64,000 bases of DNA, taken from the NCBI RefSeq assembly GCF_900100005.1, contig NZ_FNEB01000005.1:186001-250000 (forward strand), in the 5' to 3' direction. Shown in pieces: positions 1 through 64,000 of the stretch. The notes under the pieces are model-generated. The model made no database searches, had not been told where the DNA came from, and worked only from the letters and a program-made list of their open reading frames with translations. Every line of letters starts with the position of its first letter. Position 1 is the first letter of the stretch. Position numbers and translations under genes: made by a program. The stretch is from Lutimaribacter saemankumensis (GTDB lineage: Bacteria > Pseudomonadota > Alphaproteobacteria > Rhodobacterales > Rhodobacteraceae).

Positions 1-275
1 GCTTCGCGAAGGGCGGCGGCCACTTCGTCCGTGTCGCCGGGATCGACTTTGCCACCCGGGAACGCAATCTGCCCGGGATGATGTTTCAGGTGGCTGGACC
101 TTTTTGTCAGGACAACCTGAACACCGTGCGGCCGTAACAAAAGACCCACCAGAACGCCGGCCGGCCGCAAAATCCGACCCTCCGGCAATACAGTACCGGG
201 ATTCAGGTCAAAATCAGACGAAGCGGCACTGTTTCTGCCCAATGCATCAACTATAGGGGTTAGCGGGTCACTCAC
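1..275 (-). CDS. nudL: Nudix hydrolase, NudL/CoA-pyrophosphatase type (partial, 3' end outside window)
   Basis: Only the first 91 codons are present; the gene runs off the left edge. Read from a GTG at 273-275, the protein has a leading region and then LTKRSSHLKHHPGQIAFPGG followed by KVDPGD and ALREA. This is the start of a Nudix box preceded by the HxGQ(I/V)xFPGGK signature of the CoA pyrophosphatase (NudL/YeaB) subfamily. Such enzymes hydrolyse CoA and related nucleotide diphosphates. The GTG overlaps the hslO stop by 8 bases, so translation is probably coupled to hslO. The rest of the Nudix box lies outside the window, so the subfamily is inferred from the N-terminal half only. Confidence 0.8.
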   Translation of the reverse strand, partial: MSDPLTPIVDALGRNSAASSDFDLNPGTVLPEGRILRPAGVLVGLLLRPHGVQVVLTKRSSHLKHHPGQIAFPGGKVDPGDTDEVAAALRE

Positions 276-1263
276 CCTCATCCGGTCCTTTCGTTGCCTC
301 AAACCCCAGCGTAGCCGGATCGAGATCGTAATGCGCACCGCAGAACTGGCAATCGGCGGTAACCCGGCCTTCTTCGGTTGTCATCTTTTCGATGTCCTTG
401 GCCGAATAGATCGACAGGCTTTGGCGAACGCGATCTTCCGAACAGGTGCATCCAAACCGAACTGCCTGCGCATCGAAAACGCGAGGCTGTTCTTCGTGGA
501 ACAGGCGAACCAGAAGGTCCGTCGAGGTGACGCTTGGGCCGATCAGCTCCAGATCGTCGACCGTATCGAGAAGAATGTTCACCCGGTTCCAATCGTCACG
601 ATTGTTGTCCGAAACCACATCCGCGGCATTAAGCAGACCACCCTCGCCGGAACCGCCGCCGGACACATGCGGCGATGCCTTGGGCATGTGCTGCAGCATG
701 ATGCCGCCTGCACGCCAGTGTTCTGCCCCACCTCTTTCCGTCGATTTTCCGAAGGACAGCGAAAACCGTGTCGGAAGCTGCTCGGACTGCGCGAAATAGG
801 CCTCGGCGCACGAAGAAAGCGAGCCGCCAGAAAGCGGCGTGATGCCCTGGTAAGGCGCCATTCCCTTGCCCTGGTCGATGAGGATGGCGAAGTATCCCTC
901 ACCGATCTGGTCAAAGGGTGCACCAGCAGACAGTCGGTCTGCGTCATAGCTGGCATAGGCGCGGATTCGGGCTGGCTCACCTTCTTTCTGCGGGCCGAAA
1001 TAGTCCGTGGCGATCATGCGCACGGCGCCCTTTGACTGAACCTGCAGAGACAGCTTCCAGCGCAGTTTGATCGTCTGGCCGATCAGCGCGGTGAGCAGCG
1101 CCATTTCGGCGACCAGCGCCTCGACCTGCGGCGGATAGTCGTGCTGTTTCAGAATGCCGTCCAGCACCCCGTCCAGTCGCGCAACGCGGCCGCGCATATC
1201 CGAGTTGTCCAGCTGGAACGGCAGTACCACATCGTCCCAGGCGAGTTTCGATCCGATGGTCAT
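268..1263 (-). CDS. hslO: Redox-regulated chaperone Hsp33
   Basis: 331-residue Hsp33, a cytoplasmic holdase that is switched on when oxidants release its zinc. The C-terminal zinc centre is visible as CTC at residues 272-274 and CQFC at 305-308, the four conserved cysteines of the family. The N-terminal dimerisation domain fills residues 1 to about 240. The start chosen is MTIGSKLAW at 1263 because AAGGAA lies just upstream; the reading frame stays open another 147 bases upstream without a better site. Its stop overlaps the nudL start, so the two form a minus-strand operon. A second Nudix gene diverges from it. Confidence 0.95.
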   Translation of the reverse strand: MTIGSKLAWDDVVLPFQLDNSDMRGRVARLDGVLDGILKQHDYPPQVEALVAEMALLTALIGQTIKLRWKLSLQVQSKGAVRMIATDYFGPQKEGEPARIRAYASYDADRLSAGAPFDQIGEGYFAILIDQGKGMAPYQGITPLSGGSLSSCAEAYFAQSEQLPTRFSLSFGKSTERGGAEHWRAGGIMLQHMPKASPHVSGGGSGEGGLLNAADVVSDNNRDDWNRVNILLDTVDDLELIGPSVTSTDLLVRLFHEEQPRVFDAQAVRFGCTCSEDRVRQSLSIYSAKDIEKMTTEEGRVTADCQFCGAHYDLDPATLGFEATKGPDEGE

Positions 1264-1339
1264 GGGATTTCCTTTGGCGCCTTGTCTTGGCATACCGCCT
1301 CCATATAGGTGCCGCAAGGCAGTGTCCAAGGAGGTGGCA

Positions 1340-1777
1340 ATGATCCCGCGTTTCGGCCCTTCGCCACGGCCCGATGTAAAATACCACTTGCGGCCTGGTG
1401 TGTATGCCATCCTGCCGCATCGGGGTGACCTGCTTTTGACCTTTCAGGAGCGGCCGGTCCCCGAGCTGCAATTGCCGGGCGGCGGCATTGATCCGGGTGA
1501 GTCTCCGCTCGCCGCGCTCCATCGTGAGGTGTTTGAGGAAACAGGCTGGAAAATCGGATCGCCCCGGCGACTCGGTGCGTTCAGGCGGTTTGTCTATATG
1601 CCTGAATACGATCTCTGGGCAGAGAAGCTGTGTACGATCTACATGGCGTACCCGGTGCGGCAATTGGGGCTGCCGACCGAACCGGACCACAGCACAGTCT
1701 GGACCACACCCCGGATCGCCGCCAAGGAGCTGGGCAACAGCGGCGATCGCCGCTTTGTCGCGCGGTTTGCCTTATAG
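1340..1777 (+). CDS. Nudix hydrolase
   Basis: 145-residue single-domain Nudix protein. The full Nudix box is visible from GGGIDPGESPLAALHREVFE to EETGW (roughly residues 44-70), with the catalytic REVFEE core intact. Nudix enzymes cleave nucleoside diphosphates linked to another group; the substrate cannot be read from sequence. An AAGGAGGT ribosome-binding site seven bases upstream fixes the ATG at 1340, although the frame is open further upstream. The gene diverges from hslO across 76 bases and converges on the response-regulator phosphatase downstream. Confidence 0.88.
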   Translation: MIPRFGPSPRPDVKYHLRPGVYAILPHRGDLLLTFQERPVPELQLPGGGIDPGESPLAALHREVFEETGWKIGSPRRLGAFRRFVYMPEYDLWAEKLCTIYMAYPVRQLGLPTEPDHSTVWTTPRIAAKELGNSGDRRFVARFAL

Positions 1778-1780
1778 GCA

Positions 1781-3058
1781 CTAGGCAGGCCCCAGGTATT
1801 CGAGCAGCACGGCCGAAACATCGTCGGCCATCTGTTTACCGCCCTCGCGCTTGTGAAGCTCCCAGAACATGTCATCCAGCATTTCGACGCCATGCCGTCC
1901 CGCATGGTCCGACAGCAGACGGGTCAGCCCATCCTCTCCCAGCATGTCGCCATTTCTGTTTTCGCTTTCCGTGAACCCGTCGGAATAAAGAAAAAGCCTG
2001 TCGCCCGGTGCAAGGCGTGTTTCGAAACATTCGTAGTTGGCATCTGCAATCAGACCGACAGGCAGGCCGCCAATGCCAAGAAACTCGACCCGGCCGTCGG
2101 CGCGCTGCACGGCAGGATGTGGATGGCCTGCCTGAACGATCCTTGCCACGCCCGAGTGCAGGTCGACGGAGGCAAACGCCATGGTAAAGTATTCCTCGAC
2201 ACCTGCGTCGGACATGAGGCGGTGATTCAGTATCTGCGCCACTTCACCGGGCGGGCGCATGTCGAAAATACCCTCCGGCCGGCGGCTTAGTGCGATGTTC
2301 TGATCCAGGAACCGACCGCTTAGATAGCTGGCAATACGGGCGGTCATCAGCGCCGATGTGATGCCGTGCCCGGAAACGTCTATCGAATACAGTCCGATGC
2401 GGTTTTCGCCGGGGGAAAACACACCGACCAGATCTCCCCCGATATGACCGCAGGGCTTGAGCAACATCGACACTTCGGTTGGCCCGAAGGTGCGGAACCG
2501 TTCCGGCACAAGGGATTCCTGTATTTTCCGTGCCTGAACCAGATCGCGGTCTATCGCATCATAGAGACCCTGGATTTCATCCAGAGCGCTTGCCAGCCGT
2601 TCGGATTTCGCCTGCAGCTCGCGCTCGACCGTCAGAACGCGCTGACCGGCCCGTATGCGCGCGCGCAGTTCGACGGTGTCCACCGGCTTGGTCAGAAAAT
2701 CGTCCGCGCCACAATCCAGGCCCCGCGCAACGGCGTCCTTTTCCGTCTTCGAGGTCAGAAGGATGAAATAGCCATAGCTGTCGCGGCGCATCGCGCGAAA
2801 CCGCCGACAGAACTCCAACCCGTCCATGCCCGGCATCATCCAGTCGCTAAGCACAAGGTCCGGCTGACGTTTCATGCACTGTTCCAGCGCAACAAGCCCG
2901 GATTCCGCCTCGACAACGTCGAATCCCCACCGTGCCAGCGAGGCAGCCAGGATGCGGCGCTGTGCCATGCTGTCATCGACCACAAGCACACGCATTGGCG
3001 GCTTGGTGTCAGACCGGTCGATGCCGTCGATTAATGGGGAGGCCCGCACAAACACCAC
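1781..3058 (-). CDS. Response regulator with C-terminal PP2C/SpoIIE-type phosphatase domain
   Basis: 425-residue two-domain signalling protein. Residues 23 to about 140 are a CheY-like receiver: acidic pair D28/D29, phosphoacceptor D72 in LSDWMMPG, T102, and K124 in FLTKPVD. A helical linker follows (about 140-195, Q/E/R rich, probably a coiled coil). Residues 200-423 are a PP2C/SpoIIE phosphatase with GGDLVGV, DVSGHG, SDGFTE and DDVSAV metal-binding segments. This is the RsbU-like layout, in which phosphorylation controls dephosphorylation of an anti-sigma antagonist, but no anti-sigma factor or STAS protein is nearby. The start is a GTG at 3058 with a weak ribosome-binding site; MRVLVVDD at 2995 is an alternative. 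It diverges from the HPt gene. Confidence 0.88.
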   Translation of the reverse strand: MVFVRASPLIDGIDRSDTKPPMRVLVVDDSMAQRRILAASLARWGFDVVEAESGLVALEQCMKRQPDLVLSDWMMPGMDGLEFCRRFRAMRRDSYGYFILLTSKTEKDAVARGLDCGADDFLTKPVDTVELRARIRAGQRVLTVERELQAKSERLASALDEIQGLYDAIDRDLVQARKIQESLVPERFRTFGPTEVSMLLKPCGHIGGDLVGVFSPGENRIGLYSIDVSGHGITSALMTARIASYLSGRFLDQNIALSRRPEGIFDMRPPGEVAQILNHRLMSDAGVEEYFTMAFASVDLHSGVARIVQAGHPHPAVQRADGRVEFLGIGGLPVGLIADANYECFETRLAPGDRLFLYSDGFTESENRNGDMLGEDGLTRLLSDHAGRHGVEMLDDMFWELHKREGGKQMADDVSAVLLEYLGPA

Positions 3059-3196
3059 CTGTTGAAATTGCCGTTATCCGTGTGTGCATCCGGGGCAATT
3101 AACAGAAACTGAAAGATCAAATCCGAAGGTTTCGGCGCGGCTCACCTCGGACTTCGTTAACCGCCATCTTTCATTCTGCGCCAATGGAGGATCGCG

Positions 3197-3529
3197 ATGA
3201 TTGATTGGGAACGATTGCAAACGATGCGGGATGAGATCGGCAGTGACAGCCTGCAAGAGATCGTTTTGCTTTTCCTGCAGGAAATGGATGAAGGGATTTC
3301 ACGGCTTCAGTCGGCGCCATCGACCGAGGCACTTGGCGCCGAAATGCATTTCCTGAAGGGCTGTGCGCTCAATCTCGGATTCCGGGATTTCGCCAGGCTT
3401 TGTCAGGAGGCAGAAACATTGTGCGCACAAGGCAAGGCGGACCAAGTCGATATTTCCCGAATCCTTGCCTGCCATGGTGCATCACGCGCTGTCTTTTCGG
3501 AAGGTCCGGACGCGGCCGACGCCACCTAG
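3197..3529 (+). CDS. HPt (histidine phosphotransfer) domain protein
   Basis: 110-residue stand-alone HPt protein. The phosphorylatable histidine is H51 in HFLKGCALNLGF, which matches the family pattern HxLKGxxxxLG. The rest is helical and acidic, as expected for a four-helix HPt bundle. Such proteins shuttle phosphate between a hybrid kinase and a response regulator. A GGAGG site lies nine bases upstream of the ATG. It diverges from the receiver-phosphatase gene across 138 bases, so the receiver of that protein is the natural candidate partner (inference). Its TAG stop shares bases with the stop of ilvA on the other strand. Confidence 0.87.
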   Translation: MIDWERLQTMRDEIGSDSLQEIVLLFLQEMDEGISRLQSAPSTEALGAEMHFLKGCALNLGFRDFARLCQEAETLCAQGKADQVDISRILACHGASRAVFSEGPDAADAT

Positions 3530-4764
3530 ATCAGGAAATCGGCCAGCACTTCGTCTTGCGTCACGTCGCGGAACGCGAAACCACGATTGTTCACGCGATC
3601 GAACAGGCCGGGAAAGTTTTCTGCAGAGCTGGTTTCGATCCCGATCAGGACCGAGCCGAAATTGCGCGAGTTCTTTTTCAGATATTCGAACCGGGTGATG
3701 TTGTCGTCAGGCCCCAGCATGTCCAAGAAATCGCGCAGTGCGCCCGGCCGCTGCGGCAGCCGGAGGATGAAATACTTTTTCAATCCTTGCCAGTTCATCG
3801 ACCGTTCCTTGACCTCGGGCAGCCGTTCGAAATCGAAATTGCCGCCCGACGTCACGCAAACAACGCGCTTTCCCTTGATGCGGTCGGCCACATCGACCAG
3901 CGCATCGACAGCCAGCGCACCCGCGGGTTCCAGAACGATACCTTCGACATTGAGCATTTCCAGCATCGTCCCGCAGATGCGGTTTTCCGGTGCGGAAATC
4001 ACATCGTCGGCACTGATGTCCGACAGCTTGGCGAACGGTTTTTCCCCGATCCGCGCGACTGCGGCGCCATCGACGAAACTGTCCACCCGGTCCAGCGTGA
4101 CGGGCTCGCCCGCGCGAACGGCGGCATAAAGGCTGCGGCCCCCGGCGGGTTCGACAAACGTATAGGTGCACCGCGCGCCGAAAAACGCGCGCACACCGGC
4201 GCTGAGCCCGCCACCGCCGACAGGCAGGATGATGTGATCGGGCGCACCACCCATCTGCACTGCCATCTCTACCGCGACGCTGGCCTGCCCTTCGATCACG
4301 TCGTCATCGTCGAATGGCGCTAGAAAATGCGCGCCTTCCGCAGCACAAAATGTCTTTGCCTCGGCCAGGGTGTCGTCGAAAAAGTCACCGGTCAGACGAA
4401 TCTCGACCGCATCGCCCCCAAAGATCTGGGTCTTCTGAATCTTCTGTTGCGGGGTGGTGACGGGCATGAAAATCACGCCGCGCACACCGAAATGCCGGCA
4501 CATGTAGGCAACGCCCTGTGCGTGATTGCCTGCACTTGCACACACGAACAGCCCTTGGTCCGGCTGCGACTCCAACACCTTGCGCATGGCGTTGAAGGCC
4601 CCACGCAGCTTGTAGGATCGAACAGGCGTCAAATCCTCGCGTTTCAGCCAGATCTCGGCATCGAACCGGTCCGACAAATGTGCGTTCAACTGCAGCGGAG
4701 TCTCGGCGAAAACCTCGCGCATCGCACGCTCGGCCACGCGGGCCATATCCTGAAAACTGGTCAT
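3526..4764 (-). CDS. ilvA: Threonine ammonia-lyase (threonine dehydratase), biosynthetic
   Basis: 412-residue PLP enzyme converting threonine to 2-oxobutanoate and ammonia, the first step specific to isoleucine. The PLP lysine is K52 in VRSYKLRGAFNAM, and the phosphate-binding loop is LPVGGGGLSAGV. From about residue 320 a single ACT-like regulatory domain follows (FILRLPQRPGALRDFLDML). This is the short form with one ACT-like domain, so isoleucine/valine feedback control is likely. Start MTSFQDMARV at 4764 is preferred by comparison with the family; upstream in-frame ATGs at 4836 and 4878 exist and no strong ribosome-binding site decides between them. It diverges from argG. Confidence 0.94.
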   Translation of the reverse strand: MTSFQDMARVAERAMREVFAETPLQLNAHLSDRFDAEIWLKREDLTPVRSYKLRGAFNAMRKVLESQPDQGLFVCASAGNHAQGVAYMCRHFGVRGVIFMPVTTPQQKIQKTQIFGGDAVEIRLTGDFFDDTLAEAKTFCAAEGAHFLAPFDDDDVIEGQASVAVEMAVQMGGAPDHIILPVGGGGLSAGVRAFFGARCTYTFVEPAGGRSLYAAVRAGEPVTLDRVDSFVDGAAVARIGEKPFAKLSDISADDVISAPENRICGTMLEMLNVEGIVLEPAGALAVDALVDVADRIKGKRVVCVTSGGNFDFERLPEVKERSMNWQGLKKYFILRLPQRPGALRDFLDMLGPDDNITRFEYLKKNSRNFGSVLIGIETSSAENFPGLFDRVNNRGFAFRDVTQDEVLADFLI

Positions 4765-4896
4765 GGGCACCGTGATGGCGGGCAAATCCGTGCTTGGCAA
4801 GACGCCTGCGCGGTATTCTTCGGCACACAGCGCCATGTTGCGTCCCACCGCCAAAGGCGCTAGGCGATGGCGAACCAAATTTCCTTGGAGAGTCCC

Positions 4897-6123
4897 ATGT
4901 CCGCGCCCAAGAAAGTCGTGCTGGCCTATTCCGGCGGCCTAGATACCTCGATCATCCTGAAATGGCTGCAAACCGAATACGGCTGCGAGGTCGTGACATT
5001 CACTGCCGATCTTGGCCAGGGCGAGGAACTTGAACCCGCCCGCCAGAAAGCCGAGATGCTGGGGATCAAGCCCGACAACATCTACATCGAAGACGTCCGC
5101 GAAGAGTTCGTGCGGGATTTCGTTTTCCCGATGTTCCGCGCCAATGCCGTCTACGAGGGCCTGTATCTGCTGGGGACGTCGATCGCACGGCCGCTGATTT
5201 CCAAGCGTCTGGTCGAAATCGCCGCCGAAACGGGCGCCGATGCCGTGGCACATGGCGCGACGGGCAAGGGCAACGACCAGGTCCGGTTCGAACTGTCCGC
5301 CTATGCCCTGAACCCTGAGATCAAGGTCATCGCGCCCTGGCGCGAGTGGGATCTGACCAGCCGCACGAAACTGATCGATTTCGCCGAAAAGAACCAGATT
5401 CCGATCGCCAAGGACAAGCGCGGCGAAGCGCCGTTCAGCGTGGACGCAAACCTGCTGCACACCTCGTCCGAAGGGAAAGTACTGGAAGATCCGGCACAGG
5501 ATGCGCCCGAATACGTCTATCAGCGCACCGATAGCCCCGAAGAGGCGCCCGATACGCCGGAATACATCGAAATCACTTTCGAAAAAGGCGATGCCGTCGC
5601 GATCAACGGCGAGGCGCTCAGCCCCGCAACGATCCTGACACGGCTGAACGAATACGGGAAAACCCACGGTATCGGCCGGCTCGATTTCGTCGAAAACCGT
5701 TTTGTCGGCATGAAATCGCGCGGCATCTATGAAACGCCCGGCGGGACCATCCTTCTCGAGGCGCATCGCGGGATCGAACAGATCACGCTGGACAGCGGCG
5801 CGGGCCACCTGAAGGATTCGATCATGCCGCGTTATGCCGAGCTGATCTACAACGGTTTCTGGTTCAGCCCCGAACGCGAGATGCTGCAGGCCCTGATCGA
5901 CAAGAGCCAGGAACACGTCAGCGGCACCGTCCGGCTTAAGCTTTACAAGGGTTTGGCGCGCACCGTTGGCCGGTGGTCGGATCATTCGCTGTATTCCGAG
6001 GCACATGTGACCTTCGAAGAGGATGCCGGCGCGTACGATCAGAAGGATGCGCAAGGCTTTATCCAGCTGAACGCGCTGCGCCTGAAGCTGCTTGCCGCGC
6101 GGAACCGTCGCCTGAAAGGGTAG
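4897..6123 (+). CDS. argG: Argininosuccinate synthase
   Basis: 408-residue enzyme joining citrulline and aspartate with ATP, the penultimate step of arginine synthesis. The N-terminal PP-loop is AYSGGLDTS (residues 10-18), and the protein is collinear with ArgG throughout (GHTGKGND-like segment [28 protein letters not shown]). TTGGAG lies eight bases before the ATG at 4897; an in-frame ATG at 4867 has no such site. A strong intrinsic terminator follows at 6155-6185. The upstream 130 bases are shared with the divergent ilvA. Confidence 0.97.
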
Positions 6124-6154
6124 CGGCACCTACGTCAGCCTTGCGTAATCATCG

Positions 6155-6185
6155 AAAATACCCGCCTCATTGGGCGGGTATTTTT
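6155..6185 (+). terminator. Rho-independent terminator after argG
   Basis: A perfect 12-bp inverted repeat, AAAATACCCGCC (6155-6166) and GGCGGGTATTTT (6173-6184), with a six-base loop and a run of T. It lies 32 bases after the argG stop. The A-rich left arm would also give a T-run on the minus strand. Confidence 0.92.
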
Positions 6186-6204
6186 GTTATGGACCACTGA
6201 CACA

Positions 6205-6486
6205 ATGCTGAACGAAATCGCCGAGCGGATAAACCAGGGCCTGGCCGGGCAGGAATTCGACGGATCGCTGAAATTCGATTGCGGCCCGGACGGCGTGCTT
6301 GTTCTGGCTGACAACAATGCCACGACCATTGATCAGGAAACCGACTGCACGATCCGGCTTAGCCTTGAAAACCTAAAGGCCCTTCTGGCGGGCAAGCTGA
6401 ACCCGATGACGGGTGTAATGATGGGCAAGCTCAAGCTGACCGGTAATCCAGCCGTGGCGATGAAGCTTGGATCACTGCTGAAGTAG
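6205..6486 (+). CDS. SCP2 sterol-carrier-domain protein
   Basis: 93-residue protein made of one small SCP2 fold: the segments DGSLKFDCGPDGVLVLADN, CTIRLSLENLKALLAGKLNP and GKLKLTGNPAVAMKLGSLL match the family pattern in which a lipid tunnel is closed by the last helix. Bacterial members bind lipids or fatty acyl groups; the ligand here is unknown. Start at ATG 6205; a TTG at 6184 in the same frame falls inside the argG terminator and was discarded. It stands alone, with a weak ribosome-binding site, and converges on the sulfotransferase-like gene with three bases between stops. Confidence 0.85.
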   Translation: MLNEIAERINQGLAGQEFDGSLKFDCGPDGVLVLADNNATTIDQETDCTIRLSLENLKALLAGKLNPMTGVMMGKLKLTGNPAVAMKLGSLLK

Positions 6487-6489
6487 AGC

Positions 6490-7212
6490 CTAATCCAGCC
6501 GAATTCGCCGTTCGGCCAGTTCGTTATAGAATGGCAATGCCAGATCTGCGAGGTCAGCCAGCCTGCCTTGCAGCGCGGGCAGATCGCCTTCGGCGGGCGC
6601 AAATCCCGTGCTGTCATGGACGGCGCCGTACCAGTGCGGGGCCCAGGCTCCATCGTCAGGGTGCCCACCCTTTGGCCACGACAGCATCTTGTCCGTCCAG
6701 GGAATCCCGATTGCCCGGCACAGCTTTGAGAGCATCTGCGCAGGGTCGCGACGGATATCGGCGCTGTCGATCACCACGGGATTTTGCCCAAGCGACACGC
6801 AGTAATCGTGCAGTTCGGCCTGTTGGATGAACCCGATATCGGTCAGCGAGGGGCTTTCGTATTTCGCGCCGAAACTGGCCGCCACGCGCGCGGGATGCCG
6901 GATCAGAAAGACATTCACGGCATCTGCCATCCAATCGCGCGGGACACCGTCGATCATATGTTGGCACATGTGTTTCTGATAGAAATACGGCTTTTGTGCC
7001 GGATTGGGTCCAGACAGCACCGCAGCCACTTTACCTGGATTGGTGGATTGGCTGGCCAGAATCTGTTCTCGCATCGGGTGGTTCAGCGCGGTGAAGTGCA
7101 GATAGGCGGCATAGAACGGCTCATCTATGACCGCACAATCCCCGCGCGCCGCAAAGGAATACATCATGGCGGTCGAAAGGTTCCGTGGCCCACTCCACAT
7201 TGCGATCTTCAT
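6490..7212 (-). CDS. Sulfotransferase-like P-loop protein, coupled to the aminotransferase upstream
   Basis: 240-residue cytoplasmic protein. The N-terminus MKIAMWSGPRNLSTAMMYSF resembles the 5'-phosphosulfate-binding loop of PAPS-dependent sulfotransferases, and VFLIRHPARVAASF (about residue 105) resembles the 3'-phosphate motif with its conserved Arg and Ser. The family is often annotated as a sulfotransferase although the acceptor, and even sulfonate transfer, is unproven. Its ATG overlaps the stop of the aminotransferase gene (ATGA at 7209-7212), so the two are translated together on the minus strand. The coupling suggests that the two proteins act on the same small molecule (inference). 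Confidence 0.75.
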   Translation of the reverse strand: MKIAMWSGPRNLSTAMMYSFAARGDCAVIDEPFYAAYLHFTALNHPMREQILASQSTNPGKVAAVLSGPNPAQKPYFYQKHMCQHMIDGVPRDWMADAVNVFLIRHPARVAASFGAKYESPSLTDIGFIQQAELHDYCVSLGQNPVVIDSADIRRDPAQMLSKLCRAIGIPWTDKMLSWPKGGHPDDGAWAPHWYGAVHDSTGFAPAEGDLPALQGRLADLADLALPFYNELAERRIRLD

Positions 7213-8120
7213 TGCGCGCATTCCCGGGCGATAAGATCCTTGTAAAGCGCGCGTATCCGCCGGGTCATCGGGCCCATTTCGCCATCACCGATCTGCCGGC
7301 CATCGATTTCGCCCACCGGCGTCTGTGCGCCGAACGTGCCGGTCAGAAACGCCTCGTCCGCGCCATACGTATCGACAAGGCTGAAATTCCGTTCGAACAC
7401 GGGAATACCGTTCGCCCGGCAAAGATCGATCACCTTGGCGCGGGTGATTCCGTTCATGCAGTAATCGCCGGTGCTGGTCCAAACCTCGCCCTTGCGGACG
7501 ATGAAAAAGTTGCAGGCGTTTGTCGTGTTCACGAACCCGTTCACATCCAGCATCAGCCCCTCGTCCGCGCCAGCCTTTTCGGCGGCGATGCAAGCCAGGA
7601 TGCAATTCAGCTTGGAGTGGCTATTGAGTTTTGGATCCTGCGTCATCGGCAGGCCCCGGATGTGCGGCACCGTGGCAAGCCGGATTGGCCGCGGGATCGA
7701 CGGACGGGAATGCTCCATGATGATTGCGACGGTCGGACCCTGCTGGCTGAGACTCGGGTGCTGGAACGGACGGGTTTTCACACCGCGCGTGACCATCAGG
7801 CGGGCGTGCGCGTCATCGGTCATTTCATTGGCTGATTGTGTCTCTAACACGGCCGAAACCACCTGTTCCCGGGTCATCCCGATATCCAGGTCGATGGCCT
7901 TGGCGGCTTCGAACAGGCGATCCATATGCTCGTCAATGAAAGCCCAGCGGTTGTTGTAAAGGCGCAGCCCCTCCCAAACGCCATCGCCCAGCATGAAGCC
8001 GCTGTCATAAACGCTTACCATCGCCTGCGCCTTTGGCACGATACGCCCGTTCAGCCAGATATTGATGCTTTCGTTACGTGCGTCTTCCTCGGCCTGGTGG
8101 GTGGTTACATGTTCGGTCAT
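7209..8120 (-). CDS. PLP fold-type IV (BCAT/D-amino-acid-type) aminotransferase-like protein with altered PLP-contact motif
   Basis: 303-residue class IV aminotransferase-like protein. The PLP lysine is probably K170 in NSHSKLNCILA, and the N-terminal substrate-loop region SVYDSGFMLGDGVWEGLR is typical of the class. In the region that normally reads G-x-V-x-E-G-x-x-x-N, this protein has GFVNTTNACN (195-204). The glutamate that contacts the PLP pyridine nitrogen is therefore replaced by Thr199. This may change the reaction type, so branched-chain transamination should not be assumed. GGAGG lies seven bases before the ATG at 8120. It is coupled by an ATGA overlap to the sulfotransferase-like gene and diverges from msrA. 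Confidence 0.85.
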   Translation of the reverse strand: MTEHVTTHQAEEDARNESINIWLNGRIVPKAQAMVSVYDSGFMLGDGVWEGLRLYNNRWAFIDEHMDRLFEAAKAIDLDIGMTREQVVSAVLETQSANEMTDDAHARLMVTRGVKTRPFQHPSLSQQGPTVAIIMEHSRPSIPRPIRLATVPHIRGLPMTQDPKLNSHSKLNCILACIAAEKAGADEGLMLDVNGFVNTTNACNFFIVRKGEVWTSTGDYCMNGITRAKVIDLCRANGIPVFERNFSLVDTYGADEAFLTGTFGAQTPVGEIDGRQIGDGEMGPMTRRIRALYKDLIARECAQ

Positions 8121-8270
8121 CGGGGCCTCCGTTTTGGCAACGCTAGACCGCAGGACCGGCATAGGAAAGCCCCTCACACGCTGTCACCGTTGCGTGACAT
8201 TGCATTGCAGGGGCTATGCGCAGCGGCGGTTTGGGATCAGGCTTGTTTGGCAACATCGGAGGGCCGATCA

Positions 8271-8933
8271 ATGACTGCACGTCTCGCACAATTGAAAAGC
8301 ATCACCTTGGCCTTTGCCATCGCCTTGGGCTGGATCGCACATTGCACCGAAGCCCGCGCCGCCGACACGCAGGTTCTGACCGTGGCGGGCGGCTGCTTTT
8401 GGTGCGTCGAGTCCGATTTCGAAAAGGTCAAAGGCGTCAAGGAAGTCGTTTCGGGTTACACCGGCGGAACTCTGAAGAATCCGACTTACAAGGATGTCAC
8501 GCGCGGCGGGACAGGCCATTATGAAGCGGTGCAGATATTCTTCGATCCAGCGCAAGTGAGCCGCGAACAACTCCTTTCGATGTTCCTGCGCTCGGTCGAT
8601 CCGACCGATGCCGGCGGGCAATTCTGCGATCGCGGCGATAGCTACCGCACGGCTATTTTCGTGTCTGACGCAGCTGAAAAGAAACTGGCGCAAGCAGCGA
8701 TTTCGGACGCCGAAAGCGAACTGGGGCAAAACATCGTCACACCCGTCCTGAACGCGAAAACCTTTTACAAGGCCGAAGACTATCACCAGGACTACTACAA
8801 AGGCGAAAACCGCGTTCTCACAAGGTTCGGCCCGATCAAGCAATCAAAGGCCTACAAGCGGTATCGCGATGCCTGCGGGCGCGATCAGCGTGTGCGTCAG
8901 CTTTGGGGCAAGGCCGCGCCTTTCGCCGGCTAA
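8271..8933 (+). CDS. msrA: Peptide methionine (S)-S-oxide reductase, exported
   Basis: 220-residue MsrA that repairs oxidised methionine. The active site is GGCFWC with catalytic C42 and a second Cys at 45; a further Cys lies in the C-terminal tail (YRDACGRD) and could act as resolving cysteine. The first 31 residues form a signal peptide (positive start, hydrophobic stretch LAFAIALGWIA, cleavage after ARA), so the enzyme is predicted to work in the periplasm. GGAGG eight bases upstream fixes the ATG at 8271. Its stop overlaps the stop of the convergent sugar kinase. Confidence 0.93.
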   Translation: MTARLAQLKSITLAFAIALGWIAHCTEARAADTQVLTVAGGCFWCVESDFEKVKGVKEVVSGYTGGTLKNPTYKDVTRGGTGHYEAVQIFFDPAQVSREQLLSMFLRSVDPTDAGGQFCDRGDSYRTAIFVSDAAEKKLAQAAISDAESELGQNIVTPVLNAKTFYKAEDYHQDYYKGENRVLTRFGPIKQSKAYKRYRDACGRDQRVRQLWGKAAPFAG

Positions 8934-9802
8934 TCCGACAGGAAAGCGTCAACTTCGGTCCGAAGGGGAATGGCGTCAGCCGTCCCCGCGCGCGTCACTT
9001 TGAGCGCGGCCGCTGCCGACGCAAAACGCAGGGCGGATTCGGGCTCCATCCCCTGCGAAAGCCCGGCGACCAGGTAACCGGCAAAGGTATCCCCGGCACC
9101 GGTCGTGTCGACGGGTGCAACGGAGTGGGCGGGAATCGTGATCGTTTCGCCCGTTTGCAGGTCATGCCATTCGGCTCCGTCCGCACCCTTCGTCACGACG
9201 ACCTGCGGAACCGGCAAATCGCTTACCGCAACGCCAAGCGCATGGGCGAGCTGCCGCGCTTCGACCGCGTTCAACAGCAACAGATCGGTATGCCGCAAGA
9301 CCGCCGTCACGGCCTCTACATCGAACGGAGCCGCCGAATAGGCCACTTTCGCCCCCTTTGCGCGGGCACGTTCAGCAGCCTGAACCTGTAGGTTGGTTTC
9401 GTTCTGAAGCATCAGCCAGTCACCCGGCCCAGCGCTATCGAGAATGGCAAGCTGAACCTCGGGCAGGGCCCGGTTTGCGCCTGTATAGAGAATGATCTGG
9501 TTCTCCCCCGCGGGATCGATGCAAATGTTCGCGTGGCCCGTGGCGATGTCGATCTGCGCGATGTGGCTGGTCCCGACACCGTATTGTGCAAGACGGTCAA
9601 GCGCCCAGGCGCCATCCGGGCCGACCGCTCCGACATGAACAACATCGGCGCCGGCCTTGGCAGCGGCAACCGACTGGTTCGCACCCTTTCCCCCAAGGCC
9701 CGTCGACAGCGACATAGCCGCCAGCGTTTCACCCGGTCCCGGCAGATGCGGAACCGCATAGAAATGATCGGCGTTGATCGAACCAAGGTTGTAGATGGTC
9801 AT
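8930..9802 (-). CDS. PfkB-family carbohydrate kinase, ribokinase-like
   Basis: 290-residue PfkB-family kinase. The N-terminal signature GGKGANQS (37-44) and the C-terminal signature DTTGAGDTFAGYL (from residue 232) with catalytic D238 are both intact; together they point to ribokinase rather than fructokinase. It would phosphorylate ribose or a related sugar in the cytoplasm. No transport or ribose operon genes adjoin it, so the substrate is uncertain. AGGGGG lies upstream of the ATG at 9802. It is downstream of maeB on the same strand with 52 bases between. Confidence 0.85.
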   Translation of the reverse strand: MTIYNLGSINADHFYAVPHLPGPGETLAAMSLSTGLGGKGANQSVAAAKAGADVVHVGAVGPDGAWALDRLAQYGVGTSHIAQIDIATGHANICIDPAGENQIILYTGANRALPEVQLAILDSAGPGDWLMLQNETNLQVQAAERARAKGAKVAYSAAPFDVEAVTAVLRHTDLLLLNAVEARQLAHALGVAVSDLPVPQVVVTKGADGAEWHDLQTGETITIPAHSVAPVDTTGAGDTFAGYLVAGLSQGMEPESALRFASAAAALKVTRAGTADAIPLRTEVDAFLSD

Positions 9803-9854
9803 TCGTGCATCCCCCTGCCCCGACGCTACAGCAGCCGGGGCAAGGCGCAACCGT

Positions 9855-12110
9855 TTACCCCACCTTGCAGGACGCGAGAACCGCCATGTTCAGGATGTCG
9901 GTTGCCGTCGATGTCGAAGAACAGATCTGGATCGACGCGTCGATGCCCGACAGGATCGGCCCGATCACCGTCGCGCCCGCCATTTCCTGCATCAGCTTGA
10001 CGCTGATCGATGCCGAATGACGCGCGGGCACCACAAGGATATTCGCCGGGCCGGACAGGCGCTGGAACGGATAGGCCGCCTGCGCCTGCGGGTTCAGGGC
10101 CACGTCCACCGTCATCTCGCCCTCGAATTCGAAATCGACTCCGCGCCGTTCAAGCACGCGCGGGGCAAGGTGCATTTTCTCGGCCCGCTCCGAGCGCGGG
10201 TACCCGAAGGTCGAAAAGGACACGAAAGCGACCCTGGGCTCGATGCCAAGATGCCGGGCCACGTCGGCAGACCGCTCGGCAATGTTGGCAAGATCCTCTT
10301 CGTCGGGCCATTCGTGCACCAGCGTGTCGGCAATCAGCACGATACGCCCCTTGTGCAGGATCGCCGTCACACCAGCCGCACCGTGCGACGCATCGGCATC
10401 GAAGACGTGGTTGATCAGCTCCATCACATGGGCCGACTTGCGCGTTGCGCCCGTGATCATCCCGTCGCCGTGACCATGCGCCAGCATCAGCGCACTGAAA
10501 ACATGGCGGTCACGCGCCGCGAGCCGGTGTATGTCGTGACGGTCAAAGCCCTTGCGCTGCAAACGCTCGTACAGGAACTGCTTGTAGGTTTCGAGGTGCC
10601 GGGTGTTGGCGGCATTCACGACCTCAAGTTCGCGCACGGCATCGCCCATTCCGGCGGCTTCCAGCTTTTCCTTGACGTCGTTTTCACGGCCCACGACCAG
10701 CGCCTTTCCAAGGCCCTGCCGCTGATACATCACCGCAGCACGCAAGACCCGCACATCGTCACCTTCGGCAAAGATCATGCGCGCCTGCGCATTCCGCGCA
10801 CGCGCATTGATGCCGCGCAGGATCGATGCGGTCGGATCCATCCGGGTTTTCAGGCCCAGTTCATAGGCGTCCATGTCGATGATCGGCCGGCGCGCCGCGC
10901 CGGTATCCATGCCTGCCTTGGCGACAGCGGGCGGAACGCGATGGATCAGGCGCGGGTCGAAAGGCGTGGGAATGATGTAATCGCGCCCGAATGTCAGCTT
11001 GCGGCCATAGGCCATCGCGACCTCGTCCGGCACGTCCTCGCGGGCAAGCTCGGCCAGAGCTTCGGCGCAGGCGATCTTCATTTCATCGTTAATGGCGCGG
11101 GCATGAATATCCAGCGCACCACGGAACAGGTAGGGAAAGCCCAGGACGTTGTTCACCTGGTTCGGATAGTCGCTGCGCCCTGTGGCAACGATCGCATCCT
11201 GGCGCACCTCATGTGCTTCTTCCGGGGTAATCTCGGGGTCCGGGTTGGCCATCGCAAAGATCACCGGATTGTCAGCCATGCTGGCGACCATATCCTGCGT
11301 CACCGCCCCTTTGACGGAAACGCCCAGGAACACGTCTGCGCCGTTCATTGCCTCTTCGAGGCTGCGCAGCTCGGTTTTGATGGCGTGGGCCGACTTCCAC
11401 TGGTTCATGCCCTCGGTGCGGCCCTGATAGATGACCCCCTTGGTATCGCAGACAATACAGTTCTCGTGCCGTGCGCCCATCCTCTTGAGCAGTTCGATAC
11501 AGGCGATACCCGCCGCACCCGCCCCGTTCAGGACGATCTTCACATCCTCGATCTTTTTGCCCGAGATGTGCAGCGCATTGATCAGACCCGCCGCACAAAT
11601 GACCGCCGTGCCGTGCTGATCGTCGTGGAAAACCGGGATATCCAGCTGCTCTTTCAGCGTCTGTTCGATGATGAAACACTCGGGCGCCTTGATATCTTCA
11701 AGGTTGATGCCGCCGAATGTCGGCCCCATCAGTCTGACCGCCTTGATGAATTCGTCAGGGTCTTCGGTGTCCAGCTCGATGTCGATCGAATTCACGTCGG
11801 CAAAACGTTTGAAAAGAACCGATTTGCCTTCCATGACGGGTTTGGAGCCGAGCGCGCCAAGATTTCCCAGCCCCAGCACCGCCGTCCCGTTCGAAATCAC
11901 CGCAACAAGGTTGCCCTTGTTCGTGTAATCATAAGCCAGCTCTGGGTTTTCCGCGATCTCTTCGCACGGAACCGCGACGCCCGGCGAATAGGCCAGTGAA
12001 AGGTCGCGCTGGGTTGTCATGGGAACGGTCGCATTCACCTCCCACTTGCCAGGCGTGGGTTCCAGGTGAAAGGCCAGCGCCTCTTCGCGGGTGATACGGT
12101 TTTTCGACAT
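9855..12110 (-). CDS. maeB: NADP-dependent malic enzyme with C-terminal phosphotransacetylase-like domain
   Basis: 751-residue two-domain protein. Residues 1 to about 425 are malic enzyme, decarboxylating malate to pyruvate: the segments LAYSPGVAVPCEEI, FHDDQHGTAV and NGAGAAGIACIELL (nucleotide-binding) are visible. From about 430 the protein is similar to phosphate acetyltransferase (VVPARHSASISVKLMQE, VIGPILSG), which in MaeB-type enzymes is regulatory, sensing acetyl-CoA, and not catalytic. The length of 750-760 residues is normal for this type. It diverges from mutS across 137 bases. Confidence 0.95.
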   Translation of the reverse strand: MSKNRITREEALAFHLEPTPGKWEVNATVPMTTQRDLSLAYSPGVAVPCEEIAENPELAYDYTNKGNLVAVISNGTAVLGLGNLGALGSKPVMEGKSVLFKRFADVNSIDIELDTEDPDEFIKAVRLMGPTFGGINLEDIKAPECFIIEQTLKEQLDIPVFHDDQHGTAVICAAGLINALHISGKKIEDVKIVLNGAGAAGIACIELLKRMGARHENCIVCDTKGVIYQGRTEGMNQWKSAHAIKTELRSLEEAMNGADVFLGVSVKGAVTQDMVASMADNPVIFAMANPDPEITPEEAHEVRQDAIVATGRSDYPNQVNNVLGFPYLFRGALDIHARAINDEMKIACAEALAELAREDVPDEVAMAYGRKLTFGRDYIIPTPFDPRLIHRVPPAVAKAGMDTGAARRPIIDMDAYELGLKTRMDPTASILRGINARARNAQARMIFAEGDDVRVLRAAVMYQRQGLGKALVVGRENDVKEKLEAAGMGDAVRELEVVNAANTRHLETYKQFLYERLQRKGFDRHDIHRLAARDRHVFSALMLAHGHGDGMITGATRKSAHVMELINHVFDADASHGAAGVTAILHKGRIVLIADTLVHEWPDEEDLANIAERSADVARHLGIEPRVAFVSFSTFGYPRSERAEKMHLAPRVLERRGVDFEFEGEMTVDVALNPQAQAAYPFQRLSGPANILVVPARHSASISVKLMQEMAGATVIGPILSGIDASIQICSSTSTATDILNMAVLASCKVG

Positions 12111-12247
12111 CTCAAGGGGCCTGTGATTGGGTCGGGCTGGTGCCTCTTACATGGCCCGCGCGTTTGCCTCAACCGTTTGCGCCAATTGCCCCTTGGACGC
12201 ACGCCATGCCGTTTGTAAGGTCGCGCGAAACCAAGGGGGGTTTTCCA

Positions 12248-14884
12248 GTGTCGAATGTCACGCCGATGATGGCGCAATATCTTGAGATCAAGGCGCAATA
12301 CCCCGATGCGCTCTTGTTCTACCGCATGGGCGATTTCTACGAGCTGTTCTTTGACGATGCGGTCGCGGCGGCCGAAGCGTTGGATATCGCCCTGACGAAG
12401 CGCGGCAAACACCTGGACCAGGATATCCCAATGTGCGGAGTGCCTGTGCATTCGGCCGAGGGGTATCTTCTGACCCTGATCCGCAAGGGGTTTCGCGTCG
12501 CCGTTTGCGAGCAGATGGAAAGCCCCGAAGAGGCGAAAAAGCGCGGATCGAAATCCGTGGTCAAACGTGATGTCGTCCGTCTGGTCACCCCCGGCACGCT
12601 GACCGAGGAATCCCTGCTCGAGGCGCGGCGCCACAACTTCCTGGCGGCCTTTGCAACCGTCAGGGATAAAAGCGCCCTCGCCTGGGTCGATATCTCGACG
12701 GGTGAGTTTCATGTCATGCCGTTGACGCAAGTGCGGCTTGGTCCCGAACTGGCGCGCCTTGCCCCTTCGGAGGTGATCGTATCCGAGTCACAAGAGGCGG
12801 ATCTAGCCGAAACAGTGTCTGAATCCGGTGCGGCATTGTCGGCGCTGGGGCGTGCTGCCTTTGACAGCCAGGGCGCGGAAAAAAGGCTTTGCAGCCTGTT
12901 TTCCGTCGGGTCGCTCGACGCGTTCGGGCAATTCACCCGCCCCGAGGTTTCGGCCATGGGCGCGATCGTCGAGTACCTGGAGATCACGCAAAAGGGTAAG
13001 CTGCCGTTGCTGCGCCCGCCCGTTCGCGAGGCCGAAGCGCGGGTCATGCAGATAGACGCAGCGACGCGCCGAAATCTGGAAATCACTCATTCGATGAATG
13101 GCGGCAGGGCCGGATCATTGCTGGCCGCCGTGGACCGGACACTGACCGCAGGCGGGGCGCGCCTGTTGGAGCGGCGGCTGTCCAGCCCGTCCCGCGTGCT
13201 CGAGGTCGTTCAGGCGCGGCTTGAAGCGGTCGAATACGCCCACGAACAGACACGGCTGTCCGCAGACCTCCGCGCTGCGCTGCGAAAAGTCCCCGATCTT
13301 GACCGGGCGCTGTCCCGGCTGGGGCTGGATCGCGGGGGGCCCCGCGACCTTGCGGCCATTCGAAACGGGCTGGAGCAGGCAGCGGGCATAGCCGAAATCC
13401 TGCCGGACGACATGCCGGACTTGCTCATCGAGGCAAAACAGAGCCTTTTCGGTCATGACGAATTGCTGGACCTGCTCGATCAGGCGCTAATCGCTGAGCC
13501 CCCTCTTTTGGCGCGCGACGGTGGATTCATTGCGCCCGGTTTCGATGCCGAGCTGGACGAAATGCGCCAGCTCCGGGACGAAGGCCGCGGTGTGATCGCG
13601 GCCATGCAGTCGCAATACCAGGAGCAGACCGGAATTTCCTCGCTCAAGATCAAGCACAACAACGTGCTGGGTTATTTCGTCGAGGTTACCGCAACCCATG
13701 CCGAGAAAATGCTGTCCGAGCCGCTGAGCGACGGCTTCAAACACCGTCAGACAACGGCCAATCAGGTCCGCTTTACCACGATCGAACTTTCCGAGATGGA
13801 AACTCGCATCCTGAATGCCGGTGGACGAGCGATCGAGATTGAAAAACGTCTCTATGACAGCTTGAAAGGCGAAGTTCTGAGTCGCGCGGCGGAACTGGCG
13901 CAAACCGCCCGCGCGCTCGCCGAGATCGACCTTGCCACGGCTCTGGCCGACCTCGCGCGGGGCGAGGATTGGTGTCGCCCGCGCGTCGATGACAGCCGTA
14001 TGCTTCTGATCGAAGGCGGCAGGCACCCCGTGGTGGAGCAGGCATTGAGGCGTCAGGGCGGTGAGCCGTTCATTGCCAACGATTGCGCGCTTGGCGAAGC
14101 GTCTGATATCTGGCTTTTGACGGGTCCGAACATGGCCGGCAAATCGACATTCCTCCGGCAGAATGCGCTTATTGCCCTGTTGGCACAGGCCGGAAGCTTT
14201 GTTCCGGCAGACAGCGCGCATATCGGGATGGTAAGCCAACTGTTCAGCCGTGTCGGCGCATCTGATGATCTTGCCCGCGGACGATCCACCTTCATGGTCG
14301 AGATGGTGGAAACCGCCGCAATTCTGAATCAGGCAGATGACAGGGCGCTGGTGATTCTGGACGAAATCGGGCGCGGAACGGCCACCTATGATGGCCTGTC
14401 CATCGCCTGGGCAACGCTCGAACATCTGCACGAGGTCAATCGCTGCCGTGCGTTGTTCGCGACCCATTACCACGAACTGACCCAACTGGCCGGAAAACTG
14501 CCGCGCGTGGACAATGCCACAGTCGCCGTTCGGGAATACGAGGGCGACGTAATTTTCCTGCACGAAGTGCGCAAAGGTGCTGCCGACAGGTCGTATGGGG
14601 TTCAGGTCGCAAAGCTTGCTGGTTTGCCAGACTCGGTCGTGGCGCGGGCGCGGGTCGTGCTGGATGCGCTGGAAAAGGGTGAGCGCGAAGGCAGTGCGAA
14701 ACCCAAAGCGCTGATCGACGATCTGCCACTATTTGCGGCCGCGCCGGCCCCAGCCACAAACGCACCGCCAAAAGCGTCGGAAGTAGAAGAGCGGCTTCGG
14801 GATATTCACCCCGATGAACTTACGCCGCGGGACGCGCTGCAGGCGCTGTATGAACTAAGGGAAATGTTGCAAAAGGACGGCTGA
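12248..14884 (+). CDS. mutS: DNA mismatch repair protein MutS
   Basis: 878-residue MutS that recognises mismatches. The N-terminal mismatch-binding domain has LLFYRMGDFYELF, containing the Phe-x-Glu that stacks on the mismatch. The C-terminal ATPase has Walker A LLTGPNMAGKSTFLRQ and the signature VILDEIGRGTATYDGLSIAW. The start is GTG at 12248, seven bases after AGGGGGG, giving VSNVTPMMAQY, the usual N-terminus; an upstream in-frame ATG at 12206 gives an unlikely extension. The stop codon is inside the stem of the terminator hairpin that follows. Confidence 0.96.
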   Translation: MSNVTPMMAQYLEIKAQYPDALLFYRMGDFYELFFDDAVAAAEALDIALTKRGKHLDQDIPMCGVPVHSAEGYLLTLIRKGFRVAVCEQMESPEEAKKRGSKSVVKRDVVRLVTPGTLTEESLLEARRHNFLAAFATVRDKSALAWVDISTGEFHVMPLTQVRLGPELARLAPSEVIVSESQEADLAETVSESGAALSALGRAAFDSQGAEKRLCSLFSVGSLDAFGQFTRPEVSAMGAIVEYLEITQKGKLPLLRPPVREAEARVMQIDAATRRNLEITHSMNGGRAGSLLAAVDRTLTAGGARLLERRLSSPSRVLEVVQARLEAVEYAHEQTRLSADLRAALRKVPDLDRALSRLGLDRGGPRDLAAIRNGLEQAAGIAEILPDDMPDLLIEAKQSLFGHDELLDLLDQALIAEPPLLARDGGFIAPGFDAELDEMRQLRDEGRGVIAAMQSQYQEQTGISSLKIKHNNVLGYFVEVTATHAEKMLSEPLSDGFKHRQTTANQVRFTTIELSEMETRILNAGGRAIEIEKRLYDSLKGEVLSRAAELAQTARALAEIDLATALADLARGEDWCRPRVDDSRMLLIEGGRHPVVEQALRRQGGEPFIANDCALGEASDIWLLTGPNMAGKSTFLRQNALIALLAQAGSFVPADSAHIGMVSQLFSRVGASDDLARGRSTFMVEMVETAAILNQADDRALVILDEIGRGTATYDGLSIAWATLEHLHEVNRCRALFATHYHELTQLAGKLPRVDNATVAVREYEGDVIFLHEVRKGAADRSYGVQVAKLAGLPDSVVARARVVLDALEKGEREGSAKPKALIDDLPLFAAAPAPATNAPPKASEVEERLRDIHPDELTPRDALQALYELREMLQKDG

Positions 14885-14900
14885 TGATCAGCCGTCCTTT
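14872..14900. terminator. Bidirectional terminator between mutS and grpE
   Basis: Perfect 13-bp inverted repeat AAAGGACGGCTGA / TCAGCCGTCCTTT with a three-base loop. It overlaps the last four codons and the stop of mutS and ends five bases before the grpE stop. Short T-runs follow on both strands, so it probably ends both convergent transcripts. Confidence 0.82.
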
Positions 14901-14904
14901 CGAA

Positions 14905-15468
14905 TTATCCGGCCGTGTTGGACGAAACCCCGACCTGCGCCGGACGCAGAAGGCGATCATACAGCATGAACCCTTCGGCCGAGACCTGGATGATCTGTCC
15001 GGCCTTCGTGCCGGGAACCGGTGCCTCGAACATCGCCTGGTGCAATTGCGGGTCGAACGTGTCGCCTTCGGCCGGGCTGATCAGCTCGATCCCGTGCTTG
15101 CCGAAAACGTTCAGCAGCTCGCGCATCGTAAGCTCGACACCTTCCAGCAGCGGTCCGAACGCGGCGCGCTGTTCGTCGGTCGCGGCCTCGAGCGCACGCT
15201 TGAGGTTGTCGTACACCGGCAGCATATCGCGGGCCAGCTTGGATCCGCCATACTGCTCGGCCTCGCGGCGATCCTTGTCGGCGCGTTTTCGTGAGTTTTC
15301 CGCATCGGCGAGCGCGCGCATGAACTTGTCGCGATACTCGTCACGTTCCGCGCGCAGGGCGTCCAGCTCTGCAGCTTCGTCTGTGATTTCTTCTTCTTCG
15401 GCGGCGTTTGCCTCGGCCTCGGCCTGTTCAATGTCGTCGAGGAAATCGTCTTCCTTTGGCTCTGCCAT
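14905..15468 (-). CDS. grpE: Nucleotide exchange factor GrpE
   Basis: 187-residue DnaK nucleotide exchange factor. It has an acidic, disordered N-terminus (runs of E/D/A to about residue 35), then a long coiled-coil helix (ELDALRAERDEYRDKFMRAL, AENSRKRADKDRREAE), and the C-terminal beta domain containing GDTFDPQLHQAM and QVSAEGFMLYDRLLRPA, the family signature. It is nine bases downstream of hrcA, and its GAGGTGAAAG ribosome-binding site overlaps the hrcA stop, so the two form an hrcA-grpE operon. Confidence 0.96.
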   Translation of the reverse strand: MAEPKEDDFLDDIEQAEAEANAAEEEEITDEAAELDALRAERDEYRDKFMRALADAENSRKRADKDRREAEQYGGSKLARDMLPVYDNLKRALEAATDEQRAAFGPLLEGVELTMRELLNVFGKHGIELISPAEGDTFDPQLHQAMFEAPVPGTKAGQIIQVSAEGFMLYDRLLRPAQVGVSSNTAG

Positions 15469-15477
15469 CTTTCACCT

Positions 15478-16542
15478 CTAACTGCGGTCCGAAATCAGTT
15501 TTCCGACCAGCTGCGCCGTGTAGTTCACAATCGGCACGATGCGTCCATAGTTCAGGCGGGTTGGGCCGATCACTCCAACTGCGCCCACGATCTTTCGGTC
15601 AGCGTTCATATATGGAGAGACGACCAAAGATGAACCCGAAAGTGAGAAAAGTTTGTTCTCTGACCCAATAAAAATTCGTACACCCTCGCCCTGTTCGGCC
15701 AATTGAAGGAACTCTGCGATATCTCGTTTGCGCTCTAGATCGTCAAACAGAGACCGGATGACTTCAAGATCGGCCTCTGATGCCTCTTCCGACAAAAGAT
15801 TCGACCTTCCGCGCACAATCAGGCGCTCACCCCGCTCGCCTTCGTTTTCCCAAACGGCAAGGCCGCTTTCGACCAACTCGCGGGCAAGGCTGTCGATCTC
15901 TTGCCTGCGCTGTGAAATCTCTTGCCTGATGACTGCCTGCAGTTCGCTAAGCGTGCGGCCCTCGGCCAGGGCGTTCAGGAAATTCGCTGCCTCGCGCATT
16001 GCCGACGGCGTTTGGCCGACAGGCGGTGTAAAAAGGCGGTTTTCCACATGACCGTCCGAAAAGACCAGGACAACCAGTGCCCTATCGTTACCCAGGCTCA
16101 CGAAATCGACATGCTTGATCGGCGCTTCATGCTTTGGTGCAAGAACAAGCGATGCACCTTGGGTCACACCGGACAGGGCGGTGCTGACCCGGTCCAGCAG
16201 GCCCCCGACATCCTGACTGTTGCTGCCTGCGGTTTCGTCGATCTTTTGCCTGTCGGTTTCATCGAGATCACGCACCTCGAGCAGACCGTCAACGAACAAG
16301 CGCAGGCCCAATTGCGTCGGTACGCGCCCGGCGCTGACATGGGGGCTGCCCAAAAGGCCAAGAAACTCCAGATCCTGCATGACGTTGCGGATGGTGGCCG
16401 CGCTGACCTTTTCGTTCATCGTGCGGGTCAGGGTGCGGCTTCCGACCGGATCGCCACTATCGAGATACCCCTCGACCACTCGGCGAAACACCTCGCGCGA
16501 GCGGTCGTTCAACTCTGCCAGAATGTTCGTGTCGTCCTGCAT
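15478..16542 (-). CDS. hrcA: Heat-inducible transcription repressor HrcA
   Basis: 354-residue repressor of class I heat-shock genes. The N-terminal winged helix covers residues 1-80 ([38 protein letters not shown]), followed by a GAF-like domain and the C-terminal segment [20 protein letters not shown], which is diagnostic. The ATG at 16542 has GAGG nine bases upstream; an ATG at 16560 is in frame but lacks a site. I found no CIRCE operator in this intergenic region, so its targets (groESL, dnaKJ) are presumably elsewhere. It diverges from rph. Confidence 0.95.
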
Positions 16543-16654
16543 CGTCGGAACCTCAAACAAGAGGCCATTAAAGGGGATGAATCACAAAGGTCAATCGGGG
16601 TTGCGCATATGCCCCGCACGCCTGTATCCCCAGATAACAAAGCGAGGAGATGCT

Positions 16655-17368
16655 ATGCGCCCGTCTGGACGAGATTTAAGCGAAATGCGCCCGGTTTCAA
16701 TCGAAACAGGTGTTACGAAACATGCTGAAGGGTCTTGCATGATCCGCATGGGCGATACGCATGTGCTGTGCACGGCGACGATAGAAGATCGCGTTCCGCC
16801 CTTTATCAAGGGCTCTGGCCTGGGCTGGGTAACAGCGGAATACGGCATGCTTCCACGTTCGACGACATCGAGGATGCGCCGCGAAGCTTCGGCCGGCAAG
16901 CAGGGCGGGCGTACCGTGGAAATCCAACGGCTTATCGGGCGGTCCCTGCGTGCGGGCGTCGATCGCGTCGCCTTGGGCGAAAGGCAAATCACCGTGGATT
17001 GCGACGTCATCCAGGCTGACGGCGGCACGCGATGCGCATCCATCACCGGCGGATGGGTCGCGTTGAAGCTGGCGGTGAACAAATTGATCAAGGCGGGGGA
17101 TGTCATCAGCGATCCGCTGATTTCGCCTGTTGCGGCCGTATCTTGCGGGATTTATGCCGGTCAGCCCGTTCTCGACCTCGACTATCCCGAAGATTCCGAG
17201 GCGGGCGTCGATGGCAATTTCATCATGCTGGCGGACGGTCGCCTGATCGAGGTTCAGATGAGCGCCGAGGGCGCGACCTATTCCCGCGATCAGATGAACC
17301 AGCTGCTTGATCTTGCCGAAAAAGGTGTGAACGAACTCGTCTCTGCGCAGTTGGCTGCCGTGTCATGA
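16655..17368 (+). CDS. rph: Ribonuclease PH
   Basis: 237-residue phosphorolytic 3'-5' exoribonuclease that trims tRNA 3' ends. It begins [20 protein letters not shown] and contains [34 protein letters not shown] and [18 protein letters not shown] (substrate and phosphate-binding segments). Length is typical (about 238). AGGAGA lies five bases upstream of the ATG. Its stop overlaps the ATG of rdgB (ATGA), making rph-rdgB-hemW-DUF454 a plus-strand operon of overlapping genes. Confidence 0.97.
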
Positions 17369-17976
17369 CCCGTAAGTTCGAAGACAAGCAACTGCTTGTC
17401 GCAACGCACAATAAGGGAAAGCTGGAAGAGATTTCTGCCCTTCTTGAGCCTTTCGGCGTCAGCGTTGTCGGCGCGGCCGATATGGACCTGCCCGAACCGG
17501 TGGAAGACGGCAAAAGCTTTGTGGAAAACGCACGGATCAAGGCACACGCCGCCGCCAAGGCAACGGGCCTTCCGGCCCTGTCGGATGATTCCGGCATAGA
17601 AATCGACGCGCTGGACGGCGCACCCGGTGTTTACACCGCCGATTGGGCCGAAACAGAGACTGGCCGTGACTTTGTCATGGCGATGACGAAGGCACATGAT
17701 GAACTCGTGAAGTCGGGCGCACCGCAACCATGGGCAGCCCGGTTTTGCTGCACCCTGGTCCTGGCATGGCCTGATGGCCATGACGAGGTTTTCCCGGGTG
17801 TCATGCCAGGCAAGGTTGTCTGGCCCATGCGTGGGAACCAGGGTCACGGGTATGACCCGATCTTCGTACCCGAAGGTTATGACGTGACGTTCGGTGAGAT
17901 GGATCGGTGGGAAAAGAACCGGATCAGCCATCGTGCAGATGCCTTCCGCAAGTTTGTTGCAGGCTGCTTTGGCTGA
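17365..17976 (+). CDS. rdgB: XTP/dITP diphosphatase (Ham1 family)
   Basis: 203-residue house-cleaning pyrophosphatase that removes xanthosine and inosine triphosphates from the nucleotide pool. The N-terminal [14 protein letters not shown], the central [20 protein letters not shown] and the C-terminal [13 protein letters not shown] and ISHRADAF are the family's substrate-binding segments. It overlaps rph by four bases and hemW by 38. Confidence 0.96.
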
Positions 17977-19126
17977 AGACTGGCAAGAAGGAGGCTTTGG
18001 CCTTTACCTTCATTGGCCCTTTTGTCAGGCCAAATGCCCGTATTGCGACTTCAACAGCCATGTCGCGCGAGAAATCGATCAATCGCGGTGGTTAAGGGCG
18101 TATTTATCCGAGATCGATCGGTTGGCTGAGATTGTTCCCGGCCGTGTTCTTACGTCCGTGTTCTTTGGCGGCGGAACACCAAGCTTGATGCAGCCCGAAA
18201 TCGTCGCAGGCATTCTTGATCGTATCCGCGCGAAATGGCCGATGGCCAACGATCCCGAGGTGACGCTGGAGGCAAACCCCGGCTCGGTCGAGGCTGGGCG
18301 CTTTGCTGGCTATGCCGACGCAGGCGTCAACCGCATCTCAATGGGCATACAGGCGCTGAATGACCGCGATCTTGCCCGGCTTGGCCGTATTCATACCGTG
18401 GCAGAGGCAGCGCAAGCCTTTGATATTGCAAGAGAAAGATTTGATCGCGTAAGTTTCGACCTGATTTATGCCCGACAGGATCAGACTCTGGACGACTGGC
18501 GGCAGGAACTCAACCAGGCGCTATCGATGGCCGTTGACCACCTGTCGCTCTATCAGCTGACCATCGAGCAGGGCACCGCATTTGGTGACCGTTACAATGC
18601 CGGAAAATTGCGCGGGCTGCCGCAGGACGACACCGCGGCCGACATGTACGAGGCGACGCAAGACATATGCGGCGAGGCCGGTTTTCTGTCGTACGAAGTG
18701 TCGAACCACGCAAGGCCAGGAGCGGAATCCCGCCACAACAGGGTCTATTGGCGCTATGGCGATTACATTGGCATCGGGCCCGGCGCGCATGGAAGACTGA
18801 CGTTGAACGGCGTCCGTCACGCCACCGAACAATGGCGGGCGCCTGGAAAGTGGCTCCTCGAAGCGGAGCGGGGCAATGCCGACTCGGTCAAGGAACCGAT
18901 TGAACCCGACGATCAGGCAGCGGAATTCCTTATGATGGGCCTTCGACTGACCGAAGGGGTTGACCCACGTAGATATGCCCGCATTGCCGGCGCCCCTTTG
19001 CCAGACGAAAAACTGCTCTATCTGCAGGACATAGGCATGATCGACTGGACGCCTGAAAGTCTGCGCGTCACGCGCGGGGGTCGCCTTGTCCTGAATGCCG
19101 TCTTGCAACATCTAATGGTGGGCTGA
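17939..19126 (+). CDS. hemW: Radical SAM family heme chaperone HemW
   Basis: 395-residue radical-SAM protein. The cluster motif is CQAKCPYCDF (CxxxCxxC), followed by FFGGGTPSLM and the HemN-like C-terminal domain (ESRHNRVYWRYGDYIGIGPGAHG). It belongs to the HemW branch, which binds heme and hands it to apoproteins. It is not a true HemN, because the longer HemN N-terminus is missing. The start at 17939 lies inside the end of rdgB; an earlier ATG at 17894 is in frame but would lengthen the overlap. No ribosome-binding site decides, so the start is uncertain. Confidence 0.9.
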   Translation: MPSASLLQAALAEDWQEGGFGLYLHWPFCQAKCPYCDFNSHVAREIDQSRWLRAYLSEIDRLAEIVPGRVLTSVFFGGGTPSLMQPEIVAGILDRIRAKWPMANDPEVTLEANPGSVEAGRFAGYADAGVNRISMGIQALNDRDLARLGRIHTVAEAAQAFDIARERFDRVSFDLIYARQDQTLDDWRQELNQALSMAVDHLSLYQLTIEQGTAFGDRYNAGKLRGLPQDDTAADMYEATQDICGEAGFLSYEVSNHARPGAESRHNRVYWRYGDYIGIGPGAHGRLTLNGVRHATEQWRAPGKWLLEAERGNADSVKEPIEPDDQAAEFLMMGLRLTEGVDPRRYARIAGAPLPDEKLLYLQDIGMIDWTPESLRVTRGGRLVLNAVLQHLMVG

Positions 19127-19129
19127 TGC

Positions 19130-19483
19130 ATGCGATTTCTCTGGGCCAGCCTTGGGCTTGTTTCGGTCGGCCTGGGGCTTATCGGAATTTTCCTGCCGCT
19201 CTTGCCAACTGTCCCGTTCATGATCCTTGCGGCGTTCTTGTTCGCTCGTTCCTCGGAGCGGCTACATAACTGGATACTGGCGCATCCAACATTTGGCCCA
19301 TCCATCGCTGATTGGCAGGAGCGCGGAGCCATCAATCCGCGCGCAAAACGCCTTTCTACCGCTTCGATCGCGGCAGTTTTCTGCATCTCGCTCGTACTTG
19401 GTCTGAGCTGGAAGATCCTGGCACTTCAAGCCTTGGCGCTTGCCTGTGTGCTTGTGTTTATCTGGTCGCGCCCTAGCGCATAG
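19130..19483 (+). CDS. DUF454 (YbaN-type) inner-membrane protein
   Basis: 117-residue membrane protein with three hydrophobic segments (about 3-38, 78-95 and 97-112). It contains GLIGIFLPLLPTVPFMILAA, then FARSSERLHNWILAHPTFGP, the pattern of the YbaN/DUF454 family. Its function is unknown. It follows hemW by three bases and is the last gene of the rph operon. Its 3' end overlaps the convergent parB by 11 bases. Confidence 0.87.
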   Translation: MRFLWASLGLVSVGLGLIGIFLPLLPTVPFMILAAFLFARSSERLHNWILAHPTFGPSIADWQERGAINPRAKRLSTASIAAVFCISLVLGLSWKILALQALALACVLVFIWSRPSA

Positions 19484-20375
19484 CCGACAGGCGCATGCAC
19501 AGATCGTCCAGATCGTCGAGCGATCCATAGCGAATGACCAATCGACCCGATTCCTGCCCTTTGTCGTGATCTATCTCGACCTTCATACCCAGGCTCGCCG
19601 ACAGGTCGCCCTCCAGCGCTTTGGTATCGGCGTCCTTGTCCGGGGTGTGTTTTTTGGTCGGTTTTTCGTCGTCCGAAAAGATGTTCCCCACGGCTTTCTT
19701 GGCAAGCTTTTCGGTTTCGCGAACAGAAAGCCCGTTTCTTATGACCTTCCGGGCAAGGGAAACAGGATCTTCTGACGTGATCAACGCGCGCGCATGACCG
19801 GCCGACAGCTTTCCCTCCCGCAGGTAGGACTGAACCTCTTCCGGCAATCCCAAAAGGCGCACAAGGTTGGCGATATAGCTACGGCTCTTGCCCAGAACCT
19901 CTGACAGCTTTTCCTGCGTGTGCCCGAATTTATCCATCAATTGCCGATAGCCTGCCGCCTCTTCTATCGGGTTCAGGTCGGCGCGCTGGATGTTTTCGAT
20001 GATCGCAACTTCCAGAACTTCGGTATCGTCGAAGTCGCGAACCAGAACCGGGATCTCATGAAGCCGCGCCATCTGCGCCGCACGCCAGCGCCGTTCGCCT
20101 GCGACAATCTCAAATTCGTTATCGTGGCCAGGACGGGGCCGCACGATCAGCGGCTGGATAATACCCTTTTCCTTGATCGAGGCTGACAGCTCTTCAAGCT
20201 GTTCGGGGGTAAAGCTCCGGCGCGGCTGATCCGGGTTCGGGTGAATGCGCTCTATCGGCACCGCCATATCCGGTCGGCGCGATGCAGGCTGGGCCCCCTG
20301 CTCTTCCGGGTTTACATCGGCCATAAGCGCGGACAGCCCGCGACCCAATCCACGAGATTTGCTTTTCTTGTCCAT
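19473..20375 (-). CDS. parB: Chromosome partitioning protein ParB
   Basis: 300-residue CTP-dependent clamp that loads at parS and spreads along DNA. The N-terminal CTP-binding domain has GIIQPLIVRP and GERRWRAAQMA; the helix-turn-helix that reads parS covers about residues 145-190 (LSEVLGKSRSYIANLVRLLGLP and following); a charged linker leads to the C-terminal dimerisation helix. It lies 14 bases after parA in the mnmE-mnmG-rsmG-parA-parB operon. Its target sites are present nearby at 21765-21780 and 23664-23679. Confidence 0.97.
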   Translation of the reverse strand: MDKKSKSRGLGRGLSALMADVNPEEQGAQPASRRPDMAVPIERIHPNPDQPRRSFTPEQLEELSASIKEKGIIQPLIVRPRPGHDNEFEIVAGERRWRAAQMARLHEIPVLVRDFDDTEVLEVAIIENIQRADLNPIEEAAGYRQLMDKFGHTQEKLSEVLGKSRSYIANLVRLLGLPEEVQSYLREGKLSAGHARALITSEDPVSLARKVIRNGLSVRETEKLAKKAVGNIFSDDEKPTKKHTPDKDADTKALEGDLSASLGMKVEIDHDKGQESGRLVIRYGSLDDLDDLCMRLSAMR

Positions 20376-20389
20376 TCTCCGCCTCCAAC

Positions 20390-21199
20390 CTATGCCGCGA
20401 GTTTTGCGTGATTCTGCAGGATTTCCCGTGCCAAAGCCATATATGCCAGCGCGCCCCTGGACGTCGGATCGTAGTCCAGCACCGGGACAGCATAGGATGG
20501 GGCCTCGGACACACGGACATTACGCGGAATCACTGTTTTAAACACCAACTCTCCGAGATTGTCCCTGGCGTCCTGCTCAACCTGCTGACTCAACCTGTTG
20601 CGTTTGTCGTACATGGTCAACACAACACCTTCGATTCTCAGGTTCGGATTGGCTGTCTGACGGACCTCTCTGATGGTCAGCATCAATTGCGACAAGCCCT
20701 CCAGCGCAAAGAACTCCGACTGCAGAGGAACGAGAACCGAATGCGCTGCCACCATTGCATTGACGGTTAAAAGATTAAGCGACGGCGGGCAGTCGATCAG
20801 TATGTAATCGAAGCGAAAGTCATCCATCGCGTGTTGACGCAAAGCGTCGTGCAAAAGAAAGCTTCGCTTTTCATTCGAAATGAGCTCGATATCCGCCGAG
20901 CTCAGGTCAATCGTCGCCGGAACGATAAAGAGGTTTTCGGTTTCGGTCTGCTGAATGACGTCTTTTAGGGCAATATCTTCCAGAAGCAGCTCGTAGGTCG
21001 TGTATTCGCGGTCATCCACCTCGACACCAAGCCCTGTGGATGCGTTTCCCTGGGGGTCAAGATCGATAATCAAAACGCGCTGGCCCTGCGCAGACATGGC
21101 CGCAGCCAGGTTTATTGCCGTCGTGGTTTTTCCCACCCCACCCTTTTGGTTTGCAACAGCGATGATGCGCGGCCCGGGGGGGCGTGTTGGGTCAGACAC
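20390..21199 (-). CDS. parA: Chromosome partitioning ATPase ParA
   Basis: 269-residue Walker ATPase that positions ParB-bound origins. The deviant Walker A is NQKGGVGKTTTAINLA, with K19 as the signature lysine and K24 in the P-loop. LIIDLDPQGNAST (A') and YILIDCPPSLNLLTVNAM (Walker B) follow. The start overlaps the rsmG stop by eight bases, so translation is coupled. Confidence 0.97.
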   Translation of the reverse strand: MSDPTRPPGPRIIAVANQKGGVGKTTTAINLAAAMSAQGQRVLIIDLDPQGNASTGLGVEVDDREYTTYELLLEDIALKDVIQQTETENLFIVPATIDLSSADIELISNEKRSFLLHDALRQHAMDDFRFDYILIDCPPSLNLLTVNAMVAAHSVLVPLQSEFFALEGLSQLMLTIREVRQTANPNLRIEGVVLTMYDKRNRLSQQVEQDARDNLGELVFKTVIPRNVRVSEAPSYAVPVLDYDPTSRGALAYMALAREILQNHAKLAA

Positions 21200-21803
21200 G
21201 GGCGACTCCTTCGATCCTCAGGATGACGGATTTTTCTTCTGTTTCACTTCTATACGGCTCGCAAGAGAATTCCCACGCCTGCCTTGCGTGGAAAAGCTCT
21301 TTTTCCCAAGTCGCTCCCTTGGGAAACAGCCCGGTAAACCCCTTGGCCCCATGCCTTTCCGCGTAGCCCAGCAGCGTCGACAAGTCCGCCAGCGCGCGGG
21401 CCGAGATAACGTCTGCCCCCTGGGGCTCGACGCTCTCAATGCGCCCGCTCACCACATCCGCATCCACGCTGGTTTCGCGAATAACCGTTCTAAGGAACGC
21501 GCATTTTCTCTGGTCGCTTTCGACCAGAACGACACGGCCCTGCGGGTTGATCTCATTTGCAGCAATCGCAACGACAAGCCCGGGAAAACCGCCGCCACTG
21601 CCCAGATCCACCCATTTTTTCCAATTCAGCGGGGCCAGCGAGATAATCTGCAATGAATCCCGGATGTGGCGCCCCCACGCGTCTGCGAGCGTGGATTTAC
21701 TTACAAGGTTGATCCTTGGGTTCCATTTTTCCAACAAAGCGACGTAAGTTTGCAACCGCTCTGTTGTTTCACGTGAAACATCAACCTTGGGCGCGAAACG
21801 CAT
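21192..21803 (-). CDS. rsmG: 16S rRNA (guanine-N7) methyltransferase RsmG
   Basis: 203-residue SAM-dependent enzyme that methylates G527 (E. coli numbering) of 16S rRNA. The SAM-binding motif is VDLGSGGGFPGLVVAI, and NPRINLVSKS near residue 30 is characteristic. The ATG at 21803 overlaps the mnmG stop as TGATG; a GTG directly before it is also possible. Residues 9-14 (DVSRET) are encoded by the perfect parS site at 21765-21780. Confidence 0.96.
   Translation of the reverse strand: MRFAPKVDVSRETTERLQTYVALLEKWNPRINLVSKSTLADAWGRHIRDSLQIISLAPLNWKKWVDLGSGGGFPGLVVAIAANEINPQGRVVLVESDQRKCAFLRTVIRETSVDADVVSGRIESVEPQGADVISARALADLSTLLGYAERHGAKGFTGLFPKGATWEKELFHARQAWEFSCEPYRSETEEKSVILRIEGVARV
21765..21780. 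promoter_or_regulatory. parS site 1 (inside rsmG)
   Basis: TGTTTCACGTGAAACA, a perfect 16-bp palindrome identical to the canonical parS. It lies within the rsmG coding sequence, about eight codons in, and about 5.1 kb from the probable oriC. It is the loading site for the ParB encoded next door. Confidence 0.96.
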
Positions 21804-23671
21804 CACGCTGTTTTCTCTCGTTTTTCACGGCGCAGACGGGCCAGAATGAGCGTCAAAGCGGCTGGCGTCATCCCGTCAATCCGCGCCGCCTGGGCAAGGT
21901 TTCCAGGGCGCGTTGCCTCAAGCTTCGTTTTGAGTTCGTTGGATAGCCCGTCAATAAGGGCAAAATCAAAGCTTGCGGGAATAGCCTGCTGTTCATCCCG
22001 CTTCATCGCCTCCACATCGCGCTTTTGCCGCTCGATGTAATTTGCATACAGCGCATCCTTTTCAAGCTGACGGCGCGCTTCTTCGTCAACATCCTGCAGC
22101 GTAGGATCAAGTCGCGCCACCTCCTCAAACCCGACATCGGGAAAGGCCAGAAGCTGGAATCCGCTTCGGCGCGCGCCATCCTGATTTACCGAAACACCCA
22201 ACGCAGCCACTTCGCGTGGCGTAAAGGTCTGACGCTCCAAAAGATTTCTGCCGGACTCTAGTCGCTGCATTTTCTCTTCGAACGCCTGCTTTCGAGGTTC
22301 GCCCACGCAGCCTGCCGCCAATCCAATCGGCGTCAAGCGCTGGTCTGCGTTGTCGGCGCGCAGCGACAACCTGAACTCTGCTCGGGACGTGAACATGCGA
22401 TAAGGCTCGCTAACACCCCGGGTCGTTAGATCATCGATCATCACGCCTATGTAGCTGTCGGACCGGCTGAACACCACGGGATCCTTCCCAAGCGCCTCGG
22501 CCGCCGCGTTCAGTCCGGCCACCAGCCCCTGGGCGGCCGCCTCTTCGTATCCTGTCGTTCCGTTGATCTGTCCAGCCAGATACAAGCCCGGCACATCACG
22601 AACGGCCAGCCGGAGATCCAGCGCGCGCGGATCGACATAGTCATACTCAATCGCATACCCAGGCTGCAGAATAACCGCCTCCTCTAGTCCGAAAATCGAA
22701 CGGACATAGGCGTGCTGCACATCCTCCGGCAGGGATGTCGAAATTCCGTTGGGGTATACCGTGTGATCGTCCAGCCCCTCAGGCTCAAGAAATATCTGAT
22801 GCGACGGCTTGTCCGAAAACCGGACGATCTTGTCTTCGATGGATGGGCAATAGCGCGGGCCCACGCCCTCGATATGTCCGCCGTACATGGCAGACCGCGA
22901 AAGGTTCTTCTGAATGATTTCATGCGTTTCTTCGTTCGTGTGCGTGATCCCACACGAAACCTGGCGAACGAATGGGTCACGAGAGAGGAAGGAAAACATG
23001 ACCGGATCGTCGTCGCCGGGCTGCTCTTCCAGCTTGTCCCAGGCGATCGTGCGCCCATCCAGCCGCGGCGGCGTTCCCGTCTTTAGCCGGCCGAGCGGCA
23101 ACGCGAAGCTGTCTATTCTTTCCGCAAGCTTCACAGAGGGCTTATCGCCCATACGCCCGCCGGGGCGCGATACGTCCCCGATATGAATGACGCCGCGCAA
23201 GAAGGTGCCCGTCGTAAGAACGACTGCCTTTGCCCGAACCTCGCTACCGTCACCCAAGACAAGGCCCGACACGCGATCGCCGCTCATCAGGAAATCGACG
23301 GCCTCGCCCTCGATAATGGATAGGCCTTCCTGCCCTTCCATCTCGGCAAGCATCTCTTTCCGATAGATTTTACGATCGGACTGGGCGCGGGGCCCCTGCA
23401 CTGCCGGACCTTTTCTGCGGTTAAGCAGCCGGAACTGAATGCCCGCCTTATCCGCAACGCGCCCCATCACACCGTCCAGCGCGTCGATCTCGCGCACCAG
23501 ATGGCCTTTGCCAAGCCCGCCGATGGCCGGATTACAGGACATGACGCCAATTCCATCCCGCGTCAGCGTCACAAGCGCAGTCCGCGCGCCCATCCGCGCA
23601 GCTGCATGAGCAGCATCGGCGCCAGCGTGACCGCCGCCAACCACCAGAACGTCGAAGTCAAAATGTTTCAC
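21803..23671 (-). CDS. mnmG: tRNA uridine-5-carboxymethylaminomethyl modification enzyme MnmG (GidA)
   Basis: About 622-residue FAD enzyme that, with MnmE, modifies U34 of certain tRNAs. The FAD-binding N-terminus is [16 protein letters not shown]; the motifs [32 protein letters not shown] and the C-terminal [13 protein letters not shown] are typical. Two GTG codons could start it. The GTG at 23680 shares a base with the GGAG site, which is too close. The GTG at 23671 is eight bases downstream of AAGGAG and is preferred. The spacer between them is a parS site. It follows mnmE by about a dozen bases. Confidence 0.95.
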
Positions 23672-23679
23672 GTGAAACA
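23664..23679. promoter_or_regulatory. parS site 2 (spans the mnmG start codon and ribosome-binding-site spacer)
   Basis: TGTTTCACGTGAAACA, a perfect match to parS. On the minus strand the order is mnmE stop TAA, GGAG, then this palindrome. Its internal GTG at 23669-23671 is the best-placed mnmG start codon. It is about 3.2 kb from the probable oriC and 1.9 kb from site 1. Confidence 0.95.
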
Positions 23680-23683
23680 CTCC

Positions 23684-24958
23684 TTACTTCCCAAGACAAA
23701 AGCTGGCAAAGATTTCGTCCAGCAAGTTCTCGACATCTATGCGACCAAGCAAGGATTCAAGGGCCCGAACAACATTCCTCAATTCCTCTGCGGCCAGATC
23801 ATACTGTTCGGTACCGATTCTGACATGATCAACAGCCGCCTCTAGGCCGGAAATTGCCTGAGCCAATGCAAGACGGTGGCGCTCTCTCGTTGCCAGCCCG
23901 GCCTGCGCCGCCTGACCCTTCAATCGGTTCGTGATCTCTGTCACAAGCTCGCCGACGCCGTGCCCCGTCAAACCCGAAACGCCAGCCCCACGCAGGTCGG
24001 CTTTGGCCTGGATCACGATGTCGCCTTCCTTCGGTGTCAGCTCGGGTGGCTGCCCGTCTACAAGAAACACCCGCAAGTCCGCACGCATTGCTCTTTCCCG
24101 CGCGCGTGCAATTCCAATTCCCTCAACGTGATCTTCAGTTTCTCGGATTCCGGCGGTATCCAGAACCGTTACCGGCAATCCTCCCAGGTCCATACGCACT
24201 TCGATTACGTCCCGTGTCGTACCGGCATATTCCGACGTTATCGCCGCCTCGCGACCTGCCAGAGCATTTAGCAGTGTGGATTTACCAACATTCGGCGCCC
24301 CAACGATCGCGACTTCAAAGCCCGATCGCACCCGCTCTGCCGCATCAATTCCCTTTAATTGCTCGGCAACGCTCTGACGGGTTTTCTCCGTCAACGCGAT
24401 CACCTCAACGGATACGTCCTCTGGAACTTCCTCATCCGCAAAATCAATCGTTGCTTCCAGTAATGCCGCTGCACGTATCAGATCACGCCGCCAAATTTCG
24501 GCTTTTTGGCCAATCGCTCCATCCAGAAGCCGTTGTGCCTGTATGCGCTGTGCCTCGGTTTCGGATTCGATCAGATCTGCCAAACCTTCGACTTGCGTCA
24601 GGTCCAGCCGCCCGTTTTCAAGCGCACGGCGCGTGAACTCTCCGGGCTCGGCCATCCGCAAGCCATCGACCTCACCAAGGGACCGCAACACCGCCGACGT
24701 GATCGCAACCGATCCGTGGCATTGAAACTCAACAACGTCTTCGCCGGTAAAGCTATGTCCGGCTTCAAAGCACAAAACCAGAGCCTCATCCAAAACGCCG
24801 CCCTGCTTATCCCGCAAGCGGCGCACGCTTGCCCGACGCACGGACGGAACCGGCCCGGCGAGTTGCTCACAAGCTGCGAATGCCGACGGGCCGGAAACAC
24901 GGATCACCGCAACTCCGGCCTTGCCGGCAGCTGTGGCAAGGGCAAAAATCGTGTCCAT
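23684..24958 (-). CDS. mnmE: tRNA modification GTPase MnmE (TrmE)
   Basis: 424-residue GTPase, partner of MnmG in U34 tRNA modification. It has the N-terminal formyl-THF-binding domain ([32 protein letters not shown]), the inserted G domain ([25 protein letters not shown]) and the C-terminal CFLGK-type tail, here SFCLGK with the catalytic Cys. It is 26 bases downstream of rho and heads the mnmE-mnmG-rsmG-parAB run. Confidence 0.97.
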
Positions 24959-24984
24959 CGGTCAAACCTCGGCGCCTGCGCGCG

Positions 24985-26256
24985 TCAGGTGTTCATGGAA
25001 TCGAAGAATTCCGAATTCGTCTTGGTCTGCTTCAGCTTGGAGATCAGGAACTCGATAGCATCCGTAGTGCCCATCGGATTCAGAATCCGGCGCAGGACAT
25101 AGGTCTTGGCCAGATCGGCCTTGTCGACCAGAAGATCCTCTTTCCGGGTGCCAGATTTGAGGATGTCGATCGCCGGGAACACGCGTTTGTCGGCAACTTT
25201 GCGATCCAGAACGATTTCGCTGTTACCCGTACCTTTGAATTCTTCAAAGATCACTTCGTCCATTCGGCTGCCGGTATCGATGAGTGCGGTCGCGATGATC
25301 GTCAGAGAACCGCCCTCTTCAACGTTACGCGCCGCACCGAAGAAACGCTTGGGCCGCTGAAGCGCGTTTGCATCGACACCACCAGTCAGAACCTTGCCGG
25401 AAGACGGCACAACTGTGTTGAACGCCCTACCAAGTCTTGTGATTGAGTCGAGAAGAATAACAACATCTCGTTTATGCTCGACCAGGCGCTTGGCTTTTTC
25501 GATCACCATTTCCGACACGGCAACGTGACGCGTGGCCGGTTCGTCAAACGTGGACGAGATCACCTCACCCTTCACGCTGCGCTGCATGTCGGTCACTTCT
25601 TCGGGGCGTTCGTCGATCAGCAGAACGATCAGATACACCTCGGGGTGATTGGTTTCGATCGAATGCGCGATATTCTGAAGCAGAACGGTCTTACCCGTCC
25701 GCGGCGGCGCCACGATCAAGGAACGCTGCCCTTTCCCGATCGGGGAAACCAGGTCGATGATCCGGGCTGAACGATCCTTGATCGTCGGATCTTCGATCTC
25801 CATCTTCAGCCGCTCATCGGGGTAAAGCGGCGTCAGGTTGTCGAACGCGATCTTGTGGCGCGCCTTGTCCGGCTCTTCGAAGTTGATCGAATTGACGCTG
25901 GTCAGCGCAAAGTAACGCTCGTTGTCATCCGGCGCCTTGATGACACCCTCGACGGTGTCACCCGTACGCAGCGCATACTGCCGGATCATGTCTGGCGAAA
26001 CGTAGATATCGTCGGGACCGGGCAAGTAGTTCGCTTCGGGCGAACGCAGGAACCCGAATCCATCCTGCAAAACCTCAAGAACGCCGTCACCGCCGATTTC
26101 CCAGCCCTCATCCGCCATCTCGCGGAGGATCTGGAACATCATTTCGCCTTTGCGCATCGTCGACGCGTTTTCGATTTCCAGCTCTTCGGCCATGGCCAAC
26201 AGATCTTTCGGGCTTTTTGCCTTCAGCTCGGCCAGGTTCAGACGGTTCTCGGACAT
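24985..26256 (-). CDS. rho: Transcription termination factor Rho
   Basis: 423-residue hexameric RNA helicase. The N-terminal Rho_N helix bundle begins [20 protein letters not shown]; the RNA-binding OSB fold contains [20 protein letters not shown]. The ATPase core has Walker [16 protein letters not shown] and the Q/R-loop region [26 protein letters not shown] before the ATG at 26256 decides the start. It lies on the left flank of the origin, separated from hemJ by 129 bases. Confidence 0.97.
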
Positions 26257-26385
26257 TGGATTACACCTTGCATACCCAGCCACGCCTAGCGCGGCCAAAG
26301 TTCAGTTCTTTGAATGGAAGATATCCACCCGGACGGGCGGCTTAACCGGGCTTTTACGCCTGCACGCGATCCGAGTCAAACAAAC

Positions 26386-26835
26386 TCAGAACTTCACGAC
26401 GACGGACAGAACGATCACAATCATCAAAATCGTCGGGACTTCGTTCATCATGCGATAGTTTCGGCCACTCAACGTATTGTTGCCCGCTGCAAAATCCTTG
26501 AGCCGCAATCCAAGCCAATAATGAAACCACGTCATCGCAAGAACGGATGCAGCCTTTGTCCAGGGCCAGACCATCCCCCAATCCACGATTCCGGGGGTAA
26601 ACACCAACGCCAGCCCAAACACCCACACGACGACCATCGACGGATTCATGATATAGCGAAAAAGCTTGTACTCCATGATCCTGAAAACCTGGTCCCGAGG
26701 ATCACCGGTTTCCGCCTGTTCAGCATGGTAAACAAAAAGCCTCGGTAGATAGAAAATACCTGCCATCCAGGTGATCACTGCCATGATATGAATGGCCTTG
26801 TTCCAAGGATAAAGCGTGGCAAGAAGGTCGGACAT
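26386..26835 (-). CDS. hemJ: Protoporphyrinogen IX oxidase HemJ
   Basis: 149-residue membrane enzyme of the HemJ family, which oxidises protoporphyrinogen IX in many alphaproteobacteria. It contains WNKAIHIMAVITWMAGIFYL with the conserved His, LPRLFVYHAE, and four hydrophobic helices; R/K-rich GRNYRMMNEVPT near the end is also conserved. GAGG eight bases before the ATG at 26835 chooses this start over longer in-frame options that reach into the AT-rich origin region. It borders the probable oriC. Confidence 0.92.
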   Translation of the reverse strand: MSDLLATLYPWNKAIHIMAVITWMAGIFYLPRLFVYHAEQAETGDPRDQVFRIMEYKLFRYIMNPSMVVVWVFGLALVFTPGIVDWGMVWPWTKAASVLAMTWFHYWLGLRLKDFAAGNNTLSGRNYRMMNEVPTILMIVIVLSVVVKF

Positions 26836-27243
26836 ACAGAAGCCTCGGATCGAACGGCCCATCCTTATAATCATTAAATATATAAAGAAAGAGATGATGA
26901 TTTTGTTGGGGGCCGTCACGTCCGTGGATTACGTGGTTATCACGGTCTTTCCCACAGGGTGAATGTTTTAATCCAAGCCAAAGGAACAAGTTGAGAAGGC
27001 GGAAAAAACATATTAAAAACAGATACTTAATTACGAAACATCGAAAATTCCTTGTGTATAACTATCTGGATTAATCCAAGGAACTCAGGCTTTCCACAGA
27101 AGCAGACTTATCCTTTTCACAGGTGAACGACTCGTTGAAGAACGCGCTGGGTTTCCCGGCTTATCCTCTCTCGGATCGAAGCGGTGGATTTACCCCGCCT
27201 TCTTCCTTAAGAAATCCTTTAGGTTTCCCACGGAATTATCCAC
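26836..27243. other. Probable chromosomal replication origin (oriC)
   Basis: This 408-base stretch has no credible gene and is the longest non-coding gap in the window. It is much richer in A/T than its surroundings: 26 of 30 bases at 26861-26890 and 38 of 50 at 27001-27050, both candidate unwinding elements. Two exact DnaA boxes are present: TTATACACA on the minus strand at 27053-27061 and TTATCCACA at 27236-27244. Weaker relatives are TTTCCCACA near 26949, CTTTCCACA at 27090-27098, CTTTTCACA at 27113-27121 and TTATCCTCT at 27161-27169. The 10-mer TTAATCCAAG occurs twice (26968-26977, 27071-27080). Its flanks (rho, hemJ / maf, aroE, coaE, dnaQ, secB) match the oriC neighbourhood known from Caulobacter relatives, and genes on both sides point away from it. 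Confidence 0.85.
27053..27061 (-). promoter_or_regulatory. DnaA box, exact (TTATACACA)
   Basis: Perfect match to the TTATNCACA consensus, read on the minus strand, immediately to the right of the second AT-rich stretch of the origin region. Confidence 0.85.
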
Positions 27244-27244
27244 A
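27236..27244 (+). promoter_or_regulatory. DnaA box, exact (TTATCCACA), overlapping the maf start
   Basis: Perfect match to the high-affinity DnaA box. Its last base is the A of the maf ATG, so DnaA bound here would cover the maf translation start and probably its leader. Confidence 0.85.
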
Positions 27245-27843
27245 TGGCGAAAAAAATCATACTCGCATCGGGGTCTTCGATCCGCCAGCAAATGCTGAAT
27301 CGGGCGGGTGTCGATTTCGACGTTCAGATCGCCCGTGTCGACGAAGACATGATACGCGATGCCCTTCTGGCAGAAGACGCCTCGGCGCGCGACATTGCCG
27401 ATACCCTGGCCGAGATGAAGGCCCGGAAAGTCAGCGACCGGAATCTGGGGGCGCTGGTGATTGGGTGCGATCAGGTTCTCAGCTTTGAAAACCGCCTCCT
27501 GACCAAACCGAAAACCCGTGAAAACGCCGCCAGCCAGCTCCGGGAACTGCGTGGCAAGCGTCATCAGCTTTTGTCAGCAGCGGTGATCTGCGAAGACGGT
27601 CAGCCGATCTGGCGTTTTGTGGGCACCGTGCGCCTTTTGGTGCGCGACTTCTCCGATGCATTCCTGGATGGCTATCTCGATCGGAACTGGCCGGGTATTT
27701 CCGACAGTGTCGGAGGCTACAAACTGGAAGAGGAAGGCGTGCGCTTGTTCTCTCGTGTCGAAGGCGATTACTTTACCGTGCTTGGTATGCCGCTTCTTGA
27801 GCTTCTGTCGTACCTGACGCTGCGGGGGGATCTGCAACAATGA
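27244..27843 (+). CDS. maf: Maf-family nucleotide pyrophosphatase
   Basis: 199-residue Maf-like protein. The N-terminal signature is ILASGSSIRQQML, and GCDQVL and FTVLGMPLLELLSYL are further conserved segments. Family members hydrolyse nucleoside triphosphates, including modified ones, and have been linked to septum inhibition. Here GCDQVL replaces the more common (A)DT(V/I)V segment, as in the alphaproteobacterial branch next to oriC. It is the first gene right of the origin and overlaps aroE by four bases. Confidence 0.9.
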   Translation: MAKKIILASGSSIRQQMLNRAGVDFDVQIARVDEDMIRDALLAEDASARDIADTLAEMKARKVSDRNLGALVIGCDQVLSFENRLLTKPKTRENAASQLRELRGKRHQLLSAAVICEDGQPIWRFVGTVRLLVRDFSDAFLDGYLDRNWPGISDSVGGYKLEEEGVRLFSRVEGDYFTVLGMPLLELLSYLTLRGDLQQ

Positions 27844-28673
27844 CGTTACCGCGTATTCCGCTGGCCGGGGTTATCGGCTCGCCCATCGCCCACTCGAAAT
27901 CCCCGCAACTGCATCGGCACTGGCTGAAAACCTATGGAATTCCCGGTTACTATATCCCTATGGACGTTTCCCCGGAAAACCTGAGCGAGGTGGTGACCAC
28001 GCTCCCCAAGGCGGGTTTTGTCGGTGTGAACATCACCGTCCCGCACAAGGAAAAGGTGATGGAGATTGCCGATCTCATCACAGACAGGGCAATCCTGATC
28101 GGCGCGGCGAACACCCTGATCTTCCGTAAGGATGGTAAAATCCATGCGGATAACACCGACGGGTACGGTTTCGTTGAAAACCTGCGGCAGGGCGCGCCCA
28201 ACTGGAACCCAAAGGCAGGTCCGGCCGCGGTTCTGGGTGCGGGTGGCGCGGCGCGCGCGGTTATCGCATCCCTTCTGGATGTGGGGGTGCCTGAGATCCT
28301 GATTTCCAACCGTACGCGCATCAGGGCCGACGCGCTTCAGCAGGATTTCGGAAAACGGTTGAAGGTCGTCGATTGGGTGCAAGCCGGCAACATGCTGGAA
28401 GAGGCGGTTACCGTCGTGAACACAACAAGCCTGGGAATGATCGGCAAGCCCGAGCTGCGCGTTCCCCTCGATGGTCTGCGACCGGGTGCCGTTGTCACCG
28501 ATCTTGTCTACGCGCCCCTGCAAACCCGCCTTCTACGTGTGGCCGAGGAAATGGGCTGCGTAACCGTGGACGGGTTGGGCATGTTGCTCCATCAGGCCGT
28601 GCCTGCATTCGAACGCTGGTTCGGCGTGCGCCCGACAGTCGATGCAGCAGCAAGAGCTGCGGCCCTGCGATGA
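27840..28673 (+). CDS. aroE: Shikimate dehydrogenase (NADP+)
   Basis: 277-residue enzyme reducing 3-dehydroshikimate to shikimate in aromatic amino acid synthesis. The substrate-binding segment is GSPIAHSKSPQLHRHWL and the catalytic lysine lies in NITVPHKEKVM. GAANTLIF, DNTDGYGF and the NADP-binding loop LGAGGAARAVIASL follow, and the end is GLGMLLHQAVPAFERWFG. It is joined by ATGA overlaps to maf before it and coaE after it. Confidence 0.96.
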   Translation: MTLPRIPLAGVIGSPIAHSKSPQLHRHWLKTYGIPGYYIPMDVSPENLSEVVTTLPKAGFVGVNITVPHKEKVMEIADLITDRAILIGAANTLIFRKDGKIHADNTDGYGFVENLRQGAPNWNPKAGPAAVLGAGGAARAVIASLLDVGVPEILISNRTRIRADALQQDFGKRLKVVDWVQAGNMLEEAVTVVNTTSLGMIGKPELRVPLDGLRPGAVVTDLVYAPLQTRLLRVAEEMGCVTVDGLGMLLHQAVPAFERWFGVRPTVDAAARAAALR

Positions 28674-29263
28674 CGTTTCGTCTTGGCCTGACAGGGTCGA
28701 TCGGTATGGGGAAATCGACCACCGCCAAATTGTTCGCCCAGGAAGGTTGCGCCGTTTGGGACGCGGATGCAGCCGTGCACCGCCTTTATGCCAAAGGTGG
28801 CGCCGCGGTTTCGCCGATGGCAGAGGCGTTCCCTGGCGCAATCGACAACGGCATGGTTTCACGCGAAAAACTAAAGGAAATCATCGCACAGGATCCGACA
28901 GCCCTTAAGCGGATAGAACAGATCGTCCATCCGCTGCTTGGAAATGATCGCGCCGAGTTTGTTGAAAACGCAAAGTCGGACATACTGGTTTTCGACATTC
29001 CGCTTCTGTACGAAACCGGGGGCGAAGCCCGCATGGATGCTGTTGCCGTGGTTTCGGTCGATGCCGACACCCAGCGCGATCGCGTTCTGGCCCGCGGCAC
29101 CATGAGCGAACAACAATTCGAAGCGATCCGCGCAAAACAGATGCCCGACGCGGAAAAACGGGCGCGCGCGGACTATGTGATCGTGACGGATACGTTGGAC
29201 CATGCCCGCCAACAGGTGCAGGATGTGATTGCCGACATAAGGAAACGGATGAAAAATGCGTGA
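28670..29263 (+). CDS. coaE: Dephospho-CoA kinase
   Basis: 197-residue P-loop kinase for the last step of CoA synthesis. Walker A is GLTGSIGMGKSTTAKLF, followed by VWDADAAVHRLY and the lid/CoA-binding segment VFDIPLLYETGGE. The ATG overlaps the aroE stop (ATGA). The end overlaps dnaQ by eight bases. Confidence 0.96.
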   Translation: MTFRLGLTGSIGMGKSTTAKLFAQEGCAVWDADAAVHRLYAKGGAAVSPMAEAFPGAIDNGMVSREKLKEIIAQDPTALKRIEQIVHPLLGNDRAEFVENAKSDILVFDIPLLYETGGEARMDAVAVVSVDADTQRDRVLARGTMSEQQFEAIRAKQMPDAEKRARADYVIVTDTLDHARQQVQDVIADIRKRMKNA

Positions 29264-29984
29264 GATCGTACTCGATACCGAAACCACGGGGTTTGAACCG
29301 GACCAGGGTGACCGGATCGTCGAAATCGGCGCGATCGAGCTGTATAATCATATGCCGACCGGGCGCACCTATCACCAGTATATTAACCCCGAACGCGACA
29401 TGCCCGACGGCGCGTTCGAAATTCACGGCATCGGACCGGATCTTCTGACCAACCCCCGCCCGCCAAAGGATGGCGAGGTGATCTTGCGCGACAAGCCCGT
29501 TTTCAAAGAGGTCGGTCAGGCCTTTTTCGAATTCGTGGGCGATGCCAAGCTTGTCATTCACAATGCCGCCTTCGACATGAAGTTCCTGAATGCCGAACTG
29601 CGCTGGATCGGCCTACCGCAACTCGAGTGGGAACGCGCCATCGACACGCTGGCGATTGCGCGTCAGAAATTTCCGGGCTCTCCCGCCTCGCTGGACGCAC
29701 TTTGCCGCCGCTTCGGCATCGACAACTCTTCGCGTACGTTGCACGGCGCTCTCCTTGACTCGGAAATCCTGGCAGAAGTGTACCTCGAGCTGATCGGTGG
29801 ACGTCAGCCAGATTTCGCGCTTGCCACGGTGTCGACCGAAAGCGGCGACAGCAGCGATACGACGTGGAAGCCCCGCCCTCGCCAAGTGCCGCTGCCGTCA
29901 AGGATCACCAATGAAGAAGCCGCCGCCCACGAAGCCTTTGTAAAGGCGATGGGCGACGGCTCACTCTGGTCGAAAATGGGCTGA
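29256..29984 (+). CDS. dnaQ: DNA polymerase III epsilon subunit (proofreading exonuclease)
   Basis: 242-residue 3'-5' exonuclease. The DEDDh residues are visible: DTET at residues 7-10, HNAAFDMKFL in the middle, and H/D in LHGALLDSEILAEVY. The C-terminal tail after about residue 185 is the polymerase-binding region. It overlaps coaE by eight bases and ends the plus-strand run from the origin. Confidence 0.96.
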   Translation: MREIVLDTETTGFEPDQGDRIVEIGAIELYNHMPTGRTYHQYINPERDMPDGAFEIHGIGPDLLTNPRPPKDGEVILRDKPVFKEVGQAFFEFVGDAKLVIHNAAFDMKFLNAELRWIGLPQLEWERAIDTLAIARQKFPGSPASLDALCRRFGIDNSSRTLHGALLDSEILAEVYLELIGGRQPDFALATVSTESGDSSDTTWKPRPRQVPLPSRITNEEAAAHEAFVKAMGDGSLWSKMG

Positions 29985-29988
29985 CGGA

Positions 29989-30477
29989 TCAGGCGTTTGC
30001 CTGACCGTTGCCCTGTTCCTGCTGCCGGCGCAGCAATTCGTTGCGATAAAGCTGAACGAAATCGATGTTTTCCAGGTTCAGCGGGGGGAACCCACCGTCA
30101 CGGGTGACGTCCGACACGATCCGGCGCACGAACGGGAACAGCATCCGCGGACACTCGATCAGAAGGAATGGATGCATCTGGTCATCCGGCACACCTTCGA
30201 TGTGGAAGACGCCTGCATAGTCCAGCTCCAGAAGGAAAAGGCGCGCATCGCTACCTTTTGCTTTCGATTCCACCTGCAGCTTGATCGTCACCTCGAACTG
30301 GTGATCGGCGTTGCGCTTTTTCGCATCCAGGTTCACCTGAACCTGAACATCCGGCTGCACCTCGCCCTGCACGCCTTTCTGCGCAAGGATATTTTCGAAA
30401 GAAAGGTCGCGAATGAATTGTGTCAGGATGTTCATCTTGACCTGGGGCGCCTGCTGCGCGCCTTGGGTATCGGCCAT
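29989..30477 (-). CDS. secB: Protein-export chaperone SecB
   Basis: 162-residue tetrameric chaperone that keeps preproteins unfolded for SecA. It contains MNILTQFIRDLSFENI, HQFEVTIKLQVESKAK, FLLELDYAGVFHIEG and the typical ECPRMLFPFVRRIVSDVTRDGG segment (quoted here in pieces of the contiguous motif: LLIECPRMLFPF, VRRIVSDVTRDGGFPPL). It converges on dnaQ with four bases between the stops. Confidence 0.97.
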   Translation of the reverse strand: MADTQGAQQAPQVKMNILTQFIRDLSFENILAQKGVQGEVQPDVQVQVNLDAKKRNADHQFEVTIKLQVESKAKGSDARLFLLELDYAGVFHIEGVPDDQMHPFLLIECPRMLFPFVRRIVSDVTRDGGFPPLNLENIDFVQLYRNELLRRQQEQGNGQANA

Positions 30478-30541
30478 GTCTATTATTCTCCAGAACCGTT
30501 TCGAAACTTGCGCGTTTTCTTAGCAGGATGGTTTGGGGGCC

Positions 30542-31063
30542 TCAATGCTTGGTCCATCCTGACGGACGATGCGTTGGACGCTTGGGCGGCTCTACCTGAA
30601 CGGCGTCTTCGTCCACTTCGTGAAATTCACCATCGATCACATCGTCGCGCGCGGGTCGCCTCGGGTCATACGGATCACGCGGGCGGGGGCCATCTGGCCC
30701 GAAATGAACGCTCTGCACCTGAATACGGGATCGCACATAGGCCAGCACTGCCTTTCTTACCGGCGGCAACAGCAACGACAGCCCCAACGCGTCCGTAAAA
30801 AAGCCCGGCGTCAAAAGAAGAACGCCAGCGACAAGGATCATCGCACCGTGGGCCAACGGTTCTGTCGGATCGCGCAATTCATTGAAGGAACGCTGCAAAT
30901 CCTGCATCGCAAGCGCCCCCTGCGCCCGCATCAACATTGTGCCGGCCACAGCGGTAAGCACAACAATCCCCAGCGTCGGCCATGTGCCGATTGCGCCTCC
31001 AACCTGGATGAACAGGGCAATTTCGATGATGGGAACGGCGATGAACGCCAGCAGCAACCACAT
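30542..31063 (-). CDS. fxsA: FxsA family inner-membrane protein
   Basis: 173-residue membrane protein. The N-terminal hydrophobic part (residues 1-110) carries IAVPIIEIALFIQVGGAIG, GTMLMRAQG and GVLLLTPGFFTDALGLSLLL, the FxsA signatures. The C-terminal 60 residues are a charged cytoplasmic tail rich in P, R and D. FxsA in E. coli limits exclusion of phage T7 by the F plasmid; its normal job is unclear. It diverges from the tim44-domain gene and sits in the conserved right flank of oriC. Confidence 0.92.
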   Translation of the reverse strand: MWLLLAFIAVPIIEIALFIQVGGAIGTWPTLGIVVLTAVAGTMLMRAQGALAMQDLQRSFNELRDPTEPLAHGAMILVAGVLLLTPGFFTDALGLSLLLPPVRKAVLAYVRSRIQVQSVHFGPDGPRPRDPYDPRRPARDDVIDGEFHEVDEDAVQVEPPKRPTHRPSGWTKH

Positions 31064-31165
31064 GCCACCCTCCTTTTTTGACGGGCCTCGCGGTGGACTC
31101 GGCCCGGTGCGTCACCTACATAGGTTCGGTGAGCGCCCGTTACCATGCCCCGTTAAGAGGATACG

Positions 31166-31828
31166 ATGAACAACCCCATTCTTCAGCTTCTGGTTTTGGC
31201 CGGCATTGCTGTGTTTTTGATCCTGCGGCTAAAAAGCGTGCTGGGCTCCCGTGAAGGGTTCGAACGCCCGCCATCGCAAGTGAACCGCTCTGGTGACGAG
31301 CCGCGCCGCCCTGGCCTTTCGGTGATCGAGGGCGGGCCGGATCACGACATCATCGACCACGCCCAGGAAGGCAGCGAAACCGCAAAGGCCCTCGCCGCGA
31401 TGAAGCGGATCGAACCCTCTTTTGCCGTGGGTGATTTCCTTCAGGGCGCGCGGGGCGCATATGAAATGATCCTGATGGGGTTCGAACGCGGCGACCTGGC
31501 CGAGATCAAGCCGTTCCTTTCCAATGATATCTACGAGGCTTTCGCCGAAGTTGTCGAAGCTCGGGAAAAGCAGGGCCTCACGGTCGAGGCGGACTTTGTC
31601 GGCCTGCGCGAACTCGCACTGGACAGCGCGACCTTCGACGACACCACCAAGGAAGCCGAGGTAACGGTGCGCTTTGTCGGCGAACTGACATCCGTCGTGC
31701 GCGACAATGCGGGCGAAATCATCGAAGGCAAGCCGAACGAGATCAAGCGCCAGCGCGATGTCTGGACCTTTGCGCGCGTGATGGGGAGCAACGACCCCAA
31801 CTGGCAGCTGGTCGCCACGGGTGAGTGA
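31166..31828 (+). CDS. Tim44-domain membrane-anchored protein (TimA-type)
   Basis: 220-residue protein with one N-terminal membrane anchor (about residues 5-24, LQLLVLAGIAVFLILRL), a short linker, and a Tim44/MBA1-like domain from about 85 to the end. That domain starts FAVGDFLQGARGAYEMILMG and ends RDVWTFARVMGSNDPNWQLV. Mitochondrial Tim44 tethers Hsp70 to the import channel; in alphaproteobacteria such proteins are peripheral inner-membrane factors of unsettled role. It begins a tim44-mltA-smr operon with one- to four-base overlaps. Confidence 0.92.
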   Translation: MNNPILQLLVLAGIAVFLILRLKSVLGSREGFERPPSQVNRSGDEPRRPGLSVIEGGPDHDIIDHAQEGSETAKALAAMKRIEPSFAVGDFLQGARGAYEMILMGFERGDLAEIKPFLSNDIYEAFAEVVEAREKQGLTVEADFVGLRELALDSATFDDTTKEAEVTVRFVGELTSVVRDNAGEIIEGKPNEIKRQRDVWTFARVMGSNDPNWQLVATGE

Positions 31829-32862
31829 TGCGTGCGGCGCTGCGTGCGGCAATTCTGGCGGGATTGGTCATGACCGCACCAGCCAGCGCCGAAACCACCT
31901 ACAAGGTTCTTGATTTTTCGGACCTGGGCGGCTGGGAACAAGACGATCACGCGGCCGCCCTTAGCGTTTTTCGCAAGACCTGCATCGATATGCAGGCCCC
32001 GGACTGGCAAAGCCTCTGCGCGGTTGCGGAAAACATCGAAAGCCCGCGCGCATTCTTCGAGCTCTTTTTTCGCCCGGTCCTGATCGAGGACGGGGAACAG
32101 GCGCTTTTCACCGGGTATTTCGAACCCGAACTTGACGGAAAGCTGCGCCCCGACGGGCGCTTCCGGTATCCGGTCTACAGCATGCCGCCCGAAGCGCGCC
32201 GCGCAGCCAGGTGGCATAGCCGCCGCGAAATCGAAGAGGGCCCCGTGCTGCAGGGGCGCGGGCTTGAAATCGCCTGGGTCGACGATCCGGTCGAACTGTT
32301 CTTTCTCCAGGTCCAGGGCTCGGGCCGGATCAGATTGCAGAACGGCCGCACGATCCGGGTTGGATATGCGGGCTCGAACGGGCATGACTACAGATCCATC
32401 GGGGTCGAACTGGTAAGGCGCGGCGTGTACAAGCCGCACCAGGTCTCGGCGCAGGTGATCAAGAACTGGGTTAACCGAAACCCGCTCGAGGGGCAGGAAC
32501 TGCTCTGGCACAATCCCTCTTACGTGTTCTTCCGCGAAGTATCCGAGGTTCCGGCCGAACTGGGCCCGCTCGGCGCGATGAACCGCTCCATCACGACCAT
32601 GCGCTCAATCGCCGTAGATCCGCGATATGTCCCCCTGGGCGCGCCTGTCTGGATCGAAAAGGAAGGCCAGAACCCGCTGCGCCGCCTGATGGTCGCGCAG
32701 GACACAGGGTCGGCCATCAAGGGCGCGCAGCGCGCCGACATTTTCTTTGGCACCGGCGATCAGGCAGGACGTGCCGCAGGCCGGCTGCGGGATCCGGGAC
32801 GCATGATGGTTCTGCTGCCCATCCAGCGCGCCTATGCCCTCTTGCCCGAGGGTGAGCAGTGA
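31828..32862 (+). CDS. mltA: Membrane-bound lytic murein transglycosylase A
   Basis: 344-residue lytic transglycosylase that cleaves peptidoglycan strands. It has an N-terminal signal peptide (MRAALRAAILAGLVMTAPAS, cut after ASA), the MltA barrel (FTGYFEPELDG, FFLQVQGSGRI, VGYAGSNGHDY) and the C-terminal 3D domain with the catalytic aspartate in VAQDTGSAIKGAQRADIFFG. There is no lipobox cysteine, so it is probably periplasmic and not a lipoprotein as in E. coli. The ATG overlaps the stop of the gene before it (TGATG). Confidence 0.95.
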   Translation: MRAALRAAILAGLVMTAPASAETTYKVLDFSDLGGWEQDDHAAALSVFRKTCIDMQAPDWQSLCAVAENIESPRAFFELFFRPVLIEDGEQALFTGYFEPELDGKLRPDGRFRYPVYSMPPEARRAARWHSRREIEEGPVLQGRGLEIAWVDDPVELFFLQVQGSGRIRLQNGRTIRVGYAGSNGHDYRSIGVELVRRGVYKPHQVSAQVIKNWVNRNPLEGQELLWHNPSYVFFREVSEVPAELGPLGAMNRSITTMRSIAVDPRYVPLGAPVWIEKEGQNPLRRLMVAQDTGSAIKGAQRADIFFGTGDQAGRAAGRLRDPGRMMVLLPIQRAYALLPEGEQ

Positions 32863-33440
32863 CCCGGCGCCGGTTAAGGCCGGACGAGGTCGAGCTTTGG
32901 CGCAAGGTGGCCGATACCACGCAACGCCTGCATCCCGAACGCAAACCGAAGGATGGCCCCCGGCCAAAACCCAAGCCGGTAAAAGAGCCCAAGACTCGCA
33001 TCCCGGATTTCACGCTTGGGCAGACCGCCCAGCCAATCGGCGGTACACACGATCTGGCGCCAACGTTACGCGACGCCCTGGACCGGGCGCCGGTCGCGAT
33101 GGATCGCAAGACATTCACCCGAATGAAAAAGGGAAAGCTGGTCCCCGAGGCGCGGATCGACCTGCACGGTATGACGCTGGACCATGCGCATTCCGCGCTG
33201 ACCCGGTTCATCCTGACGCAGCACGCCAAGGGCCGCCGTCTTGTCCTGGTCATAACGGGCAAGGGCAAGGATCGCGACCACGACGGCCCGATCCCGGTGC
33301 GTCGCGGGGTGCTCAAGCATCAGGTCCCGCAATGGATGGCCATGCCGCCCTTGGCGCAGGCAATCCTTCAGGTCACGCCCGCCCACATATCCCATGGTGG
33401 TGACGGCGCCTATTACGTCTATCTACGCCGCCACAGGTAG
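32859..33440 (+). CDS. Smr/MutS2-type nuclease domain protein
   Basis: 193-residue protein with a basic, proline-rich N-terminal half and a C-terminal Smr domain (about 95-190): RIDLHGMTLDHAHSALTRFI, VLVITGKGKDRD and GGDGAYYVYLRR. The LHG and TGKG motifs are the Smr nicking-endonuclease hallmarks. It begins with GTG at 32859, overlapping the mltA stop (GTGA). Its 3' end overlaps the convergent MFS gene by 18 bases. Confidence 0.92.
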   Translation: MTRRRLRPDEVELWRKVADTTQRLHPERKPKDGPRPKPKPVKEPKTRIPDFTLGQTAQPIGGTHDLAPTLRDALDRAPVAMDRKTFTRMKKGKLVPEARIDLHGMTLDHAHSALTRFILTQHAKGRRLVLVITGKGKDRDHDGPIPVRRGVLKHQVPQWMAMPPLAQAILQVTPAHISHGGDGAYYVYLRRHR

Positions 33441-34649
33441 ATCCTGACGCGCGCCAAGAACGCCGATTGTCATCATGAGTGTCGCCAGCAGGAAATAGGC
33501 CGCGACACCGAGGTACTGGACTTCAAGGCCGACGCCCAGATCGATCAGTACACCCGTGATCCCCGGTCCGATTGCAGACCCCAGCACCATGACCGCAGCG
33601 GCCATCGCCTTGATCGCGCCGATATGGCCAGTCCCGTAGAACTCAGCCCAGAACGCGTTGATCAGGGTCGAATTGGCACCCGTCGTCACGGCAAGGAAAA
33701 ACAAGCCGACCAGCGCGCCCGCGGGCGAGCTTGCCATGGAAAACGCAATGAAGGCAGCCACCATCGGCAGTTGGTACATCGGCATCAGCCGTGCCGTTCC
33801 CCACTTGTCCAGCGCCCAGCCCGAAATCACCATCGCGCCGATGCTCATCGCGGTGAAGACCGGGAAAAGTGCGACCAGTTCCAGATGCGCCCAACCCTTG
33901 ATTTCGGCGAAATGGACCTGCTGGAAAAAGAACGCGGTGTTGAAGGCCGACGGCCCAAGCAATGCGGGGACCATGAACCAGAAAAGCCGGTGCCGAAATG
34001 CCTGCCCGCGCGTCCAGTGCCGCCCGCCCATTCCCGGCGCCTGGTTTTCACGGGCCATGGATTGCGGCGTACGCTCATTGCGCAGAAGCGCGATGAGGAT
34101 GGGTATTCCCAGCAGGGCCATCGCGGCCGCAACCATCCACAGGCTGCGCCATCCCACCGGGCCCATCAGCCAAACGAAAACGATCGGCAACAATGCCTCT
34201 CCGACCGCGAAGCCCAGCAGGGCAACCGACAAGGCCCGCCCGCGTGTCTTCACGAACCAGCGCGACATCGCCACGACGGCCACATGGCTTGTCATGCCCT
34301 GGCCGCAAAACCGAAGCGCCAGTATGACGCCCGGCAAGACCCATGCGCTTTGCGCTGTGGCCATCCACGTACAGGCGCCGGCCAGCAGAACCAGAACAAC
34401 GGGGGCCAGTGTCCGCACGCGGAACCGGTCGGTCAGCCCTCCGGCCCACACCATGACGGCAGCGGAAACCGCGGTTCCCAGCGTATAGATCCCGCCCCAT
34501 TGCCCGTGGCTCAGTCCGAATTCGTCCCGGATTTCCCCCGCGAACAGCGAGATGAAAAAGGTTTGCCCAAAGCTTGAAAGGAACATCAAAAGCGCCCCGA
34601 CCGACAGCCAGTTGGCGTTCAGCCGAAAGAACTCGAACCCGCGGGCCAA
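33423..34649 (-). CDS. Major facilitator superfamily transporter
   Basis: About 408-residue integral membrane protein with roughly twelve hydrophobic helices and the MFS loop motif GGLTDRFRVRTL between helices 2 and 3. A cytoplasmic loop near the middle (ERTPQSMARENQAPGMGGRH) splits the two halves. The substrate is unknown. No ATG suits the start; a TTG at 34649 has AGGA eight bases upstream, which places the ribosome-binding site within the end of the preceding lipoprotein esterase gene. It is therefore probably co-transcribed with that gene. Confidence 0.85.
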   Translation of the reverse strand: MARGFEFFRLNANWLSVGALLMFLSSFGQTFFISLFAGEIRDEFGLSHGQWGGIYTLGTAVSAAVMVWAGGLTDRFRVRTLAPVVLVLLAGACTWMATAQSAWVLPGVILALRFCGQGMTSHVAVVAMSRWFVKTRGRALSVALLGFAVGEALLPIVFVWLMGPVGWRSLWMVAAAMALLGIPILIALLRNERTPQSMARENQAPGMGGRHWTRGQAFRHRLFWFMVPALLGPSAFNTAFFFQQVHFAEIKGWAHLELVALFPVFTAMSIGAMVISGWALDKWGTARLMPMYQLPMVAAFIAFSMASSPAGALVGLFFLAVTTGANSTLINAFWAEFYGTGHIGAIKAMAAAVMVLGSAIGPGITGVLIDLGVGLEVQYLGVAAYFLLATLMMTIGVLGARQDLPVAA

Positions 34650-34653
34650 CGCG

Positions 34654-35754
34654 CTATTCCTGCAAAACAAGATGGGGCGACAGGATCAGCTGGGTCGCAT
34701 TCTGCACTGTTATGACCGTCCCCGGCAAAAGCCCGGACCTGCCAGACCGGTCCCGCTGAAACGCTGCATCCAACTCGGTGCTCTGGCCAAGGATCTGAAG
34801 CAACAATGGCGAGTTTCCCAAAGTGAAATGACGCAGCCCGCCCTCGGCAAAGGCGGTGACGTCGATCAGGGTAACGGGCAGTTCGGCCAGCGCGTCGGGA
34901 TCGGTCAGGTTGCCAAGGCGCGCGCTGGCCCCGTTGATCCGGCTGGACAGCGCCAAGGCTCGGTCACGGGAATTCACGAAGATCGCGAAGGGTTGCGGTA
35001 GTTCCGCGATCCGGCTTGCCTGCATCTCGAACACCTCGACATCCAGATCCGGCGAAATCAGGATCACGCCGCCCAAAGCATTTTCCGCCCAGCGCGGTTC
35101 ACGGATTTCGATCTGCCGCAGCGTTTCCATCACCAGCATCGTGCCAAGCGAGTGGCCGACAAGAATGATCCGCCGCGCACCGGCCTTGCGCAGATCGAAC
35201 AGCATCCGCTCCAACCCGTCACGCGCATACAGAACGCTGTCGCGATCATACGTATACCCCAGCGGATTTGCTGCGCTGGGCCAGGAATAATGCACGGGCA
35301 CACCGGGCAAATCGAGGTCGTGATAAAGCTGCGCCATGCGATAGACGCCATCGAGATAGCTGTTGTTATAGCCGTGCACGAAAACCGTAATCTCGCGCTC
35401 GCCCGCCGGCAGCTTAAGCAGCCTGTCGCGGATGCGTTGAATGAATGCGCCATCGTCTTTCAGGTCGGTGCGCGCCGCGACGGTGAATTCGCGCCGCGGA
35501 TCCGGGCGCGCCAGACCGGCCCGAACCTTTCCGGGCTCGTGTTCAGGCGGAACAGAGATTGAAACCGTGGAAAAAGACAGCTCTTTCGCGCGCTCTGATC
35601 CAAACCACCCCTGCTCGTTCGGGGCGCGCAGGGTTGCGACATGAACGTCGCGTATCGTTCCGATATTCAGCGCCTCGGGCACGATCACCGTCGCACCGCG
35701 ATCGACGCAAGCCGCGATCAGAAAGACAAAAAGGATGGTCAATACGCGGCGCAT
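34654..35754 (-). CDS. Alpha/beta-hydrolase lipoprotein (DUF900 type)
   Basis: 366-residue predicted lipoprotein: signal sequence MRRVLTILFVFLIAAC with lipobox LIAAC (Cys16). The hydrolase domain has ITVFVHGYNNSYLDGVYRMA and the nucleophile elbow LVGHSLGTMLV, as in the DUF900 family of putative esterases. GGAG nine bases upstream fixes the ATG at 35754. It would sit on a membrane facing the periplasm. The substrate is unknown. The MFS gene follows on the same strand. Confidence 0.87.
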   Translation of the reverse strand: MRRVLTILFVFLIAACVDRGATVIVPEALNIGTIRDVHVATLRAPNEQGWFGSERAKELSFSTVSISVPPEHEPGKVRAGLARPDPRREFTVAARTDLKDDGAFIQRIRDRLLKLPAGEREITVFVHGYNNSYLDGVYRMAQLYHDLDLPGVPVHYSWPSAANPLGYTYDRDSVLYARDGLERMLFDLRKAGARRIILVGHSLGTMLVMETLRQIEIREPRWAENALGGVILISPDLDVEVFEMQASRIAELPQPFAIFVNSRDRALALSSRINGASARLGNLTDPDALAELPVTLIDVTAFAEGGLRHFTLGNSPLLLQILGQSTELDAAFQRDRSGRSGLLPGTVITVQNATQLILSPHLVLQE

Positions 35755-35876
35755 GCCGAAAAACTCCACGAACGGTTGTCGGCAGGGTAGATGCCAAGCC
35801 GAATGAATTCCAGCACCCCCATGGCCACTCACCGTGGAATCAGACAGAGTCGCCCTGCATCGGCAAAGGAGCGCCC

Positions 35877-36923
35877 ATGACCGAAACAACACGCATCTTC
35901 GACGGGCACAACGATGCCTTGCTCCGGCTTTGGCGGGCGGATGCACCCGCGACCGACTTGTTCGCAGCGCCAGAACCCGGCCACATCACCATTCCGCGCG
36001 CAAAGGCGGGCGGTTTCGGCGGCGGATTCTTTGCTATGTTCGCGCTTGATCGGGCGCGCGGGCTCGATTTTGCGATCTTCGATGATCCGCCATACGACAC
36101 GCCTCTGCCGCCGGAACTGGACCGCGCCGCCGCGTGGGACATGATCCAGGGACAGGCGCACATCGCCAATGAACTGGACAAAGCAGGCCAGGTCTGGCTG
36201 TGCAAGACCGGGGCCGAACTGCGCCGCGCCTGGAATGCCGGCGATCCGATGGCAATGATCCTGCACCTCGAAGGCGCGGAATGTATCGGTCCCGACCTCG
36301 AGGGTCTGGAAACGCTTTACAATCTCGGCCTGCGCTCGATCGGGCCGGTCTGGTCGCGCCCGACGATTTTTGCGCATGGCGTGCCGTTCCGTTACCCCTC
36401 GAACGGAGATACAGGGCCCGGACTGACCGATGCCGGACGCGCGTTGGTTCGGGAATGCGCCGCGCGCAACATGGTCGTGGATTGCAGCCACATGACGATG
36501 AAAGGCTTTTTCGACGTGGCAGAAGAGGGCGCGCCGCTCGTGGCGACCCATTCGAACGCTCATGCCGTTTCGCCGTCCGCACGCAACCTGACAGACGACC
36601 AGCTAAGCGCCATAGGCGAAACAGGCGGAATGGCGGGCCTGAACTTCGGAACGGTCTTCCTGCGGCCGGACGGGCGCCGCGACGCGGCGGGCGCTCTGGA
36701 CCATGTCATCGCGCATCTCGACCACATGATCGAAATGGCGGGCGAAGACCATGTGGGCCTGGGGTCCGATTTCGATGGCGCGCCGATGCCCGAAGGGCTG
36801 AATAGTGCCGCCGACCTGCAGGCGCTGGTCAAGCGGATGCTCGATGCTGGTTATGGCGATGCGCTGATCGTCAAGCTGTGCCACGAAAACTGGCTGCGGT
36901 TCCTCGAGCGCACGTTGCCCTGA
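35877..36923 (+). CDS. Membrane-dipeptidase-type zinc peptidase (family M19)
   Basis: 348-residue M19 metallopeptidase. Zinc ligands and signature segments are visible: FDGHNDALL (H-x-D) at the N-terminus, LHLEGAECIG (bridging Glu), VDCSHM, THSNAHAVSPSARNLTDDQL and VGLGSDFDGAP. Members hydrolyse dipeptides or, in some cases, other small amides. There is no signal peptide or C-terminal anchor, so it is probably cytoplasmic. AAAGGA lies upstream of the ATG at 35877. It stands alone and converges on hslU. Confidence 0.92.
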   Translation: MTETTRIFDGHNDALLRLWRADAPATDLFAAPEPGHITIPRAKAGGFGGGFFAMFALDRARGLDFAIFDDPPYDTPLPPELDRAAAWDMIQGQAHIANELDKAGQVWLCKTGAELRRAWNAGDPMAMILHLEGAECIGPDLEGLETLYNLGLRSIGPVWSRPTIFAHGVPFRYPSNGDTGPGLTDAGRALVRECAARNMVVDCSHMTMKGFFDVAEEGAPLVATHSNAHAVSPSARNLTDDQLSAIGETGGMAGLNFGTVFLRPDGRRDAAGALDHVIAHLDHMIEMAGEDHVGLGSDFDGAPMPEGLNSAADLQALVKRMLDAGYGDALIVKLCHENWLRFLERTLP

Positions 36924-36930
36924 CCGGGCG

Positions 36931-38235
36931 CTACAGAACGTAGCGGCTCAGGTCCACGTCCTTGGTCAGCTCGCCCAGGTTCTGGTCGACGAAATCCGCG
37001 TCCACGGTCACCTTCTGCCCCGCCTTGTCAGGCGCGGTGAACGACAGCTCTTCGAACACGCGCTCCATCACGGTATAAAGCCGCCGCGCACCGATGTTTT
37101 CGACCGACTGGTTTACATCTGCCGCAATCCGCGCCAGCGCCTTGATCCCGTCCTCGGTGAAATCGACAGCGACCTCTTCGGTTGCCATCAGCGCCGTGTA
37201 CTGCCGCGTCAGGGCATTGTCGGTTTCGGTCAGGATGCGCACGAAATCGTCTTCGGTCAGCGCGCGCAGTTCCACCCGGATCGGCAGGCGCCCCTGCAAT
37301 TCCGGCAGCAGGTCCGACGGTTTGGCGATGTGAAACGCCCCCGACGCGATGAACAGGATATGGTCGGTCTTGACCGGGCCGTATTTCGTCGAAACGGTCG
37401 TGCCCTCGATCAGCGGCAGCAGGTCGCGCTGCACGCCTTCGCGGCTGACATCACCGCCCCGCACATCCTGCCGGGCGCAGACCTTGTCGATCTCGTCCAG
37501 GAACACGATGCCGTTTTCCTCGACCGCCTCCAGCGCGGTGGACTTCACGACCTCTTCATCCAAAAGCTTGTCGGCCTCCTCCGCGATCAGCGTTTCATAG
37601 CTTTCGGCAACGGTCATCTTGCGGCGCACGGTGCGCTGGCCAAAGGCTTTGCCGAAGATCTCGCCCAGGTTCATCATGCCCATCTGGCCGGGCTGGCCGG
37701 GGATATCCATCATGCCCATGGGGTTGGCGGTATCCGCGACATCCAGCTCGATCACGGTGTCGTCCAGCTCCCCGGCAACCAGCTTTTTGCGGAACATCTC
37801 GCGCGTGGCCTCTCGCGCGTCTTCGCCGGCGATGGCGCTGATCACGCGTTCCTCGGCCGCCTTGTGCGCGCGCGATTTCACCTCGTCGCGCATGTAGTCC
37901 CGCGTCATCGCGATCGACGCATCCACAAGGTCACGCACGATCTGTTCCACATCCCGCCCGACATAGCCGACTTCGGTGAATTTTGTTGCCTCGACCTTGA
38001 TAAAGGGCGCACGCGCCAGCTTGGCCAGGCGGCGTGAGATCTCGGTCTTGCCGACGCCGGTGGGCCCGATCATCAGGATGTTCTTGGGATACACCTCGTC
38101 GCGCAGATCGTCGCCCAACTGCTTGCGCCGCCAGCGGTTGCGCAATGCCACGGCCACGGCGCGCTTGGCGTCCTTCTGGCCGATGATGAACCGGTCCAGT
38201 TCGGACACGATTTCGCGGGGGGTCAGGTCGGTCAT
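36931..38235 (-). CDS. hslU: ATP-dependent protease ATPase subunit HslU
   Basis: 434-residue AAA+ unfoldase of the HslUV protease. It has the N-terminal [20 protein letters not shown], Walker [18 protein letters not shown], the pore-loop segment [17 protein letters not shown] and Walker [13 protein letters not shown], and ends in the conserved LSRYVL tail that inserts into HslV. The GTDP-type intermediate domain is acidic and Met-rich here. It overlaps hslV by four bases (ATGA). Confidence 0.97.
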
Positions 38236-38792
38236 TTGGAAATGCTTTCTACGGTCAGGTTGCCGTTGGTGTAGACGCAGATGTCGGCGGCAATCGCCAT
38301 GGCCTTGCGCGCGATATCCTCGGCCGACAATCCGTCGGCCTCCATCAATCCGCGCGCGGCGGCCAATGCGAAATTCCCGCCAGACCCGATGGCGGCCACG
38401 TTGTGTTCGGGCTCCAGCACGTCGCCCGCGCCGGTGATCACGAACATGTCGCGCCCGTCGGTGACGATCAGCATCGCCTCGAGTTTTTGCAGGTACTTGT
38501 CGGTACGCCAGTCCTTGGCCAACTCGACACTGGCGCGCGCCAGTTGTCCGGGCGTTGCCTCCAGCTTGGCCTCCAGCCGTTCGAGCAGGGTAAAGGCATC
38601 CGCCGTCGATCCGGCAAACCCCGCCACCACATCGAACCCGCCGGGCGACAGGCGGCGTACCTTGCGCGCCGTGCCCTTGATCACCGTCTGGCCCAGGCTC
38701 ACCTGCCCGTCGCCTGCGATGACGACCTCGTCGCCCTTTTTCACGCCGATGATCGTTGTGCCGTGCCAGCCGGGGAAATCGCTGTCTGCCAT
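38232..38792 (-). CDS. hslV: ATP-dependent protease peptidase subunit HslV
   Basis: 186-residue threonine protease that forms the HslUV proteolytic core. The catalytic Thr is in [11 protein letters not shown], probably T12 after removal of an 11-residue propeptide, which is longer than in E. coli but usual in this group. GDGQVSLG and [15 protein letters not shown] are further conserved segments. GGAGG seven bases upstream fixes the ATG at 38792. It diverges from the capsule-like gene. Confidence 0.97.
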
Positions 38793-38892
38793 GGGGGCCT
38801 CCGTTTCACGCTGATGGCCTATATGGCGGTCATTTCCGCCCGGAACAAGGGCGGGCCCTTGTTCGCGCACCCTGCCCCGGCTACCAAAAGCC

Positions 38893-39801
38893 ATGAGTGA
38901 CGCGCGCGTTCTACGGTTCTATCTCGACCCCGGTCTTCGACAGAGCGCCGAGGCGGGTCGGCACAATTTCATCGGAAAGATTGCGAATGTGGCGCAAGCC
39001 GCCGGCTTTCGCGTCGAATACCGCGCGAATTCGCCCCAAAACCGCGCGAAATCAGCAATGCGCCGGGGATATTCCATGTTCCACATGGAGCCGCCGACAA
39101 ACGACCGCGGCCTGACATTCCGCCGCGCCTATCATTACCCGTTCTGGGGGATCGAACCCCTGGCCGAGCGCTGGCACTGGCATATCGCACGCAGCACGTT
39201 CGACCCCGCGACGATCGACCCGGCCGAGGCCGAAAGGTTCGCCACCTTCTGGCGCAAGCGGCTTTTTCCCGATCTGATCCCTCGCGACGACGGTTTTGTC
39301 TATGTTCCGTTGCAGGGCCGGCTTCTGGATCACCGGTCGTTCCAGTCGATGAGCCCCGTCGATATGGTCAAAGCCGTTCTTGCCCATGATGCGCGTCCCG
39401 TGGTCGCCACGCTGCACCCGAACGAGACTTATACCAACGCGGAATGCGCCGCCCTGACGGCCCTTGCTGAAGAACACCCGCGGCTGACGCTCGATACCGG
39501 CGGGATGGAGCGTTACCTGCCCGCCTGCAGCTATGTCGCCACGCAGAATTCCAGCGCCGCCTTCAACGGGTATTTCTTTGAAAAGCCCGCAATCCTGTTC
39601 GGGCAAGTCGATTTCCACCATATCGCAGCAAACGTACCCGCGCTGGGCGTCGATGCGGCGTTCGCGTCACTTCGCGGTCTCAGCCCGGATTACGCGCAAT
39701 ACCTGTGGTGGTTCTGGCAGGAAATGTCGATCAATGCAGGCCGCCCCGATGCGGGGGAAAAGATCGCTGCCGCATTGCGCCGTGCCGGCTGGCCTGTCTA
39801 G
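38893..39801 (+). CDS. Uncharacterised protein resembling capsule polysaccharide (KpsS/KpsC-type) glycosyltransferases
   Basis: 302-residue cytoplasmic protein that I cannot place firmly. The C-terminal half reads like the Kdo-transferase fold of capsule proteins: [32 protein letters not shown] (HP motif), [20 protein letters not shown] (the NSS/GFE-like element) and [10 protein letters not shown]. The N-terminal part ([32 protein letters not shown]) is rich in aromatic and basic residues. No capsule genes adjoin it; hslVU and trxA do. It begins 101 bases from hslV, transcribed away from it, and ends shortly before the trxA terminator. Confidence 0.6.
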
Positions 39802-39804
39802 GCC

Positions 39805-39838
39805 AAAAGAAAAAGGGCGCCCCGAACCGGGACGCCCC
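39805..39838 (-). terminator. Rho-independent terminator after trxA
   Basis: Read on the minus strand, GGGCGTCCC and GGGGCGCCC pair over nine positions (one G-U) around a five-base loop, followed by TTTTTCTTTT. It is 23 bases past the trxA stop and also lies just beyond the stop of the convergent gene. Confidence 0.85.
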
Positions 39839-39860
39839 TCTTGTATCTCGGTTGCAGCCT

Positions 39861-40181
39861 TTACAGCGCGCCTTCGATCCAGCTTTGCAGCGCGGCCTTG
39901 GGGGCTGCGCCGGCGCGGTTCGAAACGATTTCCCCATCCTTGAAGATGAACAGCGCCGGGATGCCGCGCACGCCCATGGCGGCGGCTGCGTTGGGGTTGC
40001 TGTCCACGTCGACCTTGGCGATCTTCACGCGGCCGGCCATCTCGTCCGACAGCTCTTCCAGGGCCGGGCCGATCTGCTTGCAGGGGCCGCACCACTCGGC
40101 CCAGAAATCCACCACGACGGGGATATCGGAATTCTTGACTTCGGCGTCAAAGGTGTCGTCGGTGACAGCTACGGTTGCCAT
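39861..40181 (-). CDS. trxA: Thioredoxin
   Basis: 106-residue thioredoxin with the redox site [12 protein letters not shown] (Cys at about 31 and 34), the cis-Pro segment [12 protein letters not shown] and a typical single domain. It is a cytoplasmic disulfide reductase. AGGAGA precedes the ATG, and a strong terminator follows. The next 103 bases to the SMP-30 gene hold its promoter; I see no other feature there. Confidence 0.97.
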
Positions 40182-40284
40182 TTCGGTCTCTCCTGAGGGA
40201 ATGTCGATTGGACGCGAAGGTAAGCGCCGGGTGTGGGGGCGTCAAGCGGGCGGGCCATGCACGATCCCGTGACGGGTTGTCGCC

Positions 40285-41148
40285 TCAGAGGATCACACGA
40301 TGCTCGGGAACCCCGCGATACGGTGTTTCCACGGCGTATGTCTTTCCGTCGGCCGCGCCATCCAGTCCCAATGCCGCCGAAGTGACGAAAAGCGTGGACA
40401 TATCCGGTCCGCCAAAGGCCGGACAGGATGTCTGTCGCGCAGGAAGGCCTATTACCTCGCGCAGCTTTCCGTCCGGGCCGTATCGCGCCACCCGGCCTGC
40501 GCCCCATTGCGCGTTCCAGATGCAGCCTTCGGAATCCACGACCGCGCCATCCGGGTTCAGGCCCTCGGCGCGCAGATCCAGGAAAACCTCGGGCGCGCCT
40601 GCCGGAAACCCATCCGATGGGTTCAGCGCCTGCCGAAAGACCCGGCGGCGCATCGTGTCGGTGTAATAGGCACAAGACCGGTCCGGGGCGAAACAGATTG
40701 CGTTGGCGATACTGATACCGGGATAAAGCAAAACCATTTCCCCGCGATAGAACCGCCAGATCGCCCCGGCGCCCCGCTCGGCATCGTCGTGCATCACGTT
40801 TTTGCCCATCGACCCGATCCAGAATCCGCCCCAAGGGTCGGCGCGCCCGTCATTCGAACGTGTCACCGTATTTCCGGGCTCGAACGGGCAGACCGTTTCC
40901 TGGCGGCCCGTTTCGACATCGAAAACGAACAGGCGGGTTTCGCCAGCGATCAGCAGGCGGCTCTGGTCCACCCAGCCGCAGGCCGATACGGTTTCATCGA
41001 ATTGCCAATACCGTTCATCGCCGTTTTCGCCGGAATAGAGCCTGCATCCCAGCACATCGAACCAGTAAAGCGTGCCCCGCAACGGGTGCCACAATGGCCC
41101 CTCGCCCAGTTCACAACGTGTTTCAGAAATGACCGAAACGGGCCCCAT
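40285..41148 (-). CDS. SMP-30/gluconolactonase family protein
   Basis: 287-residue six-bladed propeller protein. It starts [21 protein letters not shown], contains [19 protein letters not shown] (metal-binding Asn/Asp) and [19 protein letters not shown], and later [20 protein letters not shown]. These are the SMP-30 metal-site regions. Such enzymes hydrolyse sugar lactones. The start at 41148 has AAGGA upstream at slightly long spacing; 41172 is an alternative. No sugar-pathway genes adjoin it, so the substrate is open. It diverges from glmM. Confidence 0.88.
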
Positions 41149-41234
41149 TTCGCAGGCTTTCCTTTCTGGCATTGGACAGGCGGGCACAATCCGCCTATCA
41201 CCGCGCAGAACAAGTATCCGAGTATGGGGCCGAA

Positions 41235-42575
41235 ATGTCCAAGTCTCTCTTTGGCACCGACGGGGTGCGCGGGCGTGCGAACACCTATCCGATGACCGCC
41301 GAGGTCGCGCTGAAGCTGGCAGCAGCCGCTGGCCGGCATTTCCGCCGTGATCAGCAGGAACATCGCGTCGTGATCGGCAAGGATACGCGCCTTTCCGGCT
41401 ATATGATCGAAAATGCACTGACTGCCGGGTTTACCAGCACCGGAATGAACGTGTTTCTTCTGGGGCCTGTTCCGACACCGGCGGTGGGATATCTGACCAA
41501 CAGCCTACGCGCCGATCTGGGTGTGATGATATCGGCCAGCCACAACCCGGCCAGCGACAACGGTATCAAGTTCTTTGGCCCGGACGGCTTCAAACTGTCG
41601 GACGAGGCCGAGGCCGACATCATGCGCCTGTTCGCCGAAGGCGTTGCCCCGGCCGCACCCCAGAATATCGGCCGCGCCAAGCGGTTCGAGGATGCCCGCG
41701 GCCGCTATGTCGAATACGCCAAGACGACGTTCCCGCGCGGCAAGCGGCTGGATGGCCTGCGCATCGTTCTCGATTGTGCCAACGGCGCGGCCTATCGCAC
41801 AGCGCCCGCCGTCCTGTGGGAGCTGGGCGCCGAAGTGATCCCGCTGGGTGTTGAGCCGGACGGTTTCAACATCAACGAGGATTGCGGCTCGACCCACCCC
41901 GAGGCCGCGGCCCGCAAGGTGCGCGAAACCCGCGCGGATCTGGGCATTTGCCTGGACGGCGATGCCGACCGGGTGATCCTGATCGACGAAAAGGGCAGGA
42001 TCGCGGATGGCGACCAGATCATGGGCCTGATTGCCGCGCGCTGGGCGGACGAAGGGCGACTGGCAGGGAACGCCCTGGTCGCGACGGTCATGTCGAACCT
42101 GGGCCTAGAACATTTTCTCAATGACAAGGGCATCGCGCTGGAACGCACCGCTGTGGGCGACCGCTATGTCGTGGAGCGGATGCGCGCAGGCGGCTTCAAC
42201 CTGGGCGGCGAACAATCCGGTCACATCGTGATGACGGATTATGCCACGACCGGAGATGGCCTGATCGGCGCGCTGCAATTCCTGGCGGCCATGGTTGAAT
42301 CGGGTGAAAAGGCCAGCAAGCTGGTGCGCGTTTTCGATCCCGTTCCGCAAAAGCTGATCAATCTTCGGTTTGCGGCGGGCAAGGCGCCGCTTGAGGTCGA
42401 ATCTGTCAAGGATGCAATCGCAAAGGCGGAAAAGGCGTTGGGGGCAAACGGTCGGCTGCTGATCCGCAAGTCCGGCACCGAACCCCTGATCCGCGTCATG
42501 GGCGAGGCGAACGACCTGGCCCTGCTCGATCAGGTTCTCGAAGACGTGACAGGGGCCATAAAGGCCGAAGCCTGA
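41235..42575 (+). CDS. glmM: Phosphoglucosamine mutase
   Basis: 446-residue enzyme converting glucosamine-6-phosphate to glucosamine-1-phosphate for UDP-GlcNAc synthesis. The N-terminus is [12 protein letters not shown], the phosphoserine is S102 in [13 protein letters not shown], the metal loop is DGDADRV, and the sugar-binding and phosphate-binding segments are GGEQSGHI and [12 protein letters not shown]. The length is exactly that of the family. It supplies the polysaccharide and cell-wall genes around it with precursor. Confidence 0.97.
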
Positions 42576-42580
42576 CCCGG

Positions 42581-43699
42581 TCAATCGCCCGTATTCGACG
42601 CGGTGCGCGCCGCGCCAAAGGCCGATCCGATCAGTTCCAATACCGTGCGGGCCGCCGTCACGGGTGACTCGGTCGCCAACACGGTGTCGCCCGGATGAAT
42701 GTTGAACTTTCGCGCCGCGAACAACCCGCTTGCATGGGTCAGGTCGAAGGTGAAAACCGTCTGCTCCATCTCCGGCCCGCTGCCATCCGTCCGCAGGGCC
42801 GAGGCGGGATAATCCCGCAGGATCAGAACGCCCCTTGGGTTCGCGCGTGCGTCGTTCAACCCCCCGATGATCGACAGCGCCTCCAACGCATTGACGGTTT
42901 CCGTTTCGAAGGGCACCAGCCGCTCGGACCCCGTCGCGCCAAGCGCGGTGAAATACCGGTCGTCCTCTTGTACGATCACCTGGTCGCCGCCGCGCAGGGC
43001 GATGTTGGCGCCACTGTCCGAGAACAGCTTTTGCGCGCGGATTTCATGCTCCTGCCCCGCACGGATCAGGCGAACGAGCGGGTTTTCCAGCGCTTCGGAC
43101 ACACCGCCCGCCTGCGCGATCAGCGACAGGATCGAACTGTTCCGATCCGGTAAGGGATAAGTTCCCGGGCGGGCCACACCCGCAACCATATCGACCGAGT
43201 TTCCCCTGCCGGGCGCGACCGTCACTTGGACCTGCGCCGAGGGAATGCTGGGTTCCAGCCGTTCCTGAATGCGCAGCCTGGCCTTGTCCGGCGACAGGCC
43301 GCTGACCGAAATCTCGTCGATATAGGGAACAAAGATCGTGCCCGACGGGGAAACCTGGATACCTTCGAGCGCGACGGTTTTCTGCCCCGCAGTCGTCAGG
43401 AGCGAGTTTTCCTCGCTATCCCAGATCACGAGGTTCAGGCGGTCGCCGCTTTTGATGACGCTGCCTTGCGGGCCACGCCCGCCCTTGATCCAGCGATAGC
43501 TGCCCGACCAGCCGGTAGCCGGCCATCGCGCGATTTCGCGGACGTTGTCTTGTGTGACCGGAACGACGGCGAATGTCGGCTTGTCGCTGCTGTGCTGTTT
43601 CAAGACCTCGCCGGTCAGCGCGGCACCTCGTGGCAAAGTGCATCCCCCCAAGGCGATGACCGCGACTGCCAGGAAGATCAGCTTAAAACCGTGTCGCAC
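42581..43699 (-). CDS. Wza-like polysaccharide export lipoprotein
   Basis: 372-residue outer-membrane-type export protein. The signal peptide MRHGFKLIFLAVAVIALGGC ends in lipobox LGGC (Cys20). The Poly_export domain (IKSGDRLNLVIWDSEEN, SPSGTIFVPYIDEISVSGLS) is followed by SLBB-type domains (GVARPGTYPLPDR, LIAQAGGVSEA, LSIIGGLNDARANPRGVLIL). Wza-type proteins form the exit channel for capsule or exopolysaccharide. No Wzc-type chain-length kinase is adjacent. It diverges from the epimerase gene across an AT-rich 99-base promoter region. Confidence 0.92.
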   Translation of the reverse strand: MRHGFKLIFLAVAVIALGGCTLPRGAALTGEVLKQHSSDKPTFAVVPVTQDNVREIARWPATGWSGSYRWIKGGRGPQGSVIKSGDRLNLVIWDSEENSLLTTAGQKTVALEGIQVSPSGTIFVPYIDEISVSGLSPDKARLRIQERLEPSIPSAQVQVTVAPGRGNSVDMVAGVARPGTYPLPDRNSSILSLIAQAGGVSEALENPLVRLIRAGQEHEIRAQKLFSDSGANIALRGGDQVIVQEDDRYFTALGATGSERLVPFETETVNALEALSIIGGLNDARANPRGVLILRDYPASALRTDGSGPEMEQTVFTFDLTHASGLFAARKFNIHPGDTVLATESPVTAARTVLELIGSAFGAARTASNTGD

Positions 43700-43798
43700 C
43701 TGTACCCCCGGAACACCAACAGATCACCGCGGGCTTTCTACAACCAAAAGAAGATCATATACAGCAATAAATTCTCCTTTAAGACGAGTTCACAAAAA

Positions 43799-44641
43799 AT
43801 GCAGCCTACTGACTCGACCGATGCCGATCCTGTCGTTGTCCTTGGCGCCAATGGGCGGTTGGGGCAGGCTCTGCGCCGGACCTGGGCCACACGCCCGGAT
43901 GTATTCTGGCAAAGCCGGATGGCCGGGGCCGACATCCGCTGGGCACCGGGCGATCGCTGGCCCGGTCCGCCACGCGTTCGTGCGATCGTCGCGCTTTGGG
44001 GCGTCGTTCCGGGAAAAGGCGACCCGATGCAAAATGTGCGGCTGGCCCTTGCCGCGATGGATCTGGGCGCGGCGCTTGGCGCGCAACGTGTCCTGCATTG
44101 TTCGTCGGCAGCGGTCTATTCGCCTGCGCCCGCGCCATGGCGCGAAACCCAATTCGCGCCCGCTTCGCCATACGGAAAATCCAAGCGAATGGCAGAACGG
44201 GCCGTCGCGGATTGGTGCGGCGAAAGGTGTGACGGCCCCGAATTCTGCATGATGCGTATCGGCAACGTCGCCGGGGCGGACAGCCTGTTTGACGCGCTGA
44301 ACCGGGACAAACCCCTTCGCATTCACCGCTTTAGCGGCGGCGGCGGACCACTGCGCAGCTATATCGACCACGCGAGTTTTGCGCGGGTTGTCGATACCCT
44401 GCTGACCTGCCCGGTTTCCGCGCTGCCGGATATCGTGAACGTTGCGAATGGCGGCGTCATCGACATGGCCGACATAGCCAGGGCAGCGGGCCGCGATCCC
44501 GTCTGGAGCGCTGCCCCATCACCCGCCTTGGACCGGGTCGAGCTGGACCTGACCCGCCTGCGCCGGCTGGTCGATCCCGGCAAGACAAACCCCGCCAAGC
44601 TGCTGGCAGACGCTGCGGCACTTGCCCAGGTGACGCAATGA
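43799..44641 (+). CDS. NAD-dependent epimerase/dehydratase (extended SDR)
   Basis: 280-residue nucleotide-sugar SDR. The Rossmann loop is VVLGANGRLGQALRR, and the catalytic elements are HCSSAAVYSP and SPYGKSKRMAER (Tyr-x3-Lys). Two Met-rich strands (FCMMRIGNVAG) precede the C-terminal substrate domain. It likely modifies a UDP- or GDP-sugar for the polysaccharide made by this island. The gene starts in AT-rich DNA with no strong ribosome-binding site, so the ATG at 43799 is a best guess. It overlaps the sugar transferase gene by four bases. Confidence 0.85.
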   Translation: MQPTDSTDADPVVVLGANGRLGQALRRTWATRPDVFWQSRMAGADIRWAPGDRWPGPPRVRAIVALWGVVPGKGDPMQNVRLALAAMDLGAALGAQRVLHCSSAAVYSPAPAPWRETQFAPASPYGKSKRMAERAVADWCGERCDGPEFCMMRIGNVAGADSLFDALNRDKPLRIHRFSGGGGPLRSYIDHASFARVVDTLLTCPVSALPDIVNVANGGVIDMADIARAAGRDPVWSAAPSPALDRVELDLTRLRRLVDPGKTNPAKLLADAAALAQVTQ

Positions 44642-45276
44642 TACCCGGAAAGCGCCTGTTCGACATCCTCCTTGCAATTTGCCTGTCGGTGCCGGTGGTG
44701 CCGATCATCGCATTGGTGGCGCTTGTCATCCTCCTGACGGATGGGCGGCCGGTGTTTTTCGTCTCCGAAAGGATGCGTACGCCCCGGCACCCCTTCATGC
44801 TGTTGAAGTTCCGCACGATGCATGTGGTTGAACGGGACGCAGGGGTGTCCGGTGGAGACAAGGCGCATCGCATCACACCTGTCGGGCACATTCTGCGGCG
44901 CCTGCGTGTCGATGAATTGCCGCAGCTTTGGAACGTGCTCTGCGGTGATCTCAGCTTTGTCGGGCCGCGCCCACCATTGCGCCGGTATGTCGAGATGTGC
45001 CCCGAACTCTATTCCGAGGTTCTGAAACAGCGGCCCGGCATCACCGGCCTTGCGACGCTTGTCTATCACCGCACCGAGGAAAAGCTGCTTGCCGCCTGCC
45101 GAACGGCCGAGGAAACCGAAAACGTCTATGTCCGGCGGTGCGTGCCGCGCAAAGCCGAACTTGACCTGATCTATGCCCGCCGCAGAACCATGTGCCTCGA
45201 CCTGCGCTTGATGGCAGCGACCCTGTTCCGCCGGTTTTCCCCCGGTCGCGCGGCCTGTCGTCAACCGTCGCCGTAA
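44638..45276 (+). CDS. Initiating sugar transferase (undecaprenyl-phosphate type)
   Basis: 212-residue bacterial sugar transferase. One N-terminal membrane helix (FDILLAICLSVPVVPIIALV) is followed by the conserved cytoplasmic catalytic domain: MLLKFRTMHV, RLRVDELPQLWNVLCGDLSF, VGPRPPL and KQRPGITGLATL. This is the short, one-helix form of the WbaP/PglC class. It places the first sugar phosphate on undecaprenyl phosphate. Its start overlaps the epimerase stop (ATGA), and its end overlaps the convergent galE by 16 bases. Confidence 0.93.
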   Translation: MIPGKRLFDILLAICLSVPVVPIIALVALVILLTDGRPVFFVSERMRTPRHPFMLLKFRTMHVVERDAGVSGGDKAHRITPVGHILRRLRVDELPQLWNVLCGDLSFVGPRPPLRRYVEMCPELYSEVLKQRPGITGLATLVYHRTEEKLLAACRTAEETENVYVRRCVPRKAELDLIYARRRTMCLDLRLMAATLFRRFSPGRAACRQPSP

Positions 45277-46277
45277 CCGTTGGGATTTTGCGACTGCCAC
45301 GCCCAGGTGCTGGCGCACATATCGTCAAGGCTGTGTTGTGCCACCCATCCCAGCACGGCGTTGGCGCGTGACGGATCGGCAAGGGATTTTGCGATGTCTC
45401 CGGGGCGGCGGTCGGTGATTTCATAGGGAATGTTCTGGCCCGATACGCGGGAAAACGCCTCGACCATGTCCAGAACGGAATACCCCTGCCCCGTTCCGAT
45501 ATTGAAAACTTCGGCTCCCTCATGCCCCGCCGCATGATCGAGCGCCGCGATATGCGCCCGCGCCAGATCGACGACATGGATGTAATCCCGAACACCGGTG
45601 CCATCCGGTGTGTCGTAATCGTTGCCGAACACCGACAGCGCCTTGCGCCGTCCGACGGCGACCTGGGCGACGAACGGCATCAGGTTGTTGGGGATGTCCC
45701 TCGGGTCTTCCCCGATGCGTCCCGACGGATGCGCACCGACAGGGTTGAAATAGCGCAGCAGCGTGACCGCGCTGCCGGGCGTGGCCCTCTGCCAGTCGCG
45801 CAGGATTTCTTCGGCGAAATGTTTGGTCCGGCCATAGACATTCGTCGGCTGGCAGGGATGCGCCTCGTCGAATGGCAGATACACCGGTTCGCCATAAACA
45901 GTGGCCGAGGACGAGAACACGATCTGCCGGCAATCTGCAGCGTCCATCGCTTGCAAAAGAGACACTGTTCCACCGTTATTCACGTCGAAATACCGCAATG
46001 GCTGCTCTTCGGCTTCGCCGACCGCCTTGAGGCCCGCGAAATGGATGACCGCGTCGGGGCGAAAATCCTGCAATATCCCGGTCATCGCCGCCGTATCGCG
46101 GACATCGGCCTTGTGAAAGGTCATGTCGCGGTTGGTCAGTTCGTGGATACGGTCAAGAACCCTGGGCGAGGAGTTGTCGAAATTGTCGACAACGCACAGT
46201 TCATGCCCCCGGGCCAGAAGCTCGATGATCGTGTGCGACCCGATATAGCCCGCACCCCCTGTTACCAATACCCGCAT
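45261..46277 (-). CDS. galE: UDP-glucose 4-epimerase
   Basis: 338-residue SDR that interconverts UDP-glucose and UDP-galactose. It has the NAD loop VLVTGGAGYIGSHTIIELL, the segment HFAGLKAVGEAEEQPLRY, the active site FSSSATVYG and NVYGRTKHFAEEIL (Tyr-x3-Lys), and FNPVGAHPSG. GAGGTGAC lies upstream of the ATG at 46277. It likely feeds the polysaccharide island on the other strand. addA ends 58 bases upstream of it on the same strand. Confidence 0.96.
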   Translation of the reverse strand: MRVLVTGGAGYIGSHTIIELLARGHELCVVDNFDNSSPRVLDRIHELTNRDMTFHKADVRDTAAMTGILQDFRPDAVIHFAGLKAVGEAEEQPLRYFDVNNGGTVSLLQAMDAADCRQIVFSSSATVYGEPVYLPFDEAHPCQPTNVYGRTKHFAEEILRDWQRATPGSAVTLLRYFNPVGAHPSGRIGEDPRDIPNNLMPFVAQVAVGRRKALSVFGNDYDTPDGTGVRDYIHVVDLARAHIAALDHAAGHEGAEVFNIGTGQGYSVLDMVEAFSRVSGQNIPYEITDRRPGDIAKSLADPSRANAVLGWVAQHSLDDMCASTWAWQSQNPNGYGDG

Positions 46278-46335
46278 CGCAGTCACCTCGGTCTTACTGG
46301 CAGCGTGATAGCGGCAATCCGGTAATCGGCCAACA

Positions 46336-49300
46336 TCAATCTGCCGCGGGCTCTTTCGCGGACGGGTCGGAAAGATACCGCGCGACCGCCGCATCTGTCA
46401 GGGCATCCGGCACGGTCATCAGTGTGCCATGGTGCGTCCAAAGCACGGCGGTTTCGATGCGGTGGTGCGGATAGATCTGGCGCAGCGCATGGGCGTATGC
46501 GCCCAGTTGCCGCAAGATGCCTTCGGGGATGGTCTGCGCGTCATCGGGGATCGTTGCATTTGTCTTGAAGTCAACGGCAAGCACCCGGTCGGCGTCGATC
46601 ACCAGCCGGTCGACGATCCCGCTCAGGCGCCGGTCCTGGCCAAGCATGGCGCTCAGCGCGACTTCGGCAAGCGTATCCGGCGAAAAGATATGCGACAGGC
46701 CGGGGTCGGACAGGTTGCGCAAAGCTTCGTCATAAACCGCGCGGAATTCGTCCGATTCCGCGCGGTCCGGCCCGTTTGACAGGATCTGACGCGCCACAGC
46801 CTCCCATTCCCTTTCGGGGTGCGTTGGCAAATGTTCCAGCAGGGCGTGCACCTGGCGGCCGTGACGTTTGGCGGCGTCTTCATCCTGCCCTTCCGAGCCG
46901 GGCAGCGCCTTGGCCCCGCCCAGGTCTGACGGGCTGACAAGCTTGACCCGGTCGGCCGGTGCCGGGGCATCGCGCAGGAACACCTCCCGCAGGATGGCCT
47001 GGGGTCCGGGCGCGCTGGTTTCAACGGTTTGAGCGGGCGATGACCAATCACCCTCTTCCAGCCGTTTGCCCGCGCCAAAGCCGAAATCGTGATCGGCCTG
47101 CGCGCAATGTGCCATTCCCGCGGAAATCTTTTCGTACCAGCTTTCACCATCCTTGCCCAAGTCGCCCGCCGCGCCGACGATCAGCCATTTTTCGGCGCGT
47201 GTCATTGCGACATACAAAAGCCTGTCACGCTCGGCCTTTTGCGCGTCGATCAGGGCCTCGCGCATACCGGAAGCGGAGCGCGGCATGGCGGCTTTGGATA
47301 CCGACCAGAACGCCCTGTCCTGATGTACCAGGAACGTGTCGCGCAATTGCACATCGCGTTTTGCGGTGTCGGGCAAGATAACGATCGGCGCCTCGAGCCC
47401 CTTCGCGCCATGCACCGTCATTACGCGGATGCGATCCCCGGCATTGTCCATCTGGCGCTTGATTTCCAGCTCGTCGGTTTCCATCCATTGCAGAAACCCC
47501 GCCAGGGACGGAACGGCATTTCGTTCATAGGCCAGCGCCTGCGACAGAAAGGCATTGATGCCGTCCTCGGCCTCGGCGCCCAGTCGCGCCAACAGCCGGC
47601 GCCGCCCGTCGTGGCGCGTCAGGATTCGTTCGATCAGGTCGTAGGGCCGCAAGAAATCTGTCTGCCCCAGCAGGTCGTCCAGAATGGCGACGGTTTCGGG
47701 AAACTCTGCCCGGCGCGCGCGCAGCGCCTGCCACAGGTACTTGCCGCCGCGCCCGTGGGCGAGATTGAACAGCGCCTGTTCGGTCCAACCGAACAGCGGC
47801 GATTTCAAAGCGATAGCAAGCGACAGATCATCTTCGGTCAGGTCGAGGAACGACATCAGCGCGGCAAGGTCGCGCACCGCCAGTTCCGCCCCGACTTTCA
47901 GCCGGTCGGCGCCCGCGATGGGCAGGCCCATCTCCTTGCAGGCGCGGATGATTTCGGCAAACAGGGCAGAGCGGCGCTGCACCAGGATCAGGAAATCCCC
48001 GGGGCGCACCGGCCGCATACGGTAGTCGCCGGAGTTTCCGATCTCTTCGGGAATCGTGGTTCCGTCATGGATCATCCGGTGGATTTCAGCGGCGATCCGT
48101 CGGGCCATCTGCTTGGTGTGGTGATCCTCGGACAGCAGGTCGACGGGATCGTGCCAATCGCTTTCCTCGGCCTTTGTCACCGGATCTATCACCGGCCAGA
48201 TATCCACGCGCCCCGGCATCCTGTCCTTGAACGCCCGGTGACGGTTATCCAGCGGAAAGCCTGAATTGTCGCGCCCGGCAAAGGTTTCGTCGACCAGCCG
48301 CAGGATCGGACCGGCCGACCGAAAGGAATATTCCAGCGACGACCGCACCAGCCCCTTGCCGGAATTTTCCAGCCGTTTGCGAAACTCGTTCTGCATCCGG
48401 TCGAATTCGCGCGGATCGGCACCCTGGAACGAGTAGATCGATTGCTTTTTGTCCCCCACGACAAAGATCGTACGGTCGACATCCTGCCGGGCGCCCTCGC
48501 CTGCCGTGAACTCTTGCGCCAGTAATTCGATCACGCGCCACTGGTCCGGGCTGGTGTCCTGCGCCTCGTCCACAAGGATGTGGTCGATCCCGCCATCCAG
48601 CCGATACAGAACCCACGCAGCCACGCCGGGATCCGTCAAGAGATCGCGCGCCTTCAGGATCAGGTCATCGAAATCCAGCCAGCCCAACGCCTGCTTGCGC
48701 GCGGCGTAGCGCGGCAGAAACGCGGCGGCGAAGTTGTAAAGGGCGGTCGTCTTGTCCAGCAGATCCATCGCAAGGCGCAAGTCGCGCGCATCCTCGACCC
48801 GCCGCATCCAGTCTTCGATCCTGGGCATGACGCCCGTGATTGCCTTGGCGGTCCCTTTCGTCGGAAAAGAGCCTATCTTGGCTGAAAACGGCTCTTTTGC
48901 TTGTGCGCCGGTCAGAAATACGCCTTCGAGAACCGGCAAAGCGGACAAGTCGAAAGCCCCGATGTTGCGCAACTTGACGGCGGCCTTCTGGTCGTTTGAC
49001 GAACCCGCCTCAAGCGCCGGAAGCAGGGTCGCCATCAAATCCGCTTCGTCCCCCAGGAAAACCCGCGCCACAAGGTCAGCGGCGCGGAATCCCGCCGGAA
49101 GGCCCAGTTCACTGGCAATGTCATCGCGTGACCGCGGATCACTGAACACCCCGCGATTGCCGACGATGGCCCCGGTCACATCCTCGAAATCCTGGTCGGT
49201 CAGGTGCAGCGCGAGCGCCTGAACCGCGCGCGCGTCGGCGCTTTCGGCCATGTCCTGCACAATCTCAGCCCGCAGCAGCGCGGCGGCGCGGTCCTCCATC

Positions 49301-49737
49301 TCGGAAAAGCCGGGGCTGACCTCGGCCTCGAGCGGAAAGCGCCGCAGAATCGCCGCGCAGAAGGAATGGATCGTCTGGATCTTGAGCCCGCCCGGCGTTT
49401 CGATCGCGCGGGCAAACAGCGTACGCGCCCGCGCCAGTGTTCTGTCGTCGAACGGGCCTTGCTGCCCCAGATCGTTCAGGCGGGCGCGCAAGTCGTCATC
49501 CGGCATCATCGCCCAGTCGCCCAGCCGGTCGAACAGGCGGTTCTGCATCTCGCTGGCCGCCGCCTTGGTATAGGTGAGGCACAGGATGCGCTGCGGTTCC
49601 GCGCCTTCCAGCAAAAGCCGTGCGACCCGGTCGGTCAGCACCCGCGTCTTGCCCGATCCGGCATTCGCGGCCAGCCAGGTCGAATTTCCGGGATCGGCCG
49701 CGCGCACCTGTGCTTCGGTTGCGTCGTCGCGCATCAT
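46336..49737 (-). CDS. addA: Double-strand break repair helicase-nuclease AddA
   Basis: 1133-residue UvrD-like helicase with a C-terminal nuclease. Walker A is NAGSGKTRVLTDRVARLL near residue 20; LCLTYTKAAASEM, DHILVDEAQDTSPDQWRVIE and FVVGDKKQSIYSFQGADP are helicase motifs, and VMTVHGAKGLEAPIVILPD is motif V/VI. The RecB-type nuclease is at the end: ALSAMLGQDRRLSGIVDRLV and VLAVDFKTNA. Its ATG overlaps the addB stop (ATGA). With AddB it resects broken ends. Confidence 0.97.
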   Translation of the reverse strand: MMRDDATEAQVRAADPGNSTWLAANAGSGKTRVLTDRVARLLLEGAEPQRILCLTYTKAAASEMQNRLFDRLGDWAMMPDDDLRARLNDLGQQGPFDDRTLARARTLFARAIETPGGLKIQTIHSFCAAILRRFPLEAEVSPGFSEMEDRAAALLRAEIVQDMAESADARAVQALALHLTDQDFEDVTGAIVGNRGVFSDPRSRDDIASELGLPAGFRAADLVARVFLGDEADLMATLLPALEAGSSNDQKAAVKLRNIGAFDLSALPVLEGVFLTGAQAKEPFSAKIGSFPTKGTAKAITGVMPRIEDWMRRVEDARDLRLAMDLLDKTTALYNFAAAFLPRYAARKQALGWLDFDDLILKARDLLTDPGVAAWVLYRLDGGIDHILVDEAQDTSPDQWRVIELLAQEFTAGEGARQDVDRTIFVVGDKKQSIYSFQGADPREFDRMQNEFRKRLENSGKGLVRSSLEYSFRSAGPILRLVDETFAGRDNSGFPLDNRHRAFKDRMPGRVDIWPVIDPVTKAEESDWHDPVDLLSEDHHTKQMARRIAAEIHRMIHDGTTIPEEIGNSGDYRMRPVRPGDFLILVQRRSALFAEIIRACKEMGLPIAGADRLKVGAELAVRDLAALMSFLDLTEDDLSLAIALKSPLFGWTEQALFNLAHGRGGKYLWQALRARRAEFPETVAILDDLLGQTDFLRPYDLIERILTRHDGRRRLLARLGAEAEDGINAFLSQALAYERNAVPSLAGFLQWMETDELEIKRQMDNAGDRIRVMTVHGAKGLEAPIVILPDTAKRDVQLRDTFLVHQDRAFWSVSKAAMPRSASGMREALIDAQKAERDRLLYVAMTRAEKWLIVGAAGDLGKDGESWYEKISAGMAHCAQADHDFGFGAGKRLEEGDWSSPAQTVETSAPGPQAILREVFLRDAPAPADRVKLVSPSDLGGAKALPGSEGQDEDAAKRHGRQVHALLEHLPTHPEREWEAVARQILSNGPDRAESDEFRAVYDEALRNLSDPGLSHIFSPDTLAEVALSAMLGQDRRLSGIVDRLVIDADRVLAVDFKTNATIPDDAQTIPEGILRQLGAYAHALRQIYPHHRIETAVLWTHHGTLMTVPDALTDAAVARYLSDPSAKEPAAD

Positions 49738-52670
49738 TCCAGATCCTCCGGCACGGGGTCTTGGGTCGTGTCCCACTCACCGAAACGCGATAGCTGGTCG
49801 TAATCGGTGGGGTCGTCCTCTTTGAACAGGGCGCGCCGCGCCGTGAACCCCTGCCCTGCGTCCAGATAAGCCGAAACCAGCTTTGCGAATTCGGCCCAAA
49901 CCTTTTCGGGCGGGTGGTCGTCCAGCGGGGCGTCGACCTCTTCCGGGGTGCTGCCCAGCCCGATGAAAACCGCGCGCGCCACATCCGCCGGATCAAGCCC
50001 CTCGAACGCGCCTTCGGAAGCCATCGCCGCCTCAAGCAGCAGTTGCTTGTCGAAACTGGTCTGCTGGCTGGTGCTGGGCGGTTTGCCGGTCTTGTAATCG
50101 TAGATGTGCAACCGCCCCTCGGCGTCCCGGTCGATCCGGTCCGCCTTGGCCTTGAGCGTGAAAACCGGGTTTGTCATTTCGTGCTTGCCGCTGATTTCGA
50201 ACCCGGCCGGTTTGGCGCGGCGCAACCTTTCGGCTTCGGTGGCAACGAACCAGTCTGCGACCCTTTCCAACCGGGCAAGCCACAAGGCGCGCATTTCGGG
50301 CCAGGGCACCATTTCGGCCAGAATAGTCTCTGCTTTGTCCATCAGGGTTGCTGCCGACAAATCTTCGCCATCGTGCGTCACGGCCGTCAGGAACCGCTCC
50401 AGCACATCATGCGTCACGATCCCGCGCAGCAAGGCATCGGGTGCCCGCATGAGCGGATCGAGCGGGCGCAATTTCAGCACATGCTTGGCGTAGATCGCGT
50501 AAGGATCGCGAACCAGGTGCTTGATCTCGGTAACCGACAAGGCGCGTGGACGGGCTGCAACCGGCGGCCGCGGCGATGGGCGCATGACAGGTGCGACCGG
50601 GGCGACGCGTTCCAAGGCGGCGATCTGTGCCATCCAGTCCTGCCCCCGGGCGCGCGCATCGTCCAATGCCTGCCTGCCGCCTTGATCCGGCAGACCGTGC
50701 GACAGGTTCAGCAGACGGTTCAGCCAGCGCGACGGAACGGTCTGCGCATCGTCGGACCGGACCGCGCGGGTCAGCCAGACCTCGGGCGCGGCGATTGCCT
50801 GTTGGAAATCATGCGCGGACAGTCCGATCCGCCGCTCGGGCAGCAAAAGACCTGCGTCATGCCGCATCTGGCGGTTCAGCCAAGGGTCGGGCGCGGGCAT
50901 TTCGGGCCATGTGCCTTCGTTCAGGCCACCAAGAATTAGAAGATCGGCGCCCTGCACGCGGGCTTCGAGCGTCCCCCAGATCAGGATGTCGGGATGCGGG
51001 GCATCGCGGTCGCGCACTTCATGGCGGGACAGGATCGCGTTGAACAGCGATGCGTAATCCGTGGGTCCGATCGGCCCGCCCGCGTCAGCCTCTTTTCGCA
51101 GCTCCGCCACGGTTTCCTGCGCCTTGCGCCCGGCCTTTTCCTTCCAGAGCGCGCCGCTGCCAACGCCAACCGGGCCTTGCGCGATGCGTTCGGCCAGTTC
51201 GATATGCCTGGCAAGCTGGTCCGACAGGGGCAGCGCCTGCGCATCGCTGCGGTTCAGAAGACAGGATGCCGCCCATTCCGCCCACTCGCTTGCGCCGTCT
51301 TCGTCGATTTTCAGGGCCCAGGCCTGCAGGGTTTCGGCTGTGGGATGCGGCACGCCCTTGCGCCGCAAGTGCAGTTCCAGTTCACGGGTCCAGCGCAGGT
51401 GCGGACCGCGGTCGTTTCCGCTGTGCGTCAGCGGATGCTTTAGCAGCGTTACCAGCATCTCTGCGTCGGACTTCAGGTGAAACAGGGCCGCAACATGCCG
51501 CAGGAAACGGCCAGGTGGCGACAGTTGCAGCGGGGTGCCCGCGCTGTCGTCTGGCAGAATGCCCCAGCGGTCCAAGGCTGCCGTGACCTGGCGGGTCAGC
51601 ATGCGGTCCGGTGTGATCAACGCGGCAGTCCGCCCGGTTTCCGCCGCTTCACGCAGGCGCAGGGCGATGGCCAGCGCCTCTTCGCGCTGGGAGGGGGCTT
51701 CGATCAGGGTGATGCCCTCGAATGCGGGGGCCAGATCGCCCAGCTTTGGTCCCTCTGCCAGCCAGCAATCGGTGACAGGGGCGGGACGCAACGCAAGCGA
51801 CACCAGGCGGTTCCGCGCGCCGTTGGGCGCGGTGGCGTCTGTCCAGCGCCGGATGTCGCCGGGGCCAATCCCAAACGTTTTCATCAGCGCCCGAAACCGG
51901 AACTGCGGATGATCCTCACCCGTCAGCGCCTCGTCCAGATCGGACCAGGCCTCTTTGGGCATGTCAAAGTCGTATCCGGGCAGAACGATCGCCCCTTGCG
52001 GCAGTCGGGCGACTGCCTGCATCAGCATCATCGTCGTTCCACGCGACCCCGTGGAGCCGGCGATGATCACCGGGTCGGCGGGTGGATTTTCGTCCCAAAC
52101 CTTGCCCAAAGCGCTCACAACCATGCGCTGGCGCGTTTCGCTGTCAGGGGCTTCGTCCGCGCGGTCGAAATAGTGCTGTACGATCTGCAGGAATTTGAGG
52201 GACCGCGCCCAATGTGCCGAATGGTTGCTGACATCCAGCTTGTAAAGCGTGTCGGGTGACACGCCTTCGCCGTGCATTTCATCCATAAGCGCGGCCAGAG
52301 AATCCGACAGGTCATAAAGCGCGGATCGCGGGGCTAGGCTGCGCTCGCGCTCGAGCAGGCCGGCGACAAGTTGCGTGATCTCAAGTCGGCGGCGCAGGGG
52401 CGGGACGGCGGCCGGAATTCCGGGCAGAACGCGCGCTTCGGACAGGTCGGTCAGCAGCTCGATCCGAGGCAGCAGCCGTGTGGGCCCTTCGGCGAACAAT
52501 TCATGGATTCGGCGTTCCATCCGGCGCGTGTTGACGATCAGCCGGACACGGGCCAGCGCCTCGGGCGGTTGATCGGCATAGGCCTCGGTCAGGCGCTGCA
52601 CCAGCGCTGCGGGAAAATCGACGCCGGGCGGCAGCCCGAAAACCCGTGGCTTGTCGGACGGATCAAACAT
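49734..52670 (-). CDS. addB: Double-strand break repair protein AddB
   Basis: 978-residue alphaproteobacterial AddB. The N-terminal half is a degenerate helicase (IIAGSTGSRGTTMMLMQAV in the P-loop position). The C-terminal PD-(D/E)xK nuclease is seen in DRIDRDAEGRLHIYDYKTGK. No cysteine cluster surrounds the nuclease, so the iron-sulfur cluster of Bacillus AddB is not present here. It starts at ATG 52670, or GTG two codons earlier, overlapping the murU stop by eight bases. Confidence 0.95.
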   Translation of the reverse strand: MFDPSDKPRVFGLPPGVDFPAALVQRLTEAYADQPPEALARVRLIVNTRRMERRIHELFAEGPTRLLPRIELLTDLSEARVLPGIPAAVPPLRRRLEITQLVAGLLERERSLAPRSALYDLSDSLAALMDEMHGEGVSPDTLYKLDVSNHSAHWARSLKFLQIVQHYFDRADEAPDSETRQRMVVSALGKVWDENPPADPVIIAGSTGSRGTTMMLMQAVARLPQGAIVLPGYDFDMPKEAWSDLDEALTGEDHPQFRFRALMKTFGIGPGDIRRWTDATAPNGARNRLVSLALRPAPVTDCWLAEGPKLGDLAPAFEGITLIEAPSQREEALAIALRLREAAETGRTAALITPDRMLTRQVTAALDRWGILPDDSAGTPLQLSPPGRFLRHVAALFHLKSDAEMLVTLLKHPLTHSGNDRGPHLRWTRELELHLRRKGVPHPTAETLQAWALKIDEDGASEWAEWAASCLLNRSDAQALPLSDQLARHIELAERIAQGPVGVGSGALWKEKAGRKAQETVAELRKEADAGGPIGPTDYASLFNAILSRHEVRDRDAPHPDILIWGTLEARVQGADLLILGGLNEGTWPEMPAPDPWLNRQMRHDAGLLLPERRIGLSAHDFQQAIAAPEVWLTRAVRSDDAQTVPSRWLNRLLNLSHGLPDQGGRQALDDARARGQDWMAQIAALERVAPVAPVMRPSPRPPVAARPRALSVTEIKHLVRDPYAIYAKHVLKLRPLDPLMRAPDALLRGIVTHDVLERFLTAVTHDGEDLSAATLMDKAETILAEMVPWPEMRALWLARLERVADWFVATEAERLRRAKPAGFEISGKHEMTNPVFTLKAKADRIDRDAEGRLHIYDYKTGKPPSTSQQTSFDKQLLLEAAMASEGAFEGLDPADVARAVFIGLGSTPEEVDAPLDDHPPEKVWAEFAKLVSAYLDAGQGFTARRALFKEDDPTDYDQLSRFGEWDTTQDPVPEDLE

Positions 52671-53355
52671 GGTCACCGCCGATCATTGCTTTGGCCAGCG
52701 CGATGCCTTCGGGCCGGCCAACGTCGCACCATTGCCCCGGATAGCGGATCCCGCAGAGCCGGCCGCTTTCCAGCATTCTGTCCCATAGCAGGTTCAGGGA
52801 AAACGCGGTTTCCCGAACGTCGTGCAGCAAGTCCGTCTTGATGATCTGCGCGCCGCCGTAGATGTTGCCCGGTCCGCGCGTCAAGCGCCCGCTGTCATCC
52901 ATCAGGAAATCCCCCTTGCCGTTGTGTCCAACGGCGTTTTCGGCAGGAATAGTCACAAGAAGCGCGTCCATCCTTTCGGGATCCCAGGCTTCGGCCAATA
53001 GCGACAATGGGTTCGGGCCGCGCCAGACGGCATCGGTGTTCATGGTGAATACGGGACCATCGCCCAGCAGTCCCAGCGCGTGCCGAAGGCCCCCGCCCGT
53101 TTCCAGGATATCGGGCGATTCATGTGACACGGCAACGCCGGTGCCCCGCAAGTGTGCGTCGATCTGATCGGCTAGGTAATGCGCGTTCGCAACCGCGCGT
53201 GGCACGCCTGCTTCCCTCACCATGTCCAGCGCATGATCCAGAAGCGCCCGCCCGGCCACTTCGATTAGCGGCTTTGGCCGGTCACGCGTCAGCGCGCCCA
53301 TCCGCGTGCCGAACCCGGCGGCGAACAACATCACAGAGTCGGGACGGTTCCGCAT
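52663..53355 (-). CDS. murU: Nucleotidyltransferase, MurU-type (MurNAc-1-phosphate uridylyltransferase)
   Basis: 230-residue nucleotidyltransferase. The signature MLFAAGFGTRMGALTRDRPK starts at residue 9, with PLIEVAGRALLDH following; TGGGLRHAL and QWCDVGRPEGIALA are further conserved parts. Paired with an AmgK-type kinase, it fits the MurU/AmgK route that recycles cell-wall MurNAc to UDP-MurNAc. The start at 53355 (AAAGG just upstream) overlaps amgK by 25 bases; an ATG at 53331 that forms TGATG with the amgK stop is a reasonable alternative. Confidence 0.88.
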   Translation of the reverse strand: MRNRPDSVMLFAAGFGTRMGALTRDRPKPLIEVAGRALLDHALDMVREAGVPRAVANAHYLADQIDAHLRGTGVAVSHESPDILETGGGLRHALGLLGDGPVFTMNTDAVWRGPNPLSLLAEAWDPERMDALLVTIPAENAVGHNGKGDFLMDDSGRLTRGPGNIYGGAQIIKTDLLHDVRETAFSLNLLWDRMLESGRLCGIRYPGQWCDVGRPEGIALAKAMIGGDHV

Positions 53356-54356
53356 TGATCCTTTAACCTTTGGAGAACGTTTTGGTCCGGTTCGGGTAGA
53401 ACGTCGACAATCATCGACCGGACCGGGGACAGGGCCGGGTGATCCAGGTCACGGATCAGGTGATCCCAGACGCGGGGTATCAGGTCGACATAGTGCGGTT
53501 TCCCGAAATGCATCGAAAGCCGCGCGAAAACGCCAAGAATGCGCAAGTTGCGCTGGGTGCCCAGAATGGCATAGGCCGCCTCGAACGCTGTCGGGTCCAT
53601 GTCGTTTTCATATATGTAATGCGCGATCATCGTGGTTTCGATTTCCGGCGGCACATCACGGCGGGCATCCTGCAAAAGCGACACCAGATCATAGGCGCGG
53701 TGCCCTGCCATCGCGTCCTGGAAATCGAGCAAGCCGACACGCGCAACACCTTGCCTATCCGGCAGCCAAAGCAGGTTTTCGGCATGGTAGTCACGCTGGA
53801 TCAGCACGTCTGCCGTGCCATCCATCTGTTGCAAAATAGGCTCGAACGTTGCTGAAAACGCCGATTTCGCCGTCACGTCCGCCCCGTGTGTGCCGCGCAG
53901 GTACCAATCATGCGCCAGCGCTGCCATCCGTGTCATCAAGGCCGGGTCATATTCGGCAAGTTCCGCTGGCAGGGATGCGCGGTGCAGGGCGCTCAGCACA
54001 TCGGTCGCGGCGGTGTAAAGCATCTCTTCAAGCCCTGGCTCGGCCAGAACGACCCGCGCGAACAGCGCATCACCCAAGTCTTCCAGAAGCAGGAACCCGC
54101 GCCCGGCGTCCTCGGCCAGGATGCGTGGCGCGCTCAGCCCTTGCGACGAAAGATGGCGCGCGATCCTGGTGAACGGGCGCACATCCTCGCCCTTGGCGGG
54201 ATCGGCATCCATCAGCACCGCACTTTGCCCGGTTTGGGGGTGGAACACCCGATCGTACCGGCGGTTCGACGCATCTCCGGCCAGCATCTCGCGCCGTGCA
54301 CCGCGCCAATCGGTGCCGTTCAAAAATTCGCTTGCCAGCGCCGCGCGGTCACGCAT
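53331..54356 (-). CDS. amgK: Aminoglycoside-phosphotransferase-fold sugar kinase, AmgK-type
   Basis: 341-residue APH-fold kinase. The catalytic segment is LIQRDYHAENLLWLP and the metal-binding segment is GLLDFQDAMAGHRAYDLVSL. N-terminal REMLAGDASNRRYDRVF forms the nucleotide loop. AmgK phosphorylates the anomeric hydroxyl of MurNAc and GlcNAc. Neighbouring murU supports that role. The ATG overlaps the tsaE stop by eight bases. In the genome it could also be annotated as a generic aminoglycoside phosphotransferase; resistance is not implied. Confidence 0.88.
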   Translation of the reverse strand: MRDRAALASEFLNGTDWRGARREMLAGDASNRRYDRVFHPQTGQSAVLMDADPAKGEDVRPFTRIARHLSSQGLSAPRILAEDAGRGFLLLEDLGDALFARVVLAEPGLEEMLYTAATDVLSALHRASLPAELAEYDPALMTRMAALAHDWYLRGTHGADVTAKSAFSATFEPILQQMDGTADVLIQRDYHAENLLWLPDRQGVARVGLLDFQDAMAGHRAYDLVSLLQDARRDVPPEIETTMIAHYIYENDMDPTAFEAAYAILGTQRNLRILGVFARLSMHFGKPHYVDLIPRVWDHLIRDLDHPALSPVRSMIVDVLPEPDQNVLQRLKDQCGTVPTL

Positions 54357-54828
54357 CGGCCAACTCCTTGATCCGCTCATCCCATCGGGCATCCTGCCAC
54401 GAAAGTCTGACGTTGCGCATCTCGTCATCCGCGCACGGTGTCAGCGATACCTTCAGGGCGGCAGGTGGCTGAAGGTCGCCCAACCTGTCGGGCCACTCCA
54501 CAAGGCTGATCGCCGTGTCGAACGCATCGAGCAACCCAAGTTCGACCACCTCGTCGGGGTGGCCCAGCCGATACAGGTCGCTATGCCAGATTTCGCATTC
54601 AGGGCCGTCATAGGTCTGCACAAGCGTAAAGGTCGGCGATGGCACGTCTTCGGGCTGGGGCAGCAAAGACTGGATCAGCGCCCGCGCGAAATGCGTCTTT
54701 CCCGCGCCGATCGGCCCTTCGAGCAGAACGACATCCCCCGGCAGCAGGCACTGCCCCAGCCGTGCGGCAAGCTGCGCAGTATCCTCGGGGGAATTCAGGG
54801 TCAGGTCCAGACGGCGATCGGATGGCAT
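54349..54828 (-). CDS. tsaE: tRNA threonylcarbamoyladenosine biosynthesis ATPase TsaE
   Basis: 159-residue P-loop protein needed for the universal t6A37 tRNA modification. Walker A is LLEGPIGAGKTHFARALIQ; SPTFTLVQTYDG, WHSDLYRL and LVEWPDRL are diagnostic of TsaE (YjeE). It is 39 bases downstream of the PAS-protein gene and overlaps amgK by eight bases, within the minus-strand run from 56.4 to 46.3 kb. Confidence 0.96.
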   Translation of the reverse strand: MPSDRRLDLTLNSPEDTAQLAARLGQCLLPGDVVLLEGPIGAGKTHFARALIQSLLPQPEDVPSPTFTLVQTYDGPECEIWHSDLYRLGHPDEVVELGLLDAFDTAISLVEWPDRLGDLQPPAALKVSLTPCADDEMRNVRLSWQDARWDERIKELADA

Positions 54829-54867
54829 GCCAGCGACAGTAACGCCCCTGTGCGCACCCGCAAGGGG

Positions 54868-56415
54868 TTACGCCACGCTTGGTTCGGGCTGATGGGCATG
54901 GCACCCGAACATGACCAGGCGGGCCCCGTTGATCAACGGGCGCACGCGGCATTTGCGGGTTGTTCCATCTCTCATTTCAATCGCGAGATCGTCCAGAGCC
55001 GTTCCTGAAACCAGCGCCTCTTCCACCTGGGCCCACGATGTGTCCGGGCTGCTTTCCCTCCGCCAAATGGCGATGGCATCGCCGATGGTCGTGTCAGCAA
55101 AGGCACTGTCAGGATCCACCCGCCAGGTCGCCCGGAATTCCGCGTTCGAAAACGCCAGGACACCATCTGCGGAAAACACCGCCATTGCCGCGTCCATCTG
55201 GTCAAGCACCGCGTTGCCCAACGCCAGTTCAGACCGGAAACTGCGGGTCAGCGACACCTCGTGGCTGATATCCTCGAACATGAAGGCCACGGCCCCGTCA
55301 GGATGCGGCCGTCCCGTCACGCGATATGTCTGCCCCGATGCAAGCGACCAGGTTTCCTGGAACGTGCCGTCGCTGGCGGCCGCGACCAACGTGCCGATCC
55401 GCTCACGCCAGCTTGAATAGTTCTTTGGCTCCGGCATCATCTGCTTTTCGCGCAGCATGTCGAAGAAACACAGGATCGTCGGTCGCGCGCTCAGGAAATC
55501 GACGGGCAGTTCGGTTAGGTCCACAAGCGCGGGATTGAACAGAGCAAGCTGACGGTCGCGGTTGAAGATCGCCAATCCGATGGCAAGGTGCGCGAACGTC
55601 TTGGTGAGCGTCTGGACAAAGTTGCGCTGGGCGATTTCCGCGTTGACGACCGTATCGATGTTCAGCGCGTACGTGACGATGCGCGGGCCCGCATCGACCG
55701 CGCAGAGAGAATACCAGTGCTGCACATCCCCGCCCGGTTCCGGCAGGCAATCGCGGCGCGTTGCCGACGCCTTTTTTTCAGGTGCAAGCGGTTCGAACAG
55801 GGCAGGAAGCGCACGGCCTGACGCGGGATAGCCCATGTTTCGCGCAAGTGAAACATAGGCCCTGTTCGCCCACTGGATGCGGCTGTCCTTGTCGCTGATC
55901 CAGATCGGATTTGGCGTATGCGCCAGGCTGTTGCGCATGTAGCGCAATTCGATCAGCGCGTTCTGAAGCTGGTGATGAACCGACCCGCTGATGCCTTGGG
56001 TCGTGTCGCCGTGCAAGACCAACCGCACGTTTTCGCCATCTCGGGTTGCCACCAGGAAGCCACGGTCAAGCGGGTCCGGTGGCGACAGCGTGGTTTCCCG
56101 CTGTTCGAGCGCATCGGGATCGTCCGGGAAGTCTGGAAAGCGCAAACTCATGGATTGCGCGACAACCGCCCAGTCATCTTCGCCGCTGCTCGTGGACCGG
56201 TCGAACAAGCCGGACGCATCGGACAGATCGCAAAGCTCCCTGCCTTGAAACACGAACACCACCGGATCAGCCGAAGCCGCTGCTACAGCCGGGACGGTGT
56301 TGTCGCGCAAAGGCGCCTTGGCCAATCGTGACAGCCAGACCAGACTGGTCATGCCTGCCGCACAACCCAATGCGACCGATGCGACCAGAACAAGGAAATC
56401 AAGATTTGCCGCCAT
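54868..56415 (-). CDS. PAS-repeat membrane protein in the DivL gene position, without kinase domain
   Basis: 515-residue protein: one N-terminal membrane segment (about 7-28), a variable region, then three PAS-like units at about 150-260 (NPIWISDKDSRIQWANRAYV), 270-380 (IGLAIFNRDRQLALFNPALV) and 395-500 (MAVFSADGVLAFSNAEFRAT). In alphaproteobacteria the gene upstream of tsaE-amgK-murU-addBA is often DivL, a PAS-rich pseudo-kinase in CckA-CtrA control. Here the reading frame ends after the last PAS; there is no dimerisation helix, H/Y-box or ATP-binding lid, and only 39 bases separate it from tsaE. Identity with DivL rests on position and layout (inference). Confidence 0.75.
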   Translation of the reverse strand: MAANLDFLVLVASVALGCAAGMTSLVWLSRLAKAPLRDNTVPAVAAASADPVVFVFQGRELCDLSDASGLFDRSTSSGEDDWAVVAQSMSLRFPDFPDDPDALEQRETTLSPPDPLDRGFLVATRDGENVRLVLHGDTTQGISGSVHHQLQNALIELRYMRNSLAHTPNPIWISDKDSRIQWANRAYVSLARNMGYPASGRALPALFEPLAPEKKASATRRDCLPEPGGDVQHWYSLCAVDAGPRIVTYALNIDTVVNAEIAQRNFVQTLTKTFAHLAIGLAIFNRDRQLALFNPALVDLTELPVDFLSARPTILCFFDMLREKQMMPEPKNYSSWRERIGTLVAAASDGTFQETWSLASGQTYRVTGRPHPDGAVAFMFEDISHEVSLTRSFRSELALGNAVLDQMDAAMAVFSADGVLAFSNAEFRATWRVDPDSAFADTTIGDAIAIWRRESSPDTSWAQVEEALVSGTALDDLAIEMRDGTTRKCRVRPLINGARLVMFGCHAHQPEPSVA

Positions 56416-56482
56416 CGCCCCGACCTGACTGTCTGTGCGCCGTCAGCCTGACTCGGCAATGGTTACCAAATGGTTAAAACAC

Positions 56483-57877
56483 TCATGGCCCCAACAGGAT
56501 GTTTTGCGCCGTGACGGGAATATCGAAGGCGCGCACGTCGATCCTGTCGCGTGGCCAGACGACCTCGATGATCGCACCGCAACGTTCGGGGTTCTCGGAC
56601 GGTGCAAGAAATGGGTCATGCCCGTTGGCAAAGCTCAGCTCCGCCCCGCTCCGTTCCAACAGGGTCTTGGCGATGAACAGGCCCAGCCCCATGCCTTCGT
56701 ATTCAGGCCGTTGACTGCGGTCTTCGGGGTTGCGCCGCCGCCGCATGAAGGGATCACCGATCCGTCCCAGCAACTGCTGCGGAAACCCGCGCCCGTCATC
56801 CATGATCCGAACGCTGATCCGGTTTTCATCCCATTCCGCCTCGATCCAGACCCGTTCGCGCGCGAAATCGACGGCGTTCTGGATCAGGTTGCGCAGTCCG
56901 TGAATGATTTCGGGCCGGCGCAGGATCGCGGGTTGAACGGCATCTACGCCCTCGGCTGGCTGATAGTCGAACAGCAGCAGCTTTCCACGGTTGCGGTGCG
57001 GTTCGGCGGCCTCTTCTATCACTGCGCTCAGCGGGGCCTGCCGCAGATGCAGATCGTCTTTCCCTGCCCGCCCCATGGATCTAAGGATATCGCGGCACCG
57101 GTCGGCCTGGTCGCGGATCAGGCGCGCGTCGTCGGCCAGGTCGGGCCGGTCATCCAGCTCTTCTACCAACTCGGCGCTGGCAAGTTTGATCGTGGCAAGC
57201 GGCGTGCCAAGCTCATGCGCGGCGGCTGCCACCACGCCCCCCAGATCGGTCAGCCGCTGTTCACGCGAAAGCGCCATTTGCGTTGCCTGCAACGCGTCCG
57301 ACATCGTATGCATTTCCACCGTGACCCGGCGGGAATAGATGCTCAGAAACGCAACGGCGATCACGATCGAGACCCAGTTGCCGAAAATGAACAGGTCGGG
57401 AATACGCAGGACAAACCCCTCGGCCGTGCGAAGCGGCACATAGGCCGTGGACAGCACCGTCACCGCCGCGATAGCCGTGACCGCCAGGAACACGGTCGAC
57501 CGCAAAGTCAGAACATTCGCCGATATGACGACCGGCCCGAGGATCAGAACGGAAAACGGGTTGTTCAAACCCCCGGTCAGATACAGCAGCAAGGACAATT
57601 GCAGCAGGTCGAACAGAACCATCAGCAGGTTTTCGGTTTCCGAAAGGCGCTTGTTCTCGGGGAATATGAACATCGCGATCAGGTTGCCGATAACCGAGAC
57701 ACCCACCACCAGCAGGCACAACCCGTATTCCAGGCTCAGGTCATAGGCCTGGTTTGCCACCATCAGCGCCGAAAGCTGCCCGGTGATCGCCCCCCAGCGC
57801 AAAAGGATCAGCGTGCGCAGCCGGATCCAGTTGCCCCTGTCGCGTCCTTTGAGAATACTCAGATTAGGTTCAGCCAT
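56483..57877 (-). CDS. regB: Redox-sensing histidine kinase RegB (PrrB)
   Basis: 464-residue sensor kinase of the RegB/PrrB family. Six membrane helices carry the quinone-site motif GGLNNPF (102-108). The H-box is AAAHELGTPLATIKL with H221, and the redox cysteine is C261 in ADRCRDILRS; the 40-residue spacing matches the reference proteins. ATPase boxes are LIQNAVDFA, DDGRGFP and GMGLGLFIA. AAGG upstream of 57877 picks this start; in-frame starts further up exist. It diverges from senC and regA, its usual partners, across 106 bases. Confidence 0.96.
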   Translation of the reverse strand: MAEPNLSILKGRDRGNWIRLRTLILLRWGAITGQLSALMVANQAYDLSLEYGLCLLVVGVSVIGNLIAMFIFPENKRLSETENLLMVLFDLLQLSLLLYLTGGLNNPFSVLILGPVVISANVLTLRSTVFLAVTAIAAVTVLSTAYVPLRTAEGFVLRIPDLFIFGNWVSIVIAVAFLSIYSRRVTVEMHTMSDALQATQMALSREQRLTDLGGVVAAAAHELGTPLATIKLASAELVEELDDRPDLADDARLIRDQADRCRDILRSMGRAGKDDLHLRQAPLSAVIEEAAEPHRNRGKLLLFDYQPAEGVDAVQPAILRRPEIIHGLRNLIQNAVDFARERVWIEAEWDENRISVRIMDDGRGFPQQLLGRIGDPFMRRRRNPEDRSQRPEYEGMGLGLFIAKTLLERSGAELSFANGHDPFLAPSENPERCGAIIEVVWPRDRIDVRAFDIPVTAQNILLGP

Positions 57878-57983
57878 CTGCGCCTTTTCGTCCCGTTGCA
57901 TCCCCTGCCGCAGCACTGAATATGCGCCGCGTATTCACATTTTCCCGGAATCTCCGGGCCGGATTTTTGAAAGGAAACCCGTC

Positions 57984-58613
57984 ATGACACGTCTATACGC
58001 AATCGCCGCCGCTGTCGTCGCCATTGTGTTCCTGGTTGGCGTCTGGGTTTTCACGATGGGCGGCCAGCCCGATGACAAGTTCGCCCAGTGCCGCACCGCC
58101 GCCGTTGCCGGCGGCACGTCGCAGATCGGCGGACCGTTCACGCTGATCGACGAAACCGGCAAGACCGTGACCGACAAGGACGTGATCGACGGGCCGACCC
58201 TGCTCTATTTCGGCTACGCGTTCTGCCCCGATGTCTGCCCGCTGGACAATTCGCGCAACGCCGAAGCCATCGAAATCCTGGAAAGCCGTGGCGTGATGGT
58301 CAAACCGGTATTCATCTCGGTCGATCCCGACCGGGACACACCCGAGTTGCTGGCGGATTTCACCGATAACCTGCATCCCCGCATGCTGGGGCTGACCGGA
58401 ACGCCGGAACAGATCAAGGCCGCCAGCCAGGCCTATCGCACCTATTTCAAGAAACAGGAGCCCGAAGAAGGCGATGAGGAATATTACCTGATCGACCACT
58501 CGACCTTTTCCTACCTGACCTTCCCCGAAGAAGGCTTTGTCGAGTTCTTCAAGCGTGACCTGACGCCCGAGCAACTGGCCGATCGCATCCAGTGCTTTGT
58601 CGAGGCGCGCTGA
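57984..58613 (+). CDS. senC: SCO1/SenC (PrrC) copper-binding protein
   Basis: 209-residue membrane-anchored thioredoxin-fold protein. One N-terminal helix (IAAAVVAIVFLVGVWVF) leads to the periplasmic domain with copper ligands C81 and C85 (CPDVCP) and H172 (LIDHSTFSYL). It assembles the CuA site of cytochrome c oxidase and influences RegB signalling. AAAGGAAA precedes the ATG at 57984. It is followed by regA after 87 bases and diverges from regB. Confidence 0.95.
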   Translation: MTRLYAIAAAVVAIVFLVGVWVFTMGGQPDDKFAQCRTAAVAGGTSQIGGPFTLIDETGKTVTDKDVIDGPTLLYFGYAFCPDVCPLDNSRNAEAIEILESRGVMVKPVFISVDPDRDTPELLADFTDNLHPRMLGLTGTPEQIKAASQAYRTYFKKQEPEEGDEEYYLIDHSTFSYLTFPEEGFVEFFKRDLTPEQLADRIQCFVEAR

Positions 58614-58700
58614 CCGTTTCTTGACCTGCGAAGGTTTGACGCAGGGTTGTCCGCGCTATAGAAAACTCTAACTTTTGCCCGCAACAGGAGGGAGCGCCGG

Positions 58701-59252
58701 ATGGCCGAGCAACTTCAGGATCTGGGAGAGGACCGGAGCCTTCTGCTCGTCGATGACGACGAGCCGTTCCTCAAGCGCTTGGCAAAAGCGATGGAAAAGC
58801 GCGGTTTCGAGGTTGAAACCGCCGGTTCTGTCGCGGCAGGCAAGGCAATCGCCACCGCCCGGCCACCGGCCTACGCGGTCTGCGACCTGCGGCTGGAAGA
58901 CGGCAATGGCCTCGACGTGGTCGAGGTGCTGCGCGAAAAGCGCCCCGATTGCCGGATCGTCGTTCTGACGGGCTATGGTGCAATTGCAACGGCGGTTGCA
59001 GCGGTCAAGATCGGGGCGACGGATTACCTGTCCAAGCCCACGGATGCGACGGACATCACCAACGCGCTTTTGGCCAATGGCGATGAAATGCCCCCGCCCC
59101 CGGAAAACCCGATGAGCGCGGACCGCGTGCGCTGGGAACATATCCAGCGCGTCTATGAACTTTGTGACCGCAATGTCAGCGAAACCGCGCGGCGGCTGAA
59201 CATGCACCGCCGGACCCTGCAGCGCATCCTTGCGAAACGGTCCCCGCGCTGA
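58701..59252 (+). CDS. regA: Response regulator RegA (PrrA)
   Basis: 183-residue global redox regulator. The receiver has D18-D20, phosphoacceptor D62 in VCDLRLEDGNG, and Lys in YLSKPTDA. A proline hinge (PPPPENP) leads to the Fis-type helix-turn-helix (VSETARRLNMHRRTLQRIL). The short receiver-Fis layout is diagnostic for RegA. With RegB it controls respiration and other redox genes. It converges on the MAPEG gene. Confidence 0.96.
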   Translation: MAEQLQDLGEDRSLLLVDDDEPFLKRLAKAMEKRGFEVETAGSVAAGKAIATARPPAYAVCDLRLEDGNGLDVVEVLREKRPDCRIVVLTGYGAIATAVAAVKIGATDYLSKPTDATDITNALLANGDEMPPPPENPMSADRVRWEHIQRVYELCDRNVSETARRLNMHRRTLQRILAKRSPR

Positions 59253-59259
59253 CGGCCTT

Positions 59260-59724
59260 CTAACGCGACAGCACCCACAGCCCATGGACCGCCATGTAGA
59301 TCACGATCAGTGACCCGATGGTGTAGAAACTTGCCCGCATCTCGTGCGATTGCCGGCTCGCGTAGGCCGCGAAATGGCCAAGCCGTGCGGCAAGGAACCC
59401 GAACATCAGGCTCTGTGCCAGCCAAAGAGCAGGTTCCGAGATCACGAAAAGAAACCCCGCCATCCAGAATGCCGGGATGTTTTCCAGGTCGTTGCGGTGC
59501 ATGCGGCGCGACCGGTCGACATAGTCGTTCAGATCCAGTTGCCCAGGGTGCGGCGCCCTGTTCAAAGGGCCGGTTTGCATGTCTTCGGGGCTGGCGAACC
59601 CTGCCTTCGCCGTCATCATCCGGTAGACGGTCATCCACCCCTGGCCCATGACTTTCAGCACCAGCAACGCCGACACGATCGCGTAGGTCGTGAATACCGG
59701 GTTCTCGGGCGATAAGGCTGTCAT
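59260..59724 (-). CDS. MAPEG-family membrane protein
   Basis: 154-residue protein with four hydrophobic helices and the MAPEG motif RMHRNDLENIPAFW after helix 1. Eukaryotic relatives are glutathione transferases/peroxidases of the membrane; bacterial members are poorly known. GAAAGGTGA precedes the ATG at 59724. The 106 bases between it and the TetR gene hold two identical palindromes, so it is a likely target of that repressor. Confidence 0.88.
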   Translation of the reverse strand: MTALSPENPVFTTYAIVSALLVLKVMGQGWMTVYRMMTAKAGFASPEDMQTGPLNRAPHPGQLDLNDYVDRSRRMHRNDLENIPAFWMAGFLFVISEPALWLAQSLMFGFLAARLGHFAAYASRQSHEMRASFYTIGSLIVIYMAVHGLWVLSR

Positions 59725-59773
59725 GCTGTCACCTTTCCTGTTTCGGTTGACCAAAAGGGGCCGCCAGAACTTG

Positions 59774-59788
59774 CTTACCAATGGTAAG
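59774..59788. promoter_or_regulatory. Palindromic operator 1 (TetR-type)
   Basis: CTTACCAATGGTAAG, an inverted repeat CTTACC-N3-GGTAAG. A second copy lies 23 bases further on. Both are in the promoter region shared by the MAPEG and TetR genes. Confidence 0.82.
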
Positions 59789-59796
59789 TGAAATAC

Positions 59797-59811
59797 CTTA
59801 CCGATGGTAAG
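59797..59811. promoter_or_regulatory. Palindromic operator 2 (TetR-type)
   Basis: CTTACCGATGGTAAG, with the same arms as operator 1. It contains the ATG at 59804, one possible but unlikely start of the TetR gene. Confidence 0.82.
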
Positions 59812-59830
59812 TCAGTCAAGGATTCCGCCT

Positions 59831-60415
59831 TTGCCCCCGAAAAAGACCAGCGATGAAATTCTGGAAATAGCCCGGACAATCCTTGCCGATGCAGGTCTGT
59901 CGGCCTTGTCTTTCGACGCAATCGCACGGCGTCTTGGCCGTTCGAAACAGGCGGTGCTTTACTGGTTCCCGACGAAACGCGATCTGCTGGCGGCCCTGTT
60001 CCTGCCCTGTCTGGAAGCCGAAACTGAAACAGCGGTCACGGCGCTTGCCGGCAGCACCGACGATAGGGATGCAATTGCCAGGTTCATACGCGCCGTGGCC
60101 GATTTTCACCTGCGCGATCTCGATCGCTTTCGGATGATGTATCTTCTGCCGCAAATTCAAAACGGCGCCAGCGCGGATACGGCTGGGGCACCGCTCGTTG
60201 AACAGGTGCATCCGGTCACCGACAGGCTCTATTCGAGCCTGGCGCAGCACCTTGAAGGCAATGAACCGCAGTCGCGAAAGGACGCCGTTGCCATCCATTC
60301 CGCTGTTCTGGGTCTGGTGCTTATGGTCGCCCTCGCAGACGGGTTGGGCGACCCGCTGAAACACGCATCTAAAGATCTGGTCGAGTCACTGATCGGAAAA
60401 TTCACAGGACGCTGA
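59831..60415 (+). CDS. TetR-family transcriptional repressor
   Basis: About 194-residue TetR regulator. The N-terminal helix-turn-helix is SFDAIARRLGRSKQAVLYWF (about residues 25-45), followed by a helical ligand domain with FHLRDLDRFRMMYLLP. A TTG at 59831 is eight bases after AAGGA and gives a normal TetR N-terminus (PPKKTSDEILEIARTIL). The ATG at 59804 has no ribosome-binding site and is inside operator 2. It probably represses itself and the divergent MAPEG gene; the inducer is unknown. Confidence 0.88.
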   Translation: MPPKKTSDEILEIARTILADAGLSALSFDAIARRLGRSKQAVLYWFPTKRDLLAALFLPCLEAETETAVTALAGSTDDRDAIARFIRAVADFHLRDLDRFRMMYLLPQIQNGASADTAGAPLVEQVHPVTDRLYSSLAQHLEGNEPQSRKDAVAIHSAVLGLVLMVALADGLGDPLKHASKDLVESLIGKFTGR

Positions 60416-60430
60416 CTGCAAAACGAAAAG

Positions 60431-60454
60431 GGCGGGCGCACCCGCCCCTTGTTT
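60431..60454. terminator. Bidirectional terminator between the TetR gene and hemY
   Basis: GGGCGGG (60431-60437), loop CGCA, CCCGCCC (60442-60448), then TTGTTT on the plus strand and TTTTCGTTTT on the minus strand. It lies just after both convergent stops. Confidence 0.8.
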
Positions 60455-60459
60455 CCGGG

Positions 60460-61965
60460 TCAGGCTTGCGTCTTTTCCTTTCCGGCCTCGTCGTCCTGTT
60501 CCTCAGCCGGCTTTTCCGAGTCGTCCACCAGCTCGGCGTCGACGATTTCGGCCTGCTCTTCTTCGGCGGGCTCCTCGGTCTTGTCCTCGATCGAGCCGAC
60601 GATCAACGGGAGCATCTCCACACCCGTGGGCGCGACGACCTGTGAGGCAGGCGGAGACCGCCAGGTCAGTGTATCGAAGGAATGGCAATTGCCGCAGACG
60701 GGCGTCCATTCGGAATGGATGTTGTGGCAGTTGTCGCATACCCATTGCGGCCCGCGCGGTGCCGAAAGCGCACGCGCCAGCCACCCCTTGACCACCGCGT
60801 CCGACGCCCCTTCGCCACGTTCAATGGCGGCCATGATGGTAAGCGCCCGTGCATCGGGATCTTTTTCGGCCAGATCGCCCAATGCACGCCGCGCGGCGGG
60901 GAAATCCTCGGCTGCGATGTAAAGTTCGGCCTGCAACAGCTTCGTTTCCCGGTCATCGGGGTTCAGCTTGATAAGTTGCTGGAACCGCTTGATCCGTGCC
61001 TCGGGTGTCTCGTCCGGCTCCACCACCGCAAACGCACCGGCAAGATCGGGATGAGGCTGCGCGGCCCACGCCTTTTTCAGGACGCGGACGGCGTATTTCT
61101 TTTTGCCCTGTTCGACATAGCTGCGCGCCGCGAGGACGGCCGCGGGAACTAGATCGGGCGACAGCCGGTTGGCCTCGATCGCGGCCTCGCGGGCCTCGAT
61201 GTCCTTGCCCTCGTCCAGGATGCCCTTTGCCTCGGACAGCGCCAGAACGGCATCGCGCCGCTTGTGCACGTCACGCGGCAGCGTGCCGGTGCGCAGCTTG
61301 GTGCGCAGGGTGCTGCGCGCCCCGGCCCAATCTTCGGCCCGCGCCTGAAGTTGCAACAAGGTGTCCTGGGTCTCCTCGTGGCGCGGTTTCAGCTCCAGCG
61401 CCTTTTCGGCCAGCTTGCGCGCGGTGTCGGTGTCACCATCCGCCAGCTTCTGCTTCATGATCCCGCGCACACCGACGAACCGCGTCTGATCGTTTTCCAG
61501 CAGCCGCTTGTAAACCTCTTCCGCCTTTTTCCGGTCGCCCGAGATTTCGGCGGCCTGCGCGGTCAGCAGATTGGTCAGCGCGGGCTTGTTCAGATACTTC
61601 TCGGCCCGTGCGGCTTTGGCCATGGCAACGCGCCCTTCGCCACTGGCCAACGCCATCATGCCTTCGCTCAGCGCCTCGAAACCCTTGCGCTCGCGGTTGC
61701 GGTCGAAATAGCGGCTCAGCGCGGTTTCGTCCCCATTGATGAACTTCCAGGTCGCGATCAGCAAACCCAGCAGCTTTAGGAAGACCCAGACCGCGATCAC
61801 CAGCACGACAAGCGCCAGCACGGCCATGATCGGCGTCAGCGTCACCTCTATGCCGGCGGCCTGTATGGTCACGCCACCTTCCATGTCCAGCACGTACCAC
61901 GCGCCCATCGCAATGCCCGCGACGAGGACGAAGAAAACGAAGATCTTTAAAACGGACCAAAGCAT
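60460..61965 (-). CDS. hemY: HemY-type TPR membrane protein with C-terminal zinc ribbon
   Basis: 501-residue HemY-N family protein: two N-terminal membrane helices (about 5-27 and 45-70), then TPR-like helical repeats to about residue 400 (AAEISGDRKKAEEVYKRLLE, ALELKPRHEETQDTLLQLQ). Near residue 420 a C-x2-C-x12-C-x2-C ribbon (VCDNCHNIHSEW, VCGNCHSFDTL) probably binds a metal, as the rubredoxin-like part of LapB does. An acidic tail ends the protein. This is not the heme-pathway enzyme also called HemY. It is the third gene of the hemD-mic60-hemY run, 13 bases after mic60. Confidence 0.88.
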   Translation of the reverse strand: MLWSVLKIFVFFVLVAGIAMGAWYVLDMEGGVTIQAAGIEVTLTPIMAVLALVVLVIAVWVFLKLLGLLIATWKFINGDETALSRYFDRNRERKGFEALSEGMMALASGEGRVAMAKAARAEKYLNKPALTNLLTAQAAEISGDRKKAEEVYKRLLENDQTRFVGVRGIMKQKLADGDTDTARKLAEKALELKPRHEETQDTLLQLQARAEDWAGARSTLRTKLRTGTLPRDVHKRRDAVLALSEAKGILDEGKDIEAREAAIEANRLSPDLVPAAVLAARSYVEQGKKKYAVRVLKKAWAAQPHPDLAGAFAVVEPDETPEARIKRFQQLIKLNPDDRETKLLQAELYIAAEDFPAARRALGDLAEKDPDARALTIMAAIERGEGASDAVVKGWLARALSAPRGPQWVCDNCHNIHSEWTPVCGNCHSFDTLTWRSPPASQVVAPTGVEMLPLIVGSIEDKTEEPAEEEQAEIVDAELVDDSEKPAEEQDDEAGKEKTQA

Positions 61966-61978
61966 GCCCTGTCCCCCC

Positions 61979-63358
61979 TCAATTCGCGGTCAGCGATTGC
62001 GCCAGCTCTTCAGCGGCAGCAATGGCGTTCTGACGCGTTTTGGCGCGCGCAACCCAACCTGACAAGGCCGCGCGGCCCTGTTCCGGCAGCGCCTCGATTT
62101 CGGCAAGGGCATCTGTCAGCCGGCCATCGCGCAACGCCGCTTCGGCCCGCGACAGGATCGCGTCGGGGCTGTCGCCTTCCTGCGGCTCCAGCGATCTCAC
62201 GCCCAGTTGTGTGCGTAGAAACCCACCCAGACCACCGTCCTCGCCCGCAGCCTTGCGGGCCGCGCCAAGCGCCTCGCGCGCAGCGCCGGGAAATGCCGCC
62301 GCAAGCTGGGCCAGCGTCGGAACGCCCGACGCCTGTTCCGCCAGCGCACCGGGCACGGAAACACCGGCCGCGCGCAAGTCATCCAGCGCCGCGCCATAGT
62401 CGCTCCCGGTATCGAGCGCGGTTTGCACGCGGCTCAGCGCCGCGCGGGCCAATGCCTCTTGTGCCGTCGCCTCTGCCGCAGCCTCGCGCGCCTGCGCTTC
62501 GGACAGCAATGTGTCGATTTCCGCGCGCTGGGCGTCAACGCCATCCTGCAGTGCGCGCAGTTCTGCCGTAACAGCGCTTGCGTCCCCGCTTCCGGTCTCG
62601 GCGACAGGGCGTGTTTCCAGCGCTTCGATCCGTGCCTGAAGGTCGGTCAAGGTTCCGGCAATGCCGTCGATGCGCTGGGACAACTCGGCCAAGCCATCGG
62701 CGTTGCCAGCCACCTGCCCTTGCAGATCGCCAAGGTTCAGCCCGTTCAGCGCACCGGCAATCTCGTCGATGCGGCTTTCCTGGGCTGCGCTCGCCTCGGT
62801 CAACTGGGCAAGGGTGCCATCCTGCGCACCGGGCCAGGGCCAGCCTTCGGGCAAAACATACCGCGCCGCTCCGAAACCGATGACCGCGGCGGCCACGCCC
62901 CCCAGAAGCATGGGAACGAAACCGCCCCTTTTCACCACGACCGGGTCAGCCTGCTTTGTGGGCGTGTCGCTGCGTTCCGGTTCCGGTTCGTGCGTTTCGA
63001 CGGTCTCTGGTTCAGTCAATTCGTCTTCGGTGGAAACTGTCTCATCCGCGTCCGGCTGTGCCTCGACACTGGATACGCCGTCGCCCTCGCCCGGTTCGTC
63101 GGGAATTTCGCTATCCGCGTCCGGCTGTGCGTCGGTTTCCGACGCCCTGTCCTCATCGCTGGAATCGGTATCCGGTTCGTCCAGCGTTACCGGCACATCC
63201 TCTTCGGTGCCGGGCGTGTCGCCATCGCTGTCAGCGGCCGTTTTCTCGGGTTCGTCCGGTGTGTCGGACTGGGCTTCGTCTTCTTCGACGATCACCGCAT
63301 CGACAATATCCTGGGCATCGTCGATCTTGGGTTTCGCGGGCTTTTTCCTGTTTGCCAC
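61979..63358 (-). CDS. Alphaproteobacterial Mic60/mitofilin-like inner-membrane protein
   Basis: 459-residue protein: an acidic, repetitive cytoplasmic N-terminus (about 1-140, runs of E/D/T with two copies of AQPDAD), one membrane helix (about 145-165, FVPMLLGGVAAAVIGFGAAR), a coiled coil (about 180-300), and a C-terminal mitofilin-like domain (DALAEIEALPEQGRAALSGW). The same order, between hemD and hemY, marks alphaMic60, the bacterial relative of the mitochondrial crista-junction protein that bends inner membranes. Confidence 0.87.
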   Translation of the reverse strand: MANRKKPAKPKIDDAQDIVDAVIVEEDEAQSDTPDEPEKTAADSDGDTPGTEEDVPVTLDEPDTDSSDEDRASETDAQPDADSEIPDEPGEGDGVSSVEAQPDADETVSTEDELTEPETVETHEPEPERSDTPTKQADPVVVKRGGFVPMLLGGVAAAVIGFGAARYVLPEGWPWPGAQDGTLAQLTEASAAQESRIDEIAGALNGLNLGDLQGQVAGNADGLAELSQRIDGIAGTLTDLQARIEALETRPVAETGSGDASAVTAELRALQDGVDAQRAEIDTLLSEAQAREAAAEATAQEALARAALSRVQTALDTGSDYGAALDDLRAAGVSVPGALAEQASGVPTLAQLAAAFPGAAREALGAARKAAGEDGGLGGFLRTQLGVRSLEPQEGDSPDAILSRAEAALRDGRLTDALAEIEALPEQGRAALSGWVARAKTRQNAIAAAEELAQSLTAN

Positions 63359-63412
63359 CGGTGGGCCACCTTTCGATTCTCATTAAAACATCTACTTGTG
63401 TCCGACCCAACC

Positions 63413-64000
63413 TTACTGCGCACGCGACCCCCCCTCAAGCGATTGCGCTGCGTCGTACAGTCCGCAAGTCACTGACACCATGGCAGCCATGGTCGGTTCC
63501 CGGGCAATCTTCAACTCTGCACAGGTCAATTGCGCGGCTTCGGCCACCGCTGCGCTTAGCGCAGCGACGAAAAGGGGTGCCGGTCCGTGCGCCTGATCCG
63601 CGAACACCGCGGCGCTTCTTGGCGAAAACAGCGGAACAATCACCGGCGCGGTGCCTTGCAGCAACTCCTGCGCCTCATCGGAAAGCGGTTGCCCGACCTG
63701 ATCGTAAACGACGACCTCCCGCGCGGTCAGACCCATGGCGCGCAGATTGCCCACCAGATCGCCCGCACTGTGCGCCCCGCGCACATGCAAAAGCGGGCGG
63801 TCCGGGCGTTCGTTGGCGATCAGGTCCAGCAAGTCGTTCACATCCCCCCCGGCCGAGCGCGCGGATATTCCGGCCGCTTCGGCAGCCTGCGCCGTCGCAT
63901 CGCCAACGGTCAGGCAATTCAGACCCTGTTTCAGCCCAAAACCGCGAAACGCAATCCCGTTGCGCGAGGTGAAGATCAGGATCGGATCGTCAGAAAGATC
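63413..64000 (-). CDS. hemD: Uroporphyrinogen-III synthase (partial, 5' end outside window)
   Basis: The last 195 codons of HemD, open to the right edge. Just inside the edge, ILIFTSRNGIAF is the first conserved HemD segment, and LTVGDATAQAAEAAG follows; later PLLHVRGAHSAGDL and the second-lobe VVYDQVGQPLS match the family. HemD closes the tetrapyrrole ring in heme synthesis. It is upstream of mic60 with 54 bases between. A GTG at 63841 is internal, not the start. Confidence 0.9.
   Translation of the reverse strand, partial: DLSDDPILIFTSRNGIAFRGFGLKQGLNCLTVGDATAQAAEAAGISARSAGGDVNDLLDLIANERPDRPLLHVRGAHSAGDLVGNLRAMGLTAREVVVYDQVGQPLSDEAQELLQGTAPVIVPLFSPRSAAVFADQAHGPAPLFVAALSAAVAEAAQLTCAELKIAREPTMAAMVSVTCGLYDAAQSLEGGSRAQ

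Follow-up and report, generated by a model that had tools for sequence, protein, structure and literature searches.

A class IV aminotransferase-like protein without the Schiff-base lysine and its association with a sulfotransferase

Described relatives and the active site of the window protein

The closest solved structure to the protein considered here is 7z79, the wild-type form of an aminotransferase-like protein from Variovorax paradoxus, of which 9j32 is the N174K mutant. In the column that holds the Schiff-base lysine of class IV (fold-type IV) aminotransferases, 7z79 has Asn and 9j32 has Lys, and as both are deposited the missing lysine is already public for one relative. No paper on 7z79 or N174K, or on fold-type IV proteins without the lysine, was found in a literature search. 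The archaeal branched-chain aminotransferases (BCATs) 5mqz, 5cm0 and 5e25 keep the Schiff-base Lys, the Tyr that follows it and the Glu that contacts N1 of PLP. Engineered loss of this Glu is represented by two mutants of the Bacillus D-amino-acid aminotransferase, E177S (1g2w) and E177K (5daa), both of which presumably keep the Lys; going by entry titles and the fold match, E177S resembles the natural Thr/Ser described below. A natural replacement of the catalytic lysine is found in ColD (GDP-4-keto-6-deoxymannose 3-dehydratase), which is of fold type I, unlike the fold-type IV protein of this study. Passages of PMC8987622 describe ColD as an aminotransferase relative that has a natural His for the catalytic lysine and works with PMP; there the His stands in the Lys position itself, whereas the protein described here has Asn in that position and a His two residues further on.

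This protein, referred to as P0001, is encoded in a stretch of 64,000 nucleotides of Lutimaribacter saemankumensis contig NZ_FNEB01000005.1, which we call the window. The genes that concern us are the following.

7209..8120, minus strand: class IV aminotransferase-like gene P0001 (303 amino acids), with neither the catalytic Lys nor the Glu that contacts N1
6490..7212, minus strand: Sulfotransfer_5 (PF19798) gene (240 amino acids), with its ATG at 7212 and a further ATG upstream at 7221
6184-6486, opposite strand to the sulfotransferase gene and beyond it: small SCP2-like gene
4867-6123, beyond the sulfotransferase and SCP2-like genes: argG, read from the open reading frame

The reading frame at 7209-8120 had been proposed, with no strand given, to encode a class IV aminotransferase, and the product is indeed a homologue of that class, matching Pfam Aminotran_4 with an E value of 2.5e-38. 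It also matches 18 NCBIfam families (IlvE, D-AAT and PabC models), none of them above the curated cut-off, the top match being PRK08320 at 237.5 bits against a cut-off of 363. A structure model built from 43 rows has a pLDDT of 89.6 and replaced one built from 14 close rows (pLDDT 59.2). It superposes on 7z79 with a Z-score of 41.1 and an rmsd of 1.4, on 5e25 with a Z-score of 36.7 and on the archaeal BCATs in general at about Z 36; 7z79 is the best match by sequence (298.9 bits) as well as by fold and, like P0001, combines Asn in the Lys column with the absence of the Glu. The archaeal BCATs share the fold and the phosphate cup with P0001, to which they are about 37% identical when structurally aligned, but differ in retaining the Lys, Tyr and Glu. 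The residues in question are located as follows.

7623..7625, minus strand: Asn166 (codon AAT), in the Schiff-base lysine column
7605..7625, minus strand: residues 166-172, the family signature N-S-H-S-K-L-N, with K170 in the column of the Tyr and not of the Lys
7509..7538, minus strand: residues 195-204, GFVNTTNACN, with Thr199 (codon ACG, 7524-7526) in the Glu column and the invariant Asn201
7917..7919, minus strand: Arg68, phosphate cup, kept
7443..7448, minus strand: Ile225-Thr226, phosphate cup, kept
7335..7337, minus strand: Thr262, phosphate cup, kept

The original prediction held that P0001 lacks the Glu and keeps the catalytic lysine as K170. The model confirms the fold, and alignment with fold-type IV proteins bears out the loss of the Glu: Thr199 falls in the Glu column, within an ungapped stretch, against 5mqz, 5cm0, 5e25 and the four further class IV paralogues of the same genome (L011-L014), all of which have Lys and Glu. 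The lysine was misplaced, however, as K170 lies four residues after the Lys position, which is occupied by Asn166. Aligned with 5mqz, P0001 (pklNSHSKLN) has Asn166 under the lysine of ppniKSlnyLN and K170 under Tyr; three of the four paralogues also have their lysine in the Asn166 column, and that of L011, which is gapped there, agrees with this column in the larger residue reading of 190 matches described below. Passages of PMC8401098 give K143, Y147, E176, I202, T203 and T239 for the Haliscomenobacter D-amino-acid transaminase, and on these numbers the spacings 143-147, 143-176, 176-202 and 203-239 equal 166-170, 166-199, 199-225 and 226-262 of P0001, with the Arg-to-Lys spacing differing (98 residues in P0001 and 91 in the transaminase). 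As judged from these alignments, P0001 has the cup Arg, Ile-Thr and Thr of fold-type IV enzymes and is missing both of the side chains that define the PLP site, Lys and Glu, not one. With the Schiff-base lysine gone, an ordinary internal aldimine at position 166 cannot form. The expectation of non-standard chemistry thus stands in part: the Glu is absent and P0001 is very unlikely to carry out standard transamination, although the cause would not be merely a weakened N1 contact, since the Lys is not kept either. A lyase, racemase-like or half reaction may still be its chemistry.

Conservation across the lysine-less clade

The residue reading covered 190 matches, the best match of each locus fetched. 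Asn166 is present in 181 of the 181 matches with at least 45% identity to P0001, a figure that includes the gene of the window and some genes fetched twice and corresponds to 157 distinct relatives. The other nine, at 38% identity or less, keep Lys and Glu; they are the four paralogues from the same genome and L176-L180, five relatives that belong to a single family of the phylum. Because of this division, read from the sequences, Asn166 is not the product of chance or of a sequencing error.

Across the 157 distinct relatives N166, H168, S169, N201, R68 and T226 are unchanged, while position 199 holds Thr (144 relatives) or Ser (13) and position 170 holds Lys (144) or Arg (13). Residue 262 is Thr except for Ser in five, residue 225 is Val in 23, and residue 222, which precedes the cup, is hydrophobic (M, F or L). 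A possible replacement of the Glu by another acidic residue was looked for at positions 195-204 of the same 157 relatives and none was found. Even the best conserved lysines of the family (115, 164 and 170) vary with Arg and none is invariant, so that an alternative Schiff-base lysine is not evident. In the N type (the members with Asn166), eleven columns are fixed to 99% or more for a residue absent from a lysine-bearing set of seven, obtained by leaving L013 and L014 out of the nine rows: D13 (which is outside the aligned part of that set), W49, H105, M109, Q120, N166, H168, S169, N201, S216 and L248. Several of the frozen residues (Trp49, His105, Gln120, His168, Ser169 and Asn201, with Lys/Arg170) presumably line what is, by equivalence, the BCAT substrate site. 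Such coordinated replacement followed by freezing, as seen in the aligned sequences, points to a new function and not to loss of function.

A tree built from 61 rows separates the 52 N-type rows from the rest at a single branch with support of 98/97; the four paralogues form very long branches, for which the program warns that placement is unsure, and 7z79 is absent from this tree. P0001 has the features of the lysine-less clade of 7z79, namely Asn in the Lys column, Thr/Ser in the Glu column and the motif N[ST]HS[KR]L. We name five subfamilies, A1 (to which the window gene belongs), A2, B, C and D, of which A2 does not form a single clade, two of its 13 rows being placed elsewhere, and C has weak support (88/63). 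Unlike P0001, 7z79 carries the motifs NSHSRLN and VSSCNSTN and is nearer to subfamilies B and D. The samples differ in what they can tell. One set of loci derives from patterns that contain the family motif and is the best 80 of 531, so it cannot test how rare the motif is, and a whole-profile search is the fairer sample. That search matched 46 of 398 genomes of the phylum at an E value of 1e-55 or better, and all 46 matches were read by residue: 41 are of N type (at least 415.9 bits) and five have Lys and Glu (at most 202.9 bits). The search profiles were all built from N-type rows, and relatives that keep the Lys are therefore under-sampled.

Association with a PF19798 sulfotransferase

The stop codon of P0001 and the start of the Sulfotransfer_5 gene share the bases ATGA on the same strand. 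The neighbour matches PF19798 with a Pfam E value of 8.7e-85, and the P-loop-like motifs SGPRN.ST and L.R.P..V.AS, which we take to be the 5'- and 3'-phosphate motifs for PAPS, are present in at least 97% of 128 distinct relatives. Searching solved structures by sequence with the window sulfotransferase found no relative below an E value of 0.28. Upstream of P0001, on the other strand, is msrA (PMSR). The SCP2-like protein has a weak match, below the cut-off, to the alkyl-sulfatase C-terminal domain, and 19 of 89 loci that were searched gave a homologue of it.

In loci no shorter than 7 kb, the sulfotransferase accompanies 77 of 93 members of subfamily A (77 of 77 A1 and 0 of 16 A2-like), 10 of 10 of C and 5 of 5 of D, and is found with 0 of 8 members of B and 0 of 5 Lys-bearing relatives. 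It lies on the same strand within 200 bp in 75 of the 77 A1 loci (about 760 bp away in the other two) and in all 10 C loci; in D it is directly downstream (within 200 bp) in four of five and directly upstream in one. Within the 80 pattern-derived loci the sulfotransferase is missing from three (L068, L077 and L092), where the contigs end 55 to 351 bases past the match.

The association extends to whole genomes. For 149 genomes of the window's family, counting a sulfotransferase only where the match is strong (at least 196 bits), 101 have both genes, four the lysine-less protein only (G016, G495, G499 and G526), one the sulfotransferase only (G500) and 43 neither (Fisher p 1e-31, ignoring phylogeny). 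The 105 carriers have one match each, at an E value of 1e-80 or better, and were called by this match and not by reading the residues of each. Over the 398 genomes of the phylum, with at least 179 bits required, 37 have both, four the lysine-less protein only, none the sulfotransferase only and 357 neither, so that 37 of 41 lysine-less carriers also have the sulfotransferase, again with phylogeny ignored; the two sets overlap by at least seven genomes. A second, weak group of PF19798 matches, at about 30-95 bits, occurs in G499, G515, G401 and others, and perhaps represents a different sulfotransferase family; genomes with weak matches only (G499, G515 and G401) were counted as being without a sulfotransferase, and G515 and G401 gave no lysine-less match. 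APS kinase was tried as a tracer of co-occurrence and is uninformative because it is present in 137 of the 149 genomes.

The two genes are unlinked in 30 of the 101 two-gene genomes. The surroundings of all 30 sulfotransferase genes were fetched, up to 3 kb on each side and in some cases shortened by contig ends, and the place of the partner was available for all 30. No lysine-less gene was found within these stretches, and argG or msrA adjoins the sulfotransferase in 24. In 29 of the 30 the partner belongs to another subfamily of the lysine-less clade and not to A1: 27 are A2-like (called mostly by 65-74% identity to P0001 plus the motif, not by the tree), one is C (G474) and one is B (G509). 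The remaining genome, G540, has an A1 gene that still adjoins msrA and a ribokinase-like gene, with the sulfotransferase elsewhere. In G004 and G396 an A2-type gene stands beside the sulfotransferase in reversed order, the type in G396 being taken from its tree row, L129. Other subfamilies, at about 45-75% identity to A1, thus appear from their sequences and distribution to stand in for it, and this genomic pattern suggests that A1 and its substitutes have a reaction in common.

Not every member depends on the coupling, as subfamily B is mostly without the sulfotransferase. Three B-type genomes searched for a sulfotransferase gave none above the cut-off; G509, a B-type genome of the window's family that has both genes, is the exception. 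In all eight B loci (L005-L009, L158, L160 and L161) the lysine-less gene is in or next to an amino-acid ABC transporter cluster, with a P5C-reductase-like gene in three and a ClC chloride-channel gene in three. If the substrate could be either taken up from outside or produced with the aid of the sulfotransferase, both the transporter context of B and the sulfotransferase-linked members would be accounted for. The genes adjoining A2-like members are varied and include transporters and racemase-like genes; a gene of the D-serine dehydratase/alanine-racemase-N type lies beside two of them (L183:7588-8736, by Pfam, and L186:7038-8333, from its start sequence only), and a PhyH-type dioxygenase gene (L188:6982-7857) directly follows an A2-like gene. 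Three of the five D loci have a creatinase/M24 peptidase-like gene upstream of the lysine-less gene, in two of them on its strand (for example L181:6946-8115; the Pfam assignment was made on L181 only).

Some plant proteins may fuse a sulfotransferase of this kind to a class IV domain; a literature search on two gene names for the plant fusion proteins found nothing. The missing lysine is already known from one relative (7z79), and for the partnership of the aminotransferase-like protein with the sulfotransferase a literature search found no paper that discusses the pair. The available passages of PMC12506393 include PF19798 among the search models and do not contain the word aminotransferase. 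Two clusters named 'Aminotransferase class IV' and 'Sulfotransferase' follow one another in PMC10040529, which gives 0.81 for their co-occurrence with salt tolerance across six strains and does not discuss them in its section on osmolytes; these clusters are only candidates for the same pair, and a link to halotolerance by this route is too weak to use. A role in phage defence was also considered and set aside, neither P0001 nor the sulfotransferase having a PADLOC match.

Possible functions of the lysine-less protein

Taking conservation and gene association together, we consider it likely that P0001 is a lysine-less, neofunctionalised protein linked to the sulfotransferase. The clade has lost the lysine of the internal aldimine (Asn166) and the N1-binding glutamate (Thr/Ser199), has kept the phosphate cup, and has changed and then frozen Trp49, His105, Gln120, His168, Ser169, Asn201 and Lys/Arg170. 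We infer an enzyme that would act in the same small pathway as the PF19798 sulfotransferase, on an amino-acid-like metabolite. Fold-type II enzymes place Thr/Ser at N1 of PLP, and by analogy we tentatively put forward, at somewhat less than an even chance, that PLP or PMP would be held non-covalently, with Thr/Ser199 at N1 and with His168 or Lys/Arg170 serving in acid-base catalysis in the manner of ColD. His168, invariant in 157 of 157 distinct relatives, is a candidate for the base.

Nearly as likely, and so a serious possibility, is an enzyme or binding protein free of PLP, whose cup would bind the sulfate or phosphate of another metabolite, for instance the product of the sulfotransferase or PAP. 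This would account for R68 and T226 persisting in 157 of 157 relatives, with T or S at 262, when both PLP-specific side chains are gone; it fits a partner that is itself a sulfotransferase, and it fits the B members, which mostly have no sulfotransferase and sit amid amino-acid importer genes, as if the metabolite were imported instead of made. The invariant hydroxyl at the N1 position and the hydrophobic residue 222 nevertheless still seem, by analogy, to suit a pyridine ring. We regard it as unlikely that the protein is a scaffold without catalytic activity or that it regulates the sulfotransferase as an allosteric subunit. In favour of this are the overlap of the two genes, their strong co-occurrence and the apparent substitution of one subfamily for another, but so many invariant residues that are absent from lysine-bearing relatives would be unusual in a dead protein, and B-type members exist without a sulfotransferase.

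The remaining readings have far less to recommend them. The original prediction pictured a PLP enzyme with K170 as the Schiff base and a weak N1 contact leading to lyase, racemase-like or half reactions; the retained cup and the constant Lys or Arg at 170 agree with this, yet K170 aligns with the O3'-contacting Tyr and not with the Lys, and Arg takes its place in 13 of 157 relatives and in 7z79 (NSHSRLN), which makes the proposal highly improbable. An ordinary branched-chain or D-amino-acid aminotransferase, suggested by the fold and by overall similarity (PRK08320, 237.5 bits), can practically be discounted, as no NCBIfam match (0 of 18) reaches its cut-off (237.5 against 363), both defining residues are lost, and four further class IV proteins of this genome have Lys and Glu. 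A more specific version of the partnership, which we think improbable and mention as a speculation, is that the pair makes an amino-acid metabolite carrying a sulfonate or sulfate group. In this case the lysine-less protein would hold an amino-acid-derived (amino)acrylate or a PLP adduct non-covalently and the sulfotransferase would add sulfate from PAPS. An example of such a step, sharing the same slim chance, would be the PAPS:2-aminoacrylate sulfotransferase reaction toward cysteate and taurine, for which to our knowledge the gene is unassigned.

Whichever of these applies to the window protein, which we still regard as a likely neofunctionalised, sulfotransferase-linked member of its fold, the family is conserved in many genera. 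Plasmid records annotate members as aminotransferase class IV or D-amino acid aminotransferase, and since this conserved family is without the standard residues, pathway assignments resting on the aminotransferase name are probably wrong. The family would also show, as a test provided by nature, what such a PLP site of fold type IV is capable of without its lysine. The genomic tie to the sulfotransferase, which persists where the two genes lie separately, offers a direct route to the function, in the direction of a sulfated or sulfonated metabolite; should the two proteins indeed work together on such a compound, this would be catalysis by a PLP fold without the lysine, coupled to sulfation.
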